Shown: positions 1-64,000 of the stretch, in pieces
Layout: each line of letters begins with the position of its first letter
Numbering within the stretch: position 1 is the first letter of the stretch
Assembly (NCBI RefSeq): GCF_016742135.1
Contig: NZ_JACVCG010000001.1
Coordinates: 372,001-436,000 of the forward strand
DNA from: Brevundimonas sp.
GTDB lineage: Bacteria; Pseudomonadota; Alphaproteobacteria; Caulobacterales; Caulobacteraceae
DNA: 64,000 nt
Direction of reading: 5' to 3'
Translations under genes and position numbers: made by a program
Notes under the pieces: generated by a model
Seen by the model: the letters and a program-made list of their open reading frames with translations, nothing else
The model's database searches: none
What the model was told of the DNA's origin: nothing

Positions 1-611
1 GCTGCGACCTCGAGGCCGAGGTCGTGATCGTCACCGGCGACGTGCCGCAGGGCGTCTCCCGCGAGGAGGCGCTGGGCCACATCCGCCTCGTCGGTCTGGT
101 CAACGACGTATCCTTGCGCAACCTGATTCCGGCCGAGCTGGCCAAGGGCTTCGGCTTCGTCCAGTCCAAGCCGGCCAGCGCCTTCACGCCCGTTTTCGTG
201 ACGCCCGACTCGCTGGGCGACCGCTGGAAGGACGGCAAGCTGCACGGCGCCCTGACGGTCACCCTGAACGGCCAGCCGTTCGGTCAAGCCGATGCCGGCG
301 ACGACATGACCTTCTGCTTCGGCACCCTGATCGCCCACCTGGCCAGGACCCGGTCGCTGGTGGCGGGCTCGATTATCGGCTCGGGCACGGTCTCGAACCG
401 CGACGCCGACGGCGGCCCGGGCAAGCCGGTCAGCGAGGGCGGCCTCGGCTATTCCTGCATCGCCGAGGTCCGCACGGTCGAGACCATCCTGCGCGGCAAG
501 CCCGAGACGCCCTTCCTGCAGCACGGCGACACCGTCCGCATCGAAATGCTGGACGAAAAGCACCACTCGATCTTCGGTACGATCGAACAGAGGGTGGAGC
601 CCGTGGGATGA
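1..611 (+). CDS. Fumarylacetoacetate hydrolase (FAH) family protein, 3' part only
   Basis: The reading frame is open from the window edge to a TGA at 609-611, so about 202 C-terminal residues are seen and the true start lies upstream. Family motifs are visible: NDVSLRN, a GSIIGSGTVSN stretch typical of the FAH fold, and a C-terminal GDTVRIEM segment near the usual end of these enzymes. FAH-family enzymes hydrolyse C-C bonds in beta-diketo acids, or act as isomerases or decarboxylases in aromatic catabolism, using a divalent metal. The metal-binding N-terminal motif is outside the window, so the substrate cannot be assigned. It could be the fumarylacetoacetase of tyrosine degradation or a relative. 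An internal ATG at 24 is unlikely to be the start because the protein would lack the N-terminal half. Confidence 0.85.
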   Translation, partial: CDLEAEVVIVTGDVPQGVSREEALGHIRLVGLVNDVSLRNLIPAELAKGFGFVQSKPASAFTPVFVTPDSLGDRWKDGKLHGALTVTLNGQPFGQADAGDDMTFCFGTLIAHLARTRSLVAGSIIGSGTVSNRDADGGPGKPVSEGGLGYSCIAEVRTVETILRGKPETPFLQHGDTVRIEMLDEKHHSIFGTIEQRVEPVG

Positions 612-668
612 ATGCGCTCGGCGGTATGGCGCACCCGGCGGTGATCCGCTAAATCCGCCGGACCTCAC

Positions 669-753
669 GCGGGTGTGGTGGAATTGGTAGACGCGCCGGA
701 CTCAAAATCCGGTTCCGAAAGGAGTGTCGGTTCGAGCCCGACCACCCGCACCA
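669..753 (+). tRNA. tRNA-Leu (anticodon CAA)
   Basis: An 85-nt cloverleaf with a 7-bp acceptor stem (GCGGGTG pairing with CACCCGC), discriminator A and an encoded CCA at 751-753. The anticodon stem CCGGA/TCCGG encloses loop CTCAAAA, giving anticodon CAA, which reads UUG. The long variable arm is that of a class II tRNA, as expected for leucine, and the T-loop GTTCGAGC is canonical. It ends 6 bp before the stop codon of the convergent methyltransferase gene. Confidence 0.97.
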
Positions 754-759
754 TGGCCT

Positions 760-1734
760 TCAGGGCTGGCCGGCCTTCTGGATGATCAGGCCGAACGATG
801 TGGTGGCGAATCCGGCCAGCGCCAGCCGCAGGTGAGGCTCCGGCAGATAGGGCGGGATGTCGACGAAGCTGTCGACGGGCCCACTTCCGGCATCGAAATC
901 CAGCGGCGCGACCGTATGGCCCGCAGCGGTCAGCCGCTCGGCCAGGGCGCTCAGGTCGCGGCGACGATACAGCACGGTGCCCCCGGTTTCGAGCGTGTGC
1001 ACATCCGACGTCAGGTTCAACTCGGTCGTATGGATAGCGAATCCGCCGGGCTGGAGGGTGTCGATCGACCGCTCGATAAAGGCCATGCCCGCTTCCAGAC
1101 TGCCCAGGTGCTCCAGCGCACAGGCGGACCAGCAGAAGTCGTAACCGGTCAGATCGTCCGGGATGGCGTTCATGTCCACGACGCGAAAATCAACGGCGGC
1201 CTCGAACACCTCGGGGTCGCACAGGTCCGGGCGCATCAAGGCCGCCTTGCCTTCGGCGTGCTGATCGGTGGCGGTCCATCCAGCATCGGCAGCCTGCTCC
1301 GGCGCCAGATCGGTGCCCATGATCCGGCATCCCCGCGAGGCGAAATAAGCCGCCAGCGGCTCTCGCCCGACGCCAAAGCCCAGGCCCCGTGCCCCGGCGC
1401 GCAGCTGGCGGCGCTCATGCAGGGCCTGGGCGATGAACACGAACTCCCACAGCTTGCGATGATAGCGCAGCCGTTCGCCCAGCCGCTCCGACCAGTTGGA
1501 GAACCACGGGGTCTCGAAATCCGTCTGACGACAGGGACGGGACTGGTTCAGGACGTCCATTCCGGGTTTGCGATCGTCGCGCAGGGTCGGGCTGCCAAGC
1601 CAGTGGCCCTCATCCGGCAGGCGCAGGGCGGCCAGGGCATGCATCTGGCTTTCCAGAAGCGCGATACGGTTCCGCAACTCGGCCATCTGGCGCGCGGTTT
1701 CGTCCGGGTCGGGCACGATCGGATCGGTCGTCAT
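760..1734 (-). CDS. Class I SAM-dependent methyltransferase
   Basis: A 324-residue protein. The N-terminal 40 residues form a short predicted coiled coil (AELRNRIALLESQMHAL). A Rossmann methyltransferase follows: glycine-rich motif I in LGFGVGREPLAAYFASRG, an acidic residue ending the next strand (GTDLAP), the VVDMNAIPDDL region corresponding to motif II, and ALEHLG before the later strands. This is the fold of small-molecule or glycan methyltransferases; the substrate is not evident. It is a single gene, convergent with tRNA-Leu and divergent from the MFS gene at 1836, so a promoter should lie in 1735-1835. Methyltransferase is well supported; anything more specific would be a guess. Confidence 0.8.
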   Translation of the reverse strand: MTTDPIVPDPDETARQMAELRNRIALLESQMHALAALRLPDEGHWLGSPTLRDDRKPGMDVLNQSRPCRQTDFETPWFSNWSERLGERLRYHRKLWEFVFIAQALHERRQLRAGARGLGFGVGREPLAAYFASRGCRIMGTDLAPEQAADAGWTATDQHAEGKAALMRPDLCDPEVFEAAVDFRVVDMNAIPDDLTGYDFCWSACALEHLGSLEAGMAFIERSIDTLQPGGFAIHTTELNLTSDVHTLETGGTVLYRRRDLSALAERLTAAGHTVAPLDFDAGSGPVDSFVDIPPYLPEPHLRLALAGFATTSFGLIIQKAGQP

Positions 1735-1835
1735 GTCAGACGATTAGCAGAGGGATACCGGTCGTCGACCCTGAAATGGCCCGGGCGTCGCCTTTCGCGG
1801 TTGCAATACCGGCCCCCCCGTCACATCTGCACGGC

Positions 1836-3086
1836 ATGCAAACCGGCGATGTACCGACTACCAAGCCCGTGCGCGGCCCGGGCTTTCCCGAGTTCGTCGC
1901 CCTGATCGCCATGATGATGGCGCTGAATGCCCTGGCCATCGACATGATGCTGCCGGCGCTCCCCGCCATCGGCGAGGCCCTGAGCGTGGCCTCCGAAAAC
2001 TCCCGCCAATGGGTGATCACCGCCTATCTGCTCGGCTTCGGTGTGGCCCAGTTGATCTATGGGCCGCTGGCCGACCGCTACGGGCGCAAACCCGTGCTGA
2101 TGGTGGGACTCGGTCTCTATGTGCTGTTCAGCGTGGTGGCGGCCTTCACCACCACGTTCGAGGCCCTGATCCTCGCGCGGCTGGGCACCGGACTGGGCGC
2201 GGCGGCGCTCCGCGTGCTGGCCGTGTCGATCGTACGCGACCGCTATTCCGGGCGGACCATGGCGCGGGTCATGTCGCTGAGCTTCCTCGTCTTCCTTGGC
2301 GTGCCGATTCTGGCGCCGACGCTGGGTCAGCTGGTGCTGTTCGTGGCACCCTGGCGCTGGATTTTCGGCGTGCTGGCGCTGGCCGGGTCGGCTTTCATGA
2401 TCTGGGCCCTGATCCGCCTGCCCGAGACGCTGGCACCCGAGAACCGTCTGCCGATCCGCCTTGGCCGGATCGCCGAGGCCTTCCGCGCGGTGGTCAGCGA
2501 CCGGCTGTCGGTCGGCTACACCCTGGCCATGACCGCGATCACCGGGGCCCTGTTCGCCTTCATCAACTCCAGCCAGCAGATCTTCTTCGATGTGTTCCAG
2601 CAGCCGGGTCTGTTTACCACCGTCTTCGGCCTGATGGCGGCGGGCATCGCCGTGGCCTCCCTGACCAATGCCCGGCTGGTCGAGCGGCTGGGATCACGAC
2701 GTCTCTCGCATCTGGCCCTGATCGGCTTCATCGCCTCGGCCGCCGTCCATGCAGGGGTGGCCCTGTCCGGGAATGAGAGCCTGATCAGTTTCGCCGTGCT
2801 TCAGGGTCTGACCATGTTCTGCTTTGGCTTCATCGCGGGAAATCTCGGGGCCCTCGCCATGAACAACATGGGCCGGATCGCGGGCACAGCCTCGTCGGTG
2901 CAGGGGTTCGTCTCCACCACCTTCGGCTCACTGGCCGGCTTCGTGATCGGTCAGAGCTTTGACGGAACGGCGGCACCCATGACCCTCGGCATCACGATCT
3001 GCGGAATTCTGGCGCTGATCGCGGTGCTGGTCGCCGAGCGCGGCACGTTGTTCAGCACCGCCGAGAGGGCGAGCCGCCCGGCCTGA
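1836..3086 (+). CDS. MFS transporter, Bcr/CflA drug-efflux type
   Basis: A 416-residue inner-membrane protein with about 12 hydrophobic segments. The start chosen is ATG 1836 (MQTGDVPTTKP), which places a short cytoplasmic tail before the first membrane helix; an upstream ATG at 1776 would add 20 uncharged residues with no family counterpart. The MFS loop 2-3 signature is present as GPLADRYGRKPVL, and the acidic MALNALAIDMMLPALP segment in helix 1 is typical of Bcr/CflA proton-coupled exporters for drugs such as bicyclomycin or chloramphenicol, or for small metabolites. The substrate cannot be read from sequence. It stands alone, 100 bp upstream of the M1 peptidase gene. Confidence 0.85.
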   Translation: MQTGDVPTTKPVRGPGFPEFVALIAMMMALNALAIDMMLPALPAIGEALSVASENSRQWVITAYLLGFGVAQLIYGPLADRYGRKPVLMVGLGLYVLFSVVAAFTTTFEALILARLGTGLGAAALRVLAVSIVRDRYSGRTMARVMSLSFLVFLGVPILAPTLGQLVLFVAPWRWIFGVLALAGSAFMIWALIRLPETLAPENRLPIRLGRIAEAFRAVVSDRLSVGYTLAMTAITGALFAFINSSQQIFFDVFQQPGLFTTVFGLMAAGIAVASLTNARLVERLGSRRLSHLALIGFIASAAVHAGVALSGNESLISFAVLQGLTMFCFGFIAGNLGALAMNNMGRIAGTASSVQGFVSTTFGSLAGFVIGQSFDGTAAPMTLGITICGILALIAVLVAERGTLFSTAERASRPA

Positions 3087-3186
3087 GCTTGACCTTGCGC
3101 GGCCGGACTGGTCCGGTGACCGGAACGAAGGGCTGCCCGGACACATATCCGGCGGGTGCCCGAAACGACACCATGAGGAACCCCCG

Positions 3187-5133
3187 ATGGCCTTCAAACT
3201 CGCATCCGTCTCTACCCTCGCCATCACTGCCGCCCTGGGCCTGACTCTTGGGGCCTGTGCCTCGATGCCGGGATGGGGCGGTTCGGGCACCGCACCCGCC
3301 ATTCAGGCACCCGCCGACGTCCAGTGGGTGCGGGATGTCCATTCGTATGCCCGGCCCGAGATCGCGCGCGTTCACCATGTGGACCTCAACCTCGCGGCGG
3401 ACTTCGAGCGCCGCATGCTGGCCGGCACGGCCAGCCTCAGCATCACGGCGGAGCCGGGCGCAACCGAGATCATCCTGGACATCCGGGATCTGGATATTCA
3501 CGGCGTGCGCTCGGACGATGGCCCGCTGGACTACACCATCGGCCAGGAAAGCCCCTTCATGGGCAAGCCGCTGATCATCGCCATTCCCTTTACCGAGGGC
3601 CGCATCCACATTGACTACTCCACCCGGCCCGAGGCGGCCGCCCTGCAGTGGCTGAAACCGGAGCAGACGGCGGGCGGACGGCTTCCCTATATGTTCAGCC
3701 AGGGTCAGGCGATCCTGACCCGGACCTGGATCCCGACCCAGGACAGCCCCGGCATCCGCCAGACCTACTCGGCCCGGATCAGTGTTCCCGAGGGCATGAC
3801 AGCGGTGATGAGCGCCGAGATGCTGACGCCCGGCGGCGAGCCGGACCCGCGGGGCCGCGCCTTCCACTTTCGCATGGACAACCCGGTGCCCCCCTATCTG
3901 ATCGCCATCGGGGTGGGTGACATCGCCTTCCAGGCTCTGGGCGCACGCACCGGTGTCTACACCGAGCCGTCGATGCTGGCGCGCTCTGCGGCCGAGTTCC
4001 CCGAGGTTGAGGCCATGGTCGAGGCCGCCGAGGGGCTCTACGGGCCTTACATCTGGGGCCGCTACGACCTGCTGGTCCTGCCGCCCAGCTTCCCGTTCGG
4101 TGGCATGGAAAATCCGCGCCTGACCTTTGCCACCCCCACCATCATTGCTGGAGACCAGTCGCTGGTCGCCCTGGTTGCCCACGAACTGGCCCATAGCTGG
4201 TCCGGCAATCTGGTGACGAATGCCACCTGGGACGACTTCTGGCTCAACGAGGGCTTCACCGTCTATTTCGAGAACCGGATCATGGAAGCGGTCTATGGCC
4301 GCGACCGCGCCATGCAGGAGCAGGTGCTGGGATGGGAGGACCTTCAGAGCGCCCTTGCCACCCTGCCGCCCGAGGATACCCGACTGAAACTGGACCTCGC
4401 CGGGCGCGATCCAGACGACGGCATGACCAATATCGCCTATGAGAAGGGCGCCTTCTTCCTGCGGACGATCGAGCGGACCGTCGGGCGCGACCGGTTCGAC
4501 GCCTGGCTGAAGGGCTATTTCGAACGCAACGCCTACCGGCCCATGACGACCGCCATGTTCCTCGAGGACATCCGCACCTATCTGATCCGGGGGGACGCCG
4601 CGCTTGAACAGGCCCTGATGATGGACGCCTGGGTCTATCAGCCCGGCCTGCCCTCCAATGCCGTCGCCCCGGTCTCGCAAGCCTTTGATCCGGTCGATTC
4701 CGCCGCCCGCAGCGTCTTCCTCGATGGTGGGGCGCCGCCGCAATCCCTGTGGCAGGGCTGGAACACCCAGCAGCGTCAGCGCTTCCTCGCCTGGCGGCCC
4801 GAGGGGCATCAGGCCGGTCAGGACTGGCTGAGCGAAGCCCAACTGAAAACGCTGGACGAAAGCCTGGGGCTGTCGGTGGAGGGCAATGCGGAAGTGCTGT
4901 TCGCCTGGCTGCAGATCGCCATGACCCATCGCTATGAACCGGCCGTGGCCCCGACCGAAGCCTTCCTGACCGGCATGGGGCGGCGCAAATTCGTCCTGCC
5001 CCTGTTCCAGACCCTGTGGGGCGAGGGCGAGTGGGGCCGCGATCTGGCGCGTCGCATCTATGCCCGGTCGCGACCGCTGTATCACCCTGTGACCAGCAAC
5101 TCTGTCGACGCCGTGGTGGGCGTGCCGGACTGA
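3187..5133 (+). CDS. M1-family metallopeptidase, leukotriene A4 hydrolase-like lipoprotein
   Basis: A 648-residue zinc aminopeptidase. The N-terminus carries a signal peptide ending in lipobox LGAC, so it should be lipid-anchored in the periplasm or outer membrane. The exopeptidase motif GGMENPR is followed by the zinc site HELAH at residues 332-336 and the third ligand E355 in WLNEG, the HExxH-18-E spacing of family M1. The alpha-helical C-terminal third after about residue 480 resembles the leukotriene A4 hydrolase C-terminal domain, which also occurs in bacterial cold-active aminopeptidases. It probably trims N-terminal residues from periplasmic peptides; an epoxide hydrolase activity cannot be judged. 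The start has an AGGAA-like ribosome site about 10 nt upstream. Confidence 0.93.
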   Translation: MAFKLASVSTLAITAALGLTLGACASMPGWGGSGTAPAIQAPADVQWVRDVHSYARPEIARVHHVDLNLAADFERRMLAGTASLSITAEPGATEIILDIRDLDIHGVRSDDGPLDYTIGQESPFMGKPLIIAIPFTEGRIHIDYSTRPEAAALQWLKPEQTAGGRLPYMFSQGQAILTRTWIPTQDSPGIRQTYSARISVPEGMTAVMSAEMLTPGGEPDPRGRAFHFRMDNPVPPYLIAIGVGDIAFQALGARTGVYTEPSMLARSAAEFPEVEAMVEAAEGLYGPYIWGRYDLLVLPPSFPFGGMENPRLTFATPTIIAGDQSLVALVAHELAHSWSGNLVTNATWDDFWLNEGFTVYFENRIMEAVYGRDRAMQEQVLGWEDLQSALATLPPEDTRLKLDLAGRDPDDGMTNIAYEKGAFFLRTIERTVGRDRFDAWLKGYFERNAYRPMTTAMFLEDIRTYLIRGDAALEQALMMDAWVYQPGLPSNAVAPVSQAFDPVDSAARSVFLDGGAPPQSLWQGWNTQQRQRFLAWRPEGHQAGQDWLSEAQLKTLDESLGLSVEGNAEVLFAWLQIAMTHRYEPAVAPTEAFLTGMGRRKFVLPLFQTLWGEGEWGRDLARRIYARSRPLYHPVTSNSVDAVVGVPD

Positions 5134-5196
5134 TGACGGCGCTGCCGATTTCACGCCATAATTGACAGAACGATGACTGTGTTCTGAAAACCACTG

Positions 5197-5210
5197 TTAC
5201 CGGCCGGTAA
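5197..5210. promoter_or_regulatory. 14-bp perfect palindrome upstream of the beta-barrel gene, possible operator
   Basis: The sequence TTACCGGCCGGTAA is a perfect palindrome, 96 bp before the ATG of the outer-membrane protein gene at 5306. A TTGACA hexamer lies just upstream at 5163-5168. The symmetry is consistent with a dimeric regulator site, but no family can be named. Confidence 0.4.
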
Positions 5211-5260
5211 TCCTTTGGCCATGGAAAGGACAGAACCAGATTACTAGTTTTGGGCGGTCA

Positions 5261-5283
5261 GTTCAGGTGAGTGGCATCTGAAC
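5261..5283 (+). promoter_or_regulatory. Hairpin in the 5' leader of the beta-barrel gene
   Basis: GTTCAGGTG and CATCTGAAC pair as a 9-bp stem (one G-U pair) around loop AGTGG, 22 nt before the ATG at 5306. A purine-rich stretch that includes the ribosome site follows the stem. Leader hairpins of abundant outer-membrane protein mRNAs often protect the message or control translation; that role here is inference. Confidence 0.5.
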
Positions 5284-5305
5284 AAGGAAAAAAGGAACTA
5301 CAAAT

Positions 5306-5827
5306 ATGCGTAGTCTCATTCTCTCTGCTGCGGCTCTTGCATTGATCGCCACCCCGGCGCTGGCCCAGGATCCCGGTGCGAATGTTTATGGCTCGGTAGG
5401 CTACAGCCAGATCGACGCTGAAGGCTTCAATCTGGGAGCGATCACGGCCCGTGTGGGCACCCGTTTCACCCCGAATTTCGGTGTTGAAGGCGAACTGTCG
5501 TTCGGCCTGGGCGACGACTCGGGTTCGCTCGGCGGCTCGCCGGTCAACGCTGAGCTGGAATACGATGCTTCCGTGTATGGCGTGGCCTATCTGCCCGTCA
5601 GCCCGAACTTCGAACTGTTCGGTCGGGTCGGCTACGGCAAGAACGAGATCAAGTTCTCCGACACAACCGGCTCGCTTACGGTCGATGACGAAAGCTGGAA
5701 TTATGGCGTGGGTGCCCAATACTCGTTCGACGGCCAGAATGGCATTCGCGGCGACTGGACCCGTCGTGACTTCCAGGACGGTGGCGACGCCGACGTCTGG
5801 TCGCTGAACTTCGTCCGCAAGTTCTGA
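5306..5827 (+). CDS. Outer-membrane beta-barrel protein, small porin/OmpA-barrel type
   Basis: A 173-residue exported protein. A signal peptide of about 21 residues ends at ATPALA-QD. The mature chain of about 152 residues shows alternating hydrophobic strands (VYGSVGYSQID, FELFGRVGYGK, SWNYGVGAQYSF) and ends in the outer-membrane terminal phenylalanine (NFVRKF). Size and strand count fit an eight-stranded barrel of the OmpW/OmpX/OmpA-barrel class. No peptidoglycan-binding domain follows. It is a single gene with its own leader and a strong terminator at 5848-5880, and its smooth codon use suggests high expression. The exact ligand or function is unknown. Confidence 0.85.
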   Translation: MRSLILSAAALALIATPALAQDPGANVYGSVGYSQIDAEGFNLGAITARVGTRFTPNFGVEGELSFGLGDDSGSLGGSPVNAELEYDASVYGVAYLPVSPNFELFGRVGYGKNEIKFSDTTGSLTVDDESWNYGVGAQYSFDGQNGIRGDWTRRDFQDGGDADVWSLNFVRKF

Positions 5828-5847
5828 TCCCGACCGACGACACGATA

Positions 5848-5880
5848 ACGGCGCGTCACCCTGCGGTGGCGCGCCGTTTC
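5848..5880 (+). terminator. Rho-independent terminator of the beta-barrel gene
   Basis: ACGGCGCG and CGCGCCGT form the base of a GC-rich stem (inner TCAC/GTGG pairs with one wobble) around loop CCTGCG, followed by TTTC. It starts 21 bp after the stop codon. Confidence 0.8.
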
Positions 5881-5897
5881 TGTGTCCGGCGACGGGA

Positions 5898-6179
5898 TCA
5901 GGCCAGTTCGGGCTTCAGGGCCCAGCGCATGGATCCCTCACCGAACGGCCGGAAGAACAGGTCGCGGTATTTCTCGAAGACCTCGATGATCCTCTGGGCA
6001 AGGTCCTGGGCGACGGTTTCGCCACGCTGGCGCTTGAGGGCCGCGACGCACTGCACGACCTGCGCCTGATGGCACGAGCCGCCCATACTCTTGAGCACGG
6101 TGGCCACATCACGGGCCAGGGGCTCGTCAATTCCGGCCATCCAGGGGCCCGAGAACTCGGGCGCGGCGAATTGGGTCAT
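5898..6179 (-). CDS. Small conserved-looking protein of unknown function, 93 aa
   Basis: A 93-residue soluble protein without signal peptide or membrane segment. It is predicted mainly helical (DVATVLKSMGG, AQVVQCVAALKRQRGETVAQDLAQRIIEVFEKYRDLF), and the central part resembles a small winged-helix or DUF-type fold, but no family is recognised. A GGGAG ribosome site precedes the ATG. It lies 98 bp after the KAS III-like gene on the same strand, so it may be the last gene of that run or have its own promoter in 6180-6277. It is convergent with the beta-barrel gene. Confidence 0.65.
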   Translation of the reverse strand: MTQFAAPEFSGPWMAGIDEPLARDVATVLKSMGGSCHQAQVVQCVAALKRQRGETVAQDLAQRIIEVFEKYRDLFFRPFGEGSMRWALKPELA

Positions 6180-6277
6180 GGATCTGGGCTCCCGTTACGA
6201 CGCCAAGACTTGAGACACCCGTTCGCAAAAACCCCTGCCGCGTGCAAGCGGTGCCATAAAATGTGATCGTCAGGGGA

Positions 6278-7411
6278 TCAGCCCCGCTTGCGCACAAACA
6301 CCGTGCCGGCGGAATAGCCGGCGCCGAAACTGCAGATCAGCCCCACCTCACCCGGCACCATCCCCTCCTGATGCAGGTGGAAGGCGATCACCGATCCTGC
6401 GGAGGAGGTGTTGGCGTATTCGTCGAGGATGATGACGTTCTCGGACGGCGCGGGATCGCGGCCCAGCACCTTGCGGCCGATCATCTCATTCATGTTGATA
6501 TTGGCCTGGTGCAGCCACAGCCGCTTCAGTTCGGTCGGCTCCAGGCCCAGATCGTTCGCGTGGCTGACGATCATCTCGGACACCATGGGCACGACATCCT
6601 TGAAGACCTTGCGGCCCTGCTGGACAAACATCTTGTCGGGCTTGCCGATGCCCTCGGGTGCCGCATTGTTCAGGAAGCCGAAATTATTGCGGATGTTGTT
6701 CGAGAAGGTGGTCTTCAGGCGGGTGCCCAGAATGTCCCAGCCCCCAGGCCCGGCCTGTTCGGCGGACTCGATGATCACGGCGGTGGCGACGTCGCCGAAG
6801 ATGAAGTGGCTGTCGCGGTCCTTGAAGTTCAGATGGGCCGAGCAGACCTCGGGGTTGACCATCAGCACGGCCTTGACCGAGCCCGAGGCGATGAAGTCAG
6901 CCGCCGTCTTGATGCCAAAGGTGGCCGAGGAGCAGGCGACATTCATGTCAAAGGCAAAGCCCTCTATGCCCAGGGCCTGCTGCACTTCGATGGCCATCGC
7001 CGGGTAGGGCCGCTGCATGTTCGAGGCGGCGCACAGAACGGCGCCGATCTCGCTGACCGGCTTGCCCCAGGCGGCGATGGCGTCCCGCGCCGCCTTGACC
7101 GCCATCTCCGCCAGGATCGACAGATCCTCATTGGGGCGCTCGGGAAGGTGCGGGACCATGCGCTCGGGGTCCAGCACCCCGGTCTTGTCCAGCACGAAGC
7201 GGCTCTTGATGCCCGAGGCCTTCTCGATGAACTCGACCGACGACGGCGTCAGGGCCTCGCGCGTGCCGGCGGCGATTTCATCGGCGTTACGCGCGTTTTC
7301 CAGTTCGGCCCAGGCGTTGTAGGCCGCGACCAGTTCGGCGTTGGAAATGGATTGTTCCGGCGTGAACAGGCCGGTGGCGGCGATGACGGCGGTCGGAGAA
7401 GAGGCGCTCAC
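6278..7411 (-). CDS. Beta-ketoacyl-ACP synthase III-like ketosynthase (FabH superfamily)
   Basis: A 377-residue thiolase-fold enzyme with the full KAS III triad: Cys160 in VACSSATF, His301 in LHQAN and Asn334 in YANTSSAG. FabH proper is about 320 residues; this protein is longer by an N-terminal insertion of about 50 residues (30-75). It therefore belongs to a FabH-like subgroup that may prime with other acyl-CoAs rather than starting bulk fatty-acid synthesis. It condenses an acyl-CoA with a malonyl carrier. It follows kpsC by 28 bp on the same strand, suggesting cotranscription with kpsC, the CitE-like lyase and the SDR. The acyl substrate is not predictable from what can be seen. Confidence 0.88.
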   Translation of the reverse strand: MSASSPTAVIAATGLFTPEQSISNAELVAAYNAWAELENARNADEIAAGTREALTPSSVEFIEKASGIKSRFVLDKTGVLDPERMVPHLPERPNEDLSILAEMAVKAARDAIAAWGKPVSEIGAVLCAASNMQRPYPAMAIEVQQALGIEGFAFDMNVACSSATFGIKTAADFIASGSVKAVLMVNPEVCSAHLNFKDRDSHFIFGDVATAVIIESAEQAGPGGWDILGTRLKTTFSNNIRNNFGFLNNAAPEGIGKPDKMFVQQGRKVFKDVVPMVSEMIVSHANDLGLEPTELKRLWLHQANINMNEMIGRKVLGRDPAPSENVIILDEYANTSSAGSVIAFHLHQEGMVPGEVGLICSFGAGYSAGTVFVRKRG

Positions 7412-7439
7412 AAGGGTATCCGTGTTCTGATGCTGGCCT

Positions 7440-9479
7440 TCAATAGGCCGGTGGATGGCCGCGGTCGAGGCTGGCGATCAGGCCGCGTTCCCAGCGCCGC
7501 AAACCACCGGTGCGACCGCTGTCCGCTGATGGCTCCGGATTGGCCAGCCACCGGGCCAGATCCTCGGCCTCGCAGGGGTATCCGTCGGGGGTCACATACA
7601 GCGGGTAACGGATCAGGGCCTCGGCGATCAGGGTATCGAGATCAACCCGGCGGGTCCGGCGGGGGAAGGCCAGCGCGTCCTCGGTCAGGCCCCAGCCCGC
7701 ATAGGAGGGACGCCCCCACGTCATGACCCGCTTGCCGCGCAACAGGGCCTCAAGCCCTGTCAGGGACGTCATCGTGGCGAGGACATCACAGACATCGATG
7801 CACGCACTGATGTTCAACCCCTCGGCCCGGGCGTCAACCAGCGTGGCGGTGTCGGCATCCAACCGGCCCGGGCGGTTGCCGGCAACCGTATCGGGATGGT
7901 CGCGATAGATCAGAAAGGCGTCGGGAAAGCGCTTGCGAACCGCCCGGACCAGCGCGGCATTGGTGGCGATATCCTCGCATCCCAGAAGGATGGACCGGTC
8001 ATTTTCGACCTGACCGACGATCAATATCCGGGGGCGGTCTCTGGGCCAGCCGGGCGGCGTCTCGCCGCCGAGATTATACTTGCTCAGCCCCCGCTCGATC
8101 AGGACCTGCCGCAGGGCGCGGGCGCGGACGACGTCTGCGGCCGGGGTCTGTCCGGCCTCCAGCGCCAGCTCCAGGGCGGAAGGCCGCGAGCCGTCAAAAT
8201 GGATGCCCACAGGGTCGAGGACCACTGAGAGGGCCGCGTTGAAATCGGAGCCGAGCCCCCGCGACCTCAGGAAGCCATCCTCCATCCGCCAGAGGGGGAG
8301 GGATGCCGCCTCGGCCGCCTCTGCGACATCGGGTGCCTCCTTGCCGGCCCAGACCACCAGGCGGCCGTCACGCTCCCTCGCGGCCGTCACAGCCGCGGCG
8401 GTCGAGGCGAAGAAGACGGTTTCGCCGAGCGGCGTGTTCATCAGACGCCGCACCGCGCCCCGCTTGGCCGGAGAGAAGCCGACGCAGGCCGAATAGCCCG
8501 CCAGCCTGCGCGCCCGGTCCCGCTGCTGCAGCAGTCGGCACACTGTGTTTTCGGGTGTCGAGGGGCTGTCCGTCACCGGGTCCACATACCGGGCCTGAAC
8601 GATCAGGGCCGCCGCCACCAGCACCTCCAGTGACCGTTCATCGCCCCGTCGGGGCGCGGGGAGGCTGTCGGTGGTCAGCCCCCACCCGGCATAGAAGGGC
8701 AGGCCGAAACAGTGGACCGGCAAACCCCGGATCAGGGCCTCGAATCCCAGACCGCTCGAGACCGCGAAGACGGCGTCGACCTGCGGAAGCAAGACATCCA
8801 GCGCCATGTCATCGACCGGGATGGCCCCGGTCAGCGCCTCTGGCGGCAGGCACCCCGTTTTCAGCCTCGCCACGGTCGCCGGGTGGCGACGCACCAGCAG
8901 CTGCCCGCCGCCTGCCGCCGCGCGGGCTGCTTCGGCCATGGCGAGGAAGCTTTCCCGATTCGCCAGTCCGCCTGCGATGGAGGCGTCACCGGCGGTCTGG
9001 TCAACCATCAGGACGCGGGGGCCTGACGCGAGCGGCAGGTCGATATCCAGACGCCCCATGCTGGTCTTCGACAGGCCGGTCTCGCGCAGGGTCCCGATCA
9101 GGGCGCGGGCCCGGGCCTCCATGTCAGTATCAAACCAGCCGTCCGGCTCGCGGATCAGGCTCTCCAGCCGCGAGGGCTGGCGGGCATCATGGTGCACCCC
9201 CAGGTCGTCGATCAGCAGACTGTGCGGCGAGGCACCGGCCTCGCCCAGCCCGATGGACCGCAGAAAGCCGTCCTCGAGCGCCAGATAGGGCAGCCCCGCG
9301 CGCGCGGCCCAGGTCCTGCCGATCCACGACGTCCCTTTCCGGCCCCAGCCCAGGACTGCACGCGTCCGGGGTGACGGCAGGCGTTGCAGCCGGTACTCGG
9401 GCAGGAAGGCCTGAAGCCCCCGGATGCGCCACAGACCGGGCGCCGACACCCATGCAAGGGGCCGGTCGTCCCCGCTCAT
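7440..9479 (-). CDS. kpsC: KpsC-like capsule polysaccharide Kdo transferase, two-domain
   Basis: A 679-residue protein made of two homologous halves. EDGFLRS occurs at 69-75 and again at 400-406, and a YAGWGLT motif ends each half (FYAGWGLTTD near 263 and SYAGWGLTED near 600). This duplicated architecture is that of KpsC, in which each half is a retaining beta-Kdo glycosyltransferase, together building the poly-Kdo linker that joins group 2 capsule to lipid at the inner membrane. It overlaps the CitE-like gene by 4 bp (ATGA), so the two are translationally coupled. No KpsS, ABC exporter or other capsule gene is in the window, so the polymer must be made or exported from elsewhere. Confidence 0.88.
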   Translation of the reverse strand: MSGDDRPLAWVSAPGLWRIRGLQAFLPEYRLQRLPSPRTRAVLGWGRKGTSWIGRTWAARAGLPYLALEDGFLRSIGLGEAGASPHSLLIDDLGVHHDARQPSRLESLIREPDGWFDTDMEARARALIGTLRETGLSKTSMGRLDIDLPLASGPRVLMVDQTAGDASIAGGLANRESFLAMAEAARAAAGGGQLLVRRHPATVARLKTGCLPPEALTGAIPVDDMALDVLLPQVDAVFAVSSGLGFEALIRGLPVHCFGLPFYAGWGLTTDSLPAPRRGDERSLEVLVAAALIVQARYVDPVTDSPSTPENTVCRLLQQRDRARRLAGYSACVGFSPAKRGAVRRLMNTPLGETVFFASTAAAVTAARERDGRLVVWAGKEAPDVAEAAEAASLPLWRMEDGFLRSRGLGSDFNAALSVVLDPVGIHFDGSRPSALELALEAGQTPAADVVRARALRQVLIERGLSKYNLGGETPPGWPRDRPRILIVGQVENDRSILLGCEDIATNAALVRAVRKRFPDAFLIYRDHPDTVAGNRPGRLDADTATLVDARAEGLNISACIDVCDVLATMTSLTGLEALLRGKRVMTWGRPSYAGWGLTEDALAFPRRTRRVDLDTLIAEALIRYPLYVTPDGYPCEAEDLARWLANPEPSADSGRTGGLRRWERGLIASLDRGHPPAY

Positions 9480-10333
9480 TCGCCGTTCCGCGCGCCGGTC
9501 AGGGCTTGGTGCCGGGCCAGCAGACGCCGGGCGGCGGCCAGATGCAGCCGCTCGACCATCCGGTCATCGACCCGCACCACGCCGAGCGTCTCCGCGCCGG
9601 GGGCGGCAAAGGCCTCGACCACCTTGCGGGCATGGGCGACCGCCGCCGCATCGGGCGAAAAGGCCGCGTTCGCCGGTCCGATCTGCGACGGATGGATCAG
9701 GCTCTTGCCGTCAAAGCCGAAGGCCGCTCCCTGGGCACATTCGGTGGCAAAACCGTCGAGGTTGTCGAGGGTGTTGTAGACACCGTCGATGGCCAGCAGG
9801 CTCGACACCCTCGACGCTGCGACGATCATCGCCAGCCAGGATTTCAGCGGCTCGCGGTCCTCGCCGAGGGTCGCACCCAGGGCATCCGCCAGGTCATTGA
9901 CGCCGGGCATGAGCGCCTCCAGCGGGGCCTCGCACCCGGAAATACCCTGCAGATTGAACAGGGCGCGGGGCGTTTCGATCATGGCCCAGAGGGCGCAATC
10001 CCTGCCCATGACCCCGGCCGCGGCCTTGAGCTGATCGGCGTTTTCGACCTTGGGGATGATGATGCAGTCCGCGCCGGCCTCGGCGAGTGCGCGGGCGTCG
10101 TCCTTTCCCCATTCGGTCTCAAGCGCATTGATCCGCACGGCCAGGCGCGGCCCGAAACCGCCCTCGCGCACCGCCGCACAGGCGGCTTCCCGCGCCTCGA
10201 CCTTGGCGCTCGGGGCCACCGCATCCTCGAGGTCCAGTACGGCGACATCGCAGTCCAGACCGCGCGCCTTCTCGACCGCCCGGGCGTTCGAGGCCGGAAC
10301 GAACAGCACACTGCGGCAGGGCCGGGGCGTCAT
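9476..10333 (-). CDS. HpcH/HpaI aldolase/citrate lyase family protein (CitE-like CoA-ester lyase)
   Basis: A 285-residue TIM-barrel protein of the CitE type. It has the N-terminal SVLFVPASN motif, the metal-binding LDLEDAVAPSAK near residues 33-44, conserved arginine in AVRINALET, IIPKVENADQL, and a final FGFDGKSLIHPSQIGPAN motif diagnostic of CitE/malyl-CoA lyases. Members cleave or hydrolyse malyl-, citramalyl- or beta-methylmalyl-CoA with Mg2+. No CitD or CitF is nearby, so it is not part of a citrate lyase complex. It sits between the SDR (5 bp away) and kpsC (4-bp overlap), in a tight operon with a capsule enzyme, which is unexpected for a central-metabolism lyase. Confidence 0.87.
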   Translation of the reverse strand: MTPRPCRSVLFVPASNARAVEKARGLDCDVAVLDLEDAVAPSAKVEAREAACAAVREGGFGPRLAVRINALETEWGKDDARALAEAGADCIIIPKVENADQLKAAAGVMGRDCALWAMIETPRALFNLQGISGCEAPLEALMPGVNDLADALGATLGEDREPLKSWLAMIVAASRVSSLLAIDGVYNTLDNLDGFATECAQGAAFGFDGKSLIHPSQIGPANAAFSPDAAAVAHARKVVEAFAAPGAETLGVVRVDDRMVERLHLAAARRLLARHQALTGARNGE

Positions 10334-10338
10334 GCCGC

Positions 10339-11019
10339 TCAGACCCGGCCGGTCACAGGCACGAGGGCGCCGGTCATGGCGCGTGAGGCCGGTGAGGCGA
10401 GGAACAGCATGACCTCGGCCAGATCCTCGACCCTGACCCAGCTGGCCGGGTCGGCGTCGGGCATGTCCTTGCGGTTCTGCGGCGTGTCCAGAATGGACGG
10501 CAGAACGGCATTGACGGTGACCGAGGTGGACTTGGTTTCCTCGGCCAGACTTTCGGTCAGGCGATGCACGGCCGACTTCGAGGCGGCATAGGCCCCCATG
10601 CCCATGCCGCTCTTCAGCGCCCCGGCCGCGCCGACATTGACGATGCGCCCGTCGTCGGAAGCCTTGAGGTGGGGCAGTGCGGCCCGGCTGGTGTTCAGGG
10701 CGGTGACAAGGTTCAGCCGGTACATCCGGTCCCAGGCGGGTTCGGCGTCGTCCACCGTCTGCCAGACAAAGCCCCCCGCGATGTTCAGCACCGCATCCAG
10801 CCGCCCGAAATGCGCGTGGGCCCGGTCCACGGCACGCTTCGCGGCTGACGCATCGGTCAGGTCGATGCCGCCGATCTCCAGACAGGCGCGCGAATCGAAC
10901 GGCTCCACCGCCGAGTGGTCGATCGCGGCAACCTTCAGCCCCCGGGCCAGCGCCGCCGTGATCACGGCCCGGCCCAGCTGACCCTGACCGCCCGTGATGA
11001 CCAATACCCTGTCGCTCAT
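10339..11019 (-). CDS. Short-chain dehydrogenase/reductase (SDR)
   Basis: A 226-residue classical SDR beginning at ATG 11017-11019 (MSDRVLVITGGQGQLGR); a longer reading would add 17 unrelated residues. It has the NAD(P)-binding GGQGQLG motif, NIAG after the fourth strand, and the catalytic Tyr/Lys pair in YAASKSAVH preceded by NVGAAGA. The acidic residue after strand 2 (AAIDHS) suggests NAD(H) preference. The substrate is unknown. It is the likely first gene of the SDR-CitE-kpsC run; msrC lies 78 bp upstream on the same strand. Confidence 0.85.
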   Translation of the reverse strand: MSDRVLVITGGQGQLGRAVITAALARGLKVAAIDHSAVEPFDSRACLEIGGIDLTDASAAKRAVDRAHAHFGRLDAVLNIAGGFVWQTVDDAEPAWDRMYRLNLVTALNTSRAALPHLKASDDGRIVNVGAAGALKSGMGMGAYAASKSAVHRLTESLAEETKSTSVTVNAVLPSILDTPQNRKDMPDADPASWVRVEDLAEVMLFLASPASRAMTGALVPVTGRV

Positions 11020-11097
11020 GCCTGGTGTCTCCCGGTGCCTATCCGCCGGACCATAGGCGGCTGGGCCCATGGATCAAACTTGGGATCAAACGGGAGA

Positions 11098-11604
11098 TCA
11101 AACCGCGAAGGCCCGGCCCAGCAGATCCTCGAGCGCCGCCTGGTCAACGCGGTCGAAGGCGGCCTTCTCGGTCGAATCGACATCAAGCACCGCGATCAGC
11201 CGTCCTTCCCCATCCCGGACCGGCACCACAATTTCGCTGGCCGAGCGGCTGTCACAGGCGATGTGTCCGGGAAAGGCGTGGACGTCTTCGACCAGCTGGG
11301 TCTGGCCCGTGGCGGCGGCGGCGCCGCATACGCCCCGTCCGAACGGGATCCTCAGGCAGCCCAGGGTGCCCTGGTAGGGGCCGACCACCAGTTCATCGAC
11401 GCCTTCGGCCCGCCTGTCCTCATCCACGACGTAGAAGCCGGTCCAGAAGAAGGTGTCAAAGGCGTCGTGCAGCATGGAGGCGATGGTCGCCATGCGGGCC
11501 ATGCGATTCGGCTCGCCGTCCAGGACGGCCATGATCTCCCCGGCGACCTCGGCATAGCGGGCGCTCTTGTCCTCCGGGCGGTCGTCGCGGGCGATATAGG
11601 CCAT
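11098..11604 (-). CDS. msrC: Free methionine-(R)-sulfoxide reductase, GAF domain
   Basis: A 168-residue cytosolic GAF-domain enzyme that reduces free methionine-R-sulfoxide using thioredoxin. The three redox cysteines of the family are at the expected positions: Cys83 (LGCLRI), Cys93 (GVCG) and Cys117 (HIACDS); the E. coli equivalents are about 84, 94 and 118. The core VEDVHAFPGHIACD and SEIVVPV motifs are intact. The start is ATG 11602-11604 (MAYIARDD), matching family length; the open frame continues 59 codons upstream but with no family similarity. It acts in oxidative damage repair and is divergent from the Sel1 lipoprotein gene. Confidence 0.92.
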   Translation of the reverse strand: MAYIARDDRPEDKSARYAEVAGEIMAVLDGEPNRMARMATIASMLHDAFDTFFWTGFYVVDEDRRAEGVDELVVGPYQGTLGCLRIPFGRGVCGAAAATGQTQLVEDVHAFPGHIACDSRSASEIVVPVRDGEGRLIAVLDVDSTEKAAFDRVDQAALEDLLGRAFAV

Positions 11605-11882
11605 GGGGGGAGATCCTGAAGTCGTGTCAGAACGGCCATATGGGACGAAAACCCCGCGAGGGAAGGGGGTAAGCCCCTCGCCTCGCAGGTGAATTCGAAA
11701 GCAACCATCTGGGGAAAAGTCTAGCTCGGACACAATGTGGTCACCGTGCGGCAACGGTATGGCACCGGTTGCGTTAACCATATCGCGAAGTTCACTGGAC
11801 CGATCATCCAGATTGGGAAAAGGTTAACGTCGTGCGGCCTTCGGGGAACGGCCTTCGGGTGCGGTAAGGGGTGTGGGGGATT
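11605..11882. other. Divergent intergenic region between msrC and the Sel1 lipoprotein gene
   Basis: About 278 bp without a gene. Two GTTAAC hexamers occur at 11773 and 11822, 49 bp apart. They do not fit the TTAA-N7-TTAA spacing. Promoters of both genes should lie here. Confidence 0.45.
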
Positions 11883-13331
11883 ATGAGCGACACCGGCGGG
11901 AACAGGAGCATGCGGGGCCGCAACGGGCCGATCGCCATTGCGGCGGTGGCCGTGCTGTTGATTCTGGCCCTGCTGTCGATGGCCGCCTGTGGTGAGCGGC
12001 CGCCCACCTTCTTCCAGCGCTCCGCCACCGCCAACCCGTGCCCGCGCCCGGCGAATCTGACCGGATCGGAGTTCAACGCGCAGGAGACCGGGATTCGGGC
12101 CCTGCGCCGGGCCGCGTTCCGGGGCGACTTCTTTGCCCAGCTGGAGCTGGGAGGGCGCTATGCGGCCTTGCGCGCAACCGACAAGAATCTGGAAGACCCC
12201 ATCGAAAGCTCGGTCTGGCTGGCCATGGCGCTCGCCAATGAGGATGGCTTTGCCCCGATCAACCGGGTTGAACGCGGCATGTTCGGCGGCTGGCGTCCGC
12301 TGTCCAAATACGATGACTGCCGGGCCTGGGAGCGTCAGAACGCCTATCAGCGCCTGAACACCCAGCTGTCGCGCATGACCCTGGCGGAACAGCAGGCGGT
12401 GCGGGATCGCGTCATCTATGTCCTGTCGACCCAGGGCGCCGACGGCTATCGCACGCTCGCCCGTCTGCACGACGCCCTTTACGGCGCGTTCGGCGAGCCG
12501 CAGGACAACCCGCAGGCCCGCGAGGCCATCGGCCGGGGGTCGGGACGGGATCGCCGCCGGGGCGGCTATCCGGCCGCGCTGAACCTGTTCCAGCGCAATG
12601 AGGTGGACGCCTATCTCTACAACTATCTGGCGGTGCAGACGGGCGACGTCGGGGCCTTTGTCCTGATGAAGGACTTCGAGAGCTCCTCGCCCGGCCGGGC
12701 CCAGTACAGCGGCTTCGTAGAGGCCAAAGCCCGCCAGTGGGTGCCGCCCTACGAATTCTATCCCAACACAGCCCCGGCCTCGGGCGTGCCCTTCTCGGAT
12801 GAGAGCCGGCCGCGCGGGGACGCCTATGAATACGCCCTGTCGCGGGTGACGGAGCTTCCCTTCATCCATGTGGGCCGGGCGATCCGCTATCTGGGCATCG
12901 CCGACCGGGCCGCCGCCCGCCCCGAGGACCTGTCCAAGCGCGAAATCGAATCGCTGGAGGCGGTGCTGGGTCATCCGATAGAGGGGCGCCTCTCCTATCA
13001 GGAGCGGGTGCGGGCCATCCAGCTGGCCGCGGTCAACGGTTCTTCCGAGGCGCAACTGGTGCTGGCCGTTATGTATTCCGAGGGCATCGGCGTGCCGCCC
13101 GACTATGCCCGGGCCTATTACTGGTACGCGGAGGCCGCGCGTCAGGGCAGCCCCGAGGCCAAGTTCGCCCTGTCGACCTTCTTCGCCCTGGGCGTTTCCG
13201 GCGTCGCCGACCAGGACAAGGCCGAGGCCGTGGTGATGCGTATCGACTCGGCCCTCGCCGGCTTTGCGCCGTCGGTGGCCCGCCTGCAGGCCGTCCTGTC
13301 CCAGGTCTCCCGTTCCCAGCAGCGCCGTTAA
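11883..13331 (+). CDS. Sel1-repeat lipoprotein
   Basis: A 482-residue exported protein. A cytoplasmic basic stretch and a hydrophobic segment (AIAAVAVLLILALLSM) lead to lipobox MAAC, so lipidation is predicted. The C-terminal 100 residues contain Sel1-type solenoid repeats (GSSEAQLVLAVMYSEGIGV, then DYARAYYWYAEAARQGSPEA), which usually mediate protein-protein contacts. An earlier stretch (RGDFFAQLELGGRYA) may be a degenerate repeat. The start is ATG 11883, with GGGGGA just upstream. The beta-helix gene starts 15 bp after its stop, so the two probably form an operon for envelope proteins. The precise role is unknown. Confidence 0.78.
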   Translation: MSDTGGNRSMRGRNGPIAIAAVAVLLILALLSMAACGERPPTFFQRSATANPCPRPANLTGSEFNAQETGIRALRRAAFRGDFFAQLELGGRYAALRATDKNLEDPIESSVWLAMALANEDGFAPINRVERGMFGGWRPLSKYDDCRAWERQNAYQRLNTQLSRMTLAEQQAVRDRVIYVLSTQGADGYRTLARLHDALYGAFGEPQDNPQAREAIGRGSGRDRRRGGYPAALNLFQRNEVDAYLYNYLAVQTGDVGAFVLMKDFESSSPGRAQYSGFVEAKARQWVPPYEFYPNTAPASGVPFSDESRPRGDAYEYALSRVTELPFIHVGRAIRYLGIADRAAARPEDLSKREIESLEAVLGHPIEGRLSYQERVRAIQLAAVNGSSEAQLVLAVMYSEGIGVPPDYARAYYWYAEAARQGSPEAKFALSTFFALGVSGVADQDKAEAVVMRIDSALAGFAPSVARLQAVLSQVSRSQQRR

Positions 13332-13346
13332 GGAGGGCGTTGAGAC

Positions 13347-14843
13347 ATGATCCCGTTCCGCAGTCCCCTCCGCCTTCGCTCCCTGATGGCACCCGCCCTC
13401 GGCCTGGCGGTCGCCGCCACGGCCCTGTCGCTGGCCCCCGAAGCCGGCGCGCAGGTGGCCGCCCGCGTCGAAAGCGAGACGCGGCCGAACTTCGGCGTCC
13501 TGCTGGATCCGCCCGCCCCGCGCCGCAGCCGCGCAACGACCCACCGCCGCTGGACCAGTGGTGACCGCCGCCCGGGCTATTATCCCGGACCCCACGACGG
13601 ACGGCCCTATCCGCCCGGCGGTGAGCAGGTGGTGCTGGTCGACTGCGGCGGCAATCCGGGGTCGGGGGCGATCGAGGACGCCGTGCGCCGCGTCGCGCCG
13701 GGGGGCACCCTGATCCTCCGGGCGCGCGGTGGCCCGTGCGTTGGGTGGCTGAACATCAACAAGCCGCTGACCATCATCGGCGAAGGCGGCTTTGATCCGC
13801 GCGACTGGAACCGCCAGCCCATGGCCACCCTGCAGGCCCCCGACGGTCTGCCCTGCATGACGGTGGCCCGGGGGGTCCGGGTCGATGTTCGCGACGTGGT
13901 CTTCTCGTCGCAGCGGGCCGGGGATGCCGCCTGCGTCATCGGCTACGGCGCCGAGGTGCTGATGAACCGGGTCGGCTTCCGCCACGTCGGTGACGAGGCC
14001 GCCATCTATATGGACGGGGGCCTGCTGGACATCCGCAACGCCGTGCTGGAGACCCAGACGGTCGCGCCCGCCATTGTGGCCGACGGCGCGTCCCTGACCG
14101 CCTGGGAGGTAGTCGTGACCGGCGCCCATGTGGGCATGGAGCTGATCCCCGGAGCCGGCCAGACCGCCCGGGTCGACTCGACGACCCTGAAGGGCATCGG
14201 GGCGCCCAATGCGTTCGGCCCGCGCTCGATCGGCATGATCATCCGGTCGGGCCGGAACTATGGCCGGGTCGAGGTCACCAACACGGCCATCTGCGGCTAT
14301 GTGGAGGGTGTGGCGGTCGAGGGGGCCTCGGTCGACATCCAGGGCAGCCGCGTCTGCCGCTCGGACAAGGGCGTGGTGGTCTACAACGGCGAGTTGACTC
14401 TGACCGACACGCGCATCCGGGCCGACAGCGTGGGCGTGGCCGTGGCCTCGGGCCGGGCCGTCATCACCAACAATGTCTTCTCGGGCGTGCGCGAGGTCAT
14501 CTATGGCGAGAACCGCGCCAGCATCGAGGCCAGCGGCAACCGCGTCTGGTCCCGCCACGTCTGCCGCGCGCGGTTCCGCGAGCGGACCCGGGGCCGGTAT
14601 GAGCCCTACTGGTCGGGCGGCCAGGGCTGGGAGTGTGTCTACGGCTCCTATCCCCGTGACTGGTGGGCGCAGGAAGATGGGCTGCTGGGCCTCGACTACT
14701 ATGACGACGGCTATTCCCTGCAGGGGTACGACACCTACCAGGACGGCTATGGCTGGTACGACCGCGAAGGGCGCTACATCCAGGATCGCGACTATTACGG
14801 CGATGCCCGCTGGGTCGAGCCGCGCCGTCGCGGCTTCTGGTAG
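13347..14843 (+). CDS. Exported right-handed parallel beta-helix protein with Tyr/Asp-rich tail
   Basis: A 498-residue protein with an N-terminal signal peptide ending near EAGAQVAA. Residues about 90-400 carry short hydrophobic rungs typical of pectate-lyase-like right-handed beta-helices (LTIIGEGGFD, VRVDVRDVVFSS, ASVDIQGSRVCRSDKGVVVYNGE). Several cysteines are spread through the rungs. The last 75 residues are rich in Tyr, Asp, Gly and Arg (YYDDGYSLQGYDTYQDGYG) and end in Trp. It may bind or cleave a polysaccharide, but no catalytic residues can be assigned. It is probably cotranscribed with the Sel1 lipoprotein gene. The final TGG codon and TAG stop are shared with the 3' end of the tRNA on the other strand. 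Confidence 0.75.
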   Translation: MIPFRSPLRLRSLMAPALGLAVAATALSLAPEAGAQVAARVESETRPNFGVLLDPPAPRRSRATTHRRWTSGDRRPGYYPGPHDGRPYPPGGEQVVLVDCGGNPGSGAIEDAVRRVAPGGTLILRARGGPCVGWLNINKPLTIIGEGGFDPRDWNRQPMATLQAPDGLPCMTVARGVRVDVRDVVFSSQRAGDAACVIGYGAEVLMNRVGFRHVGDEAAIYMDGGLLDIRNAVLETQTVAPAIVADGASLTAWEVVVTGAHVGMELIPGAGQTARVDSTTLKGIGAPNAFGPRSIGMIIRSGRNYGRVEVTNTAICGYVEGVAVEGASVDIQGSRVCRSDKGVVVYNGELTLTDTRIRADSVGVAVASGRAVITNNVFSGVREVIYGENRASIEASGNRVWSRHVCRARFRERTRGRYEPYWSGGQGWECVYGSYPRDWWAQEDGLLGLDYYDDGYSLQGYDTYQDGYGWYDREGRYIQDRDYYGDARWVEPRRRGFW

Positions 14844-14913
14844 GCCCGGAGGGACTCGAACCCCCAACCAGACCGTTATGAGCGGTCGGCTCTAACCATT
14901 GAGCTACGGGCCC
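14838..14913 (-). tRNA. tRNA with anticodon CAU, probably tRNA-Ile2 (lysidine-modified)
   Basis: A 76-nt cloverleaf including an encoded CCA. The acceptor GGGCCCG pairs with CGGGCCT (first pair G-U), the D arm is GCTC/GAGC, the anticodon stem GACCG/CGGTC encloses loop CTCATAA, and the T arm is GGGGG-TTCGAGT-CCCTC. CAU could mean Met or Ile2. The acceptor pairs C4-G69 and C5-G68 are reported determinants for TilS, the lysidine synthetase, and the gene lacks the three anticodon-stem G-C pairs of initiator tRNA, so Ile2 (reading AUA) is preferred by inference. Its CCA complement is the last codon of the convergent beta-helix gene. Confidence 0.92.
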
Positions 14914-15822
14914 CCGGAGGCGACGCTCCGGGCCTAGCAGGCGCACGGGATGTTGCAAAGAGGGTGGCGGAGGCGGTGCTGCCCCTTCCCCGAGGGGGAA
15001 GAGATGAGCGGAAGCCTCCGTCCGTGGGTGCGGCGGGTTGGAGGGCAGGCGGAGCGCCGGGCCTTCGCCCGGAGACATTGATAAATACCGTTTCGACGAA
15101 GACAGACGCTCCGCGCAGACGGTTTTCCGGGAGCTTGCGTCGGGTGGCCGTGTTCGGGCCTTACCGCAGCGCCCCCGGCGGGCAGGGGTGTCCTGCGACA
15201 CCTCCTGGACGATCAGGTATCCCCCCTGATCCAGTGTTGAAGGCGGGCCTTGCGCCCGGCTGCCGAAGCCTCCCTGAGACCCGGAAGCCGGACAGCGCGC
15301 CTTCAACCCCGCTCCATCCGCTCCCGCCGCTCACAAGGTCGCAGGCCTTACGAGCCCTCCGTGCAACGGGACGCTCTGAGGATTGCACAGCTCGCGACCT
15401 GGTCGGGAAGAACGGTACGGGAAACGGTGGGGGTGTTGAAAGGGCTAGGGAATTGGCGGGCGGCTATCCTATCTGAGTGCGTCGGCTCAGCGGTCCTTCT
15501 CCCTTGGGGGAGAAGGTGGGCCGCGGGAGCGGCTTGGATGAGGGGGACCCAGGAAAACACGACGGGGTAGCGGGCTCCGCGCCCGCTGTGTCCTTTGTGA
15601 AAGCGGTGTGCGCTGTGATGGAGCCTGCCTGGCCGCCCGCGCCGCCCTTCGGGCCGCGGGGAAGCACGGCTCTGTCAGTCTTCTGGCTCCCGATGGGAGG
15701 TGATCGTCCCACCTCGATGAACGGAACCTGACCCCGGGGCCTGAGCGTTCATTCAGCCAGTATGGTCGAGGTTGGCCCCATGGGCGCGCGGGTGGCGCGT
15801 GTCCGAACCTCAGGAGATTTCC
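14914..15822. other. Gene-free 0.9-kb intergenic stretch with hairpins and repeats
   Basis: No convincing coding region is present: short open frames exist but lack ribosome sites, family motifs and normal codon use. It holds a hairpin directly upstream of the tRNA (CCGGAG/CTCCGG, 14914-14931), a CTTCCCC/GGGGAAG palindrome near 14985-15001, a compound helix at 15337-15399, a CCTTCTCCC/GGGAGAAGG palindrome near 15495-15516, and GAGGTG/CACCTC near 15700. The GC-rich CTCCC/GGGAG palindromes resemble dispersed intergenic repeats. The promoter of the SIMPL gene should be near the right end. Confidence 0.6.
15337..15399. other. Candidate structured RNA element: nested stem-loop
   Basis: GGTCGC pairs with GCGACC, GAGC with GCTC and GTGCAA with TTGCAC, nested in that order. 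The 3' strand is nearly continuous and the 5' strand has two bulges, giving about 16 bp around a 16-nt loop. No known RNA family is recognised and the transcribed strand is unknown. Confidence 0.3.
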
Positions 15823-16572
15823 ATGATCCGTTCCCCCCTTCGCCTGCTGATGCCGATGGCCGCGGCCGTGGCCCTGGCCGGTGTGTCCGCACCGGCGCTG
15901 GCGCAGTCGATGCCGGAGCCCGCCGGCCATCATATGGTGGCGCCGCCGTATCTGAGCCTGGCAGCCTATGGCGAGGTCAAGGTTGCGCCGGACATGGCGA
16001 CGATCAATTTCGGCGTCATGACCGAGGCAGCGACCGCCGAGGCGGCGATGCGCCAGAACGCCCAGTATATGGAGCGGGTCATGGCCGCCCTGCGTCGGGC
16101 CGGGATCGCCGAGCGCGATATCCAGACCTCGGGTCTGAACCTGTCGGCGCAGTATGACTATCTGCCCAATCAGCCGCCGCGTCTGCGGGGCTATCAGGCG
16201 GTCAACCGGGTGACGGTGACGGTACGCGACCTGTCGCGGGTCGGCACCACGGCGGATGCGGTGGTCAGCGCGGGCGTCAACCAGATCGACGGGATCAGCT
16301 TTGGCCTGACCGACCGGACGGCGGCCGAGGACCAGGCGCGGCGCCTGGCGGTGCGGGACCTGCAGCGCAAGGCCAGCCTGTATGCCGAAGCTCTGGGCGT
16401 GAGGTTGGGCGGCATTCGTGGCTTGAGTGAAGGCACGTCGATGAGCGCCCCGCCGCCCATGCCCTATGCCCGGGCCGAGATGATGGTCCAGTCCGATGCG
16501 GCGACCTCGGTGTCGCCGGGCGAGCTGACGGTGCGGGTGGACATCACGGGGGTCTATGACCTGATCCGCTAG
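15823..16572 (+). CDS. SIMPL domain (DUF541) periplasmic protein
   Basis: A 249-residue exported protein. The start is ATG 15823, 6 nt after an AGGAG ribosome site. The signal peptide ends at APALAQ-SM. The mature part has the SIMPL pattern: LAAYGEVKVAPDMATINFGV at the start, a middle VTVTVRDLSRVG region, the A-x-DQARRLAVRDLQRKASLYAEALGV helix, and a final PGELTVRVDITGVYDL strand. Family members (for example E. coli YggE and the BP26 antigen) are periplasmic proteins that form ring assemblies and are linked to oxidative or envelope stress; the molecular activity is uncertain. It is a single gene with its own terminator. Confidence 0.9.
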   Translation: MIRSPLRLLMPMAAAVALAGVSAPALAQSMPEPAGHHMVAPPYLSLAAYGEVKVAPDMATINFGVMTEAATAEAAMRQNAQYMERVMAALRRAGIAERDIQTSGLNLSAQYDYLPNQPPRLRGYQAVNRVTVTVRDLSRVGTTADAVVSAGVNQIDGISFGLTDRTAAEDQARRLAVRDLQRKASLYAEALGVRLGGIRGLSEGTSMSAPPPMPYARAEMMVQSDAATSVSPGELTVRVDITGVYDLIR

Positions 16573-16593
16573 GCGGATGGATGATCAGACCGG

Positions 16594-16625
16594 AAAGGGG
16601 TGGCGCGAGGCGTCACCCCTTTTTC
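16594..16625 (+). terminator. Rho-independent terminator of the SIMPL gene
   Basis: AGGGGTG pairs with CACCCCT (inner GCGC/GCGT partial pairs) followed by a T-run TTTTTC. It begins about 22 bp after the stop codon, and lies just before the stop of convergent panD. Confidence 0.85.
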
Positions 16626-16633
16626 GTGCCGGA

Positions 16634-16990
16634 TCAGGCGGCGCGCTTGATGTGGTTGGCGTCGTCCAGAAGCACGACGGTCGGCGCATAGTTGCGGGCT
16701 TCCTCGGCCGGAAGCTGGCCATAGGTGACGATGATCACCTTGTCGTTCTTCTGGACCAGACGGGCGGCGGCGCCGTTGACGCCGATCACGCGCGAGCCGC
16801 GCGGGGCCTCGATGGCATAGGTGGTGAAGCGTGCGCCGGTGGTGATGTTCAGCACATCGACCTGTTCGTTCGGATAGATGTCGGCGGCATCCAGCAGGTC
16901 CCGGTCGATGGCGATCGATCCCTCATAGTCGAGATCGGCCTGGGTCACCGTCGCGCGGTGCAGCTTGGACTTCATCAGGGTGACCAGCAT
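16634..16990 (-). CDS. panD: Aspartate 1-decarboxylase (pyruvoyl enzyme)
   Basis: A 118-residue proenzyme that makes beta-alanine from L-aspartate for pantothenate and CoA synthesis. With the ATG at 16988-16990, the self-cleavage site YEGS puts Gly24-Ser25 exactly where E. coli PanD has it; Ser25 becomes the pyruvoyl group. Lys9, His11 and the NVTTGARF-like stretch ([14 protein letters not shown]) complete the active site, and NGAAARL is the conserved mid motif. The open frame extends 34 codons further upstream without family similarity. It is a single gene, convergent with the SIMPL gene. Confidence 0.95.
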
Positions 16991-17205
16991 GGGGAGTGCG
17001 GTCTCCGGTTCGGCGCGGGGAACAGCCCCCGCTGAGGGATGCCTCATATAGGGGCTTCGCCCCCGGCCATCAATCACGATGCTGCGAGGCAACAGAAAGA
17101 CCGGGCGCAGTTCGCGTGTTACGGGACGTTCATTTGACGGTGACGGCTTGCCCTCTATGGTCGAGCCTCCGCCGCCTTCCGACCTCGACGGGACTTCCGA
17201 CCGAC

Positions 17206-18987
17206 ATGAAACAGTTTTTCCTGACCGTGCTGGGGGTCTTCACCGGCCTGCTGCTCTTTGTCGTGGTCGTGCCGATCGTGCTGATCACCATGGCGGCGGC
17301 CAGTTCGTCGGGACCGGAAGTCCCCCGCAATGCGGTGCTGGAGCTGGATCTGCGCGGCGGGCTGAGCGATCAGCCGCCGACCTCGCCCTTTGCCCTGTTC
17401 GGCGGCGGGGGCCTGTCGGTCATGCAGGTGGTCGATACCCTGTCCCAGGCCGAGGACGACGCGAACGTCAAGGTGCTGCTGATCCGTCTGCCGGAAACCG
17501 GCATGACACCGGCGGCGGCCGACGAGGTGCGTCAGGCGATCCGCCGCTTCCGGGCCTCGGGCAAGCCGGTCATCGCCCATTCGCAGGGCTTCATGCCCGC
17601 CGGCGCTGTGATGTCCAGCTATATGGTCGGAGCCTCGGCGTCCGAGCTGTGGATGCAGAATACGGCCAGTTTCCAGGCGACGGGGTTCAGTGCCGAGGAA
17701 ATCTTCCTTGGCCGGGCGTTCGACAAATATGGCGTCGAGCCCGAGTTCGAGCAGCGCCATGAGTACAAGAACGCCGTCAATATCTATACGCAGAGTGACT
17801 TCACCGGGCCGCACCGCGAGGCGATGTTGGCCTGGATGGGCTCCATCTATGACACCACGGTCGTCCAGGCGGCGCAGGATCGCAAGATCACGCCCGCCGC
17901 CCTGAAGGCCAGCATTGAGGCCGGGCCCTGGACAGCGGATCAGGCGCTGGAGCGCAAGCTGATCGACAGGATCGGCCATGTGGAGGAGGCCGAGGATGAG
18001 GCCCTGCGCCGCGCCGGCCGGGGCGCGCGGATCATCCCCTTCGACAAATATGCCAGGGCCAAGGGTCCGAACAACGGCTCGGGCCGTGACGCCATCGCCG
18101 TGATCGGCGGCGAGGGGGCGATCATCACCGGCTCGGGCGGCAATGCCGATCCGTTCGGGGGCGGATCCTCGATCCATTCGGACGTGATGGCCGAGGCCAT
18201 TTATGACGCCATCAAGGACAAGGCCGTGAAGGCCATTGTGCTGCGCGTGTCCTCGCCCGGCGGGTCGCCGGAAGCGTCGGAGCAGATCGCGGCGGCGGTG
18301 CGCGCGGCCAAGGCGGCGGGCAAGCCGGTGGTGGTGTCGATGGGCACCTATGCGGCGTCCGGCGGTTACTGGATCAGTGCGGAGGCCGACCATATCGTGG
18401 CCCAGCCCTCGACCCTGACGGGATCGATCGGGGTGTTCGGCGGCAAGCTGGTGCTGCGGGAGGCCCTGGGGCGGTTCGGCGTGGATGTGCGCGGTCTGTC
18501 GGTCGGGGGTGACTATGCCGACGCCTATGCCATAGGCGAGCAGTTCACCCCGGCCCAGCGCGCGGCCTTTGCCGGGTCGATGGACCGCATCTATGGCGAC
18601 TTCATCACCCTGGTGGCCCGGGGCCGGGACCTGCCGCCCGCGCGGGTCGGCGAGATCGCCAGGGGCCGGGTCTGGACCGGGGCCCAGGCGCTGGAGCTGG
18701 GTCTTGTCGATCAACTGGGCGGCATGAGCGAGGCCATCGCCAAGGCCAAGGAACTGGCCGGCATCGATGCGGACACCTCGGTCCGGATCAAGCGCTTCCC
18801 CGAGCAGCAGTCCCCGTTCGCGGCACTGGCGAAAGCCTTTGGCGTGTCGGGCGAGGCGGCGCGCGCGCTGATCCTGATCGGCGGCGCGATCGACGATCCC
18901 CAGGCCCAGGCGGTGATGCGCCGGATCGAGGCGGACCGTATGCGCCGCGAGGGGGCCGTTGTGCTGGCGGACCGGCCGCTGGGTTGA
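17206..18987 (+). CDS. sppA: Signal peptide peptidase SppA, 67-kDa type
   Basis: A 593-residue inner-membrane serine protease that degrades cleaved signal peptides. ATG 17206 begins [14 protein letters not shown], followed by one N-terminal membrane helix (residues about 5-27). The protein has two tandem SppA domains, as in E. coli. The catalytic Lys/Ser dyad is visible: Lys188 in [10 protein letters not shown] of the first domain and Ser385 in [10 protein letters not shown] of the second; E. coli uses Lys209 and Ser409. The tetramer of two-domain subunits forms a periplasmic bowl. It is not obviously in an operon; the next gene starts 117 bp later. Confidence 0.95.
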
Positions 18988-19104
18988 CGGGCGGCGGGTT
19001 TGCCGCACCCCCCGGTTGCTTGACCCGAAGGCAGGATGGACCGACATTGAGGCTTCGGCGTTAGTGGCGGGCAGGCCCCGTTCCGGAGCCGACAAGGAGT
19101 ACGC

Positions 19105-19452
19105 ATGAGTTCGACTGGACCTCGCTTTGACAGCCTGGGTGCCGCGACGGCGAACGTCGGTGATCGGGGCGGTTTTCTGCGGCCGCTGATGTGGTTGGGC
19201 GGCGTGGTCGCCGCCGGATGTGCCATGGCGGTGGGTGCCCTGCTGGCCGTGTTCACCGCTGTCGCCGTGGCCGTGATCGCCGTTGTCGCCGGGGTGGTGA
19301 TGTTCCTGATGGGCATGGCCAGCCGGGCGCGCCGCACGACGGGCGGACCGCGCAAGGGCCGCCGCCGCACCGATGGCGACGATACGGTGATCGAGGCGCA
19401 CAAGGTCGATGGCACCTGGGTCGCCTATGGCTGGGAACGGTCAGGCCGGTAA
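19105..19452 (+). CDS. Small two-helix membrane protein of unknown function
   Basis: A 115-residue protein with an N-terminal soluble part of about 28 residues, a hydrophobic block of about 45 residues forming one or two membrane helices (PLMWLGGVVAAGCAMAVGAL, then VAVAVIAVVAGVVMFLMGMA), and a basic cytosolic tail (RARRTTGGPRKGRRRTDGD). An AAGGAG ribosome site lies upstream of the ATG. No family is recognised. It is followed after 6 bp by the amidase gene, so the two are likely cotranscribed, which suggests an envelope role. Confidence 0.7.
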   Translation: MSSTGPRFDSLGAATANVGDRGGFLRPLMWLGGVVAAGCAMAVGALLAVFTAVAVAVIAVVAGVVMFLMGMASRARRTTGGPRKGRRRTDGDDTVIEAHKVDGTWVAYGWERSGR

Positions 19453-19458
19453 CCGGTC

Positions 19459-20223
19459 GTGACCCTGGAATTCCGGGCCGCGCCCTCTCCCAATTTCGAT
19501 GCCCGACGCGGCCCTCCCGACATGCTGGTGCTGCACTATACCGGCATGCAGACGGCCGAGGAGGCCATCGCCCGCCTGCGCGATGCCGCAGCGCGGGTGT
19601 CGGCCCACTACGTCGTCGATGAGGACGGCACCCTCTATGCCCTGGTCCCCGAGGAACGCCGCGCCTGGCATGCGGGCAAGGGCGTCTGGCAGGGCGAGAC
19701 CGACTGTAATGCTGCCTCGATCGGGATCGAGATCGTAAATCCCGGGCATGAATGGGGCTATCGCGACTTTCCCGACGTCCAGATCGAGGCTGTGATCGCC
19801 CTGATCGCCGATATCCGCAGCCGCTGGACCATTCCGGATGACCGGATCATCGGCCATTCCGACCTGGCGCCCGACCGCAAGGAGGACCCGGGCGAACGCT
19901 TTCCGTGGAAGCGGCTGGCGGGGGAGGGGCATGGCCTGTGGTTTGAGCCGGCGGCCGAACGGGTGGCGGCGCTGGGCTCGCCCCTGCGGCCGGGGGACGC
20001 CGGCCTGGGCGCGACGGTGTTGAGCGCGGGTCTGCACAAGCTGGGCTATGGCGTGGAACCAAGGGGCGAGTTTGACGAGCCGCTGAGGCTGGCGGTCGCG
20101 GCATTCCAGCGGCACTGGCGACCCGCACGGGTGGACGGCGTGGCTGACGGCGAGACCCGCGCGCGGCTGGTCGGGTTGTTACAGCTGGTGGCGGCGAGGA
20201 GCGTGACCGGCCTGGGGGCGTGA
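19459..20223 (+). CDS. N-acetylmuramoyl-L-alanine amidase with peptidoglycan-binding domain (AmiD/AmpD type)
   Basis: A 254-residue protein with GTG start 6 bp after the preceding stop. Residues 1-165 are an Amidase_2 domain: zinc ligands His26 (LHYTG), His133 (IGHSDLAPDRK) and Asp143, with family motifs SAHYVVDEDG and AWHAGKG. Residues about 180-250 form a PG_binding_1 repeat. It cleaves the amide bond between MurNAc (or anhydro-MurNAc) and the stem peptide. No signal peptide is visible, which fits a cytosolic AmpD-like recycling role more than an outer-membrane AmiD; the added binding domain is AmiD-like, so the location is uncertain. Confidence 0.9.
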   Translation: MTLEFRAAPSPNFDARRGPPDMLVLHYTGMQTAEEAIARLRDAAARVSAHYVVDEDGTLYALVPEERRAWHAGKGVWQGETDCNAASIGIEIVNPGHEWGYRDFPDVQIEAVIALIADIRSRWTIPDDRIIGHSDLAPDRKEDPGERFPWKRLAGEGHGLWFEPAAERVAALGSPLRPGDAGLGATVLSAGLHKLGYGVEPRGEFDEPLRLAVAAFQRHWRPARVDGVADGETRARLVGLLQLVAARSVTGLGA

Positions 20224-20242
20224 CCCCTCCCGTCTCCCGGGG

Positions 20243-20590
20243 TCAGCGCGGATTGGACGGAGTTCTGGCCGGAGTTGTCGTGGTCTCGATGCAGGTTACC
20301 GAGAAGCGGAAGCCGGTGCCGGCCTCGTTGCGACCGCTCTCGCGTCGGCACTGCGGTTCCTGCGATACCCGCCCTGTCGGCAAGGGTTGCGACAGGGCGT
20401 CCGTGGCGACCAGACGTTCGGTGCAGGCGAGCACGGTTTCGGAGGGTCGGCGCCACGTCTGACCCCGGCAGGCGTAATTGGCCTCCTGCCATGTCGTCGG
20501 TTCCCTCGCCGGCGCGGTTGGCGGTATCGGGTCCTGGGGCGCGGTCGCCCCCAGCGCGAACGCCGCCAGGATGAGTGCGATTTGGCTCAT
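20243..20590 (-). CDS. Small exported Cys-containing protein, unknown function
   Basis: A 115-residue protein with a short hydrophobic N-terminus (MSQIALILAAFALGATA) that may be a signal peptide. The rest contains four cysteines (NYACRGQ, VLACTER, PQCRRES, VTCIET), compatible with two disulfides, and a C-terminal Thr/Pro-rich tail. A GGGAGG ribosome site lies 8 nt before the ATG, which supports expression. No family is recognised. It is convergent with the amidase gene and divergent from rnpB. Confidence 0.6.
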   Translation of the reverse strand: MSQIALILAAFALGATAPQDPIPPTAPAREPTTWQEANYACRGQTWRRPSETVLACTERLVATDALSQPLPTGRVSQEPQCRRESGRNEAGTGFRFSVTCIETTTTPARTPSNPR

Positions 20591-20673
20591 GGTCAGAACC
20601 CTCCCTTCATCGGGATATCAGCCGAGCGCCCGGGCTTGCACTGACGGTGTCTGATCGAAGGGGGCGTGCCGAG

Positions 20674-20702
20674 TTGACGTCGAGCCGACGGGCGCCCATC
20701 TG
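20674..20702 (+). promoter_or_regulatory. Likely promoter of rnpB
   Basis: TTGACG at 20674-20679, a 17-bp spacer and CATCTG at 20697-20702 end 6 bp before the predicted first base of rnpB at 20709. The -35 is good; the -10 is poor but GC-rich -10 elements are common in this group. Confidence 0.45.
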
Positions 20703-20708
20703 TGCCTG

Positions 20709-21087
20709 GCCAGACGGTCGGACGGTCGCGGCGGGGTTTCGGCCCTGTCGAGGAAAGTCCGGGCTCCACGGTGAAAAGGCGGCGGGTAACGCCCGCCCGG
20801 GGTGACCCGAGGGACAGTGCCACAGAAAGCAAACCTCCGGCCTTTCGAGGCCGGGAAGGGTGAAAGGGTGGGGTAAGAGCCCACCGCGTCGACGGCAACG
20901 GAGACGGCACGGTAAACCCCGCCTGGAGCAAGACCGAATAGGGATGTCGTGCAGGCTCGCCTGCGGGGGTCACCGCCCCAGACGTCCGGGTAGGTTGCTG
21001 GAGCCGGTCGGCAACGATCGGCCAAGAGGAATGACCGTCCATGCTCCCTCGGGGGCGGGACAGAACCCGGCTTACAGACCGTCTGGC
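20709..21087 (+). ncRNA. rnpB: RNase P RNA, bacterial type A
   Basis: The 379-nt RNA is the ribozyme that matures the 5' ends of tRNAs with protein RnpA. The universal core is visible: GAGGAAAGTCCGGGCTCC at about 20749 (P4/CR-I), ACAGAAAGCAAACC near 20822 (CR-II), and AAGACCGAATAGGGA-like CR-IV sequence, then ACAGAACCCGGCTTAC at the 3' end (CR-V). P1 is formed by GCCAGACGGTC (20709-20719) with GACCGTCTGGC (21077-21087), a perfect 11-bp helix that sets both ends. The Alphaproteobacterial type A layout fits the length. Confidence 0.97.
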
Positions 21088-21115
21088 GTTTTATTCCTTA
21101 CGCTACCGCTCGCCG

Positions 21116-21186
21116 CGCGGTCGCTCGCTGCTTGAGGCAGTGTTTTTTGCCTAACGCTCGCGACGCGGTCGTTCGCTGCTTGAGGC
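21116..21186 (+). repeat. Pair of 23-bp direct repeats after rnpB
   Basis: CGCGGTCGCTCGCTGCTTGAGGC at 21116-21138 recurs at 21164-21186 with one C/T change. Between them AGGCA and TGCCT flank a T6 run that could act as a hairpin with its T-run in the loop. The repeats separate rnpB from the mraZ control region. Confidence 0.7.
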
Positions 21187-21336
21187 GGGCTGAGACCTGT
21201 TAACCCCTTGAGCGGAAAGGTGGCGCAAACTGTGTCCCCAGGCTGTTAATACTTTCGATGTTCGCTGTATGTTCTGAGTTTTACAGTCCTGATGACAAGA
21301 GTTGTCCCGGTTCATGGTTAAGGATCGTCAACTAAT

Positions 21337-21370
21337 CCCATTGAGACCCATTTCATCCCATGCTATCCCA
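21337..21370. promoter_or_regulatory. MraZ-binding repeats (four TGGG boxes at 10-bp spacing)
   Basis: CCCA occurs at 21337, 21347, 21357 and 21367, exactly one helical turn apart. On the minus strand each is TGGG(A/T) with 5-bp spacers, the layout described for the MraZ operator (TGGGN repeats). The array ends 38 bp before the first possible mraZ start. It predicts negative autoregulation of the whole downstream dcw operon by MraZ rings. Confidence 0.85.
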
Positions 21371-21453
21371 GTCGCATGATTTGGGGTGCCTGACGTCGCC
21401 TGGACGTCGTGACAAGAGCCAAGGGGCGGGCCGGAAGGTCCGGATGGGACGGG

Positions 21454-21930
21454 GTGTTTCTCTCGACGGTCGAGAAACAATTGGACGCGAAGCGGCGGTT
21501 GCTGATCCCGCAGGACTTCCGCACCCCTGAAAACGGGGCCGAGCACGCCATCTTCGTCTTCCCGTCGATCGAGGCCGACTGCCTCGAGGCCGGCGGTGAC
21601 CCGCTGTTCGCCACCTATGTCGAAATGATCCGCTCGCTGCCGTTCGGCTCGGAGCAGCGCTCGGCGCTGGAATGGCAGGTGCTGGGCGAGCAGACGCGGC
21701 TGACGTTCGACGGCGGGGGCCGGGTGACCCTGCCGGAGAGCCTGATCCAGGATGCGGGTCTGGGCGAGACGGTCGTGATCGTGGGGCTGGGCGACCGGTT
21801 CCAGATCTGGAACCGCGAGGCCTGGGTGGCGAGGCGGGCCGAGCGTCGGCAGCTGGCCCGGTCGGGCATTGCCGAGCTGGGTGCCTTGCGGCTGGCGGCC
21901 CAGTTGAAGGTTGAAGGGGGCGGGTCATGA
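21454..21930 (+). CDS. mraZ: MraZ transcriptional regulator of the division/cell-wall cluster
   Basis: A 158-residue AbrB-like DNA-binding protein made of two MraZ repeats: [14 protein letters not shown] near residue 10 and [13 protein letters not shown] near 88. GTG 21454 gives [15 protein letters not shown], which matches the usual MraZ beginning. A GTG at 21409 in the same frame would add 15 residues (MTRAKGRAGRSGWDG); neither has a strong ribosome site. MraZ forms rings that bind TGGG repeats and represses its own operon; four such repeats lie upstream. Its stop overlaps the rsmH start by 4 bp. Confidence 0.92.
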
Positions 21931-22883
21931 CCGAGGCGCCCCGGCCACACATTCCGGTCCTGCTTGAGGCCGTGATCAAGGCTGTGCGGCCCGCGCCCGG
22001 CCAGAGGGTGGTGGATGCCACCTTTGGTGCCGGCGGCTATTCGCGCGCGTTTCTTGAGGCCGGGGCCGAGGTGATCGCGCTGGACCGCGATCCGACGGTC
22101 CAGCCCTATGCCGATGCGCTGGGCCGCGACTTTCCCGGGCGATTCCGCCTGGTCCGCGCGCCCTTTTCCGAGCTGGTCGAGGTGCTGGCGGATGAGACCC
22201 CGGTCGATGCCGTGGTGTTCGACATCGGCGTGTCGTCGATGCAGCTGGACCAGGCCGAGCGCGGCTTTTCCTTCATGAAGGACGGGCCCCTGGACATGCG
22301 GATGTCGCGCGAGGGCGAGAGCGCCGCCGATATCGTCAACAGCTGGGACCACGGTCCGTTGGCGCATATCTTCAAGCTGTACGGGGACGAGCGTCAGTCC
22401 GGCCGGATCGCCACGGCCATCCTGCGCCGGCGGGTGGAGCGCCCGTTCGAGCGGACGCTGGATCTGGCGGAGGTGGTCGAGGCGGCTCTCGGCGGGCGGC
22501 GCGGTGCGCCGACCCATCCGGCGACGCGGGTGTTTCAGGCGCTGCGCATCGCGGTCAATGACGAGCTGGGCGAGCTGGCGCGCGGGCTGGAAGGCGCCGA
22601 GGCGATCCTGCCGGAGGGGGGCCGGCTGGCGGTGGTGACCTTCCACTCGCTGGAAGACCGGATGGTCAAGAGCTTCCTGACCGAGCGCACCGGAAATGCG
22701 CCCGGTGGATCGCGTCATGCGCCCCAAAGGGTCGAGCCGAGGGCGCCCAGCTTCCGTCTGCAATTCAAGGGATCGGTCGATGCTTCGGACGAGGAGCTGG
22801 CGGTCAACCCGCGGGCGCGCTCGGCCCGCCTGCGCGCGGCGGTTCGGACCGATGCCCCGGCGTGGGGGAGGCTGGCGGCATGA
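21927..22883 (+). CDS. rsmH: 16S rRNA m4C1402 N4-methyltransferase
   Basis: A 318-residue SAM-dependent methyltransferase (formerly MraW) that modifies C1402 in the ribosomal P site. Motif I is seen in [15 protein letters not shown], then VIALDRDP, the [10 protein letters not shown] segment, and the conserved [16 protein letters not shown] near the end. The ATGA overlap with mraZ and another with ftsL indicate translational coupling. It lies in its standard place between mraZ and ftsL. Confidence 0.97.
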
Positions 22884-23242
22884 CGGCCCTGAAGCGCCTG
22901 TTCGACTGGAAGGTGCGCGGCATCCGCTGGGTCGAGATTTTCGGCATCCTGTGCGTCGCGGCCATGCTGTTGTCGGTCTATCTGACCAAGGCGGCGGCGG
23001 CGCGACAGACGACCCGCATCGCCCAGCTGGAACGCGAGATCGACCAGTCCTCGCTGCGGGTGCGCATGCTGCGGGCCGAGGTGGCGCGGCTGGAGAGCCC
23101 GGCCCGGCTGGAGGCCCTGTCGCGCCAGGCGGGGTTGGTCCCGATCGGCCAGCCGCCGGCCGTCGGGCTCCCGGTGGCCGAAGAACCGCCTGTCGAGGAT
23201 GAGACGGCGCCACCCCCTCCGGTCGAGGAGGTGGTGCAATGA
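22880..23242 (+). CDS. ftsL: Cell division protein FtsL
   Basis: A 120-residue bitopic protein starting at ATG 22880, which overlaps the rsmH stop as ATGA. A short cytosolic N-terminus is followed by one membrane helix (about residues 15-36, [19 protein letters not shown]) and a periplasmic coiled coil ([20 protein letters not shown]). A Pro/Glu-rich tail follows. FtsL forms the FtsQLB subcomplex that activates FtsWI at the septum. Sequence is poorly conserved between genera, so the call rests on size, topology, leucine-zipper pattern and position between rsmH and ftsI. Confidence 0.9.
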
Positions 23243-24996
23243 GCGTGCAGCCCCATCCCTCATCCGTACGGGGTGCCGGACCCCGGGCCCCGTGGAAGGG
23301 TCTGGGCCGACGCGCGCGCCGCCTCTCGCCCTCGTGGCGCTGGCTGGCGGAAGGCGTGTGGTGGATCGAGCATGGCTTTGAGCGGGCCCGGGCCCACGGC
23401 CGCCCGGAAGAGGACAGCCGGGTCCGCATCTTTCTGGTGCTGGCGGTCTTTGGGCTGGTGTTCGCGGGGCTGGGCGTGAAGGCAGGCTATGCCGCCCTGT
23501 TCGAGGCGGTGGGGGCGAGCTATCGCGGCGCGGCGTCGGACCGCAGCCGGGCCGATCTGGTGGACCGCAACGGACGGCTTCTGGCCACCGATGTGATCTT
23601 CTATGCCCTGTTCATCGACCCGTCGCAGGTCTGGGACCGGGATGTGGCCTATCGCGAAATCCGCCGCGTCCTGCCGCGCCTGAACGCCGACCGGCTGAAG
23701 GGTGCGATCTGGGGTGACCGGCAGGTCATCGTGGCCAGCGGCCTGACCCCCGAGGAACGCGCCCGGGTGCACGACCTGGGTCTGGGGGGCGTGACTTTCG
23801 CCATGGAGGATGGCCGCGTCTATCCCCTGGATGGTGAGGCCAGGCATTTGATCGGTGCGACCGACACGGGCGGGCAGGGAATTTCCGGAGCCGAGCTGGC
23901 CTTTGACAAGGAACTTCGGGCCGAGGGTGCCGCAGGGGCTCCGTTCGAACTGTCCATCGACCTGAGAATACAGGGGGTGGTCGAGAATGAACTGGCCACC
24001 ACCATGGCCCAGACCAACGCCAAGGCTGGCGTGGCGATCGTCACCAATGTCCAGACCGGCGAGGTTCTGGCCATGGCCAGCTGGCCCGACAGGGGATCGC
24101 GCAACCTGGCGACATCCGGCCACTATGAGATGGGGTCGGTGTTCAAGAGTTTTGCGGTCGCGGCCGGGCTGGATACCGGCGCGGCCGATATGACCACCCT
24201 GTTCGACGCCTCCGAGCCCTTCATGATCGGCAAGCGTCGGATCACCGACTTCCACGCCCAGAACCGGATCATGACGCTGGAGGAGGTCTATCTGCACTCG
24301 TCCAACATCGGCACCTCGCGCCTTGCGGTTCAGATGGGCCCCGATGTGATGAAGGACTATTTCGGGCGACTGGGCCTGCTGGAGCGGGCCCCGCTGGAAC
24401 TGGTCGAGTCCGCGGCGCCCCGGGTGCCGGGCGACTGGACGCCGACGACCCTGGCGTCGCTGTCGTTCGGGTATGGCATCATGGTGACGCCGGTGCAGGT
24501 TATCGCGGCGGTCGGCGCGCTGAGCAACGGCGGCCGGTATGTTCCGCTCAGTCTTCGCAAGGGTGGCGCCCTCGGTGCCGAACCGAGGCCGGTCGTCTCT
24601 CCGCAGACTAGCCTGAACATGCTGGACCTGATGCGCCGCAATGTGGTGCGCGGGTCGGGCGGTCGGGCCAATGCAGCGGGTCTCAGGGTCGGAGGCAAGA
24701 CCGGCTCGGCCAACAAATGGACCGGCAGCCGCTATGATCCGGCGGTGGCGGTCGGCACCTTCATCGGCGTCTTCCCCAGTGACGGGCCGCTGGACGCGCC
24801 CCGCTATGCCATTCTGGTGCTGGTCGACGAGCCGGGCAGCTATCCGCGCACGGGGGGCTTCGTCGCCGCCCCCGCCGTCGGACGGATCGCCGACCGCATC
24901 GCGCCCTTCGTGGGGGTCGAGCGCGCCGACGACCGCTGGCAACTGGCGGATGGCCGCCCGAATCCGACGCTCAGGGACATGGAGGCCTCGCTGTGA
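23239..24996 (+). CDS. ftsI: Penicillin-binding protein 3, septal transpeptidase FtsI
   Basis: A 585-residue class B PBP. An unusually long basic cytosolic N-terminus of about 70 residues precedes one membrane helix (FLVLAVFGLVFAGLGVKAGYA). The transpeptidase has all three motifs: Ser300-x-x-Lys303 (SVFK), Ser354-Ser-Asn356 (SSN) and Lys487-Thr-Gly489 (KTG). It crosslinks septal peptidoglycan with FtsW. It starts with an ATGA overlap on ftsL and runs into murE. The stretch RGAASDRSRADLVDRNGRLLA is the pedestal-domain start typical of FtsI. Confidence 0.97.
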   Translation: MSVQPHPSSVRGAGPRAPWKGLGRRARRLSPSWRWLAEGVWWIEHGFERARAHGRPEEDSRVRIFLVLAVFGLVFAGLGVKAGYAALFEAVGASYRGAASDRSRADLVDRNGRLLATDVIFYALFIDPSQVWDRDVAYREIRRVLPRLNADRLKGAIWGDRQVIVASGLTPEERARVHDLGLGGVTFAMEDGRVYPLDGEARHLIGATDTGGQGISGAELAFDKELRAEGAAGAPFELSIDLRIQGVVENELATTMAQTNAKAGVAIVTNVQTGEVLAMASWPDRGSRNLATSGHYEMGSVFKSFAVAAGLDTGAADMTTLFDASEPFMIGKRRITDFHAQNRIMTLEEVYLHSSNIGTSRLAVQMGPDVMKDYFGRLGLLERAPLELVESAAPRVPGDWTPTTLASLSFGYGIMVTPVQVIAAVGALSNGGRYVPLSLRKGGALGAEPRPVVSPQTSLNMLDLMRRNVVRGSGGRANAAGLRVGGKTGSANKWTGSRYDPAVAVGTFIGVFPSDGPLDAPRYAILVLVDEPGSYPRTGGFVAAPAVGRIADRIAPFVGVERADDRWQLADGRPNPTLRDMEASL

Positions 24997-26459
24997 TGCA
25001 CAGCCAGCGCCTGTCCGATCTGCTGAAGCGGGATGTGTCCTCGGACCCGGTGATCACCGGTGTGACCGCTGACAGCCGCCGGGTCGCCGAGGGCAGTCTG
25101 TTTGTGGCCCTGCCCGGTACGGTGCAGGACGGGCGCGCCTTTATTCCGCAGGCCCTGGCCCGGGGCGCAGCCGCTGTTCTGGCCCCCACTGACACGCCCG
25201 CCGGGAGCGCGCCGGTACTGGTGACGGCCGGGGATGTGCGCCGGGCCTATGCGCTCGCGGCGCGCGGCTTCTATGGAGCCCAGCCGAAGACCTGCGTGGC
25301 GGTGACGGGCACCAACGGCAAGACCTCGGTCGCCACCTTCTGTCGCCAGATCTGGGCCCGCATGGGTCTGGTCTCGGCCAGCCTCGGCACCCTGGGAGCC
25401 ACGGTGCAACGGGGCGCGGAGGTGAGCGCCCTGACGGGCCCCGGCCTGACCAGTCCGGATGCGGCCGAGGCGGCGCGCCTGCTGGCGGAGATGGCGACGG
25501 GCGGGGTCACCCACCTGGCGCTGGAGGCGTCATCGCACGGGATCGATCAGCGGCGGCTGGACGGGGTCAGCCTGAAGGCGGCGGCCTTTACCAATCTGAC
25601 GCAGGATCACCTCGACTATCACGGCGACATGGAGGCTTACCGGGCCGCCAAGCTGCGTCTGTTCGAGACGTTGTTGCCGCGCGGGCGGACGGCGGTCCTG
25701 AATGCCGATTCCGACGCCTATTCGCGCTTCGCCGCCGCCGGGATCATGTCAGGACTGAACATTCTGGGAGTCGGTGAGCGGGGACGTGATCTGACCCTGA
25801 TGGGGCGCGAAGCCCGGCCCGAGGGGCAGAAGCTGGTGCTGGAGTATCGCGGCGAGAGCCATGAGGTGCTGCTGCCCCTGGCCGGGGCCTTTCAGGCCTC
25901 GAACGCCCTGGTGGCTGCCGGCCTGTGTATCGCGGGCGGCGCGGCGGTTGGCGATGTGCTGGCGGCGCTGGAGCATATCGAGGGTGCCCGGGGGCGACTG
26001 GAGCGCGTGCGGACCGACGGAGCCGGGAGGGGGGCGGAGGTCTATGTCGACTATGCCCATACGCCCGATGGGCTGGAGACGGTGCTGAAGGCGCTCCGGC
26101 CCCATGTGCACGGGCGACTGATCGTGGTGTTCGGGGCGGGGGGAGACCGTGACCGGGCCAAGCGCCCGCTGATGGGGCAGGTGGCCGGTGAGCTCGCCGA
26201 CGTCGCCATCGTCACGGATGACAATCCCCGGTCCGAGGATGCCGCCCTGATCCGGGCCGAGGTGAGGAACGGCTGCCCCGCGGCGCAGGAGATCGGCGAC
26301 CGTCGGGAAGCCATCCGCTCGGCCATTGATATGGCGCGCGAGGGAGATGTGGTGCTGATCGCCGGAAAGGGGCATGAGCAGGGGCAGATTGTCGGCGATA
26401 CGGTGCATCCGTTCGACGATGTGACTGTCGCCACCGAGGCCCTGAGCATTCATGCCTGA
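24996..26459 (+). CDS. murE: UDP-MurNAc-L-Ala-D-Glu:meso-diaminopimelate ligase
   Basis: A 487-residue Mur ligase. The ATP loop GTNGKTS is at 105-111, the substrate domain includes ALEASSHGIDQRRLDG, and the DNPR motif at 409-412 with the following SED indicates meso-DAP rather than lysine as the third residue. ATG 24996 shares its A with the ftsI stop (TGATG) and has GGAGG 10 nt upstream; a GTG at 24993 adds one residue. It adds DAP to the UDP-MurNAc dipeptide in the cytosol. It overlaps murF by 8 bp. Confidence 0.96.
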   Translation: MHSQRLSDLLKRDVSSDPVITGVTADSRRVAEGSLFVALPGTVQDGRAFIPQALARGAAAVLAPTDTPAGSAPVLVTAGDVRRAYALAARGFYGAQPKTCVAVTGTNGKTSVATFCRQIWARMGLVSASLGTLGATVQRGAEVSALTGPGLTSPDAAEAARLLAEMATGGVTHLALEASSHGIDQRRLDGVSLKAAAFTNLTQDHLDYHGDMEAYRAAKLRLFETLLPRGRTAVLNADSDAYSRFAAAGIMSGLNILGVGERGRDLTLMGREARPEGQKLVLEYRGESHEVLLPLAGAFQASNALVAAGLCIAGGAAVGDVLAALEHIEGARGRLERVRTDGAGRGAEVYVDYAHTPDGLETVLKALRPHVHGRLIVVFGAGGDRDRAKRPLMGQVAGELADVAIVTDDNPRSEDAALIRAEVRNGCPAAQEIGDRREAIRSAIDMAREGDVVLIAGKGHEQGQIVGDTVHPFDDVTVATEALSIHA

Positions 26460-27864
26460 GACCCCCACTTCCCCCTTGTGGACCGCTGACGACATCGCCC
26501 GGGCGACCAGCGGACGCCACCACGGCGCGGACTTTGCCGCCTGTGGCGTCAGCTTTGACAGTCGCGAGATCGAGCCCGGCACGCTGTTCGTGGCGCTGCG
26601 TGGGGTGCGCGACGGTCATGACTTTGCCGGGACGGCCTTCGACGCCGGGGCAGCGGGCGCGCTGGTGGAGCGCGTCGTGGAAGGTGGCCCGTGTATCGAG
26701 GTGGCCGATACGCTGAGGGCGCTGGAGGCGCTGGGCCAGGCTGCCCGCGACCGGTGCCCGGCGCGGCGGGCGGCCGTGACGGGCAGCGTCGGCAAGACCA
26801 GCGTCACCCAGGCGATCAAGGCGGGCCTTGATCTGGCGGGTCCGGCCCACGCCTCGGTCAAGAGTTACAACAACCACATCGGGGTGCCGCTGACACTGGC
26901 GCGCATGCCCCGCGACACCGCGCGCGCCGTGTTCGAAATCGGCATGAATGCACCGGGCGAAATCGCGCCCCTGTCGCAGATGGTGCGGCCGCATGTCGCC
27001 TGTGTGACCACGGTGGGGCCGGTTCATATCGAGGCCTTTGCCGATGGCGAGGCGGGGGTCGCGCGCGAAAAGGCGGCGATCTTCGAGGGGCTGGAGCCGG
27101 GCGGGATCGCGGTCATCAACGGCGACAACCCCTGGACGCGCCTGCTGGGCGAGGTCGCCCGCGAGCATGGGGCCGAGGTGCGGCTGTTCGGCAGCGCGGC
27201 CGATCACGATGCGCGTCTGCTGGATTTTCAGCCGGATGCGGACGGGGCCACGGTCTCAGCGATCATGGACGGTCAGGCGCTGGAGTTTCGCCTGCGCCAG
27301 TCGGGCTATCACTGGGGGCTGAACAGTCTGGCAGTGCTGGCGGTGCTGCGCGCCATGGACGTGCCACTGGATGTGGCGCTTGCGGCCCTGGCCGGGTTTT
27401 CGCCGCTGGCGGGTCGCGGACAGGTGCGTCGGGTCCGGCTGATGTCGGGCGGGGCCTTCACCCTGATCGACGAGAGTTACAATGCCAATCCGTTGTCGAT
27501 GACGGCGGGCTTTCGGAGCCTCGGCGCGCGCATCGTGCCGGAGGGCGGACGGCGGGTGGTGTTCCTGACCGACATGCTGGAGCTGGGTCATCAGGCCGGG
27601 GCCATGCACGCTGGTCTGGCCGGACCGCTGGCCGAGGCAGGGGTTGATGCGGTCCACACCGCCGGGCCGATGATGCGCCACCTGCACGACGCCCTGCCGT
27701 CCGCGCAGCGCGGGGTGTGGCGCGAGACGGCGGCGCAGCTGGCGAATGAGGTCGCGGGTCTGGTCCGCGACAACGACACGGTCATGGTCAAGGGATCGAA
27801 CGGCTCTCGCGCCGGCGCGGTCGCGACCGCCCTGGCCGCACTTGATCATGATGATGGGGCTTAA
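26452..27864 (+). CDS. murF: UDP-MurNAc-tripeptide:D-Ala-D-Ala ligase
   Basis: A 470-residue Mur ligase that completes the cytosolic pentapeptide. The ATP loop reads [11 protein letters not shown] near residues 108-118, a small variation of the usual TGSNGKTT form. The [11 protein letters not shown] segment and [11 protein letters not shown] near residue 340 are MurF signatures, and GARGM-like NGSRAGAV lies at the end. It overlaps murE and is followed after 14 bp by mraY with an AAGGAGG site. Confidence 0.95.
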
Positions 27865-27878
27865 GGAGGCCGCTCGGG

Positions 27879-28985
27879 GTGTTTTACCTGCTCTATCTCT
27901 ACTATGCGGAGTTCGCACAGGATTATCCGCTTCTGAACCTGGTCCAGTACCAGACCGTGCGGGTGGCGCTGGCGCTGGCCACCGCCATGATCGTGGCCGT
28001 GGCCATGGGCAGCCGCTTCATCGCCTGGATGCGCAAGAAGCAGGGCAAGGGCCAGCCCATCCGGGACGACGGGCCGGTCTCGCACCTGTCGAAGGTGGGC
28101 ACGCCGACCATGGGCGGGCTGATGATCCTGGCCGGGATCGCGGCGGGCGTGTTCCTGTGGGGCGACCTGACCAACCCCTATATCTGGATCGTCTCGTTCG
28201 TGACGGCCGCCTTTGCCGTGCTGGGTTTTGTCGATGACTATGCCAAGGTCAGCAAGCAGAGCTCGGCCGGCCTGACCTCGAAGCAGAAGCTTGTTGCCCA
28301 GACCATCGTCGCGGTGATCGCCGGGGTGGCGACGGTGCTGTGGATGACGCCCTCGACCTCGGCGGGGCTGGAGACGTCGGTCGCCTTTCCGTTCTTCAAG
28401 GATGTGCTGCTGAACATCGGCTGGTTCTATGTGGCGTTCGCGGCCTTCACCATCGTCGGCTTTTCGAATGCGGTGAACCTGACCGACGGGCTGGACGGAC
28501 TGGCCATTGTGCCGGTGATGATGGCCTCGGCCGCGTTCGGCATGATCGCCTATCTGGCGGGCAATTTCGTCTTCTCGGAGTATCTGCAGATCCACCATGT
28601 GCCGGGTTCGGGCGAGCTGGCGGTGTTTCTGGCGGCCATCATCGGCGGGGGCACGGGCTTCCTCTGGTACAATGCCCCGCCGGCCAAGATCTTCATGGGC
28701 GACACCGGGTCGCTGGCGCTGGGCGGGGCGCTGGGCGCGGTGGCGGTGACGACCAAGCACGAGCTGGTGCTGGGCATCGTCGGGGGCCTGTTCGTGCTGG
28801 AAGCCCTCTCGGTCATGATCCAGGTCGGCTATTTCAAGGCGACGAAGAAGCGCGTCTTCCTGATGGCGCCGATCCACCACCATTTCGAAAAGATGGGCTG
28901 GCCGGAGTCGACCGTGGTCATCCGCTTCTGGATCGTGTCGGCGATGCTGGCGCTGGCGGGTCTGGCGACCCTGAAACTGAGATAG
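27879..28985 (+). CDS. mraY: Phospho-MurNAc-pentapeptide transferase (lipid I synthase)
   Basis: A 368-residue inner-membrane enzyme with about ten membrane helices. It uses GTG start ([13 protein letters not shown]) preceded by a strong AAGGAGG. Conserved loops are present: [22 protein letters not shown] with the Asp pair, [10 protein letters not shown] with the catalytic Asp, [12 protein letters not shown], and [12 protein letters not shown]. It moves phospho-MurNAc-pentapeptide onto undecaprenyl phosphate. It lies between murF and murD as in most dcw clusters. Confidence 0.97.
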
Positions 28986-28988
28986 ACG

Positions 28989-30407
28989 ATGATCCGGGTC
29001 CCGGGCTTTGAGGGCAGGCGGGTCGCGGTCTTCGGCCTTGGACGGTCGGGACTGACGGCGGCGCGTGCGCTCAAGGCCGGGGGTGCCGAGCCGGTGCTGT
29101 GGGACGACGGCATTTCCAGCCGGATGCAGGCCGAGGCCGAGGGCTTCATCGTCGAGGATCTGACGGCGGTCGACTGGTCGGGCTTTGCCGCCCTGGTGCT
29201 GTCGCCCGGTGTGCCGCTGACCCATCCGGTGCCGCACTGGACTGTCGACAAGGCGACGGAGGCCGGGGTCGAGATCGTCGGCGACCTTGAGCTGTTCGCG
29301 CGGGCGCTGGCGGCGCTGCCGGAGGGGCAGCGGCCGCAGGTGGTGGCGATCACCGGGACAAACGGCAAGTCGACCACTACGGCGCTGATCGCCTGGGTGC
29401 TGAAACAGGCCGGGATGACGGTGCATATGGGGGGCAATATCGGGATCGGCGTGCTGGCGCTGCCGGAGCCGACGCCGGGCGCGGTCTATGTGATCGAATG
29501 CTCGTCCTATCAGCTGGACCTGACCACCAGCTTTGCGCCGGATGTGGCGATCCTGACCAACATCAGCCCCGACCATCTGGACCGGCACGGGGGGATGGAA
29601 GGGTATGTGGCGGCGAAGGCGCGGATATTTCGGGCGGACACCACCAATAAGTATATCGGCGTGGACGACCCTTCGGGCGTAGCCCTGCTGGAACAGTTGA
29701 GGCGTCGCGGCTCGGTGGACGAGGTCTCGGTGGACCGCCCGCTGGAGGGTGTCACTGGCATGTACCTCCACGAGGGCTGGCTGACCTACAACGTGCGACC
29801 GCGGCCCGACGGTCCTGTTGAGCGATGCCAGATCGTGGACCTTTCGAAGGCCCGATCATTGCCCGGTCGTCACAACGCCCAGAATGCGGCTTTCGCATTT
29901 CTTGCTGCCACTGATCTGGGGTTGCCGCACGAGGTCGTCATCGAAGGCCTGCTGTCCTTCCCGGGACTGGCGCATCGGATGGAGCCGGTCGGGCGGGCCG
30001 GCCGTGTGCGGTTCATCAATGACTCCAAGGCGACCAATGCTGATGCGGCGCGGCAGGCGCTGGCGGCGTATGATCGGGTGTTCTGGATCGCAGGGGGGCG
30101 GGCCAAGGCGGGCGGGATCGACGATCTGGCCGAGCTGTTCCCGCGCGTGGTCGAGGCCTTCCTGATCGGCGAGGCGGCCGGGCCGTTCGCGGCGGCGCTG
30201 GGTGACGTGCCCCACCGGATCAGCGGGGACATGGCCACCGCCGTCCAGCAGGCCTTTGAGGCCGCGTCCGCCAGCGGGCGTGAGGAGGTGGTGCTGCTGA
30301 GCCCCGCCGCCGCCAGCTTTGACCAGTTTCCCGACTTCGAGGCGCGGGGCGAGGCGTTCCGCGCCGCCGCCCTGGCCCTGGGTGCCAAACCTGAGCCAGC
30401 CCCATGA
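28989..30407 (+). CDS. murD: UDP-MurNAc-L-Ala:D-Glu ligase
   Basis: A 472-residue cytosolic Mur ligase. The N-terminal Rossmann domain begins RVAVFGLGRSGLTAAR; the ATP loop is TGTNGKSTTT near residues 121-130; and INDSKATNADAARQAL is the C-terminal MurD signature that contacts the substrate. It adds D-Glu to UDP-MurNAc-L-Ala. It starts 3 bp after mraY, and its stop overlaps the ftsW ATG by 4 bp. Confidence 0.96.
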   Translation: MIRVPGFEGRRVAVFGLGRSGLTAARALKAGGAEPVLWDDGISSRMQAEAEGFIVEDLTAVDWSGFAALVLSPGVPLTHPVPHWTVDKATEAGVEIVGDLELFARALAALPEGQRPQVVAITGTNGKSTTTALIAWVLKQAGMTVHMGGNIGIGVLALPEPTPGAVYVIECSSYQLDLTTSFAPDVAILTNISPDHLDRHGGMEGYVAAKARIFRADTTNKYIGVDDPSGVALLEQLRRRGSVDEVSVDRPLEGVTGMYLHEGWLTYNVRPRPDGPVERCQIVDLSKARSLPGRHNAQNAAFAFLAATDLGLPHEVVIEGLLSFPGLAHRMEPVGRAGRVRFINDSKATNADAARQALAAYDRVFWIAGGRAKAGGIDDLAELFPRVVEAFLIGEAAGPFAAALGDVPHRISGDMATAVQQAFEAASASGREEVVLLSPAAASFDQFPDFEARGEAFRAAALALGAKPEPAP

Positions 30408-31591
30408 CCCAGACCTATGTGCCGCCCTTTTCCCGCAGTGACCAGAGCCTGCTGGCCAAGTGGTTCTGGACGGTGGATCGCGGACTGGTGGTTGCTGCCC
30501 TGTCGTTGATGGGGATCGGCGTGGCGCTGTCGTTCGCCTCGAGTCCCGCTGCCATTCTGGCTGACGAAAGCCTGTCCAACCCCTTCCACTATTCGATCCG
30601 CATGATTGCGTTTGTCGCGGCGGGGGTCGGGGTGATGCTGGGAGCGTCCCTGCTGTCGCCCCGGGGCGTGCGGCGGGTGGCGGCCTTTGGGCTTGTCGGG
30701 GCGCTGCTGGTCATGGCTGTCCTCCCGATCCTCGGCAATGAAGCCAAGGGGGCGACCCGTTGGATCCTGATCGGGCCGTTCGGTCTGCAACCGTCCGAGT
30801 TCGCCAAGCCGGCGCTGATCGTGCTGGCGGCGTGGATGTTCGCCGAGGGGCAGAAGGGGCAGGGCGTGCCGGGGGTCTCGATCGCCTTCGCCTTTTATGC
30901 GGTGACGGTCGGCCTGCTGCTGATCCAGCCGGACATCGGCCAGACGTTGCTGATCACCACCACCTTCATGGCGGTCTTCTTTATGGCGGGCGTGCCGTTG
31001 AAGTGGATGGCGGTGCTGGGGGGTCTGGTCGTATCCGGGATCTTCTCGCTGTACTTCCTGTTCGACCATGTGCGCGAGCGACTGGCCAAATTCCTCGCCC
31101 CCGGTCAGGAGGACACTCACCAGATCGACCGGGCCTCGGAGGCGATCCGCGCCGGGGGCCTGTTCGGGCGCGGGGTGGGCGAGGGCGTGATGAAACGCCA
31201 TGTGCCGGACCTGCATACGGACTTCATCTATTCGGTCGGGGCGGAGGAGTTCGGCCTGATCCTGTCGCTGGTGATCATCAGCCTTTATGCCTTCATCGTG
31301 CTGAGAGGCCTGTCGCGGGCCATGCGGCTGAACGACCCGTTCGAGCAGACGGCGGCGGCGGGGCTGTTCATGCTGATCGGCCTGCAGGCGGCGATCAATA
31401 TGGCGGTGAATCTGAACCTGATCCCGACCAAGGGCATGACCCTGCCCTTCATCAGCTATGGCGGGTCGTCGATGGTGGCCATGGGGCTGACCATGGGACT
31501 GGCCCTGGCCTTGACCCGCAGGCGAGCCGGGGCCTACGAGCCCGGGACCGGTGGCCGGCCGGAGCCGAAGCTGGGCCGCATTCTTCCATAG
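30404..31591 (+). CDS. ftsW: Septal peptidoglycan glycosyltransferase FtsW (SEDS)
   Basis: A 395-residue SEDS polytopic protein with about ten helices. The family signatures are present: WILIGPFGLQPSEFAKPALI, the extracellular RGGLFGRGVGEGVMKRH-like loop (AGGLFGRGVGEGVMKRHVPD) with the catalytic-region acidic residue downstream, HTDFIYSVGAEEFG, and FISYGGSSM. It polymerises lipid II at the septum with FtsI. It follows murD by ATGA overlap and precedes murG by 8 bp. Confidence 0.96.
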   Translation: MTQTYVPPFSRSDQSLLAKWFWTVDRGLVVAALSLMGIGVALSFASSPAAILADESLSNPFHYSIRMIAFVAAGVGVMLGASLLSPRGVRRVAAFGLVGALLVMAVLPILGNEAKGATRWILIGPFGLQPSEFAKPALIVLAAWMFAEGQKGQGVPGVSIAFAFYAVTVGLLLIQPDIGQTLLITTTFMAVFFMAGVPLKWMAVLGGLVVSGIFSLYFLFDHVRERLAKFLAPGQEDTHQIDRASEAIRAGGLFGRGVGEGVMKRHVPDLHTDFIYSVGAEEFGLILSLVIISLYAFIVLRGLSRAMRLNDPFEQTAAAGLFMLIGLQAAINMAVNLNLIPTKGMTLPFISYGGSSMVAMGLTMGLALALTRRRAGAYEPGTGGRPEPKLGRILP

Positions 31592-31599
31592 GGACATCC

Positions 31600-32685
31600 A
31601 TGACCAGGACCTGCGTCGTTGCCGCCGGCGGAACCGGCGGCCATCTGTTTCCGGCCCAGGCGCTGGCCGAGGAGATGGCGCGGCGCGGCTGGCGGATCGT
31701 GCTGGCGACAGACCGGCGGGGCCAGGCTTTTGCCGAACATTTCCCGGCGGACGAACGTCTGGCCCTGGACTCGGCCACCGGCAGCGGGCCGATCGGGCTG
31801 CTGAAGGCCGGGATCAAGATCGCGGTCGGGGTGGCGCAGGCGCGCCGGGCGTTTCGTCGGCTGGACGCCTCGGTGGTGGTGGGATTTGGCGGGTATCCGT
31901 CGGCGCCGGCGCTGCTGGCGGCGATGAGCATGGGCCTGCCGACGCTGATCCATGAGCAGAATGCGGTTCTCGGCCGGACCAACCGCTTGCTGGCCGGGCG
32001 GGTCGGCACAGTGGCGTCGGCCTTTCCGACGCTGGGGCGTCTGCCCGACGGGCTGAAGGACCGGCTGGAGGTGGTCGGCAATCCGGTAAGGCCGCCGATC
32101 GCGGCGCTGGCGGGCAAGCCCTATCGTGCACCGGGTGCCACTGATGACATCCACCTGCTGGTGACGGGTGGCAGTCAGGGCGCGCGGATCCTGTCGGACA
32201 CGGTGCCGCGCGCGGTGGCGGCCCTGCCCGAGGCGCTGCGCAAGCGGCTGAAGGTTGTGCAGCAGGCGCGGCCCGAGTTCCTGGACTCCGCCGCCGCCAT
32301 CTATGCCGGGGCGGGCGTCGCGGCCGAGGTCGCGCCCTTCTTTTCGGACATGGCGGCGCGGCTGGCCGAGGCGCATCTGGCGATCGGCCGGGCCGGGGCA
32401 TCGACCTGCACGGAGCTGGCCGTCGTCGGCCTGCCGTCGGTCCTGGTGCCGCTGAAGATCGCGACCGATGACCACCAGCGGCACAATGCCCAGGGGCTGG
32501 TCGAGACGGGCGGGGCCGTGGTGATCCCGGAGGATGACCTGACCGTCGAACGCCTGACCGCGACCCTGGCCGGTATTCTGGACCAACCCGGCCGTCTGGC
32601 GGCGATGGCGAAAGGGGCAAGAGCGGCGGCGCTGCCGGACGCGGCGTCTCGGCTGGCGGATCTGGTCGAGGCGGCGTCCGCATAG
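31600..32685 (+). CDS. murG: Lipid II synthase, UDP-GlcNAc transferase MurG
   Basis: A 361-residue peripheral membrane GT28 enzyme that turns lipid I into lipid II. ATG 31600 (MTRTCVVAAGGTGGH) is the right start: the open frame runs far upstream into ftsW in another register and must not be read as a fusion. G-loops GGTGGHLFPAQAL and GGSQGARIL, plus HEQNAVLGRTN and GRAGASTCTEL, are typical. It is the last gene of the first dcw block; a strong stem-loop follows at 32690-32715. Confidence 0.97.
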   Translation: MTRTCVVAAGGTGGHLFPAQALAEEMARRGWRIVLATDRRGQAFAEHFPADERLALDSATGSGPIGLLKAGIKIAVGVAQARRAFRRLDASVVVGFGGYPSAPALLAAMSMGLPTLIHEQNAVLGRTNRLLAGRVGTVASAFPTLGRLPDGLKDRLEVVGNPVRPPIAALAGKPYRAPGATDDIHLLVTGGSQGARILSDTVPRAVAALPEALRKRLKVVQQARPEFLDSAAAIYAGAGVAAEVAPFFSDMAARLAEAHLAIGRAGASTCTELAVVGLPSVLVPLKIATDDHQRHNAQGLVETGGAVVIPEDDLTVERLTATLAGILDQPGRLAAMAKGARAAALPDAASRLADLVEAASA

Positions 32686-32715
32686 AAAAGGGCCCCGGGA
32701 TGTCTCCCGGGGCCC
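32685..32715 (-). terminator. Terminator stem-loop between murG and the small exported gene
   Basis: GGGCCCCGGGA (32690-32700) pairs with TCCCGGGGCCC (32705-32715) around TGTC, an 11-bp perfect stem. On the minus strand the stem is followed by TTTTCT, making it a proper Rho-independent terminator for the minus-strand gene at 32742-33131; for murG the stem lacks a T-run. Confidence 0.8.
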
Positions 32716-32741
32716 CGCAGCGTGCGATCAGATGCGGTCGC

Positions 32742-33131
32742 CTATTCCTCAGCCAGCACGGCTTCCAGACAGCGGTCCAGACCCGGACCCCAGCTGTAGA
32801 TGACCTGTTGCTTGGCGTTCATTCCGGACTGGGCATCGACCCGTTCCATGATCTGGATAGCTTCGGCGACCGCGGCCTCGATGACCTGGTCTTCCGACAG
32901 GCCGCGAGCGGCCGGCAGGGCCTGGGCGCGGTTCAGCATGACGCCGGTGGCGGCCTCCAGGGCGCTGACGTCTTCCGGGTCGGACTGGAGCTTCGAGAAG
33001 GCGAAGAACATGGCGGAGCAGGTCAGGTGTTGCTGATAGTTCAGCGGTGCGCTCTGGGCCGAAGCTGTTCCCGCGGCCAGCAGGGCAAGGGCAGCGATGC
33101 CGCCCGCGAGGGTGAATTTGGTGGTCGACAT
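32742..33131 (-). CDS. Small exported protein of unknown function
   Basis: A 129-residue protein starting MSTTKFTLAGG (ATG 33129-33131, seven nt after an AGGAG site); an earlier in-frame ATG is too close to the ribosome site. A signal peptide ends at AGTASAQ. The mature part is mostly helical with two cysteines (HLTCSAMF and LDRCLEAVL), possibly one disulfide. No family is recognised. It is the first gene after murG, on the opposite strand. Confidence 0.7.
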   Translation of the reverse strand: MSTTKFTLAGGIAALALLAAGTASAQSAPLNYQQHLTCSAMFFAFSKLQSDPEDVSALEAATGVMLNRAQALPAARGLSEDQVIEAAVAEAIQIMERVDAQSGMNAKQQVIYSWGPGLDRCLEAVLAEE

Positions 33132-33252
33132 TCTCATGCTCCTGTTGCGTGAACCTCTGGTACCGCAAAAACCTGTCAGGCCCCCCTGACTGTTCCTGAC
33201 CATGGCAAATCCCGGGGGAGTTGCCTAGAGCGGGCGAGGGCACAGGGCGTCT

Positions 33253-33726
33253 CTATTCAGCGAGGGCTTGCTGCCCCGCAATGACGGCGGATTCCACCGT
33301 TGTCAGGATCCGTCCGGCTCGGGCATCGGAACAGGCGACGGCCAGCAGTTCGGCGGCGTCTCCGCCTGGGGCAGCCGGGTAGGGAGGATCAGTGTCGGCC
33401 ACGGACGGGCCTTCGACCCCGCCCTCGGACACCGAGGCGAAGTCCCGCCGGTCGGCCGTCCCTGCCGCGCAGTCGAAGTCCCACCACGACCACCCGCCCC
33501 AGAAGGCGCGGCCGTCAACCTCGAAGCCGGGCTCGACCACCTGCAGGGACCGGAGGCGGACGTGATCGCCCGAGCGGGTACGGGTCGACAGTCCGACGAA
33601 CACGGCAAATCGTCCGACCCCGGTCAGCAGCAGCTGGGGCCCCGTGGGGGCAGGCGCGGCGGTCTGGCATCCTGCCAGCGCGATCCCGGCGATGAGGGTG
33701 GGCACGACAGATTTCATTAACTGCAT
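33253..33726 (-). CDS. Predicted lipoprotein of unknown function
   Basis: A 157-residue protein with an N-terminal lipobox (IALAGCQTA), so it is probably lipidated and periplasm-facing. The mature domain of about 130 residues has Trp-rich segment FWGGWSWWDFDCAAG and two further cysteines (FDCAAG, VACSDA). No known family is recognised. ATG 33724-33726 or a second ATG nine bases on (MKSVVP) may be the start. It is divergent from the WecG-like gene at 33768, so a shared promoter region of only 41 bp lies between. Confidence 0.65.
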   Translation of the reverse strand: MQLMKSVVPTLIAGIALAGCQTAAPAPTGPQLLLTGVGRFAVFVGLSTRTRSGDHVRLRSLQVVEPGFEVDGRAFWGGWSWWDFDCAAGTADRRDFASVSEGGVEGPSVADTDPPYPAAPGGDAAELLAVACSDARAGRILTTVESAVIAGQQALAE

Positions 33727-33767
33727 CCGATCATCCCGCTTTTAGAGCGCCGCTGTATCGTCCCCTC

Positions 33768-34619
33768 ATGTTTGACCAGCAGCTGGCCCTTTCCCATGTG
33801 GTCGCCGCGCCGGACCGGCGGGCCCGGTCGCGTGTACCGCATCGGCTGACGCGTCGCGAGGGCGAGCGCATCCGCCTGCTGGGCCAGGTGATGGACAAGG
33901 TGCGTCCCGAAGAGGTGATGCACCAGCTTGAGGCCTGGGTTGAGACGGGCGTGAAGGCGGTCATCGCCAACCACAATCTGCACAGTCTGCATCTGATCCG
34001 GACCGAGCCGCGGGTCGCCGAATTCTATGGCCTGGCGGATATTGTGCAGATCGATTCGACGCCGCTGATCGCGTTCGGGCGTCTGGTGGGGCGGGGCACG
34101 CGACGCAAGCACCGCTCGACCTATCTGGACTGGCGCGAGCATTTCTGGAGCCTGGCGGACCGCAAGGGCTGGCGGGTCATGTTCATCGGCGGGGCCGAGG
34201 GCGTGGCTGATACGGCGGCCGAGCGGCTGAGGGCGCGTCACCGTCGCGTCGAACTGGCGGTCCGGTCAGGCTATTTCGATGCCACGCCCGGGTCAGACGA
34301 CAATCGCCGACTGCTCGAGGCGGTCAATGACTTCGCCCCGCAGGTGCTGCTGGTCGGCATGGGCATGCCGCGTCAGGAGATCTGGATCGCCGACCATCTG
34401 GACGCCCTGCCGGACTGTGTGGTGCTGAACGTCGGCGCCGCCTTCGACTATGAGGCGGGGGTCCAGAAGGCCGCGCCGCGCTGGATGGGCAAGGCGGGCC
34501 TGGAATGGCTGTACCGGCTGGCGGTGGACCCCCGCCGTCTGTTCCACCGTTATTGCGTGGAGCCCTGGCACCTGATCGGCCCGATCATGGATGACCTGAG
34601 GTCGGCGCTGAAGCGGTGA
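33768..34619 (+). CDS. WecG/TagA/CpsF family glycosyltransferase
   Basis: A 283-residue GT26 enzyme. Family motifs are clear: VIANHNLHSLHL in the N-terminal part, MFIGGAEGVADTAAERLR, LLVGMGMPRQEIWI and NVGAAFDYEAG, then AGLEWLYRLAVDPRRLF at the end. These enzymes transfer ManNAc or ManNAcA onto undecaprenyl-PP-GlcNAc. In Caulobacter the relative HfsJ takes part in holdfast polysaccharide synthesis, so a holdfast or exopolysaccharide role is possible but unproven. Its last 35 bp overlap the tail of the convergent rhomboid gene. Confidence 0.88.
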   Translation: MFDQQLALSHVVAAPDRRARSRVPHRLTRREGERIRLLGQVMDKVRPEEVMHQLEAWVETGVKAVIANHNLHSLHLIRTEPRVAEFYGLADIVQIDSTPLIAFGRLVGRGTRRKHRSTYLDWREHFWSLADRKGWRVMFIGGAEGVADTAAERLRARHRRVELAVRSGYFDATPGSDDNRRLLEAVNDFAPQVLLVGMGMPRQEIWIADHLDALPDCVVLNVGAAFDYEAGVQKAAPRWMGKAGLEWLYRLAVDPRRLFHRYCVEPWHLIGPIMDDLRSALKR

Positions 34620-35337
34620 GGCGGACGTCGTCCCTCTGCATCAGGTGCGGCATCAGGAAAAGCCCGACCAGAAAGCCGCCAAGATGAGCCTCCCATGCGA
34701 GCTTAATCTGCACATCTCCTGACCGTGAGATGGCAAAGAGCAGAGCGATCAGGACGATGTTGCTGATCGTGGCATCCCGCACCGCCAGACCGACCTGCTT
34801 CGACCAGAGGGGAACGGGTTCCGGCTCCGGCCCGGCTCTCGCCGCTGCACCCCAAAGGCCGAAGATCGCTCCGGAAGCCCCGACCATGGGGAGGTCGCTG
34901 GTAGGGTTGAAGGCCAGAAACAAGGCTGCGCCTGCTAGACCAGCGGCGAAATAGAGAGTGCTGTAGCGACCCCACCCCGGGATCCCGCTCCCCAGCTTCG
35001 CATATACGATCGGGCTGAGGGCCAGGAGGCCGGCGACGTTCATCCAAAGGTGAGACAGGCCCGCATGAGCAAACATATGGGTGAAGAGGCGATGGATATG
35101 CCCGTCAGCGATCAAGGGGCCGGATAGAGCCCAAGCAACAGGTCCGCCGTTAAAGAGAGCGAAGACAAAGGCCGCGACGATCAGCCCGGTCATCGCGAGG
35201 CCCGGACCGCTGTGGTCCAGGGCGAGGTCTTTCCAGGTGCGCAGACTGAAGGGTGAGCTGCCGGTGCCGATCCGGCCGCTGGACGTGCGCTGCAGGGCGG
35301 ATTCCTTACGCCGGGCCTGAAGCGGTTCGAAGCTCAT
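34585..35337 (-). CDS. Rhomboid-family intramembrane serine protease
   Basis: A 250-residue polytopic protein with about six helices. Active-site features of rhomboids are present: the L1-region FTHMFAHAGLSHLWMN, catalytic Ser in GASGAIFG, and the catalytic His in EAHLGGFLVGLF. A cytosolic N-terminus of about 45 residues precedes the first helix. It cleaves transmembrane substrates; none is suggested. It starts 39 bp after smc ends on the same strand and may be cotranscribed with it. It overlaps the convergent WecG-like gene by 35 bp. Confidence 0.88.
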   Translation of the reverse strand: MSFEPLQARRKESALQRTSSGRIGTGSSPFSLRTWKDLALDHSGPGLAMTGLIVAAFVFALFNGGPVAWALSGPLIADGHIHRLFTHMFAHAGLSHLWMNVAGLLALSPIVYAKLGSGIPGWGRYSTLYFAAGLAGAALFLAFNPTSDLPMVGASGAIFGLWGAAARAGPEPEPVPLWSKQVGLAVRDATISNIVLIALLFAISRSGDVQIKLAWEAHLGGFLVGLFLMPHLMQRDDVRLTASAPTSGHP

Positions 35338-35376
35338 GTGCAGACCATGGCCGTGATGCCGCCGGGCGGCAAGACA

Positions 35377-38300
35377 CTACGCCACCAGCTTCTCGGCCTG
35401 TTTCAGGTCCACGCTGACCAGCTGGGAGACGCCGCGCTCGGGCATGGTGACGCCGTACAGGCGATCCATACGGCTCATGGTCACCGGATTGTGGGTGATG
35501 ACGATGAAGCGGGTGTCGGTGCGATTGCGCATTTCGTTCAGCATGCGGCAGAAGCGGTCGACATTGGCGTCGTCCAGCGGCGCATCGACCTCGTCCAGCA
35601 CGCAGACGGGGGCGGGATTGGCGAGGAAGACGGCAAAGATCAGCGCGGCGGCCGTCAAGGCCTGTTCGCCGCCGGACATCAGGCTCATGACCGCCAGCCG
35701 CTTGCCGGGCGGGCAGGCGTAGATTTCGAGGCCGGCCTCCAGTGGATCGTCGCTCTCGACCAGTTTCAGTTCGGCCTGACCGCCGTCGAACAGGGCCTCG
35801 AACAGGGCCTTGAAGTTGTCGTTGATGATGTCGAACGCGGCCAGCAGGCGCTCGCGCCCCTCGGCGTTCAGTTCTTCGATGCCATCGCGCAGGCGGGCGA
35901 TGGCGGTGGTCAGATCGGCGCGTTCGGTGCGCATGGCCTCCAGCCGGTCCGCGTATTCGCCGGCTTCTTCCTCGGCGCGCAGGTTAACGGCGCCGAGGTG
36001 CTCGCGCTCGCGCTCCAGACCGGCCAGAAGGCTTTCAGCGCCGGCCACGTCGGCGGGACGGGCGACGGCGTCCTCCGACAGTTTGGCCTCGAGCGCTTCG
36101 GGAGACAGCTGCGAGGCCTCGCGGAGCCGGTTAACGGCCAAGTCCAGGGCATCCTCGGTCGCACGGGCGCGCTCGACCAGTCCGGCGCGGGCCTCTCGGG
36201 CCTGTGAGGCGGCGGCATCGGCGACGCGGGAGGCGCGATCCGCCTCGGTCGCCCGTGCTTCTGCCTCGGCCAGGGCGTCGGATGCAGCCTTCTTGCGTGC
36301 TTCAGCGGCGGTCAGGGTGTCGAGCAGGGCATTGCGCTTGCCGGTGAACTGGTCGGGGGCCTGTGCCGCGACCTTGAGCTGATCGGCCGTCCGGGCCTGT
36401 TCGGTCTTGAGGGCGGACAGGCGGGTGCGGGCCTCCTCGCTCCGGCCGGACCAGGCGTCGCGCTCGCGGATCAGGCTATGCAGCTGGCGGGTGCGTCCCT
36501 CCACGGCGCGGGCTTCTGTGTCGCGGTCAAGGCGGGCCTGGGCGGTGGCGGCGCGGGTAGTCTCGGCAACGGTCCGGGCCTCGGCGACACGGGCCCTGAG
36601 GTCGTCCGGAGAGGTGGCGGGGCTCTCGACGGCGCGGGAGGCTTCGACCGCTGCCGAGGCGGCTGCAATCTCGGTGTCCAGACGGGCCAGGGCCTCGTCC
36701 AGCGACTGGGCGCGCGCTTCTCGCCGGGCGGTGTCGCGGGCCAGAGCCTCGACCCGGTCGCGGGCGGCGGCGACGGCCTTGTCGAGGGTGAAGGGCACGA
36801 GGCGCGCGGCCTTCACCGCCTCATCCGCAGCGCGCAGGCGCTCGGTCAGGGATTTCAGTTCGGCCTGGGCAGCCTCCAGCGCGGGGCGGCCCTGATCGAT
36901 CTCGGTCTCGACCTCCGACAGGCGGGTGCGCTGCTCCAGCCGGATGGCGGCGGGGCGGGGAGCCTCGGCCCGGACCACCAGTCCATCCCAGCGATAAAGG
37001 TCGCCCTCGCGTGTCACCAGACGGGCCCCCACCGGGAGGCGGCGGGCCAGTTGCGGGGCCAGGTCGGCAGTGGCCACGCCGCACCAGGCGAGGCGCGCGG
37101 AAAGGGCGTCGGGAGCCGTGACGTGGTCGGTCAGGGGGGTGACGCCTTCGGGCCAGACGGGGGGCGCGGCCTCGGCCCCGGACCAGTGGGCCGCGGCGGC
37201 AGGGTCGAGGGCGGCGTCCAGGTCCTCGCCCAGTGCTGCGGCCAGCGCGGCCTCATAGCCCCGGGCGGCCTGGACGGAATCGAGGGCCGGCGGGTGGTCG
37301 CGTTTGCCCCGCGCCAGAAGCTGGGCCAGGCCCCGGGCCTCGGTCTGCAGGCGTCCCAGCCTGTCCTCGAGGGTGCGAGCGGCGGTGCGGGCGTCCTGTT
37401 CGGCTCGGGCCAGCTCGGCACGGTCGGCCTCGGCCTGTTCGATGGCGTCGCGGGCTGCGGCCAGATCGGCCTGGGCCCTGGCCAGCGCCGCTTCGGCCTC
37501 AGCCTGTTCGGGGCTGTCGGAGGGGGCCAGCGCCTCACGCTCGGCGGCGGTCTGGTCGCGGGAAGCCTCAAGCCGCGCCAGCCGCGTTTCGGCTTCCTCG
37601 CGCCTGGCGGACTCGGCGCGGGCGCGGGCCTCGACGGCGGCCAGCTCAGAGGTCAGGCGCTCGACCTCGGCCTCGGCGGTCTGGCGCATGGCCTCGGCCT
37701 GTTCGAGGGCGCGATCCAGCTCGGGGCCACGGGTCGGTGCGGCCTCGATCTCGGCCTCGAGCGCGGCGACCGCTTCGGAAAGACGGGTCAGCTCACCTTC
37801 GGCATCGCCGGCCATGGCGGTCTCACGGGCGATGTCGCCGGCAATGCGGGCCGCTTCACGCTCCAGCCGTTCCACCTCGGCGCGGGCGGCCTGCTCGGCC
37901 ATATCGAGACGATCGCGCTCCAGCGTGGCGCGGTGGAGGACGGCGCCGGCGACGGCGTCTTCCTCACGCGCTGGCTTGAGGCCCTCCTGGGCCTTGAGCG
38001 CCTCGGTCCGGGCGTGGGCGGCGGCGACTTCGGCACGGCCGACCTCGGCTTCGGCCTCGCGCAGGGTGGTCGTCGCGTCGTCCCGGGCCTGGACGGCTTC
38101 CTTCCAGCGGGCCAGCAGGACGGCGGATTGCAGGGCGCGGATCTCGGCGGAAATCTTGCGGTACTTTTCGGCCTGACGGGCTTCGCGCTTCAGGCGGCTG
38201 AGGGCGGTTTCCAGCTCCTTGCCGATGTCGTCCAGCCGGTCGAGGTTGGTCTCGGCGGCCTTGAGGCGCAGCTCGGCCTCATGCCGACGGGTGTGCAGGC

Positions 38301-38814
38301 CCGAGACGCCGCCGGCCTCTTCCAGGATACGCCGCCGGTTCTGGGGCTTGGCGGCGATCAGCTCGGAGATCTGACCCTGACGGACGAGCGCCGGGGAGTT
38401 GGCGCCGGTCGAGGCATCGGCGAACAGCAGCTGGATGTCGCGCGCGCGCACTTCCTTGCCGTTGATGCGATAGGTCGAGCCCTGCCCCCGGTCGATGCGT
38501 CGCGACACTTCAAGCACGGCCGAGTCGGTGAAGGGTTGCGGCGCCCGCCGTTGGCTGTTGTCGATGCTGAGCGAGACCTCGGCATGGCTGCGCGCCGGGC
38601 GGTCTGCGGCGCCCGCAAAGATGACGTCGTCCATGCCCTGACCGCGCATGGCCTTGGCGGAGTTGGCCCCCATGACCCAGCGCAGGGATTCCAGCACATT
38701 GGATTTGCCGCAGCCGTTGGGACCAACGATGCCGGTCAGCCCCGGGGTGATGTGCACCTCGGTCGGATCGACGAAGGATTTGAACCCGACAAGCCTGAGC
38801 CGCTGGAACTGCAT
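35377..38814 (-). CDS. smc: Chromosome segregation ATPase SMC
   Basis: A 1145-residue condensin subunit. Walker [10 protein letters not shown] is at residues 31-39; the hinge lies around 500-620, between two long Ala/Glu-rich coiled coils (about 170-490 and 640-980); the C-terminal signature [13 protein letters not shown] and the Walker [14 protein letters not shown] complete the ATPase head. Length is normal. SMC loads with ScpAB near parS and aligns the chromosome arms. It is preceded by two DsbA-like genes and dciA on the same strand, and followed by the rhomboid gene. The very high Ala content explains many spurious open frames on the other strand. Confidence 0.97.
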
Positions 38815-38826
38815 CGGGCCGGAGCG

Positions 38827-39489
38827 TCAGTCGGCCGAAAGGGTCGCGGGACGCGGCCGGCCGACGATGGCGGCCTCGATCTCATCAGCCGTGCGGGCCG
38901 GCGTCACGACACCGTCGAGGAACAGGGTCGGAGTGCTGCGCACCCCCAGGCTGGAGGCTTGCCGGGCGCGGGTTTCGATTTCGGCATAACGGCTGTCATC
39001 ATTGACGCAGGCCTGGGCCTGGTCGAGCGGCAGGTCGGCTGCCGTGGCGGCCGAGATCAGCCAGCCGTCCACATTGCCGCTTCTCAGATAGGTGGCCTGA
39101 CCCCGGAACAGGGCACCGAGGGCATCGTCGTAATGTTCGGGAGCCGCACAGCGGGCCAGCACGGCACCCGCCAACGCCAGTTCCGGCGGATTGGTGGGCA
39201 GATCCCGCCAGACGACCCGCACCTGACCGGTGTCGATCAGGCGCCGCTTGATCTCGGGGAAGTCTGCCTCGTGCCAGTCGGCACAGTGCCCGCAGACCGT
39301 TGAGAGATAGGCGGTCAAGGTCACGGGCGCGTCGTCCCGACCAAGGGTGCGATCGGCGGGATCGACCGCCAGCACACGCTCGGGCGCGGCCATGGGCGGC
39401 GAGCCCGGCCGCACGGTCTGCTGGGCCAGCGCCGGCTGGCCCAGGGCGAGAACCGCCAAGGCGGCCAGTGTGGCGAGGCCCGCGCGCAT
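38827..39489 (-). CDS. DsbA-family thioredoxin-fold protein, secreted
   Basis: A 220-residue protein with a signal peptide (LATLAALAVLALGQPALAQ) and a DsbA-like domain containing redox motif CGHC (LSTVCGHCADW) near residue 66, a helical insert and the cis-Pro segment RSTPTLFLDG. It probably makes or reduces disulfides in the periplasm. ATG 39487-39489 is preferred over a TTG one codon earlier because of an upstream AGGG. It starts 5 bp after its paralogue's stop and ends 12 bp before smc starts. Confidence 0.88.
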   Translation of the reverse strand: MRAGLATLAALAVLALGQPALAQQTVRPGSPPMAAPERVLAVDPADRTLGRDDAPVTLTAYLSTVCGHCADWHEADFPEIKRRLIDTGQVRVVWRDLPTNPPELALAGAVLARCAAPEHYDDALGALFRGQATYLRSGNVDGWLISAATAADLPLDQAQACVNDDSRYAEIETRARQASSLGVRSTPTLFLDGVVTPARTADEIEAAIVGRPRPATLSAD

Positions 39490-39494
39490 CAACC

Positions 39495-40145
39495 CTACTT
39501 GGCCAGCTCGGCGTCGACAGCGGCTGAGAGGCCCGCCATCGAGCTGTCAGCCACCCGCGTCCCGTTGACGAAGAAGGTGGGGGTGCCCGTCACGCCTGCG
39601 GACCGTCCCGACTGAATGCGTTCTTCCAGGGCAGCCAAGGCCTGAGGATCGGTGACGCAGGTGCGGTACTCTTCCTCGCTCAGGCCGACCGAGGTGGCGA
39701 TACGGCTGAGCGTGGCTGCGGGGGGCACGCCCTGCTGCCATTCACGCTGGCTGGCCATGATCTCCTCGACCACCTGGAAATAGCGGTCCTCGCCGGCGCA
39801 GCGGGCCAGGAGGAAGCCTGCGGCGGCCACATCAGCCGGGGGCGTCGGAAATTCGCGGAAGACGTAGCGAACCTTGTTGGTGTCGACATATTTGGCCTTG
39901 AACTCGGGCCAGACGCGTTCCTGCCAGGCGGCGCAGACCCCGCAGGTGACCGAGGCGTACTCGACGACCGTGACCTTGGCCCCTTCGGGCGCGCCCTTGG
40001 CCATGTCGCCCTGGGCCGTCTGACTGCCTTCGGACCCGCCGCAGGCCGCGAGCGTGCCCATGGCGGCCAGCGCCGCACCCGTGATGGCGGCGCGGCGGCT
40101 CATGGCGGCAAAGCGGAAACGGGCGGTCTTGTTGCCGGTGGACAT
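39495..40145 (-). CDS. DsbA-family thioredoxin-fold lipoprotein
   Basis: A 216-residue paralogue of the preceding gene. A twin-arginine-like stretch (SRRAAITGAALAA) leads to lipobox LAACGG, so it is likely anchored to the membrane. The redox motif is CGVC (ASVTCGVCAAW), with the cis-Pro region VTGTPTFFVNG. An AGAGG ribosome site precedes the ATG. It resembles the Caulobacterales DsbA-like proteins upstream of smc. Its substrate or partner oxidase (DsbB or VKOR type) is not in the window. Confidence 0.88.
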   Translation of the reverse strand: MSTGNKTARFRFAAMSRRAAITGAALAAMGTLAACGGSEGSQTAQGDMAKGAPEGAKVTVVEYASVTCGVCAAWQERVWPEFKAKYVDTNKVRYVFREFPTPPADVAAAGFLLARCAGEDRYFQVVEEIMASQREWQQGVPPAATLSRIATSVGLSEEEYRTCVTDPQALAALEERIQSGRSAGVTGTPTFFVNGTRVADSSMAGLSAAVDAELAK

Positions 40146-40254
40146 GGGTCAATCCTCTTGACGGTCAGCGCGCGGAAGGCAGGTCATATACAGCGAGTCC
40201 TTGGCTAGGACCCAGCCTTGGCTTTGTCGAGACGCCTTGCGGCAAAGTTTTGTC

Positions 40255-40848
40255 CTAGGACGAGCGGGGACCCCGGTTCAACACGCTGCGGCCCAGGCGT
40301 TCGAGCGCTGCGGCCAAGGGCGCGGGGGCGGCGGAGACCGAGGCCTTGAGCGCGGCCTCATCGGCGGCACCGAGCGGAGGAGGGATGGCAGGCTTGGTCA
40401 GGGGAGCGCGCGAGCGTGTGGCACGGGGCCCGATCGGTCCCTGGGCGATGCGGAGGCGCTCGACAGCGCCCTGGCCTAGGAACAGATTGACCCGCTCCAG
40501 AATGTCCGCGGACTGGTGCTGGATCAACAGGGCGGCAGGGCCTGCCACACGCAGCTCCAGCGTGGCGCCGGCTGGCTTGCCGTCCGGGCCCTTGCGCGGG
40601 CGGGTCAGTTTCTGCGGGCGGGTGACGGCGGCCAATCGTTCGCCGACGATTTCCGGCCAGCGCGCCTCAAGCGCTTCGGCGCCACGACCATAGCGGTCGT
40701 CCAGGGTGCGGATCAGCTTTTCCAGCGCCCGGCCGACACGCGGGGCAGGACGCGGCAGGGGACGCGTCTTGCGGCGGGCAAGAATTTCGCGGGTTTCGTC
40801 TTCCGTGGGCAGCGGGCGGGGCATGGTGTCTCTATACCCCGGGATCAC
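40255..40848 (-). CDS. dciA: DciA-family (DUF721) putative replicative helicase loader
   Basis: A 197-residue basic protein. The DUF721 domain occupies residues 40-150 (LDDRYGRGAEALEARWPEIVGERLAAVTRP, then LELRVAGPAALLIQHQS and ERVNLFLGQGAVERLRI), and the C-terminal tail is rich in Pro/Ala. DciA is the loader of DnaB in bacteria lacking DnaC. GTG 40846-40848 has a strong AGGAGG five nt upstream; an inner ATG (MPRPLPT, 40824) is also possible. It is the first gene of the dciA-dsbA-dsbA-smc run, divergent from mutY with a 10-bp gap. Confidence 0.85.
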   Translation of the reverse strand: MIPGYRDTMPRPLPTEDETREILARRKTRPLPRPAPRVGRALEKLIRTLDDRYGRGAEALEARWPEIVGERLAAVTRPQKLTRPRKGPDGKPAGATLELRVAGPAALLIQHQSADILERVNLFLGQGAVERLRIAQGPIGPRATRSRAPLTKPAIPPPLGAADEAALKASVSAAPAPLAAALERLGRSVLNRGPRSS

Positions 40849-40858
40849 GTGGCCTCCT

Positions 40859-41914
40859 ATGCTGGCGACGATGAGCTCTCCCGATTCTGACAGACTGGCC
40901 GCGATCCGACAGGCACTGATGTCCTGGTATGGGGCTCATGCCCGGGCGCTGCCGTGGCGCATGCCGCCGGGGTCTGCGGCGCGGGCCGATCCCTATCGGG
41001 TCTGGTTGTCAGAGGTGATGCTGCAGCAGACCACCGTGCCCCATGCGACGCCCTATTTCGAAGCCTTCACCACGCGCTGGCCGACGGTGGAGGCCTTGGC
41101 GGCGGCAGAGGACGAGGCCGTCATGGGGGCGTGGGCGGGACTGGGATACTATGCCCGCGCCCGGAACCTGCTGGCCTGTGCCCGGGCGGTGGCGCGCGAC
41201 CATGGCGGGGTGTTTCCGGGTACCGAAGAGGGTCTGCGCGCCCTGCCGGGGCTGGGGACCTATACGGCGGCGGCGGTGGCGGCGATCGCCTTTGGCCGCC
41301 GGGCTGTGGTGGTCGACGGCAATGTCGAGCGGGTCTTGGCGCGGCTGTTTACCGTCGAGACGCCGCTGCCGAAGGCGCGCCCCGAACTGCGGGCGCTGGC
41401 TGATGCCCTGACGCCGGAGCCGGAGGCGTTCGATCCGGGCGACTGGGCCCAGGCCCTGATGGACCTGGGCTCGCGCATCTGTCGGCCCCGGTCGCCCCTG
41501 TGCGGCGAGTGCCCGCTGGCCGGGGACTGTCAGGCGCGGGCCAGCGGCATGCCCGAGGCCTGGCCAAAAAAGATGGCCAAGGTGCCAAAGCCCCGGCGCG
41601 AGGGTGTGGTCTGGGTATTGGTCGATGGCGCGGGCCGGGTCGGTCTGGTGAAGAGGCCAGACAAGGGCCTGCTGGGCGGCATGCTGGCGCTGCCCACGGG
41701 CGGTTGGGATGGCGACGAAAATGTCGCTGAGCCGGTCGATGCAGAATGGCGGAACGTCGGCACGGTCCGCCACGTCTTCACCCATTTCGAGCTAGAGCTG
41801 ATCGTGATGCGGGCGGAGGGGGAGGCCGACCTGATCTGGCGCGAGGTTGCGGAGGCGCGCGCGGCCCTGCCGACGGTATTCAGGAAAGGGCTGGATCGGG
41901 CTCTGGCCTACTGA
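40859..41914 (+). CDS. mutY: A/G-specific adenine DNA glycosylase MutY
   Basis: A 351-residue base-excision enzyme that removes A paired with 8-oxo-G. The HhH-GPD domain includes SEVMLQQTTVPHATPYF, the helix-hairpin-helix LPGLGTYTAAAVAAIAFG, and the catalytic Asp in VVDGNVERVLARLF; the 4Fe-4S site is CRPRSPLCGECPLAGDC (C-x6-C-x2-C-x5-C). The C-terminal NUDIX-like 8-oxo-G recognition domain follows, as in family members. ATG 40859 (MLATMSSPD) or 40871 (MSSPD) is the start; the longer upstream frame is not family-like. It is divergent from dciA. Confidence 0.95.
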   Translation: MLATMSSPDSDRLAAIRQALMSWYGAHARALPWRMPPGSAARADPYRVWLSEVMLQQTTVPHATPYFEAFTTRWPTVEALAAAEDEAVMGAWAGLGYYARARNLLACARAVARDHGGVFPGTEEGLRALPGLGTYTAAAVAAIAFGRRAVVVDGNVERVLARLFTVETPLPKARPELRALADALTPEPEAFDPGDWAQALMDLGSRICRPRSPLCGECPLAGDCQARASGMPEAWPKKMAKVPKPRREGVVWVLVDGAGRVGLVKRPDKGLLGGMLALPTGGWDGDENVAEPVDAEWRNVGTVRHVFTHFELELIVMRAEGEADLIWREVAEARAALPTVFRKGLDRALAY

Positions 41915-42078
41915 TCCTCCCCTGCGCAGCGGGGGAGGGGGACCACGGAGTGGTGGAGGGGGCGGCTGCACCGAGCACACTCACGGAATTTGCAGACTGC
42001 AGGCGGTGGGAGACGGCGTACCCTGTCCGCCCCCTCCACCGCCTGCGGCGGTCCCCCTCCCCCGTAAACGGGGGAGGA
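41915..42078. repeat. Large inverted repeat element between mutY and ccrM
   Basis: Arms of about 36 bp (41930-41965 and 42027-42064) are inverted copies: both contain CGGGGGAGGGGGACC and GGTGGAGGGGGCGG, with a self-complementary short core that differs between arms (ACCACGGAGTGGT versus CCGCCTGCGGCGG). Outer TCCTCCCC and GGGGAGGA extend the pairing. The loop of about 60 bp has no gene. It is typical of dispersed palindromic intergenic elements, and lies between convergent genes. Confidence 0.75.
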
Positions 42079-42088
42079 ACGGGTCATC

Positions 42089-43210
<1,122 letters not shown>

Positions 43211-43225
43211 TTAAGAGGCGGTTAG
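43211..43225 (-). promoter_or_regulatory. CtrA-like box upstream of ccrM
   Basis: TTAA-N7(GAGGCGG)-TTAG on the plus strand; read towards ccrM it is CTAA-N7-TTAA, one base off the consensus TTAA-N7-TTAA. It lies 46-60 bp upstream of the ccrM start and 69-83 bp before the murC start, so it could serve both divergent genes. Confidence 0.7.
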
Positions 43226-43293
43226 CCCTGTTGCCGAAAGCGAAGGGCGGGGGCGTCTGGCGTCATCCCGACAAAGTCCGCTATGACGCGCCG

Positions 43294-44739
43294 ATGATCG
43301 CACGTCTTCGTCCAGTTCCCTTCCCGATCGGGCCCGTCCACTTCGTCGGCATCGGCGGTATCGGCATGAGCGGCATCGCCGAGATCATGCTCAAGATCGG
43401 CTATCAGGTGCAGGGCTCGGACGCGAAGGCCGGGGCCAATACCGAGCGGCTGGAGCAACTCGGCGCGAAGATCTTCATCGGCCATGACGCCGCCCACGTG
43501 GGCGAGGAGGTCGCGGCGGTCGTCTATTCCACGGCGGTCAAGGCGGACAATCCGGAGCTGACAGTGGCGCGCGGACGGCGCATTCCGCTGGTCCGGCGGG
43601 CCGAGATGCTGGCCGAGCTGATGCGGCTGCAGTTCTCGGTGGCGGTTGGCGGCACCCACGGCAAGACCACCACGACGTCGATGATCGCGGCCCTGCTGGA
43701 TGCCGGCGGTACCGACCCGACCATCGTCAACGGCGGGATCATCAATGCCTATGGGACCAACGCCAAGGTCGGCGACGGCGACTGGATCGTGGTCGAGGCC
43801 GATGAGTCGGACGGCAGCTTCCTGAGGCTGAAGTCCACGGTCGCGGTGGTGACCAATATCGATCCGGAGCATCTGGACCACTACGGCGACTTTGACGGGG
43901 TGCGGAAGGCCTTCGTGGATTTCGTCGAGAACATACCCTTCTACGGCTTTGCCGCCGTCTGTCTGGACCACCCCGAGGTGCAGCGGCTGGTGGCGACCAT
44001 CGATAACCGCCGGTTGGTCACCTATGGCACCAATCCGCAGGCCATGGTGCGGGCGATCAACTGCGACATGGGCCCGGACGGTGCACGCTTCGACGTGGCC
44101 TTCCAGAAGCAGGGGCTGGACGCGCTGGACGAGCCGGATGTGCTGGAGGGCCTGCACCTGCCGATGGCGGGCGCTCACAATGTGTCGAACGCCCTGGCCG
44201 CCATCGCCGTGGCGCGCGAACTGGGCATATCGGACGCCGCGATCCGCGAGGGGTTGGCGGGCTTTGGCGGGGTCAAGCGGCGCTTTACGACCACGGGCGT
44301 GGTCGATGGCGTGCGGATCGTTGACGATTATGGCCACCACCCGGTCGAGATCGCCGCCGTGCTCAAGGCCGCCCGTCAGGTGGTGCACAAGACCGAGGGC
44401 TCGGGCCGGGTGATCGCCGTGGTCCAGCCGCACCGTTACACCCGGCTGCGCGACCTGATGAACGACTTCTCGACCTGTTTTGCCGATGCCGACTCGGTGC
44501 TGGTCGCCGATGTCTATGCGGCAGGCGAGCAACCGATCGAGGGCGTGGACAAGGACGCCCTGGTCGAGGGCATCCGCCGCTTTGGCCACCGTTCGGTGCG
44601 CCCCCTGGAAAGCGCCGCCGCCCTGCCGCGCCTGATCCGCGAAGAGGCCAGGGCCGGCGATCTGGTGGTGCTGCTGGGCGCTGGCGACATCACCGCCTGG
44701 GCCTATGCCCTGCCGGGCCAGCTGGAGGCGCTGGGATGA
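43294..44739 (+). CDS. murC: UDP-N-acetylmuramate:L-alanine ligase
   Basis: A 481-residue Mur ligase, first peptide-adding step of peptidoglycan precursor synthesis. ATG 43294 ([12 protein letters not shown]) starts near the family beginning; the frame upstream uses TTG and would add 21 residues. The N-terminal [17 protein letters not shown] and the ATP loop GTHGKTTTT are both intact, as are QPHRYTR and [10 protein letters not shown]. It opens the second dcw block, with a stop overlapping the GFA gene by 4 bp. Confidence 0.96.
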
Positions 44740-45173
44740 CGGTCACGGGCGGGTGCCAGTGCGGGCGGGTGCGCTACGCCCTGTCGGTGAAGCCGAAAGG
44801 GACGCACTTCTGCCACTGCCGGATGTGCCAGCGCGCGGCGGGCAATGTCTTTGCCGCCCTGACGGGGGTTCGCAAAAGCCAGCTGACCTGGACTCAGGGT
44901 GAGCCTGCCTTCTACCGCAGTTCAAACGTGGCGCAGCGGGGCTTCTGCCGCGACTGCGGAACCCCGCTCTATTTCGGCTACGACAAGGGCGACTGGAACT
45001 GCGTGACCATCGGGTCGCTGGACCATCCCGAGGATGTCACGCTGGAAACCCACTATGGGGTAGAATCGAAACTGCCCTGGCTACAGCTGTGCGACGGCAT
45101 GCCCGAGTATGAGAGCGACGCCAGCGATCCCCGTGCAAGTGGCATGATCTCGAACCAGTCGGAGGATTCATGA
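44736..45173 (+). CDS. GFA (glutathione-dependent formaldehyde-activating) family zinc protein
   Basis: A 145-residue Gfa/CENP-V-fold protein. Zinc cysteines are visible: CQCGRVRY (residues 8-15), [13 protein letters not shown] (25-37) and [11 protein letters not shown] (71-81), the full set for structural and catalytic zinc. The family binds small thiol adducts or has unknown roles. It overlaps murC at its start and murB at its end by 4 bp each, so it is translationally coupled inside a cell-wall operon, an unusual place for it. A cell-wall function cannot be inferred from the fold. Confidence 0.88.
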
Positions 45174-46084
45174 GCGGCTGGAAAGAGACCCTCCCTGCGG
45201 TCCGCGGCAAGCTGCTCCGGAATGAGCCGCTGGGGCCCTACACTTGGTTTCGCGTGGGCGGGGCGGCGGATGTGCTGTTCATCCCCGCCGACGAGGACGA
45301 TCTGGCCGGCTTCCTGAAGGCGCTGGACCCGGGGGTGCCGGTGACGGTTCTGGGTGTCGGCTCGAACGTGATCGTGCGGGACGGCGGGGTCGAGGGGGTG
45401 GTGATCCGGCTGGCCGGGCGGCCCTGGGCGCAGATCACGACCGGGGGCGAGACCATCACGGCGGGCGCGGGCGCGCTGGATTCCATGGTGGCCCGGGCAT
45501 CGGCCAAGGCCGGGATCGGCGGGCTGGAGTTCTACGCCGGCATCCCGGGCACGATCGGCGGTGCCCTGACCATGAATGCCGGCTGCTATGGATCTGAGAC
45601 GAAGGACGTATTGGTCTCGGCCCGGGGGGTGACCCGCGAGGGCGAGCGGGTCGACTATGCGCTGGCCGACTTTGGCTACACCTATCGGCATTCGGAGGCG
45701 CCGGCCGATATCCTCTGGCTGGAGGCTACCTATCGCGGCACGCCGGACGATCCGGAGGCGGTTCAGGCCCGGATCGATGAGATCACCAGTCGCCGCGAAC
45801 AGACCCAGCCGATCCGGGAGAAGACCGGCGGCTCGACCTTCAAGAACCCGCCGGGTCACTCCAGCTGGAAACTTGTGGATGAAGCGGGCTGGCGCGGGAA
45901 ATTTTTCTCCGTCACTGGCGGTGGGGCCATGTTCAGCGAATTGCACAGCAATTTCATGATCAACCCGGGCGAGGCGACGGCCGCCGACATCGAGGGGCTC
46001 GGCGAGGCGGTGCGATCCGACGTTCAAAGTAAACTCGGCGTAAACCTCGAATGGGAGATCAGGAGGATCGGCCGCCCCCTCTGA
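45170..46084 (+). CDS. murB: UDP-N-acetylenolpyruvoylglucosamine reductase
   Basis: A 304-residue FAD enzyme that reduces enolpyruvyl-UDP-GlcNAc to UDP-MurNAc with NADPH. Features: [13 protein letters not shown], the FAD-binding [30 protein letters not shown], and the catalytic-region [10 protein letters not shown] with its serine. The final [17 protein letters not shown] is the usual type II C-terminus. It overlaps the GFA gene by 4 bp and precedes ddl by 15 bp. Confidence 0.96.
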
Positions 46085-46099
46085 GTCCCGTTCCGCCCC

Positions 46100-47041
46100 A
46101 TGAACCGCCCCCTGAAAGACCTGCATGTCGCCGTCCTGATGGGGGGGCTGTCGGCCGAGCGCGAGGTGTCGCTGAACTCGGGCAAGGGCTGTGCGGACGC
46201 GCTGGAGGGGCAGGTGGCCCGCGTCAGCCGCATCGACGCCGGGCGGGATTTGGCCAATGTGCTGGGCGGGCTGGTTCGGCCCGATGTGGTGCTGAACTGT
46301 CTTCACGGTGCCTGGGGCGAGGACGGCTGCGTCCAGGGCGTGCTGGAGACGCTCAATATTCCCTATACCCATTCGGGGGTGCTGGCCTCCGCGCTGGCCA
46401 TGGACAAGGCCAAGTCCAAGGCCGTGCTGGCGGCGGCGGGCATTCCGGTGCCGGGCGGCGGCCTGTTCGACCGGCACGAGGTCGCGCGAGACCACGTCAT
46501 GGTCCCGCCCTATGTGATCAAGCCCAATGCCGAGGGATCTTCGGTCGGCGTCTTTCTGGTGACCGAGGGCGCCAACCGTCCGCCGCAGGAGGTCGGGGCC
46601 GACGACTGGGCCTATGGCGAACAGGTGATGGTCGAGCCCTTCATTGCGGGGCGCGAGCTGGCGGTGGCCGTGCTGGGTGAGGCGGACGGCCCGCGCGCCC
46701 TGACCGTCACGGATATCACGCCGACCAAGGGGTTCTATGACTATGAGGCCAAATATGCACCCGGCGGCTCGGTGCACGAACTGCCGGCCCGGCTGAAGCC
46801 CGATGTGTTCGAGATGGCGTTGCGTCTGTCCGAGCGGGCGCATGAGGCGCTGGGCTGCCGTGGTGTGTCGCGATCCGATTTTCGTTATGACGATGTTAAG
46901 GACGTTCTCGTTCTTCTGGAGGTCAACACCCAGCCGGGCATGACCTCGACCTCGCTTGTTCCCGAGCAGGCCGCCCATGTCGGCATAGGGTATCCGGAAC
47001 TGGTCAGGTGGATGGTGGAGGACGCGTCATGCCCGCGGTAG
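46100..47041 (+). CDS. ddl: D-alanine:D-alanine ligase
   Basis: A 313-residue ATP-grasp enzyme that joins two D-Ala residues for the pentapeptide tip. Motifs: [17 protein letters not shown] near the start, [29 protein letters not shown] (ATP/peptide site), SRSDFRYDD and [19 protein letters not shown] near the end. It overlaps ftsQ by 13 bp. Some clusters call it ddlB; here only one copy is seen. Confidence 0.96.
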
Positions 47042-47952
47042 TTCGCGGCGGTCGGCGCCAGCAGGGCGGGGGCGCGTCGCGTGGACGTCAGGCTCCGGCC
47101 TCGCGCGGGAGGTCAGGACGCAGCAAGGCGCAGGCGGTCGGTATTCCGGCAAAGATGGCGGCGATCGGCCGGTTGGACCTGTCCGCGCGCGCGGTCGGGA
47201 TTTCGTTGCTGGTCGGCGTGCTGTTCATCGGCGGCCTGATGGCGACCGGCGCGCGGGCAGAGCGCGTGGGTCAGTCCGTCTCGGACGGCGTCGACAGCAT
47301 GGTGGCCGGGATGGGTTTCCGTCTGGGCCGGGTGCATGTGACGGGGGCGTCTGACGAGGCCATGCCCGCCATTCAGGCAGCGCTGGATGTGACGGCCGGC
47401 CAGTCGATGAGTTCGCTGGATCTGGATGCACTGCTGGAACAGGTGCGCGCCGTCAGCTGGGTCAAGGATGCGCGTATCGTACGCCTGCTGCCCGGAACTC
47501 TGCTGGTCGAAGTGGTCGAGCACGACCGGCTGGCGATCTGGCAGGCCAATGGACAGGTCGCCGTTATAGACGGAGAGGGCCAGGTCATCCGGGGGGCCGA
47601 CCCCCGTCAGTATCTGCATCTGCCGCTGGTCGTTGGAACGGGGGCCGAACTGGCCGCCGCCGAAATCCTGCCGCTGATCGAGGCGCGCCCGCGTCTGCGC
47701 GACCGGACCGAGGCCCTGATCCGCGTCGATGAGCGGCGCTGGGATATCCGGCTGAAGGACGGTGGCCTTATCCGCCTGCCTGCCGAAGACATGGAGGCGG
47801 CCCTGATCCAGCTGGACGCACTGGACCAGCGCCATCATCTGTTCGAGCGGGGCTTTGAACTGGTGGACCTGAAGGTGCCCGGGACCCTCGGGCTCAGGCC
47901 CGCGGCCCTGGCGGGTGATCTGGCGGAATCCCCTGTGGCGGGAGGAGTCTGA
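47029..47952 (+). CDS. ftsQ: Cell division protein FtsQ
   Basis: A 307-residue bitopic divisome protein starting at ATG 47029, with GGAGG upstream inside ddl. The cytosolic N-terminus of about 45 residues is very basic and Gly/Arg/Gln rich ([18 protein letters not shown]). One membrane helix ([18 protein letters not shown]) precedes the POTRA domain ([20 protein letters not shown]) and the FtsQ beta domain ([19 protein letters not shown]). It scaffolds FtsL and FtsB. It ends by sharing a base with ftsA (TGATG). Confidence 0.94.
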
Positions 47953-49277
47953 TGGCCCCGCGTCGCCCCGAGCTGACCCTCGACGGAGCCGTGGGGAGCG
48001 GCCGCGCCCCCCTGGTTGCCGCGCTCGACATCGGCCATTCCAAGATGGCCTGTTTCATCATGAAGGCGGACGGCGTGCGTCACGCCGACCGTACCGTTCG
48101 CGTGGCCGGGGTCGGCCATGTGCAGTCGCGCGGCGTCCAGCAGGGCATGATCGTCGACATGGAAGGGGCCGCCCAGGCCATCGGCCATGTTGTCGAACGG
48201 GCCGAGCGCGCCGCCGGCGTCCCCGTGACCGGCGTGATTGTCAGTACCTCGGCGGGCCGGATGCAGAGCCATCGGGTTCGCTCGCGTGTGTCGCTGGGGG
48301 CTCATCCGGTCAGCGACGCCGATCTGGCGCGAGCGATCGGTCTGGCGCTCGACAAGATTCGACTGCCGGACCGCCGTCCCATCCATGTGCTGCCGGTCGC
48401 CTGGTCGGTGGACGATGCCCGGGGTGTGCGCGATCCGCGCGCCATGCGCGGCAACAGTCTGGAACTGGACCTGCTGGTTGTGTCGATGGCCGAGACGGCC
48501 TTCATGTCGCTCAGCCACTGTCTCGAGTTGGCGCACTTGGACCTGCAGGGCGTGGTCGCCGCGCCTGTAACCTCGGCGCTGGCAGCGCTTGAAGACGATG
48601 AGATGGATCTGGGCGCCCTTTGCATCGACATGGGGGGTGGCACGACGACGGCCACGGTTTGGGCGGATCGGAGCCTGCTGCACGTCGAAAGCCTCAATGT
48701 CGGCGGCGACCATGTCACCAGCGACATTGCCAAGGGGCTGTCGACCTCGCGCGCCGGGGCCGAGCGGCTGAAGACTCTGCATGGATCGGCCATGGCGTCG
48801 GCCAATGAAGACCGCGAACTGCTGGAAGCACCGCCCCGGGGGGAGGATCCTTCTGCGGGCGCGGTGGTGGTGCCACGTGCCATGCTGAAAAGTGTCATCG
48901 CGCCCCGCGTCGAGGAGACGCTCGAGATCCTGCGCGACCGGATCCGTAGCAGCGGGATCGCCCTGGAGCCCGGTACCAGTGTGGTGCTGACCGGCGGGGC
49001 CAGCCAGTTGAATGGTGTCCGCGAACTGGCGGTGCGTGTGTTTGACCGCCCGGTGCGGCTGGGTCGGCCCCAACGGGCACCCCATCTGGCCGATGCGGCG
49101 TCGGGCCCGGCCTTCTGTGCGGCGGCGGGCTGCTTGCTCAAAGCCGCCTATGGCCCGCGAGAATCGGTTTCGGCCCGCAGGCTGATGACCCGCCAGATTT
49201 CGGCCAATGATGCGCCGAACCCGCACGCCGGGGGCATGGTCGCCCGGGCCGCCGACTGGTTGCGCCGCAATCTCTGA
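47952..49277 (+). CDS. ftsA: Cell division protein FtsA (actin-like membrane tether of FtsZ)
   Basis: A 441-residue actin-fold ATPase. Phosphate-binding features include LVAALDIGHSKMACF at the start and LCIDMGGGTTTATVW near residue 220, with VVLTGGASQLNGV later. The last residues (GMVARAADWLRRNL) form the amphipathic membrane-targeting helix. It ties the Z-ring to the membrane and recruits later proteins. It starts by sharing a base with the ftsQ stop; ftsZ does not follow directly but after a 3.4-kb receptor gene. Confidence 0.96.
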   Translation: MAPRRPELTLDGAVGSGRAPLVAALDIGHSKMACFIMKADGVRHADRTVRVAGVGHVQSRGVQQGMIVDMEGAAQAIGHVVERAERAAGVPVTGVIVSTSAGRMQSHRVRSRVSLGAHPVSDADLARAIGLALDKIRLPDRRPIHVLPVAWSVDDARGVRDPRAMRGNSLELDLLVVSMAETAFMSLSHCLELAHLDLQGVVAAPVTSALAALEDDEMDLGALCIDMGGGTTTATVWADRSLLHVESLNVGGDHVTSDIAKGLSTSRAGAERLKTLHGSAMASANEDRELLEAPPRGEDPSAGAVVVPRAMLKSVIAPRVEETLEILRDRIRSSGIALEPGTSVVLTGGASQLNGVRELAVRVFDRPVRLGRPQRAPHLADAASGPAFCAAAGCLLKAAYGPRESVSARRLMTRQISANDAPNPHAGGMVARAADWLRRNL

Positions 49278-49370
49278 AGCGGCCGCCCGCAAAGGGCCTG
49301 CTACATTTCCCTTCGATGGCGAGAGTGTGTCCGGATTGTAACATCTGGGGCCTTGAGTGGTCACAGTCGG

Positions 49371-49395
49371 GCCACAATGCCTTGTGGCGCGCCAC
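49371..49395. promoter_or_regulatory. Overlapping palindromes in the TonB receptor leader
   Basis: GCCACAA (49371-49377) and TTGTGGC (49382-49388) form a perfect inverted repeat with 4-bp spacer; GTGGCGCGCCAC (49384-49395) is a second perfect palindrome sharing GTGGC with the first. The two pairings exclude each other. They overlap the -35 of the predicted promoter and lie 90-114 bp before the receptor ATG. Confidence 0.5.
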
Positions 49396-49409
49396 TTTGC
49401 TGCTAGCGT
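49382..49409 (+). promoter_or_regulatory. Sigma-73-type promoter candidate for the TonB receptor
   Basis: TTGTGGC (49382-49388), 13-bp spacer and GCTAGCGT (49402-49409) fit the Caulobacter housekeeping pattern TTGACGS-N10-14-GCTANAWC, with two mismatches in the -35 and two in the -10. The transcript would have a leader of about 70 nt. Confidence 0.45.
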
Positions 49410-49484
49410 GCAATCCGGAAGCGTGGGTCACGAGCCGTGGTCCGCGTCACGTATTGTCAAATCACTTGGTTGGGGCATCACAAC

Positions 49485-52400
49485 ATGCTGTTGAAGCGCA
49501 AATATCTCTTTGGAACGACCATCCTGGCCGGCGTCATGATGGCGTCGGCTCCGGCCCTGGCTCAGACCGCCACGCAGAATCCTCAAGATCCGGAAGCCGG
49601 AACGCGGGTTGAAGAAATCGTCGTGACCGGTTCGCGTATCCGTCGCGACCCGACCAACGCCCCCACCCCGCTGATCCAGGTCGAGCGTGAAGCGCTGCTG
49701 ACCACCGGTCAGTCGACCGTGATCGACTACCTGGCCACCATTCCGGCCCTGTCGAACTCGCTGGTTCCGTCGGACACGACCGGTTCGGGTCTGAACGACG
49801 GCGGTCTGGACTTCGCCAACCTGCGCTCGCTGGGCACCGGCCGTACCCTGACCCTGGTCGACGGACGTCGCCACGTCGGTTCGTCGCGCGGCACCCTGTC
49901 GGTTGACGTCTCGTCCATTCCTCGTCTGCTGATCGAGAACATCGAGATCATCACCGGCGGTGCCTCGTCGATCTACGGCGCCGACGCTGTGGCCGGCGTG
50001 CTGAACTTCATCCTGCGCGACGACTTCGAGGGCCTGGAACTCGACTTCAACTACGGTCAGATCAGTCAGAGCGGTAAGGCCACCCGTCGTGCCTCGGCGC
50101 TGATCGGCACCAATCTGATGGATGACCGTCTGAACCTCTATGCCTTCGCGGAGTACGAAAAGGCTGACCAGGTCACCTCGTTCGACGTCGACTGGCTGAA
50201 CCGTGATTATCGCTTCATCGGCATTGATGCCGACCCCACCACCGTCCCGTCGGACGGCTTCCTGGACAACTTCCTGTTCAGCGATCTGAACCGGATGGAT
50301 CGCCCGCGCTGGGGTCAGACCACCCTTTACAACACTCAGCAGCCCAGCCCGCTGACCAATCCGCTGATCCCGTGGCCCACCCGTACCGGCGGCCTGTTCG
50401 CCTGTAACGTGGCCAGCATCGACGCCAACTGCTACCCGGTCGCTCCCGGCAAGACTTTCTGGTATCCGGAAGGCACCGGCACGGCCCGCTTGGCCAACTT
50501 CGGCCAGCGGATCGGCAATACCGGCCTGTCGCGTCCGTACAACATCGGCGGTGACGGCGTCAGCGCGGCCGACTTCTCGACCGCGTCGCGCTTCCCTGAA
50601 CTCGAATCGCAGCGCTATCAGACCGGCTTCACCTTCGCTGTCCTGCCCAACGTCAATCTGCGCGGCGAGTACAAGTTCGTGAAGGAAGATGCGTTCGATA
50701 TCGCGCAGCCGACCTTCTTCGACATCAACCTGCTGGACATCACCTATGGCGCCGGGGCGACCAACCCCATCCGGGGCACCAGCTCGTTCGACCTGCGCTG
50801 GTCGGACAACGCCTTCCTGCCGCAGAACGTGAAGGACGCGATCGCTGCCAACACGGCGACCAACTATGCGGCGCCGACCGCCAATGCTCCGGGTGCCGCC
50901 CTGGGCGTGTTCGCGGCCCCCTATGCCCGTCACGTGATGTTCGGGCCGGACCGCTTCCAGGACAACCGCCGCGAGATCGAACGTTATGTCGTGGCGCTGG
51001 ACGGTGATCTGGATCAGCTGCTGTTCTTCCGCAATGTGGGCTGGGATGTCGGCTACACCCGCGGTGAAATGAACAACGTCAACCAGGAGCGCGGCGTCGA
51101 TGTGCTGCGCTTCGCCCTGGCCGCGGACGCTGTGGTCGATACCGCCGGTATCGTCAATGGCCGTCCGGGCGAGATCGTCTGCCGCGCCCAGCGTATCGCT
51201 GCCGCGGGTGGCACTCCCTACGACTACAACTGGGGTTATGCCGACCTTCGTGACTATGCCACGGGTGCTGCGGCGCTGGCCGAATGTACCCCGCTGAACG
51301 TCTTCGGCGCGGGTAATCAGTCCGAGGAAGCCCTGGCCTATGTCGACGCCTCGATCCGCGTCCGCGAAAAGAACATCTCGGAGCAGACCCTGGTCAACGT
51401 CTCGGGTCAGCTCTGGGACTTCTGGGGTGCCGGTCCGATCGGCGTGGCCCTCGGCTATGAAAAGCGTCGTGAGTTCGCCGAAGGTATCGGCCGCAGCGCC
51501 GACACCGGCGACCGCTGGCTGTTCCTCAACACCGGCCCGGACTTCATCGGTGCCGAGTATGAAAGCGACGAGTTCTACGGCGAAGTGGCCTTGCCGCTGT
51601 TCCGCGACTCCTTCCTGGGTGACTATGCCGAACTGAGCGGGTCGTACCGCAAGTCGGACTACACCACCGTGGGCGAGGTCGAGGTCTGGGGTGTCAACCT
51701 GGTCTACCGTCCGATCCCGGACATCGGTTTCCGCACCAGCTTCAACACCTCGGTGCGCGTGCCGAACCTGGCCGAGAACTTCTCGCCGGCGACCCAGACC
51801 TTCTGGAACGGCGTGGTTGACCCCTGCTCCACGGCGCAGATCACCAACCCCGCCCTGTCGTCGGAAGTCCGTGCCAACCGCGTTGCCAACTGCAACGCCC
51901 TGCTGGCGCAGTACAACGCTGCGAACGGCACCTCCCTGTCCTATGACTTCGGTGGTACGACCCTGACCACCGCCGACGACTACCTCCCGAACTACACCTC
52001 GGGTGTCGCCGGCGTGAACGCGGGTAACCCGTTCCTGGAACCGGAAGAGTCGGAATCCTTCACCTTCTCGGTGATCCTGCGTCCGCGCATGTTCCCGAAC
52101 CTGTCGATGGTGCTGGACTATTATGACATCGAGGTCACCAATGTGATCTCGACCGTCACGGCGGCCCAGGCGGCGGCCAACTGTGTGAACGGTCCGTCGC
52201 TGAACCTCGCGGCCTGTAACACCATCTTCCGCAACGACCCGAACCCGGGCCGTGAGTTCTACATCGGTGGCCCGTCGGGCGACCCGATCGGGGGCTTCAT
52301 CCAGGGCTCGATCAACTACGCCAAGCTGGCGACCGAGGGTCTGGACTTCGGCCTGAACTACAATCTGGACACTTATGATGTGTTCGGTCAGGACTGGGGC

Positions 52401-52841
52401 CGGTTCTCCTACAGCATCAACGGCCTGTGGCTGATCCGCCAGGAGTCCTACCTCGACTCGGCCAACCCTGAGGCGCACACCTCGTCGGCGGGCAACCTGT
52501 ACTTCCCGCGGGTTCGCTACACCTCGTCGCTGACCTACGCCCCGAACGATGTGTGGAGCGTGAACTGGACGGCCGACTGGCAAACGTCGCAGCACATCTT
52601 CAACCCCTTCTCGATCGCGTCGAACATCGACAATATCCCGACCGACGCGCTGAAGACGGGTGCCTTCACCCGGCATGACTTCACGGTCCGTTGGAATGTG
52701 CGGGACGACCTGTCGGTCCGCGCCGGTGTGGTCAACGCCTTCGACAACGAGCAAAACCCCTATCTGCAGGGCACGCTCTACAACAACTTCGATGCCTGGG
52801 GCCGTCGCTTCTTCATCGGTCTGAACTATCGTCCCTGGTAA
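49485..52841 (+). CDS. TonB-dependent outer-membrane receptor
   Basis: A 1118-residue receptor beginning at ATG 49485 (MLLKRKYLFGTT); the frame also contains an upstream ATG at 49437 that would place 16 residues before the signal peptide. The signal peptide ends at APALAQ. TonB box EEIVVTGSRI follows at about residue 38, then the plug domain (TVIDYLATIPALSNSL, IIEIITGGASSIYGADAVAGV-type core ENIEIITGGASSIYG) and a long 22-strand barrel, ending FIGLNYRPW with terminal Trp. Its substrate is unknown. Codon use favours CGT/GTC-type codons more than neighbours, suggesting high expression. It lies between ftsA and ftsZ and carries its own terminator. Confidence 0.92.
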   Translation: MLLKRKYLFGTTILAGVMMASAPALAQTATQNPQDPEAGTRVEEIVVTGSRIRRDPTNAPTPLIQVEREALLTTGQSTVIDYLATIPALSNSLVPSDTTGSGLNDGGLDFANLRSLGTGRTLTLVDGRRHVGSSRGTLSVDVSSIPRLLIENIEIITGGASSIYGADAVAGVLNFILRDDFEGLELDFNYGQISQSGKATRRASALIGTNLMDDRLNLYAFAEYEKADQVTSFDVDWLNRDYRFIGIDADPTTVPSDGFLDNFLFSDLNRMDRPRWGQTTLYNTQQPSPLTNPLIPWPTRTGGLFACNVASIDANCYPVAPGKTFWYPEGTGTARLANFGQRIGNTGLSRPYNIGGDGVSAADFSTASRFPELESQRYQTGFTFAVLPNVNLRGEYKFVKEDAFDIAQPTFFDINLLDITYGAGATNPIRGTSSFDLRWSDNAFLPQNVKDAIAANTATNYAAPTANAPGAALGVFAAPYARHVMFGPDRFQDNRREIERYVVALDGDLDQLLFFRNVGWDVGYTRGEMNNVNQERGVDVLRFALAADAVVDTAGIVNGRPGEIVCRAQRIAAAGGTPYDYNWGYADLRDYATGAAALAECTPLNVFGAGNQSEEALAYVDASIRVREKNISEQTLVNVSGQLWDFWGAGPIGVALGYEKRREFAEGIGRSADTGDRWLFLNTGPDFIGAEYESDEFYGEVALPLFRDSFLGDYAELSGSYRKSDYTTVGEVEVWGVNLVYRPIPDIGFRTSFNTSVRVPNLAENFSPATQTFWNGVVDPCSTAQITNPALSSEVRANRVANCNALLAQYNAANGTSLSYDFGGTTLTTADDYLPNYTSGVAGVNAGNPFLEPEESESFTFSVILRPRMFPNLSMVLDYYDIEVTNVISTVTAAQAAANCVNGPSLNLAACNTIFRNDPNPGREFYIGGPSGDPIGGFIQGSINYAKLATEGLDFGLNYNLDTYDVFGQDWGRFSYSINGLWLIRQESYLDSANPEAHTSSAGNLYFPRVRYTSSLTYAPNDVWSVNWTADWQTSQHIFNPFSIASNIDNIPTDALKTGAFTRHDFTVRWNVRDDLSVRAGVVNAFDNEQNPYLQGTLYNNFDAWGRRFFIGLNYRPW

Positions 52842-52861
52842 GGATTTTCCGATCCAGAACG

Positions 52862-52894
52862 GAAAGGGCGGCTCGCGAGAGCCGCCCTTTTTCT
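52862..52894 (+). terminator. Rho-independent terminator of the TonB receptor gene
   Basis: AAAGGGCGGCTC pairs with GAGCCGCCCTTT around a short GCGA-type loop, followed by a T-rich tract. It starts 20 bp after the stop and should insulate ftsZ from receptor transcription. Confidence 0.9.
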
Positions 52895-52975
52895 TTGCCC
52901 CTATCCGGCGATCATGGGTCGCCCTCCCCAGAATAATGCGTGCAGGGAGCATCCGACCCCTCTGGCGCGGTCCCC

Positions 52976-52980
52976 GACTC
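52976..52980. promoter_or_regulatory. GANTC site upstream of ftsZ (first)
   Basis: GACTC, a CcrM target, 124 bp before the ftsZ ATG and 11 bp from the first CtrA-like box. Methylated GANTC sites in the ftsZ promoter stimulate its transcription in Caulobacter. Confidence 0.6.
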
Positions 52981-52990
52981 AGTCTATGCG

Positions 52991-53005
52991 GTAACCACCT
53001 GTTAA
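52991..53005 (+). promoter_or_regulatory. CtrA-like box 1 upstream of ftsZ
   Basis: GTAA-N7(CCACCTG)-TTAA, one base off the TTAA-N7-TTAA consensus, 99-113 bp before the ftsZ ATG. CtrA represses ftsZ in Caulobacter swarmer cells. Confidence 0.65.
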
Positions 53006-53022
53006 GGCTTACGGGTGTTCTA

Positions 53023-53037
53023 TTAACCCGCTCATAA
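53023..53037 (+). promoter_or_regulatory. CtrA-like box 2 upstream of ftsZ
   Basis: TTAA-N7(CCCGCTC)-ATAA followed by C, one base off consensus, 67-81 bp before the ftsZ ATG. Together with box 1 it gives a two-site arrangement 32 bp apart, about three helical turns. Confidence 0.65.
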
Positions 53038-53044
53038 CCAATGC

Positions 53045-53049
53045 GATTC
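53045..53049. promoter_or_regulatory. GANTC site upstream of ftsZ (second)
   Basis: GATTC, a CcrM target, 55 bp before the ftsZ ATG and just after CtrA-like box 2, in the predicted promoter or leader. Confidence 0.6.
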
Positions 53050-53103
53050 GGGGGTTTGCAGTGGTTTCCGGGAGCGGGCTCGGATTGAAGGTCGGAAAAT
53101 CAC

Positions 53104-54654
53104 ATGTCGCTGTCGCTGGTGCGTCCTGAAGCCACGGAATTGAAGCCCCGCATCGTCGTGTTCGGCGTCGGTGGCGCGGGCGGAAACGCCGTCAACAACA
53201 TGATTGATGCGGGTCTGGAAGGCGTCGATTTCGTCGTCGCCAATACCGACGCCCAGCATCTGAGCTTTGCCAAGACCGACCGCCGGATCCAGCTGGGCGA
53301 AACCATCACCCAGGGCCTGGGCGCGGGCGCCCACCCCGAAGTCGGCATGAATGCCGCCGAGGAGTCCGCCGACGAGATCGCTACGCACCTCGAGGGGGCG
53401 CATATGGTCTTCATCACCGCCGGCATGGGCGGGGGCACCGGAACCGGGGCCGCGCCGGTGATCGCCAAATGCGCCCGTGACCGCAATATCCTGACGGTCG
53501 GTGTGGTGACCAAGCCCTTCACCTTTGAAGGCCGCCACCGCATGCGTCTGGCCGAGGCCGGCATTGCCGAGCTGCAGCGCTATGTCGACACCCTGATTGT
53601 CATTCCGAACCAGAACCTGTTCCGCGTCGCCAATGAGCGCACGACTTTTGCCGATGCCTTCGGCATGGCCGACCAGGTGCTGCACTCGGGCGTGCGCTCG
53701 ATTACCGACCTGATGATCCTGCCCGGCCTGATCAATCTCGATTTCGCCGATGTGCGCGCCGTGATGTCCGAAATGGGCAAGGCCATGATGGGCACGGGCG
53801 AGGCCGAGGGCGACGATCGCGCCCTGATGGCGGCCCAGAACGCCATCGCCAACCCGCTGCTGGACGAAACCAGCCTGAAGGGGGCCAAGGCCGTGCTGGT
53901 CAACATCACCGGCGGCATGGACATGACCCTTCTGGAGGTCGACGAGGCCGCCAACGCAATTTCGGCCGAGGTCGACCCCGACGCCAACATCATCTTCGGC
54001 GCCGCCTTCGATCCGGCGCTGGATGGCAAGATCCGCGTCTCCGTGGTCGCCACCGGTATGGACGAGGGCGTCATGGCCCAGACCCCGCCCTCGACTCTCT
54101 CGCGCCCCGTCGCGCCGACCCGTCCGGCGGCCCCCGTGCGTGAACCGGTCCGTCAGCCTGAGCCGGTCATCCGTTCGGCCGAGCCGGCCCCGGTGACCCC
54201 GACCTTCCAGCCGACGGTCCGCGCGCCCGAGCCGCGCGTGACCCCGCAGCCCCAGGCTCCGGAGCCGGTCATGAAGGCAGAAGAGCCGCGCACGCTTGAG
54301 CCCATCGTCGACCCCTGGGTCGAGGAGTATGAAGCCGACCATACGCCTCGCGCCGCGACGCGCCCCGTCCAGGGTGACCTCTATATGGAGCCGGCCCGCG
54401 AGCCTGCGCGCGCCGAACGCCAGCCGGAACCCGAGCCCGAGTGGGACGACCGTGATCACCACCGCAAGTCGGGCTGGAGCCTGTTCGGCCGCAAGCGCGC
54501 GCCGGAGCCCGCCCCCTATGCGCCGGAAGCCCGGCCCGAGCCCCGGTCCATGCGCCTGTCTGGCAACTCGGCCCTGAAGACGCCCGAGCCGGAAACCTCC
54601 GCCGAGGAAGATGAGTTGGAAATCCCTTCGTTTCTGAGGCGTCTGGCCAACTGA
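53104..54654 (+). CDS. ftsZ: Cell division GTPase FtsZ
   Basis: A 516-residue tubulin homologue that forms the Z-ring. The nucleotide loop GGGTGTG is at residues 109-115; [19 protein letters not shown] and the T7 loop INLDFADVR are conserved. After the GTPase core (about residue 320) comes a long Pro/Glu/Arg-rich linker of about 180 residues, then the C-terminal peptide [11 protein letters not shown] that binds FtsA and others. The long linker is typical of Caulobacterales. Upstream are two CtrA-like boxes and two GANTC sites. It is separated from ftsA by the TonB receptor gene and so relies on its own promoter. Confidence 0.98.
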
Positions 54655-54664
54655 TGTCACGGTG

Positions 54665-54689
54665 CGAACGTCCGGGATCCGGGCGTTCG
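54665..54689 (+). terminator. Stem-loop after ftsZ, possible terminator or processing site
   Basis: CGAACGTCCGG and CCGGGCGTTCG form an 11-bp stem (one G-U pair) around GAT, 11 bp after the ftsZ stop. A T-rich stretch is found only later (TTTGGTTTTCG), so termination may be partial, letting some transcription reach lpxC. Confidence 0.5.
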
Positions 54690-54794
54690 TAACCGCATCG
54701 AAACAATCCGAAACCTGACTTTGGTTTTCGTCTCGTCAACCAACCCATAGAGGTGTCGTCGGGCAGTTCCGCCCGGCCTCTGTGTGGACGTTTC

Positions 54795-55697
54795 GTGAGC
54801 CCGGTCAAAGCCGATCATCTCGAACAGACCCTGCGCGCCCCGGCGATCATCGCCGGCGTCGGCGTGCACACGGGCCAGCGTGTGCGTCTGGCCGTGCGTC
54901 CGGCGACCACGGGGACCGGTATCGTCTTCGTGCGCACCGATGTGACGGATCGTGACAACCGTATTCCCGTCTCGGGTCAGGCCGTGGTCGAGGCCCGCCT
55001 GAACACCATGATCGAGAATGGCGCCGGCGTGCGCCTGTCGACCATCGAACATCTGATGGCGGCCTTCTGCGCGCTGGGCATTTCCAATGCCGTGGTCGAG
55101 GTGGATGGCCCCGAACTGCCGATCCTGGACGGCTCGGCCCTGCCGTTCGTGCAGCTGCTGGACCGGGCCGGGTTCCGCAATCAGGCCGCGCCGCTGCGCT
55201 TTATCGAGATCCTGTCGCCGGTCGAGGTGACCGAGGGCGACAAGCACGCGCGGCTGCTGCCCTGCGACCGCTATGAAATGCGCTTCGAGATCGATTTCGA
55301 CACGCCGGTGATCGGCAATCAGGTGGTGGATTTCGTCGTCGACGAGGCGACCTTCCGCAGTGACATCATGGCGGCCCGCACCTTTGGTTTTGCCCATGAG
55401 GTCGAGGCCCTGCGCCGCGCCGGTCTGGCCCGCGGCGGCAGCCTTGAGAATGCAGTCGTCATCGACGGCGACCAGATCCTGAACACCGGCGGCCTGCGGA
55501 TGGAGCGCGAGTTCGTCAAGCACAAGGCGCTGGACGCCATCGGCGACCTCTATGTGCTGGGTGGCCCGCTGCTGGGCCGCTACGAAGGCTACAAGGCCGG
55601 CCACGCGGTCAACAATATGCTGGTCCGGGCACTGCTGGCCCGCCCGGAGGCCTGGCGTGAGGTGGTCCGCACGCCCGACATGGCGATGGCGGGCTGA
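54795..55697 (+). CDS. lpxC: UDP-3-O-acyl-N-acetylglucosamine deacetylase LpxC
   Basis: A 300-residue zinc deacetylase, first committed step of lipid A synthesis. GTG 54795 (MSPVKADHLEQTLRAP) starts near the family start; an upstream GTG at 54753 adds 14 residues. Zinc His in STIEHLMAAF, the second half-site HKALDAIGDLY with His and Asp, and the catalytic KAGHAVNN are all present, as is GVGVHTGQRV. It follows ftsZ as in many dcw clusters. Confidence 0.95.
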   Translation: MSPVKADHLEQTLRAPAIIAGVGVHTGQRVRLAVRPATTGTGIVFVRTDVTDRDNRIPVSGQAVVEARLNTMIENGAGVRLSTIEHLMAAFCALGISNAVVEVDGPELPILDGSALPFVQLLDRAGFRNQAAPLRFIEILSPVEVTEGDKHARLLPCDRYEMRFEIDFDTPVIGNQVVDFVVDEATFRSDIMAARTFGFAHEVEALRRAGLARGGSLENAVVIDGDQILNTGGLRMEREFVKHKALDAIGDLYVLGGPLLGRYEGYKAGHAVNNMLVRALLARPEAWREVVRTPDMAMAG

Positions 55698-55700
55698 CGC

Positions 55701-56480
55701 CTACTCCAGCGTAATCACGCTCATCATCCGGCCGAAGTCGGGCTCGCCGCTCAGGTGGGCGCGGCGGTTGGAATAGAAGCGGTCCGGGTCGGGCAGGGTG
55801 TCATGGCCGGTCCAGGCGATCTGGCCGACGCCCGCGCGCTCCAGCTTCCATATGACATAGCCCGGCAGGTCGAACTGACGTCTGTCGGGCTGTTTGCCCA
55901 TGACGAAGAACTGGCCCGAGCCGGAGGACTGGCGCAGGAACCGTTCCTCGAAGACCTCGTCGACCTCATAGGAGGCCTGGGCGATGGTCGGGCCGACGAC
56001 GGCGATGGTCTGGTCGTGCTCGGCGCCGCCTTCCTTCATGGCGCGCAGGGTAGTTTCGATCACGCCGCCGACCGCGCCCTTCCAGCCGGCATGGACCGCC
56101 GCGACCATCCCGGCGCGGGGATTGGCGATCAGGATGGGCGCACAATCGGCGGTCAGGACGGCGCACAGGATGCCCGCTTCCTCGACGGCGATCACGGCGT
56201 CACCCTCGGGCCGCTCGTCACCGAAGGGCTGGTCGGTCATATGCACGATGTCGGAGTGGATCTGGTAGCAGGCGGCGAAGTCAGCGGGCGTGCCGCCCAT
56301 GGCCGCCGCCACGCGCGCGCGGTTTTCGCGCACCGCCTCGGGATCATCGCTTGAGCCGACCCCCGTGTTCAGCCCCCTGTAGATCCCGGTCGAGACGCCG
56401 CCCTCCCGCGTGAAGAAGCCGTGGCGGATGCCCGGGATATCCAGCAGCGGATGGGTGATCGGCGTGGGCAGGTCGGTCAT
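55701..56480 (-). CDS. pgeF: PgeF/YfiH-family copper/zinc enzyme (multicopper-like purine nucleoside phosphorylase or peptidoglycan editing factor)
   Basis: A 259-residue DUF152 protein starting ATG 56478-56480 (MTDLPTPITHPLL), which overlaps the MidA gene by 4 bp. The metal site residues are the His in QIHSDIV, the Cys in LTADCAPILI and the His in HAGWKGAVGG. E. coli PgeF corrects wrong amino acids in MurNAc precursors, while other members have laccase or adenosine deaminase/phosphorylase activities. It ends close to lpxC, on the opposite strand. The operon lgt-midA-pgeF runs 58449 to 55701. Confidence 0.9.
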   Translation of the reverse strand: MTDLPTPITHPLLDIPGIRHGFFTREGGVSTGIYRGLNTGVGSSDDPEAVRENRARVAAAMGGTPADFAACYQIHSDIVHMTDQPFGDERPEGDAVIAVEEAGILCAVLTADCAPILIANPRAGMVAAVHAGWKGAVGGVIETTLRAMKEGGAEHDQTIAVVGPTIAQASYEVDEVFEERFLRQSSGSGQFFVMGKQPDRRQFDLPGYVIWKLERAGVGQIAWTGHDTLPDPDRFYSNRRAHLSGEPDFGRMMSVITLE

Positions 56481-57607
56481 GGGGCAACCTCGAAGGCGGG
56501 GAGGGCAACGGTGTCGGGGCCGTAGAGGGCTGCGACCTTGAACAGGGTGCCCATCTGGTCCGGGGCGGTCAGGCGCTGGACCTGGCGGTCGATCAGGGGG
56601 GCGGCCCCGGGCTGGCTGGCCTTCAACCGATCGGCACGAACGGGAAGGCCCAGCCGGGTCAGGAATTCGGCCTGGGTGAGCAGGGGGGCGGTCGTCACGC
56701 CGGCGGCTCGCGCGGTCGCGAGAACCGCCGGAAAGTCGGCCCATTGGGTCAGGTCGGCCTGACCGGGCGTGGCCAGCGGATCGACCTTCTGATGGCGGGA
56801 CAGGGCCTGAAGCGTATCGCCCGGGCCCGGCGTGTCGCGGCCATAATCGATCAGCAGGGCGGCGCCGGTATGGTGCTTCAGCAGATCGGCGACGGTGCCG
56901 GCAAAGGCACGCTGGGCCTGCGACTGTTCGACCACCTGTCCGGGCTGGACGTCATGGCCGGGGGGCGAGAAGCCCGGACCGACCGGTCCGAGGCGAAAGG
57001 CGAGCTCGCCCTCGGCATCCAGCCCCACCATGCGCTCGGCCCAGCCGTCGGGGGTGCGCTCGAACTGGCGGGCGGGCAGGCAGTCCAGCACCTCATTGGC
57101 GACCAGAAGGACGGGACCTTCGCCGTCTACGCCGGACAGCCTGTCGGCCCAGCGGGGCGTGACAGGGGCTTCGGCCAGCCGCTCCTTTTGCAGGGCGCGC
57201 AGCGGGCCACTCGGCTCGATGAGAGTGAGATCACAGGCGTCGAGAAAGGCCGGGACCACGCGAGCGGCGCGCAGGATGTCGGCCATCAGGGTGCCGTCGC
57301 CCGGTCCGACCTCGACCAGTTGAAAGCGGGACGGCGCGCCCATCCGCGACCAGGTCTCGACCAGCCACAGGCCGATCAATTCACCGAACATCTGGCTGAC
57401 GGTCGGCGCGGTCAGGAAGTCGCCGTCCGGTCCGATGGCCGGGCGCGTCGCATAATAGCCGCCCAGCGGATCATGCAGGCAACGAGTCACATAGTCGGCG
57501 ACGTTCAGCGGGCCGGTCAGGGTGATCTCGCGCTGGAGCCGCCCCTTCAGGTTCGCCGCTTGCGCCGGGCCGCTCAGGAGTTCGCGCCGACCGGCGGACG
57601 GCTCCAT
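56477..57607 (-). CDS. MidA/NDUFAF7-family class I SAM-dependent methyltransferase
   Basis: A 376-residue DUF185 (COG1565) protein. YYATRPAIGPDGDFLTAPTVSQMFGELIG is the family N-terminal block and LVEVGPGDGTLMADIL the SAM motif I; VLDCLPARQFER and LLIDYGRD follow. Mitochondrial NDUFAF7 methylates an arginine of complex I; bacterial members are thought to act on related targets. ATG 57605-57607 gives a 34-bp overlap with lgt; an internal start cannot be excluded. It is between lgt and pgeF on the same strand. Confidence 0.88.
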   Translation of the reverse strand: MEPSAGRRELLSGPAQAANLKGRLQREITLTGPLNVADYVTRCLHDPLGGYYATRPAIGPDGDFLTAPTVSQMFGELIGLWLVETWSRMGAPSRFQLVEVGPGDGTLMADILRAARVVPAFLDACDLTLIEPSGPLRALQKERLAEAPVTPRWADRLSGVDGEGPVLLVANEVLDCLPARQFERTPDGWAERMVGLDAEGELAFRLGPVGPGFSPPGHDVQPGQVVEQSQAQRAFAGTVADLLKHHTGAALLIDYGRDTPGPGDTLQALSRHQKVDPLATPGQADLTQWADFPAVLATARAAGVTTAPLLTQAEFLTRLGLPVRADRLKASQPGAAPLIDRQVQRLTAPDQMGTLFKVAALYGPDTVALPAFEVAP

Positions 57608-58449
57608 GCACGCCAGATCAGCCAGCCGCCCAGCAGGATCATCGGTATGGACAACAGCATGCCCATGGTGACCACGCCCTGAAGCGCGTCGGGCATATGG
57701 GTGTCAGGCTCGCGCACCGTTTCCAGCACGGCGCGGCTGAGGCCATAGCCGAGCAGGAACAGGCCTGTGACGTAGCCGGGCTTGGTCAGCAGCTTCATCT
57801 TCCAGACGCCGAGAGTCAGGATGGCGAACAGCAGCAGGCCCTCCAGCCCCGCCTCATAGAGCTGGCTGGGGTGGCGGGGCACATCGCCGGCCGGGCAGAA
57901 GCCATAGGTGTTGTAGATCGTCTGGTTACAGAAGCGGATGGCCCAGGGGACATCGGTGGTGCGGCCCCACAGCTCGCCATTGATGAAGTTGGCCATGCGC
58001 CCGAAGAACAGGCCGATCGGCACGACGGGGGCGACCAGATCACCGAGGCTGAGCAGGTTGATCTTCTGCCGGTTGGCGAACCAGATGATGGCGAGGGTGA
58101 CGCCGATCAGGCCGCCGTGGAACGACATGCCGCCGCTCCACATCTGGAACAACTCCAGCCGCGACCAGCCCTCGCCGGTGAACAGCTGGGCATAGAGGGA
58201 CGGCTTGTAGAAGAGGGCATAGCCCAGTCGCCCGCCGAGGATCACGCCCAGGGCGATCCAAAGGACCAGGTCATCGATCTGACTCTGGGTGGCGGGCGGC
58301 CGCCCGGGCGACCAGATCGGGACCGTCTTTGCCAGTTTTGAGGCATACCACCAGCCCAGACCGAGGCCGGCGATATAGGCCAGGGCGTACCAACGCAGCG
58401 GAAACGGGCCGATGGAGATCAGGACCGGATCGAACTCGGGAAAGGGCAC
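57574..58449 (-). CDS. lgt: Prolipoprotein diacylglyceryl transferase
   Basis: A 291-residue inner-membrane enzyme with seven helices that attaches diacylglycerol to the lipobox cysteine of prolipoproteins. The Lgt signature FGRMANFINGELWGR is present, with the upstream periplasmic-side His in MSFHGGLIGV and the Arg/Tyr residues of the catalytic pocket. It supplies the anchor for the several lipoproteins in this window. It is the first gene of the lgt-midA-pgeF run. Confidence 0.96.
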   Translation of the reverse strand: MPFPEFDPVLISIGPFPLRWYALAYIAGLGLGWWYASKLAKTVPIWSPGRPPATQSQIDDLVLWIALGVILGGRLGYALFYKPSLYAQLFTGEGWSRLELFQMWSGGMSFHGGLIGVTLAIIWFANRQKINLLSLGDLVAPVVPIGLFFGRMANFINGELWGRTTDVPWAIRFCNQTIYNTYGFCPAGDVPRHPSQLYEAGLEGLLLFAILTLGVWKMKLLTKPGYVTGLFLLGYGLSRAVLETVREPDTHMPDALQGVVTMGMLLSIPMILLGGWLIWRAWSRPPVGANS

Positions 58450-58641
58450 GGGGCGTCCTTGATGTGATCAGCGTTGCCTCGCCTTTAGCAAGACGGGCCG
58501 GGGGCGTCTTGCAAGAATTGACGATGGGGGTTTGCGGCGGTCGGGTCGATCGGCCACATGGACGTCACCGACGCAAGATTTCATTAACTCTCTGGAAACC
58601 GGCGCAGCCCAGCGTCGGGACAGACATCAAGGCAGGCTTCC

Positions 58642-58944
58642 ATGCAGACCCGCAATCCGCTTCTCGACGAACTGGCACGGCTGTCGACCGGTGCCATGGG
58701 CCTGGCCCAGGCGGCCGGCGAGGAAGCCAAATCCGCGATGCGGGCCCAGACCGACCGCATGGTCGCCGAACTGGATCTGGTGCGTCGCGACGAGTTCGAG
58801 GCGCTGAGGGCCGAGGTCAGGGCTCTGCGCGCCGAACTGGCCGCGCTGAAGGGGGGCGACGCCGACCCCGTCAAACGCAGCCGCAACAAGCCTCAAAAGG
58901 GAACGTCCACAGGCGATCTTCCCCCCGGGGACGCAGCCGGTTGA
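58642..58944 (+). CDS. ubiK: UbiK-like BMFP-domain accessory protein
   Basis: A 100-residue protein with the features of BMFP/UbiK: an N-terminal helix (NPLLDELARLSTGAMGLAQA), a coiled coil (LVRRDEFEALRAEVRALRAELAAL) that forms trimers, and a variable tail. UbiK is needed for efficient ubiquinone synthesis in the UbiJK/UbiE assembly and binds membranes. The ATG has AAGGCAGG upstream. The gene symbol is by family resemblance only. Confidence 0.8.
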   Translation: MQTRNPLLDELARLSTGAMGLAQAAGEEAKSAMRAQTDRMVAELDLVRRDEFEALRAEVRALRAELAALKGGDADPVKRSRNKPQKGTSTGDLPPGDAAG

Positions 58945-59033
58945 GCCGAATCCGCGAACAGGCCTACCGTCAGCGTGCTGAGGGCGATTCCCGGGGTCTT
59001 CCCGGTAACCTTCTGAAAGACAGGACTCTCTGA

Positions 59034-59537
59034 ATGGACATGGTCAGACCGGACGAGGCGGAAATGGCCTTCGATCCCCTCGATGTGGTCGAACATGTTC
59101 TGACGGCGGAAAATCTGCCGTTTGACCGGACGGCGGACGGCGATCTGGCTTTCGCCCTTGCCGGCGACTGGAAAGACTATGAGCTGTGGTTCGCCTGGCG
59201 TCCCGAGGGGGACTGCCTGCAACTGTGCTGTGCGCTGGACCTGCGTGTCGGCAAGACGCGTCGCCCGGCCCTGCATGAGCTGATCAGCCTGATCAACCAG
59301 CGCACCTGGCTGGGCCATTTCGAACTGTGGAGCGAGGATCAGGAGATCGTGTTCCGTCACGCGCTTGCCCTGCCGCACGGCGAACGTCCGACCCTGTCGC
59401 AGGCGGCCTCGATGATCGATGCGGCCATCGATGCTGCCGACCGCTACTTCCCCGCGTTTGACTACCTCGTGCGCGGCGGGCGCAAGCCCCAGGACGCCAT
59501 CGACGCCTGCATGTTCCAGACGGTCGGCACCGCCTGA
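59034..59537 (+). CDS. YbjN domain-containing protein
   Basis: A 167-residue cytosolic protein with the T3SS-chaperone-like YbjN fold: DVVEHVLTAENLPFDRTADGDLAFAL, then WFAWRPEGDCLQLCCAL, LHELISLINQRTWLGHFELW and the final FPAFDYLVRGGRKPQDAIDACM. YbjN-type proteins affect motility and stress responses in enterobacteria; the mechanism is unclear. It starts at ATG 59034 with a second ATG two codons on. It lies 96 bp upstream of proC. Confidence 0.88.
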   Translation: MDMVRPDEAEMAFDPLDVVEHVLTAENLPFDRTADGDLAFALAGDWKDYELWFAWRPEGDCLQLCCALDLRVGKTRRPALHELISLINQRTWLGHFELWSEDQEIVFRHALALPHGERPTLSQAASMIDAAIDAADRYFPAFDYLVRGGRKPQDAIDACMFQTVGTA

Positions 59538-59632
59538 TCCGATCCTTTCGGTTTGATGGTCCGCAGCGGGCCATGTTAGGCACGCCACCCTGCTGAAGGG
59601 CCCCGCTGGGCCTTCGCCGACGTGGAGACGGC

Positions 59633-60445
59633 ATGACCGACACCTTTTCCATGGACGTCGACATTGGCCTGATCGGGTGTGGACGTCTGGGCTCGGCCCT
59701 CGTCGAGGGCTGGCTGGCGACCCCGGGGTTCAAGGCGAACCGGCTGACCATCATCGCGAGGCATGAGACCCTCGCTACCGATCAAGCCCGGGCGGCGGGT
59801 GCCATGATCAATCCGTCACCGGACCGGATGACGGGCGTCGGCATACTGGTGCTGGCCGTCAAGCCGGCCGTCTGGCGCGAGGCGCTGCAGCCTTTTGCCG
59901 ATGTGATCCCCGAGGACACGGTGGTCGCTTCGGTGATGGCGGGTGTGCGGTTGGACGATATCCGTCAGGCTGCGGGGGGGCGCCCGGTCGCGCGCCTGAT
60001 GCCGACCACGGCGGTGGCCCAGCGTCAGGGTGTGGCGGGCCTCTATGCCTCTGACAGTAAGGCACGCACCATGGCGACGGCCCTGTTCGAGGGCATGGCC
60101 GATGTGGTGCCGCTGGAAGACGAAAATCTGCTGGACGCGGCGACGGGGGTGGCGGGATCGGCCCCGGCCTTCATCTATGCCTTCGTTCAGGCCCTGGCCC
60201 GGGCGGGGGAGGTCGAAGGATTGACCCCGGACGCCGCCGTACGGTTGGCCCGCGGGGCCTTGCGCTCCGCTGCCGCTGGGGTCTCGGACGGTCAGAGCCT
60301 TGAGGACGCCATCGAACGCATCGCCTCCAAGGGCGGCACGACCCGCGCCGGTCTGGATGCGCTGGAGGCCGACGGCGGCGCCGAGCGGGCCGTGGCTGCC
60401 GCCGTCAGCGCCGCTGTGGCCCGTGCCCGTGAGCTATCCCGCTAG
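59633..60445 (+). CDS. proC: Pyrroline-5-carboxylate reductase
   Basis: A 270-residue enzyme for the last step of proline synthesis. The Rossmann GLIGCGRLGSALVEGW motif opens the protein, VMAGVRLDDI and VARLMPTTAVAQRQG are the NADPH/substrate loops, and the dimer domain ends in GGTTRAGLDALEADG, the ProC signature. Its end overlaps the convergent small exported gene by 12 bp. Confidence 0.95.
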   Translation: MTDTFSMDVDIGLIGCGRLGSALVEGWLATPGFKANRLTIIARHETLATDQARAAGAMINPSPDRMTGVGILVLAVKPAVWREALQPFADVIPEDTVVASVMAGVRLDDIRQAAGGRPVARLMPTTAVAQRQGVAGLYASDSKARTMATALFEGMADVVPLEDENLLDAATGVAGSAPAFIYAFVQALARAGEVEGLTPDAAVRLARGALRSAAAGVSDGQSLEDAIERIASKGGTTRAGLDALEADGGAERAVAAAVSAAVARARELSR

Positions 60446-60922
60446 GCGGCCGGTCGCGAGGCGGCGCGCGAAGCGGTCAAAGGCATGACCGGCATCCTGC
60501 CAGGTCGTGTAGCCTCTCACCTCAGCGAGCGTCGAGGAATACCAGTCATAGCGGACCGGATAGCGGGTGCCGTCGGCCAGGGTGACCTCTCCCTCGATCG
60601 TAGCCCCGCCAATGCTGCGGCTACGCATGCCGTCCAGCCCGGGCTGGGCCGCCAGCTGTGCGAAGGTCGGGCGGTTCGGGCGGATGTCGACCAGAACCAG
60701 TGAGATGGTGGCCCCCGGAAGGGCCTGCTCCCGGGCGAGGGCGCGCTCGACGGTCACGGCCAACTGATCGGCCTGCTGCAGCAGGTCGCGCTCGCCCAGT
60801 TCATCGGCCTTTTTGACAAGGTCCGGACCGAGCACGACGGAGACATCGGGGCTTTGCGCGACCGCGGCACCGGCAACAAGCGTCACGGCGGCAAGGGGAG
60901 CGAAGAAGGCGAAACGGCGCAT
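60434..60922 (-). CDS. Exported protein of unknown function
   Basis: A 162-residue protein starting at ATG 60920-60922 (MRRFAFFAPLAAVT), seven nt after AGGAG; an upstream ATG lacks a ribosome site. A signal peptide ends at GAAVAQS. The mature part resembles DUF3016/DUF-like secreted proteins (LGERDLLQQADQLAVTVERAL then SISLVLVDIRPNRP-type block), but no family is certain. It lies 25 bp downstream of the histidine kinase gene on the same strand, so it may be cotranscribed with it. Confidence 0.6.
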   Translation of the reverse strand: MRRFAFFAPLAAVTLVAGAAVAQSPDVSVVLGPDLVKKADELGERDLLQQADQLAVTVERALAREQALPGATISLVLVDIRPNRPTFAQLAAQPGLDGMRSRSIGGATIEGEVTLADGTRYPVRYDWYSSTLAEVRGYTTWQDAGHAFDRFARRLATGRLAG

Positions 60923-60947
60923 GGGTGCACTCCTGTGAGAGCCCATA

Positions 60948-62291
60948 TTAACCCGGAAGGCGAATTCGCGCCATCAGGCCGCCCAGCGCGCTGCGATCCA
61001 GAGTAATGTCCCCGCCGTGCCCCCGCGCGACATCGCGGGCGATGGCCAAGCCCAAGCCGACACCCTTGCGGTTTTGGTTGCGGGATGCGTCGAGGCGGGA
61101 GAAGGGGCGGAAGGCTTCTTCGTGCATGTCCTCCGGAATGCCCGGCCCATCATCCTCGACGGCGATCTCGGTGCCGCCGGACGGCAGACGCCGCGCGGAC
61201 AATCGCACCGTATCGCCATGCGCCGCAGCGTTGCCGACCAGATTGGCAAGGGCCCGCCGAAAGGCGAGGGGGCGGACATTGACGGTCAGGGTCGCGGGTG
61301 CGTCCACCTCGACGGTCGCGCCGATCCGGCGCGCATCGTCCGCAGCCTGGCTCAGCAGCTCAGAGACAGAAAGGGCCTCGCTGGCTTCGCCCGCCTCGCC
61401 CTGGGCGAAGGCCAGATATTCGTCGATCATATGCTCCATCTGATCGAGGTCGCCCTGCATGGCCGAGGCGCGCTTGAACGGCGGGGCAAGGGCCAATTCC
61501 AGCCGCAGGCGGGTCAGCGGGGTTCTTAGGTCGTGGCTGACGGAGGCGAGCAGGGCGGTCCTCTGGTCAATATGGCGCTGAATGCGATCGCGCATGTCCA
61601 AGAAGGCGCGCGCGGCGGCCCGGACCTCGCGCGCGCCGTGCGGCTTGAACCGCTCTCGGGTCTCGCCCCGGCCAAAGGCTTCGGCGGCGGCGGCCAGGCG
61701 CTCGATGGCCCGGACCTGATTCCGGATGAACAGGATGGCGACCGACATCAGCAGCACGGTGGCGGCCAACAGCCAGACGACAAAGATGTGCGCCTGGGTG
61801 GCCACGGCCCGCTCGCGCGGGGCGATGATGCGCATCACGCCGTCATCGATCTGGACCTGGATATCGACATAGTTCGGATATCGGGTGGTATCGAACCAGA
61901 AGGGCCGGTCGAGACGCGAGTCGAGGGCCGCCTCCAGGGCCCGGTCGACGACCCCGATGGGACCGCGCCGAACGTTCTCGGGAAGCGCCTTGTCATCCTG
62001 CCAGGCGATCGACAGCGAAAGGGTGCGCTCGGCCCGGTCAGCCAGGGTTTCGAGGGCTTCGGGAGTGGGGTCGTCGACGTAGGTGTCGACGGCCCAGGCG
62101 ATGTCCCCGGCCAGTCCCTCGGACAGTCGGGCATTCACGGTCTGCCAGTGGGCGTCGAAAAAGATCCAGGTGACGAATACCTGCATGACCAGGACCGGCA
62201 GGACGATGATCAGCAGGGACCGGCCCCACAGGGAGGTCGGCAGTCGGCGCTTGAGGAAGCGTGTCCAGACCGTGGACGGGAGAAGTTTCAT
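60948..62291 (-). CDS. Two-component sensor histidine kinase, EnvZ-like
   Basis: A 447-residue inner-membrane kinase with two membrane helices (SLLIIVLPVLVMQVFVTW and FVVWLLAATVLLMSVAI) enclosing a periplasmic domain of about 120 residues, HAMP linker, H-box SVSHDLRTPLTRLR (phosphorylated His near residue 252), N-box LVGNAAAHGD, G1 DDGPGIPEDM and G2 GLGLAIARDVARGHGG. It works with the response regulator 24 bp upstream. The periplasmic domain is variable, so the stimulus is unknown. Confidence 0.92.
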   Translation of the reverse strand: MKLLPSTVWTRFLKRRLPTSLWGRSLLIIVLPVLVMQVFVTWIFFDAHWQTVNARLSEGLAGDIAWAVDTYVDDPTPEALETLADRAERTLSLSIAWQDDKALPENVRRGPIGVVDRALEAALDSRLDRPFWFDTTRYPNYVDIQVQIDDGVMRIIAPRERAVATQAHIFVVWLLAATVLLMSVAILFIRNQVRAIERLAAAAEAFGRGETRERFKPHGAREVRAAARAFLDMRDRIQRHIDQRTALLASVSHDLRTPLTRLRLELALAPPFKRASAMQGDLDQMEHMIDEYLAFAQGEAGEASEALSVSELLSQAADDARRIGATVEVDAPATLTVNVRPLAFRRALANLVGNAAAHGDTVRLSARRLPSGGTEIAVEDDGPGIPEDMHEEAFRPFSRLDASRNQNRKGVGLGLAIARDVARGHGGDITLDRSALGGLMARIRLPG

Positions 62292-62315
62292 GGAACGGGC
62301 CCGTCTCGCCGCGCG

Positions 62316-63053
62316 TCAGTCCGGCGCCAGCATATAGCCGACGCCGCGCACGGTCTGGAGATACCGCGGATTCTTGGGGTCGACCTCCAGCTTGCGGCGC
62401 AGGCGGGTGACCTGGACGTCGACGGCGCGGCCGGTGATATCGGCGGTATCGGGCGAAAGGGCCATGCGCTCGACCGGGGCATGGGCGTGAATGGCTAGGG
62501 TTTTCAGGAGTTGGGCCTCGGCCTCGGTTAGGCGCTGGGGGCGACCCCCGCGCATCAGTTCCAGCCGCTCCATGTCAAAGACGGCGTCGCCCAGCTTGAT
62601 CTCACGCGGAGTCAGGGGCTTGCCGCCGGTCCGACGCAGGATGGCATCGATCCGGAGAGCCAGCTCGCGCGGATCGAAGGGCTTGGACATGTAGTCGTCG
62701 GCCCCGCGTGACAGGCCCTCAATGCGGTCGCCGGACTCGCCGCGCGCGGTCAACAGCAGTACGGGGGTCTGGGACGTCTCGGCCTTGCTCCTGACCCAGG
62801 TGGTCAGGTCTAGGCCGCTTTCGCCGGGCATCATGATGTCCAGCACGATCAGGTCGAACTCGATCAGCTCCATCAGGCGGCGGGCGGCGGCCGCGTGGGC
62901 GGCGCCGGTCACGCGATAGCCCTCGCGCGCCAGATATTCCTTGAGCAGCTCGCGAATCCGGTCGTCGTCATCGACGATCAGCAGGTGCCGTCCCGAACCG
63001 GCCCCCGCGACCGGGCCCGACCGCCCGTGGGAACGCCCGTCTGCGCCACTCAT
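62316..63053 (-). CDS. OmpR-family response regulator, PetR-like
   Basis: A 245-residue regulator. A Gly-rich leader of about 20 residues precedes the receiver domain: LIVDDDDRIRELLKEYL with the acidic pocket, phosphorylated Asp in VLDIMMPGESGLDLT near residue 72, Thr in LLTARGESGD and Lys in SKPFDPREL. The C-terminal winged helix has RAVDVQVTRLRRKLEVDP and VRGVGYML. PetR-like regulators occur next to a branched-chain aminotransferase gene in other Alphaproteobacteria, as here; this resemblance is from memory. It is divergent from ilvE. Confidence 0.92.
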   Translation of the reverse strand: MSGADGRSHGRSGPVAGAGSGRHLLIVDDDDRIRELLKEYLAREGYRVTGAAHAAAARRLMELIEFDLIVLDIMMPGESGLDLTTWVRSKAETSQTPVLLLTARGESGDRIEGLSRGADDYMSKPFDPRELALRIDAILRRTGGKPLTPREIKLGDAVFDMERLELMRGGRPQRLTEAEAQLLKTLAIHAHAPVERMALSPDTADITGRAVDVQVTRLRRKLEVDPKNPRYLQTVRGVGYMLAPD

Positions 63054-63135
63054 TTCAGGCTCTCCCCGGCGAGAACGTTGACCTGAGCGACCCCGGAGGT
63101 TCTAACCTGCGCACAGCTAAGGGAGACTTTGTTCA
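63054..63135. other. Divergent promoter region between the response regulator and ilvE
   Basis: The 82 bp between the two start codons must hold promoters for both genes. No repeat or clear regulator site was recognised. Confidence 0.4.
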
Positions 63136-64000
63136 ATGGCCTTCGTTCCTTTCGACGACCGTGACGGCTGGATCTGGATGGACGGCGACTTCGTGCCCTG
63201 GCGCGACGCGAAAACGCACGTTCTGACCCATGCCCTGCACTATGGCTCGTCGGTGTTCGAGGGTGAGCGTATGTACGATGGCGAAATCTTCAAGCTGACC
63301 GAGCACAGCGAGCGCCTGCGCCGCTCGGCCGAGCTGTTGGACTTCGAACTTCCGTACAGCGTGGCCGAGATCGACGCCGCCTGCAAGGCGACGTGCGAGC
63401 GAATGGGGCTGCGCGACTGTTATGTACGGCCTGTTGCCTATCGCGGTCCGGAGCAGGTCGGTGTCTCGGCCGGCAAGACGAAGATCCACGTGGCCATCGC
63501 CGTCTGGGACTGGCCCAGCTATTTCGACCCGGAGACCAAGGCGAAGGGCATCCGTCTGGAATGGGCCAAATGGCGCCGGCCTGACCCCATGACGGCGCCC
63601 TCGGCGGCCAAGGCGGCCGGTCTCTACATGATCTGCACCCTGTCCAAGACGGCCGCGGAGAAGCGCGGCTATGCCGATGCCATGATGCTGGACTGGCGCG
63701 GCTATGTGGCCGAGGCCACCGGGGCCAACGTCTTCTTCGTGCGGGACGGCGTAATCCATACGCCGCCGATCGATGGCATTCTCGATGGCATCACCCGCCA
63801 GACGGTGATCGCCCTGGCAGAGTCGAAGGGCATCGAGGTCGTGGTACGCCATATCCGGCCCGAGGAGTTGTCCACCTTCTCCGAGTGTTTCCTGACCGGC
63901 ACTGCGGTCGAGGTCACCCCGGTCAGCGAGATCGGCGAATATCGCTTCACTCCGGGTTCCATGACCCTCGACCTGATGGAGACCTATTCCCGCCTGGTGC
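63136..64000 (+). CDS. ilvE: Branched-chain amino-acid aminotransferase, 5' part only
   Basis: 288 residues from ATG 63136 to the window edge, with a GGGAG ribosome site. The fold-type IV PLP features are present: MDGDFVPWRDAKTH and LHYGSSVFEGERMY at the start, KAAGLYMICTLSKTAAEKRG with the PLP lysine region, EATGANVFFVRDG and FLTGTAVEVTPVSEIG. It transfers amino groups among Leu, Ile, Val and 2-oxoglutarate. About 5-10 residues are probably missing at the C-terminus. No stop codon is in the window. Confidence 0.95.
   Translation, partial: MAFVPFDDRDGWIWMDGDFVPWRDAKTHVLTHALHYGSSVFEGERMYDGEIFKLTEHSERLRRSAELLDFELPYSVAEIDAACKATCERMGLRDCYVRPVAYRGPEQVGVSAGKTKIHVAIAVWDWPSYFDPETKAKGIRLEWAKWRRPDPMTAPSAAKAAGLYMICTLSKTAAEKRGYADAMMLDWRGYVAEATGANVFFVRDGVIHTPPIDGILDGITRQTVIALAESKGIEVVVRHIRPEELSTFSECFLTGTAVEVTPVSEIGEYRFTPGSMTLDLMETYSRLV

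Follow-up and report, generated by a model that had tools for sequence, protein, structure and literature searches.

The ftsZ promoter of Brevundimonas: a conserved GANTC and CtrA box as a probable switch, and a second GANTC that most likely belongs to a predicted leader hairpin

Which of the motifs crowded in front of a cell division gene are regulatory sites, and which are kept for another reason? The question arises at the ftsZ gene of a Brevundimonas sp. with a 2.6 Mb genome (G000), in a stretch of 64,000 nucleotides referred to here as the window. The gene occupies 53104..54654 on the + strand (TIGR00065, 415 bits, cut-off 295). A first-pass annotation had placed two CtrA-like boxes and two GANTC sites within 130 bp of its ATG (at 53104), and all four positions were confirmed: GACTC at 52976-52980 (GANTC #1), GATTC at 53045-53049 (GANTC #2), box 1, GTAACCACCTGTTAA, at 52991-53005, and box 2, TTAACCCGCTCATAA, at 53023-53037. 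Both boxes differ from TTAA-N7-TTAA at one position, and 32 bp separate their starts. From this layout the annotation proposed that CtrA represses ftsZ and CcrM methylation activates it, as in Caulobacter, and that two CtrA dimers could sit on one face of the helix. The work on CtrA and ftsZ is said to go back to Kelly in 1998.

CtrA boxes that match with at most one mismatch number 4 in the 64-kb window against 0.46 expected, and 0/100 shuffles contain 4. Over the whole genome (2.6 Mb), 69 places carry a one-mismatch box and 70 match a reversed-pattern control; a lone one-mismatch box is therefore no evidence of a site. Calculated post hoc, two boxes in 130 bp have a P of ~6e-6 at the genome-wide rate, and two GANTC a P of ~0.012 at the window rate. 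GANTC is scarce in the window, with 82 present and 278 expected from shuffles. A cluster of three one-mismatch CtrA-like boxes in ~130 bp was also seen elsewhere in this genome, at G000:C2:156731-156862, among the matches listed.

The window's four one-mismatch boxes comprise the two at ftsZ, one directly upstream of a ccrM homologue (43211..43225) and one within a ddl-like gene, upstream of an ftsQ-like ORF (46885..46899, TTATGACGATGTTAA). In C. crescentus, CtrA boxes are tabulated at the same genes: Table 2 of PMC3751295 gives TTAACCGCCGATTAA for ftsZ, TTATGACGACATTAA for ftsQA and TTAACGGCCCGCTAA for ccrM. The window's ccrM homologue (42089..43165, - strand) lies 10 kb upstream of ftsZ; its RAMA domain scores above cut-off, and its best match is the CcrM model NF050803 at 630 bits, under the cut-off of 830. 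The genome also encodes CtrA (NF045991, 415.8 bits, cut-off 350), GcrA (profile match above cut-off) and SciP (DUF1153).

Between ftsA and ftsZ lies a gene for a 1134-aa TonB-dependent-receptor-like protein (49437-52841). It is followed by a terminator-like hairpin at 52861..52892 (+ strand; 14-pair stem, z -4.13, then a T-rich stretch), which a pattern scan for terminators did not list. Since this gene and hairpin separate ftsA from ftsZ, ftsZ probably depends on its own promoter. By a crude end-of-gene pattern, the gene before ftsZ has a receptor-like C-terminus in 55 of 116 genus genomes and an ftsA-like end in 8, with 53 undecided.

The promoter was compared within the genus and across the family. 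The genus set started from 131 genomes; 3 without an ftsZ match and 12 with partial or split matches were dropped, leaving 116 promoters, that is, the window and 115 of the 130 other genomes searched. From other genera of the same family came 54 of 56 places among the matches listed, and 52 of these promoters were parsed for box, CGACTC and TTAA. The best 8 named matches to FtsZ are 7 Brevundimonas and 1 MAG labelled Bordetella. That MAG (L005) has a Brevundimonas-type ftsZ locus and promoter, so its label or its binning looks wrong.

GANTC #1 is embedded in CGACTC (52975..52980), a published motif present in 115/116 genus promoters and predicted to be the CcrM methylation site for GcrA. The composite, in which CGACTC-N4-TA and box 1 are followed by a TTAA at 31-33 bp, is complete in 114/116 and occurs once in the window's genome. 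The distance from the start of box 1 to this TTAA is 32 bp in 69 promoters, 33 in 24 and 31 in 21. Box 1 reads GTAA/TTAA in 112 of the 114 full-pattern promoters, as in the window, whereas C. crescentus ftsZ has TTAA/TTAA (PMC3751295). The best box 90-175 bp upstream of ftsZ has one mismatch in 116/116 genus promoters and is a perfect TTAA/TTAA in 35/54 from other genera, where CGACTC precedes 51 of the 52 parsed boxes. In L238, 21 bases are identical to the CtrA box that PMC3751295 tabulates for C. crescentus ftsZ, so box 1 can be regarded as the orthologue of that known CtrA box. Such conservation is strong evidence for putative ftsZ promoter sites.

The TA at 52985..52986 (+ strand) stands a fixed 4 bases from CGACTC in 114/116 promoters. 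It was taken as positions -12/-11 of a -10-like element. With this assignment the predicted ftsZ start falls at ~52997 and is covered by box 1, and the G that opens GANTC #1 falls at ~-21. Site 2 (box 2), GANTC #2 and the hairpin described below are then predicted to lie within the transcribed leader.

This arrangement has close counterparts. The C. crescentus ftsZ promoter likewise has CGACTC upstream and a CtrA box just downstream (PMC3708114, PMC3751295). Conservation of CGACTC in ftsZ promoters, including that of B. subvibrioides, has already been drawn, and in C. crescentus CcrM activates ftsZ via CGACTC even with the CtrA and DnaA sites removed (PMC3708114). In that species one cluster of promoters, carrying a GANTC between -10 and -35, is turned on 40-60 minutes into the cycle, and CtrA half sites that cover the -10 act as repressor sites (PMC4287350). 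The C. crescentus ctrA P1 promoter also combines a GANTC shortly upstream with a CtrA site near the -10/start, and is activated and then closed; there the GANTC sits at -29 or -28, with a TTAA half at -14 (PMC4287350), whereas the window's ftsZ promoter has a full CtrA box and its positions are predicted. DnaA boxes are reported at C. crescentus ftsZ (PMC3193534) but NTCCACA/TGTGGAN is absent from the 400 bases upstream of the window's ftsZ; a loose DnaA 7-mer occurs in 13/116 genus and 17/54 other-genus promoters.

Comparison thus lends good support to the core reading, in which CcrM and GcrA would activate ftsZ and CtrA would occlude its promoter; most of it was already known. For GANTC #1 together with box 1, the dual control proposed in the first pass is supported, on orthology, near-universal conservation in the genus and the presence of genes for the regulators.

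The role of CtrA may be less simple than closure. A C. crescentus strain that has less CtrA showed moderately lower ftsZ promoter activity (PMC3751295), which makes CtrA as a pure ftsZ repressor uncertain and would suit a double promoter of the ctrA type. There, CtrA at box 1 would repress the GANTC promoter and activate a second promoter starting near site 2. The ctrA P1/P2 pair operates so, and full boxes located near -39 are activating sites (PMC4287350). A simple sigma-70 scan, however, found no consensus promoter and no promoter-like -35/-10 pair in the ftsZ upstream region, and the same scan also misses the first promoter. We regard a double promoter as improbable at this locus and retain the single GANTC #1 promoter with CtrA at box 1.

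The second box behaves differently from the first. Its second half, ATAA, is found in 96 of the 114 full-pattern genus promoters. In other genera a downstream TTAA occurs at 31-32 bp in 32 of 52 parsed promoters, 0 of them with ATAA. Across the 116 genus genomes, a full box 2 and the leader hairpin are both present in 103 and both absent in 10, with 3 discordant. These distributions bear on the idea that there are two complete CtrA boxes, both bound on one helix face for cooperative repression, with box 2 selected for CtrA. The constancy of the site 2 TTAA at 31-33 bp in 114/116 genus promoters, and of this first half at 31-32 bp in other genera, speaks for it; the second half, however, comes and goes with the hairpin and is not retained outside the genus. 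Furthermore, over 78 unique rows the box 2 spacer is better conserved than that of box 1 (1.38 against 0.95 bits), a difference that CtrA by itself would not account for, and one-mismatch boxes are not enriched genome-wide. Two selected boxes therefore seem rather doubtful. The conserved 31-33 bp spacing is compatible with the two dimers on one face envisaged in the first pass; it does not demonstrate them. By comparison of genomes, site 2 is a conserved putative TTAA half-site, complete as a CtrA-like box only in Brevundimonas, where its second half tracks the hairpin.

The hairpin in question is predicted directly 3' of site 2, at 53038..53064 (+ strand), with arms CCAATGCGA and TTTGCAGTGG and a G-rich loop. 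The genus consensus on this side of site 2 is CCAATGCGATTCGGCGGGG-N-TTTCGCATTGG; the 5' arm of the genus-consensus hairpin ends in GCGA and its loop is TTCGGCGGGG. GANTC #2 (53045..53049) consists of the final two stem bases and the first three loop bases. The two arms of one genome pair better with each other than with arms taken from other genomes (7.24 vs 6.58, sd 0.07), and 0/1000 permutations reach the own-arm score; this test used 75 unique sequences from 102/116 parsable promoters, with relatedness uncorrected.

Three alignments were made. A1 holds 88 of 94 non-redundant leaders, six divergent ones being excluded; A2 holds 53 of 85 listed hairpin stretches, those with one common spacing plus the shorter window copy; and A3, fitted to the structure, served for no counts. 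In A2 (53 rows), 91.6% of cells are paired and covariation scores 0.162 against 0.081, a value that 0/500 shuffles reach, relatedness being uncorrected. Sliding the partner arm lowers both pairing and covariation score. RNAalifold predicts seven pairs from A2. A covariance model matched the ftsZ leader in 13/13 genus genomes, the window leader at E 2.3e-5, and in these 13 genomes found no other strong place except the same repeat on the opposite strand in one genome. The inner five pairs are complete in 76/104 hairpin-bearing genomes.

Some structure tests were weak or negative. Changes on both sides occur in only two of nine pairs of A2, which 89/500 shuffles equalled, and one outer pair is unpaired in 24/53 rows. 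RNAalifold on the 88-row A1 predicted zero pairs. The hairpin copy in the window is itself imperfect and short-looped (isolated fold z -1.31), and the window's leader taken whole gives a fold no more stable than those of shuffled sequences (z +0.71, 151/200). Aggregated over the genus, the fold z of the hairpin stretch (-70 to -28) is -1.47; two of three control stretches give -1.21 and -1.07, so similar that these scores fail to single out the hairpin. In G086 the covariance model finds the ftsZ leader at E 0.26 only, no better than background. The hairpin model was also run on 36 more loci, including six divergent promoters of the genus, and gave nothing significant (best E 0.08). An Rfam search of 52700-53300 returned no match at gathering score and five below threshold, all over the upstream terminator-like hairpin. 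A search of titles and abstracts in the open-licence literature found no ftsZ leader hairpin in Caulobacterales.

Other features of the leader were recorded. An outer stem, CCCGCTC/GAGCGGG, is perfect in the window, L082, L084 and L085; it was rejected, since genus-wide own arms scarcely beat permuted ones (13/500; 21/500 with variants only). A candidate 5'-terminal stem at 52996-53017 (CACCTG/CGGGTG), in which the spacer of box 1 would pair with the bases preceding site 2, is listed as terminator-like by the scan; 1/500 permutations scored as high in the genus and 120/500 in other genera, and it has up to 9 pairs in some genomes (L160, L164, L249). Tandem GGTCGGA-like repeats precede the start codon (53079-53103) and are also seen in most aligned genus leaders of A1. 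In L219, L236 and L242, from other genera, hairpins with G-rich loops (GGCGGGT or GGTGGCT) were noticed by eye at a similar place before ftsZ; the Brevundimonas hairpin model does not detect them.

An inverted repeat next to a promoter could also be read as DNA, as the operator of a dimeric regulator. Its arms are palindromic and lie within the promoter region, the scarcity of other strong model sites in the 13 genomes is what a single-target operator would give, and the outer arm pairs in A2 include non-standard pairs. The inner stem, however, points the other way. Arm sequence varies with pairing kept, the pair at columns 5/27 of A2 occurring as UA, UG, AU and GC, and the inner five pairs hold 23 G-U cells and just 2 non-pairs in 53 rows. 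Both patterns fit RNA better than a sequence-reading protein, and we consider an operator very improbable.

If the hairpin is an RNA element, is GANTC #2 nevertheless a second methylation site? Among the 104 hairpin-bearing genomes GANTC #2 is lost in 11 and GANTC #1 in 0 (Fisher p 0.0007, relatedness uncorrected); another count adds one loss, in L196, where a chance GANTC nearby had masked it. The losses amount to approximately eight changes on a rough tree built from 200 bp of ftsZ, the stem being retained. In five of them the final stem base has changed from A to G, so that the pair survives as G-U.

These losses weigh against the view that both GANTC are regulatory and that GANTC #2 is a true second CcrM/GcrA site gained in Brevundimonas. 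The view draws on the 93/104 hairpin-bearing genomes that keep the site, and on its fit to YGAKTCK in 95/116 genus promoters and 1/54 others. It also accords with the GcrA/CcrM study of B. subvibrioides, a member of the same genus as the window's organism by its FtsZ relatives (PMC7987155). There ftsZ is a predicted GcrA target and satisfies RNA-seq or ChIP criteria, with lower expression without ccrM, and GcrA regulation of ftsZ is likeliest in Brevundimonas, with a posterior above 0.7 vs about 0.3 in Caulobacter. Against this, the predicted start places GANTC #2 inside the leader and outside the -10 to -35 interval, and the ccrM-linked expression effects could stem from GANTC #1. A gained second site is, in our judgement, unlikely.

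The published score itself may be affected. It counts YGAKTCK anywhere from -200 to +100 (PMC7987155), whereas the Brevundimonas-specific match in the window is the GATTCG/GAATCG of the hairpin. GANTC #1 matches YGAKTCK on the other strand in 115/116 genus promoters and at least 38/54 others. Since the GANTC #2 match is genus-specific and that of GANTC #1 widespread, the Brevundimonas excess may come from the hairpin. GcrA/CcrM regulation of B. subvibrioides ftsZ may well be real, through GANTC #1.

Conservation by itself is thus not enough to assign GANTC #2 or the second half of box 2 to CcrM or CtrA. As judged from sequence comparison, GANTC #2 is most likely part of the ftsZ leader hairpin and not a dedicated methylation switch. 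The symmetry of two boxes plus two GANTC that the first-pass annotation had seen is thus not upheld.

The account that we consider fairly probable is a Brevundimonas form of the Caulobacteraceae ftsZ promoter, with CcrM/GcrA acting on GANTC #1, CtrA closing the promoter at box 1, and GANTC #2 a by-product of the RNA hairpin. By analogy with C. crescentus, GANTC #1 would be methylated by CcrM and used by an activator that depends on this methylation, most probably GcrA, to drive ftsZ transcription early in S phase. Once abundant, phosphorylated CtrA would shut the promoter from box 1, which covers the predicted start, and another CtrA bound to site 2 on that face of the DNA might assist it. The co-varying leader hairpin would act on ftsZ mRNA stability or translation. 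The core switch is already known; a second CtrA-like box and the predicted leader hairpin set the window's promoter apart from that of C. crescentus ftsZ.

A further proposal, put forward tentatively, is that the hairpin is a lineage-specific ftsZ-leader RNA element with a co-varying stem and a near-invariant G-rich loop, UUCGGCGGGG, which evolves as a unit with the second CtrA half-site upstream of it and sets FtsZ output post-transcriptionally. The loop could be read by a protein or by a C-rich small RNA, for example GsrN; GATTC would be an accidental methylation site, and the published GcrA rewiring of ftsZ would partly reflect it. In GsrN, six cytosines stand in tandem and the targets are G-rich; one of them, the katG leader, resembles the ftsZ leader in carrying G-rich leader sequence in Caulobacteraceae (PMC5869019); the main text of that paper makes no mention of ftsZ.

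The wiring of ftsZ is central, since in C. crescentus without CcrM, in rich medium, raised ftsZ transcription suffices to bring back viability (PMC3973325). Comparison of 116 Brevundimonas with 54 other Caulobacteraceae promoters allows the switch, CGACTC and box 1, to be told apart from its add-ons. A conserved GANTC may be retained for RNA structure, which calls for caution in motif-based claims of regulatory rewiring.
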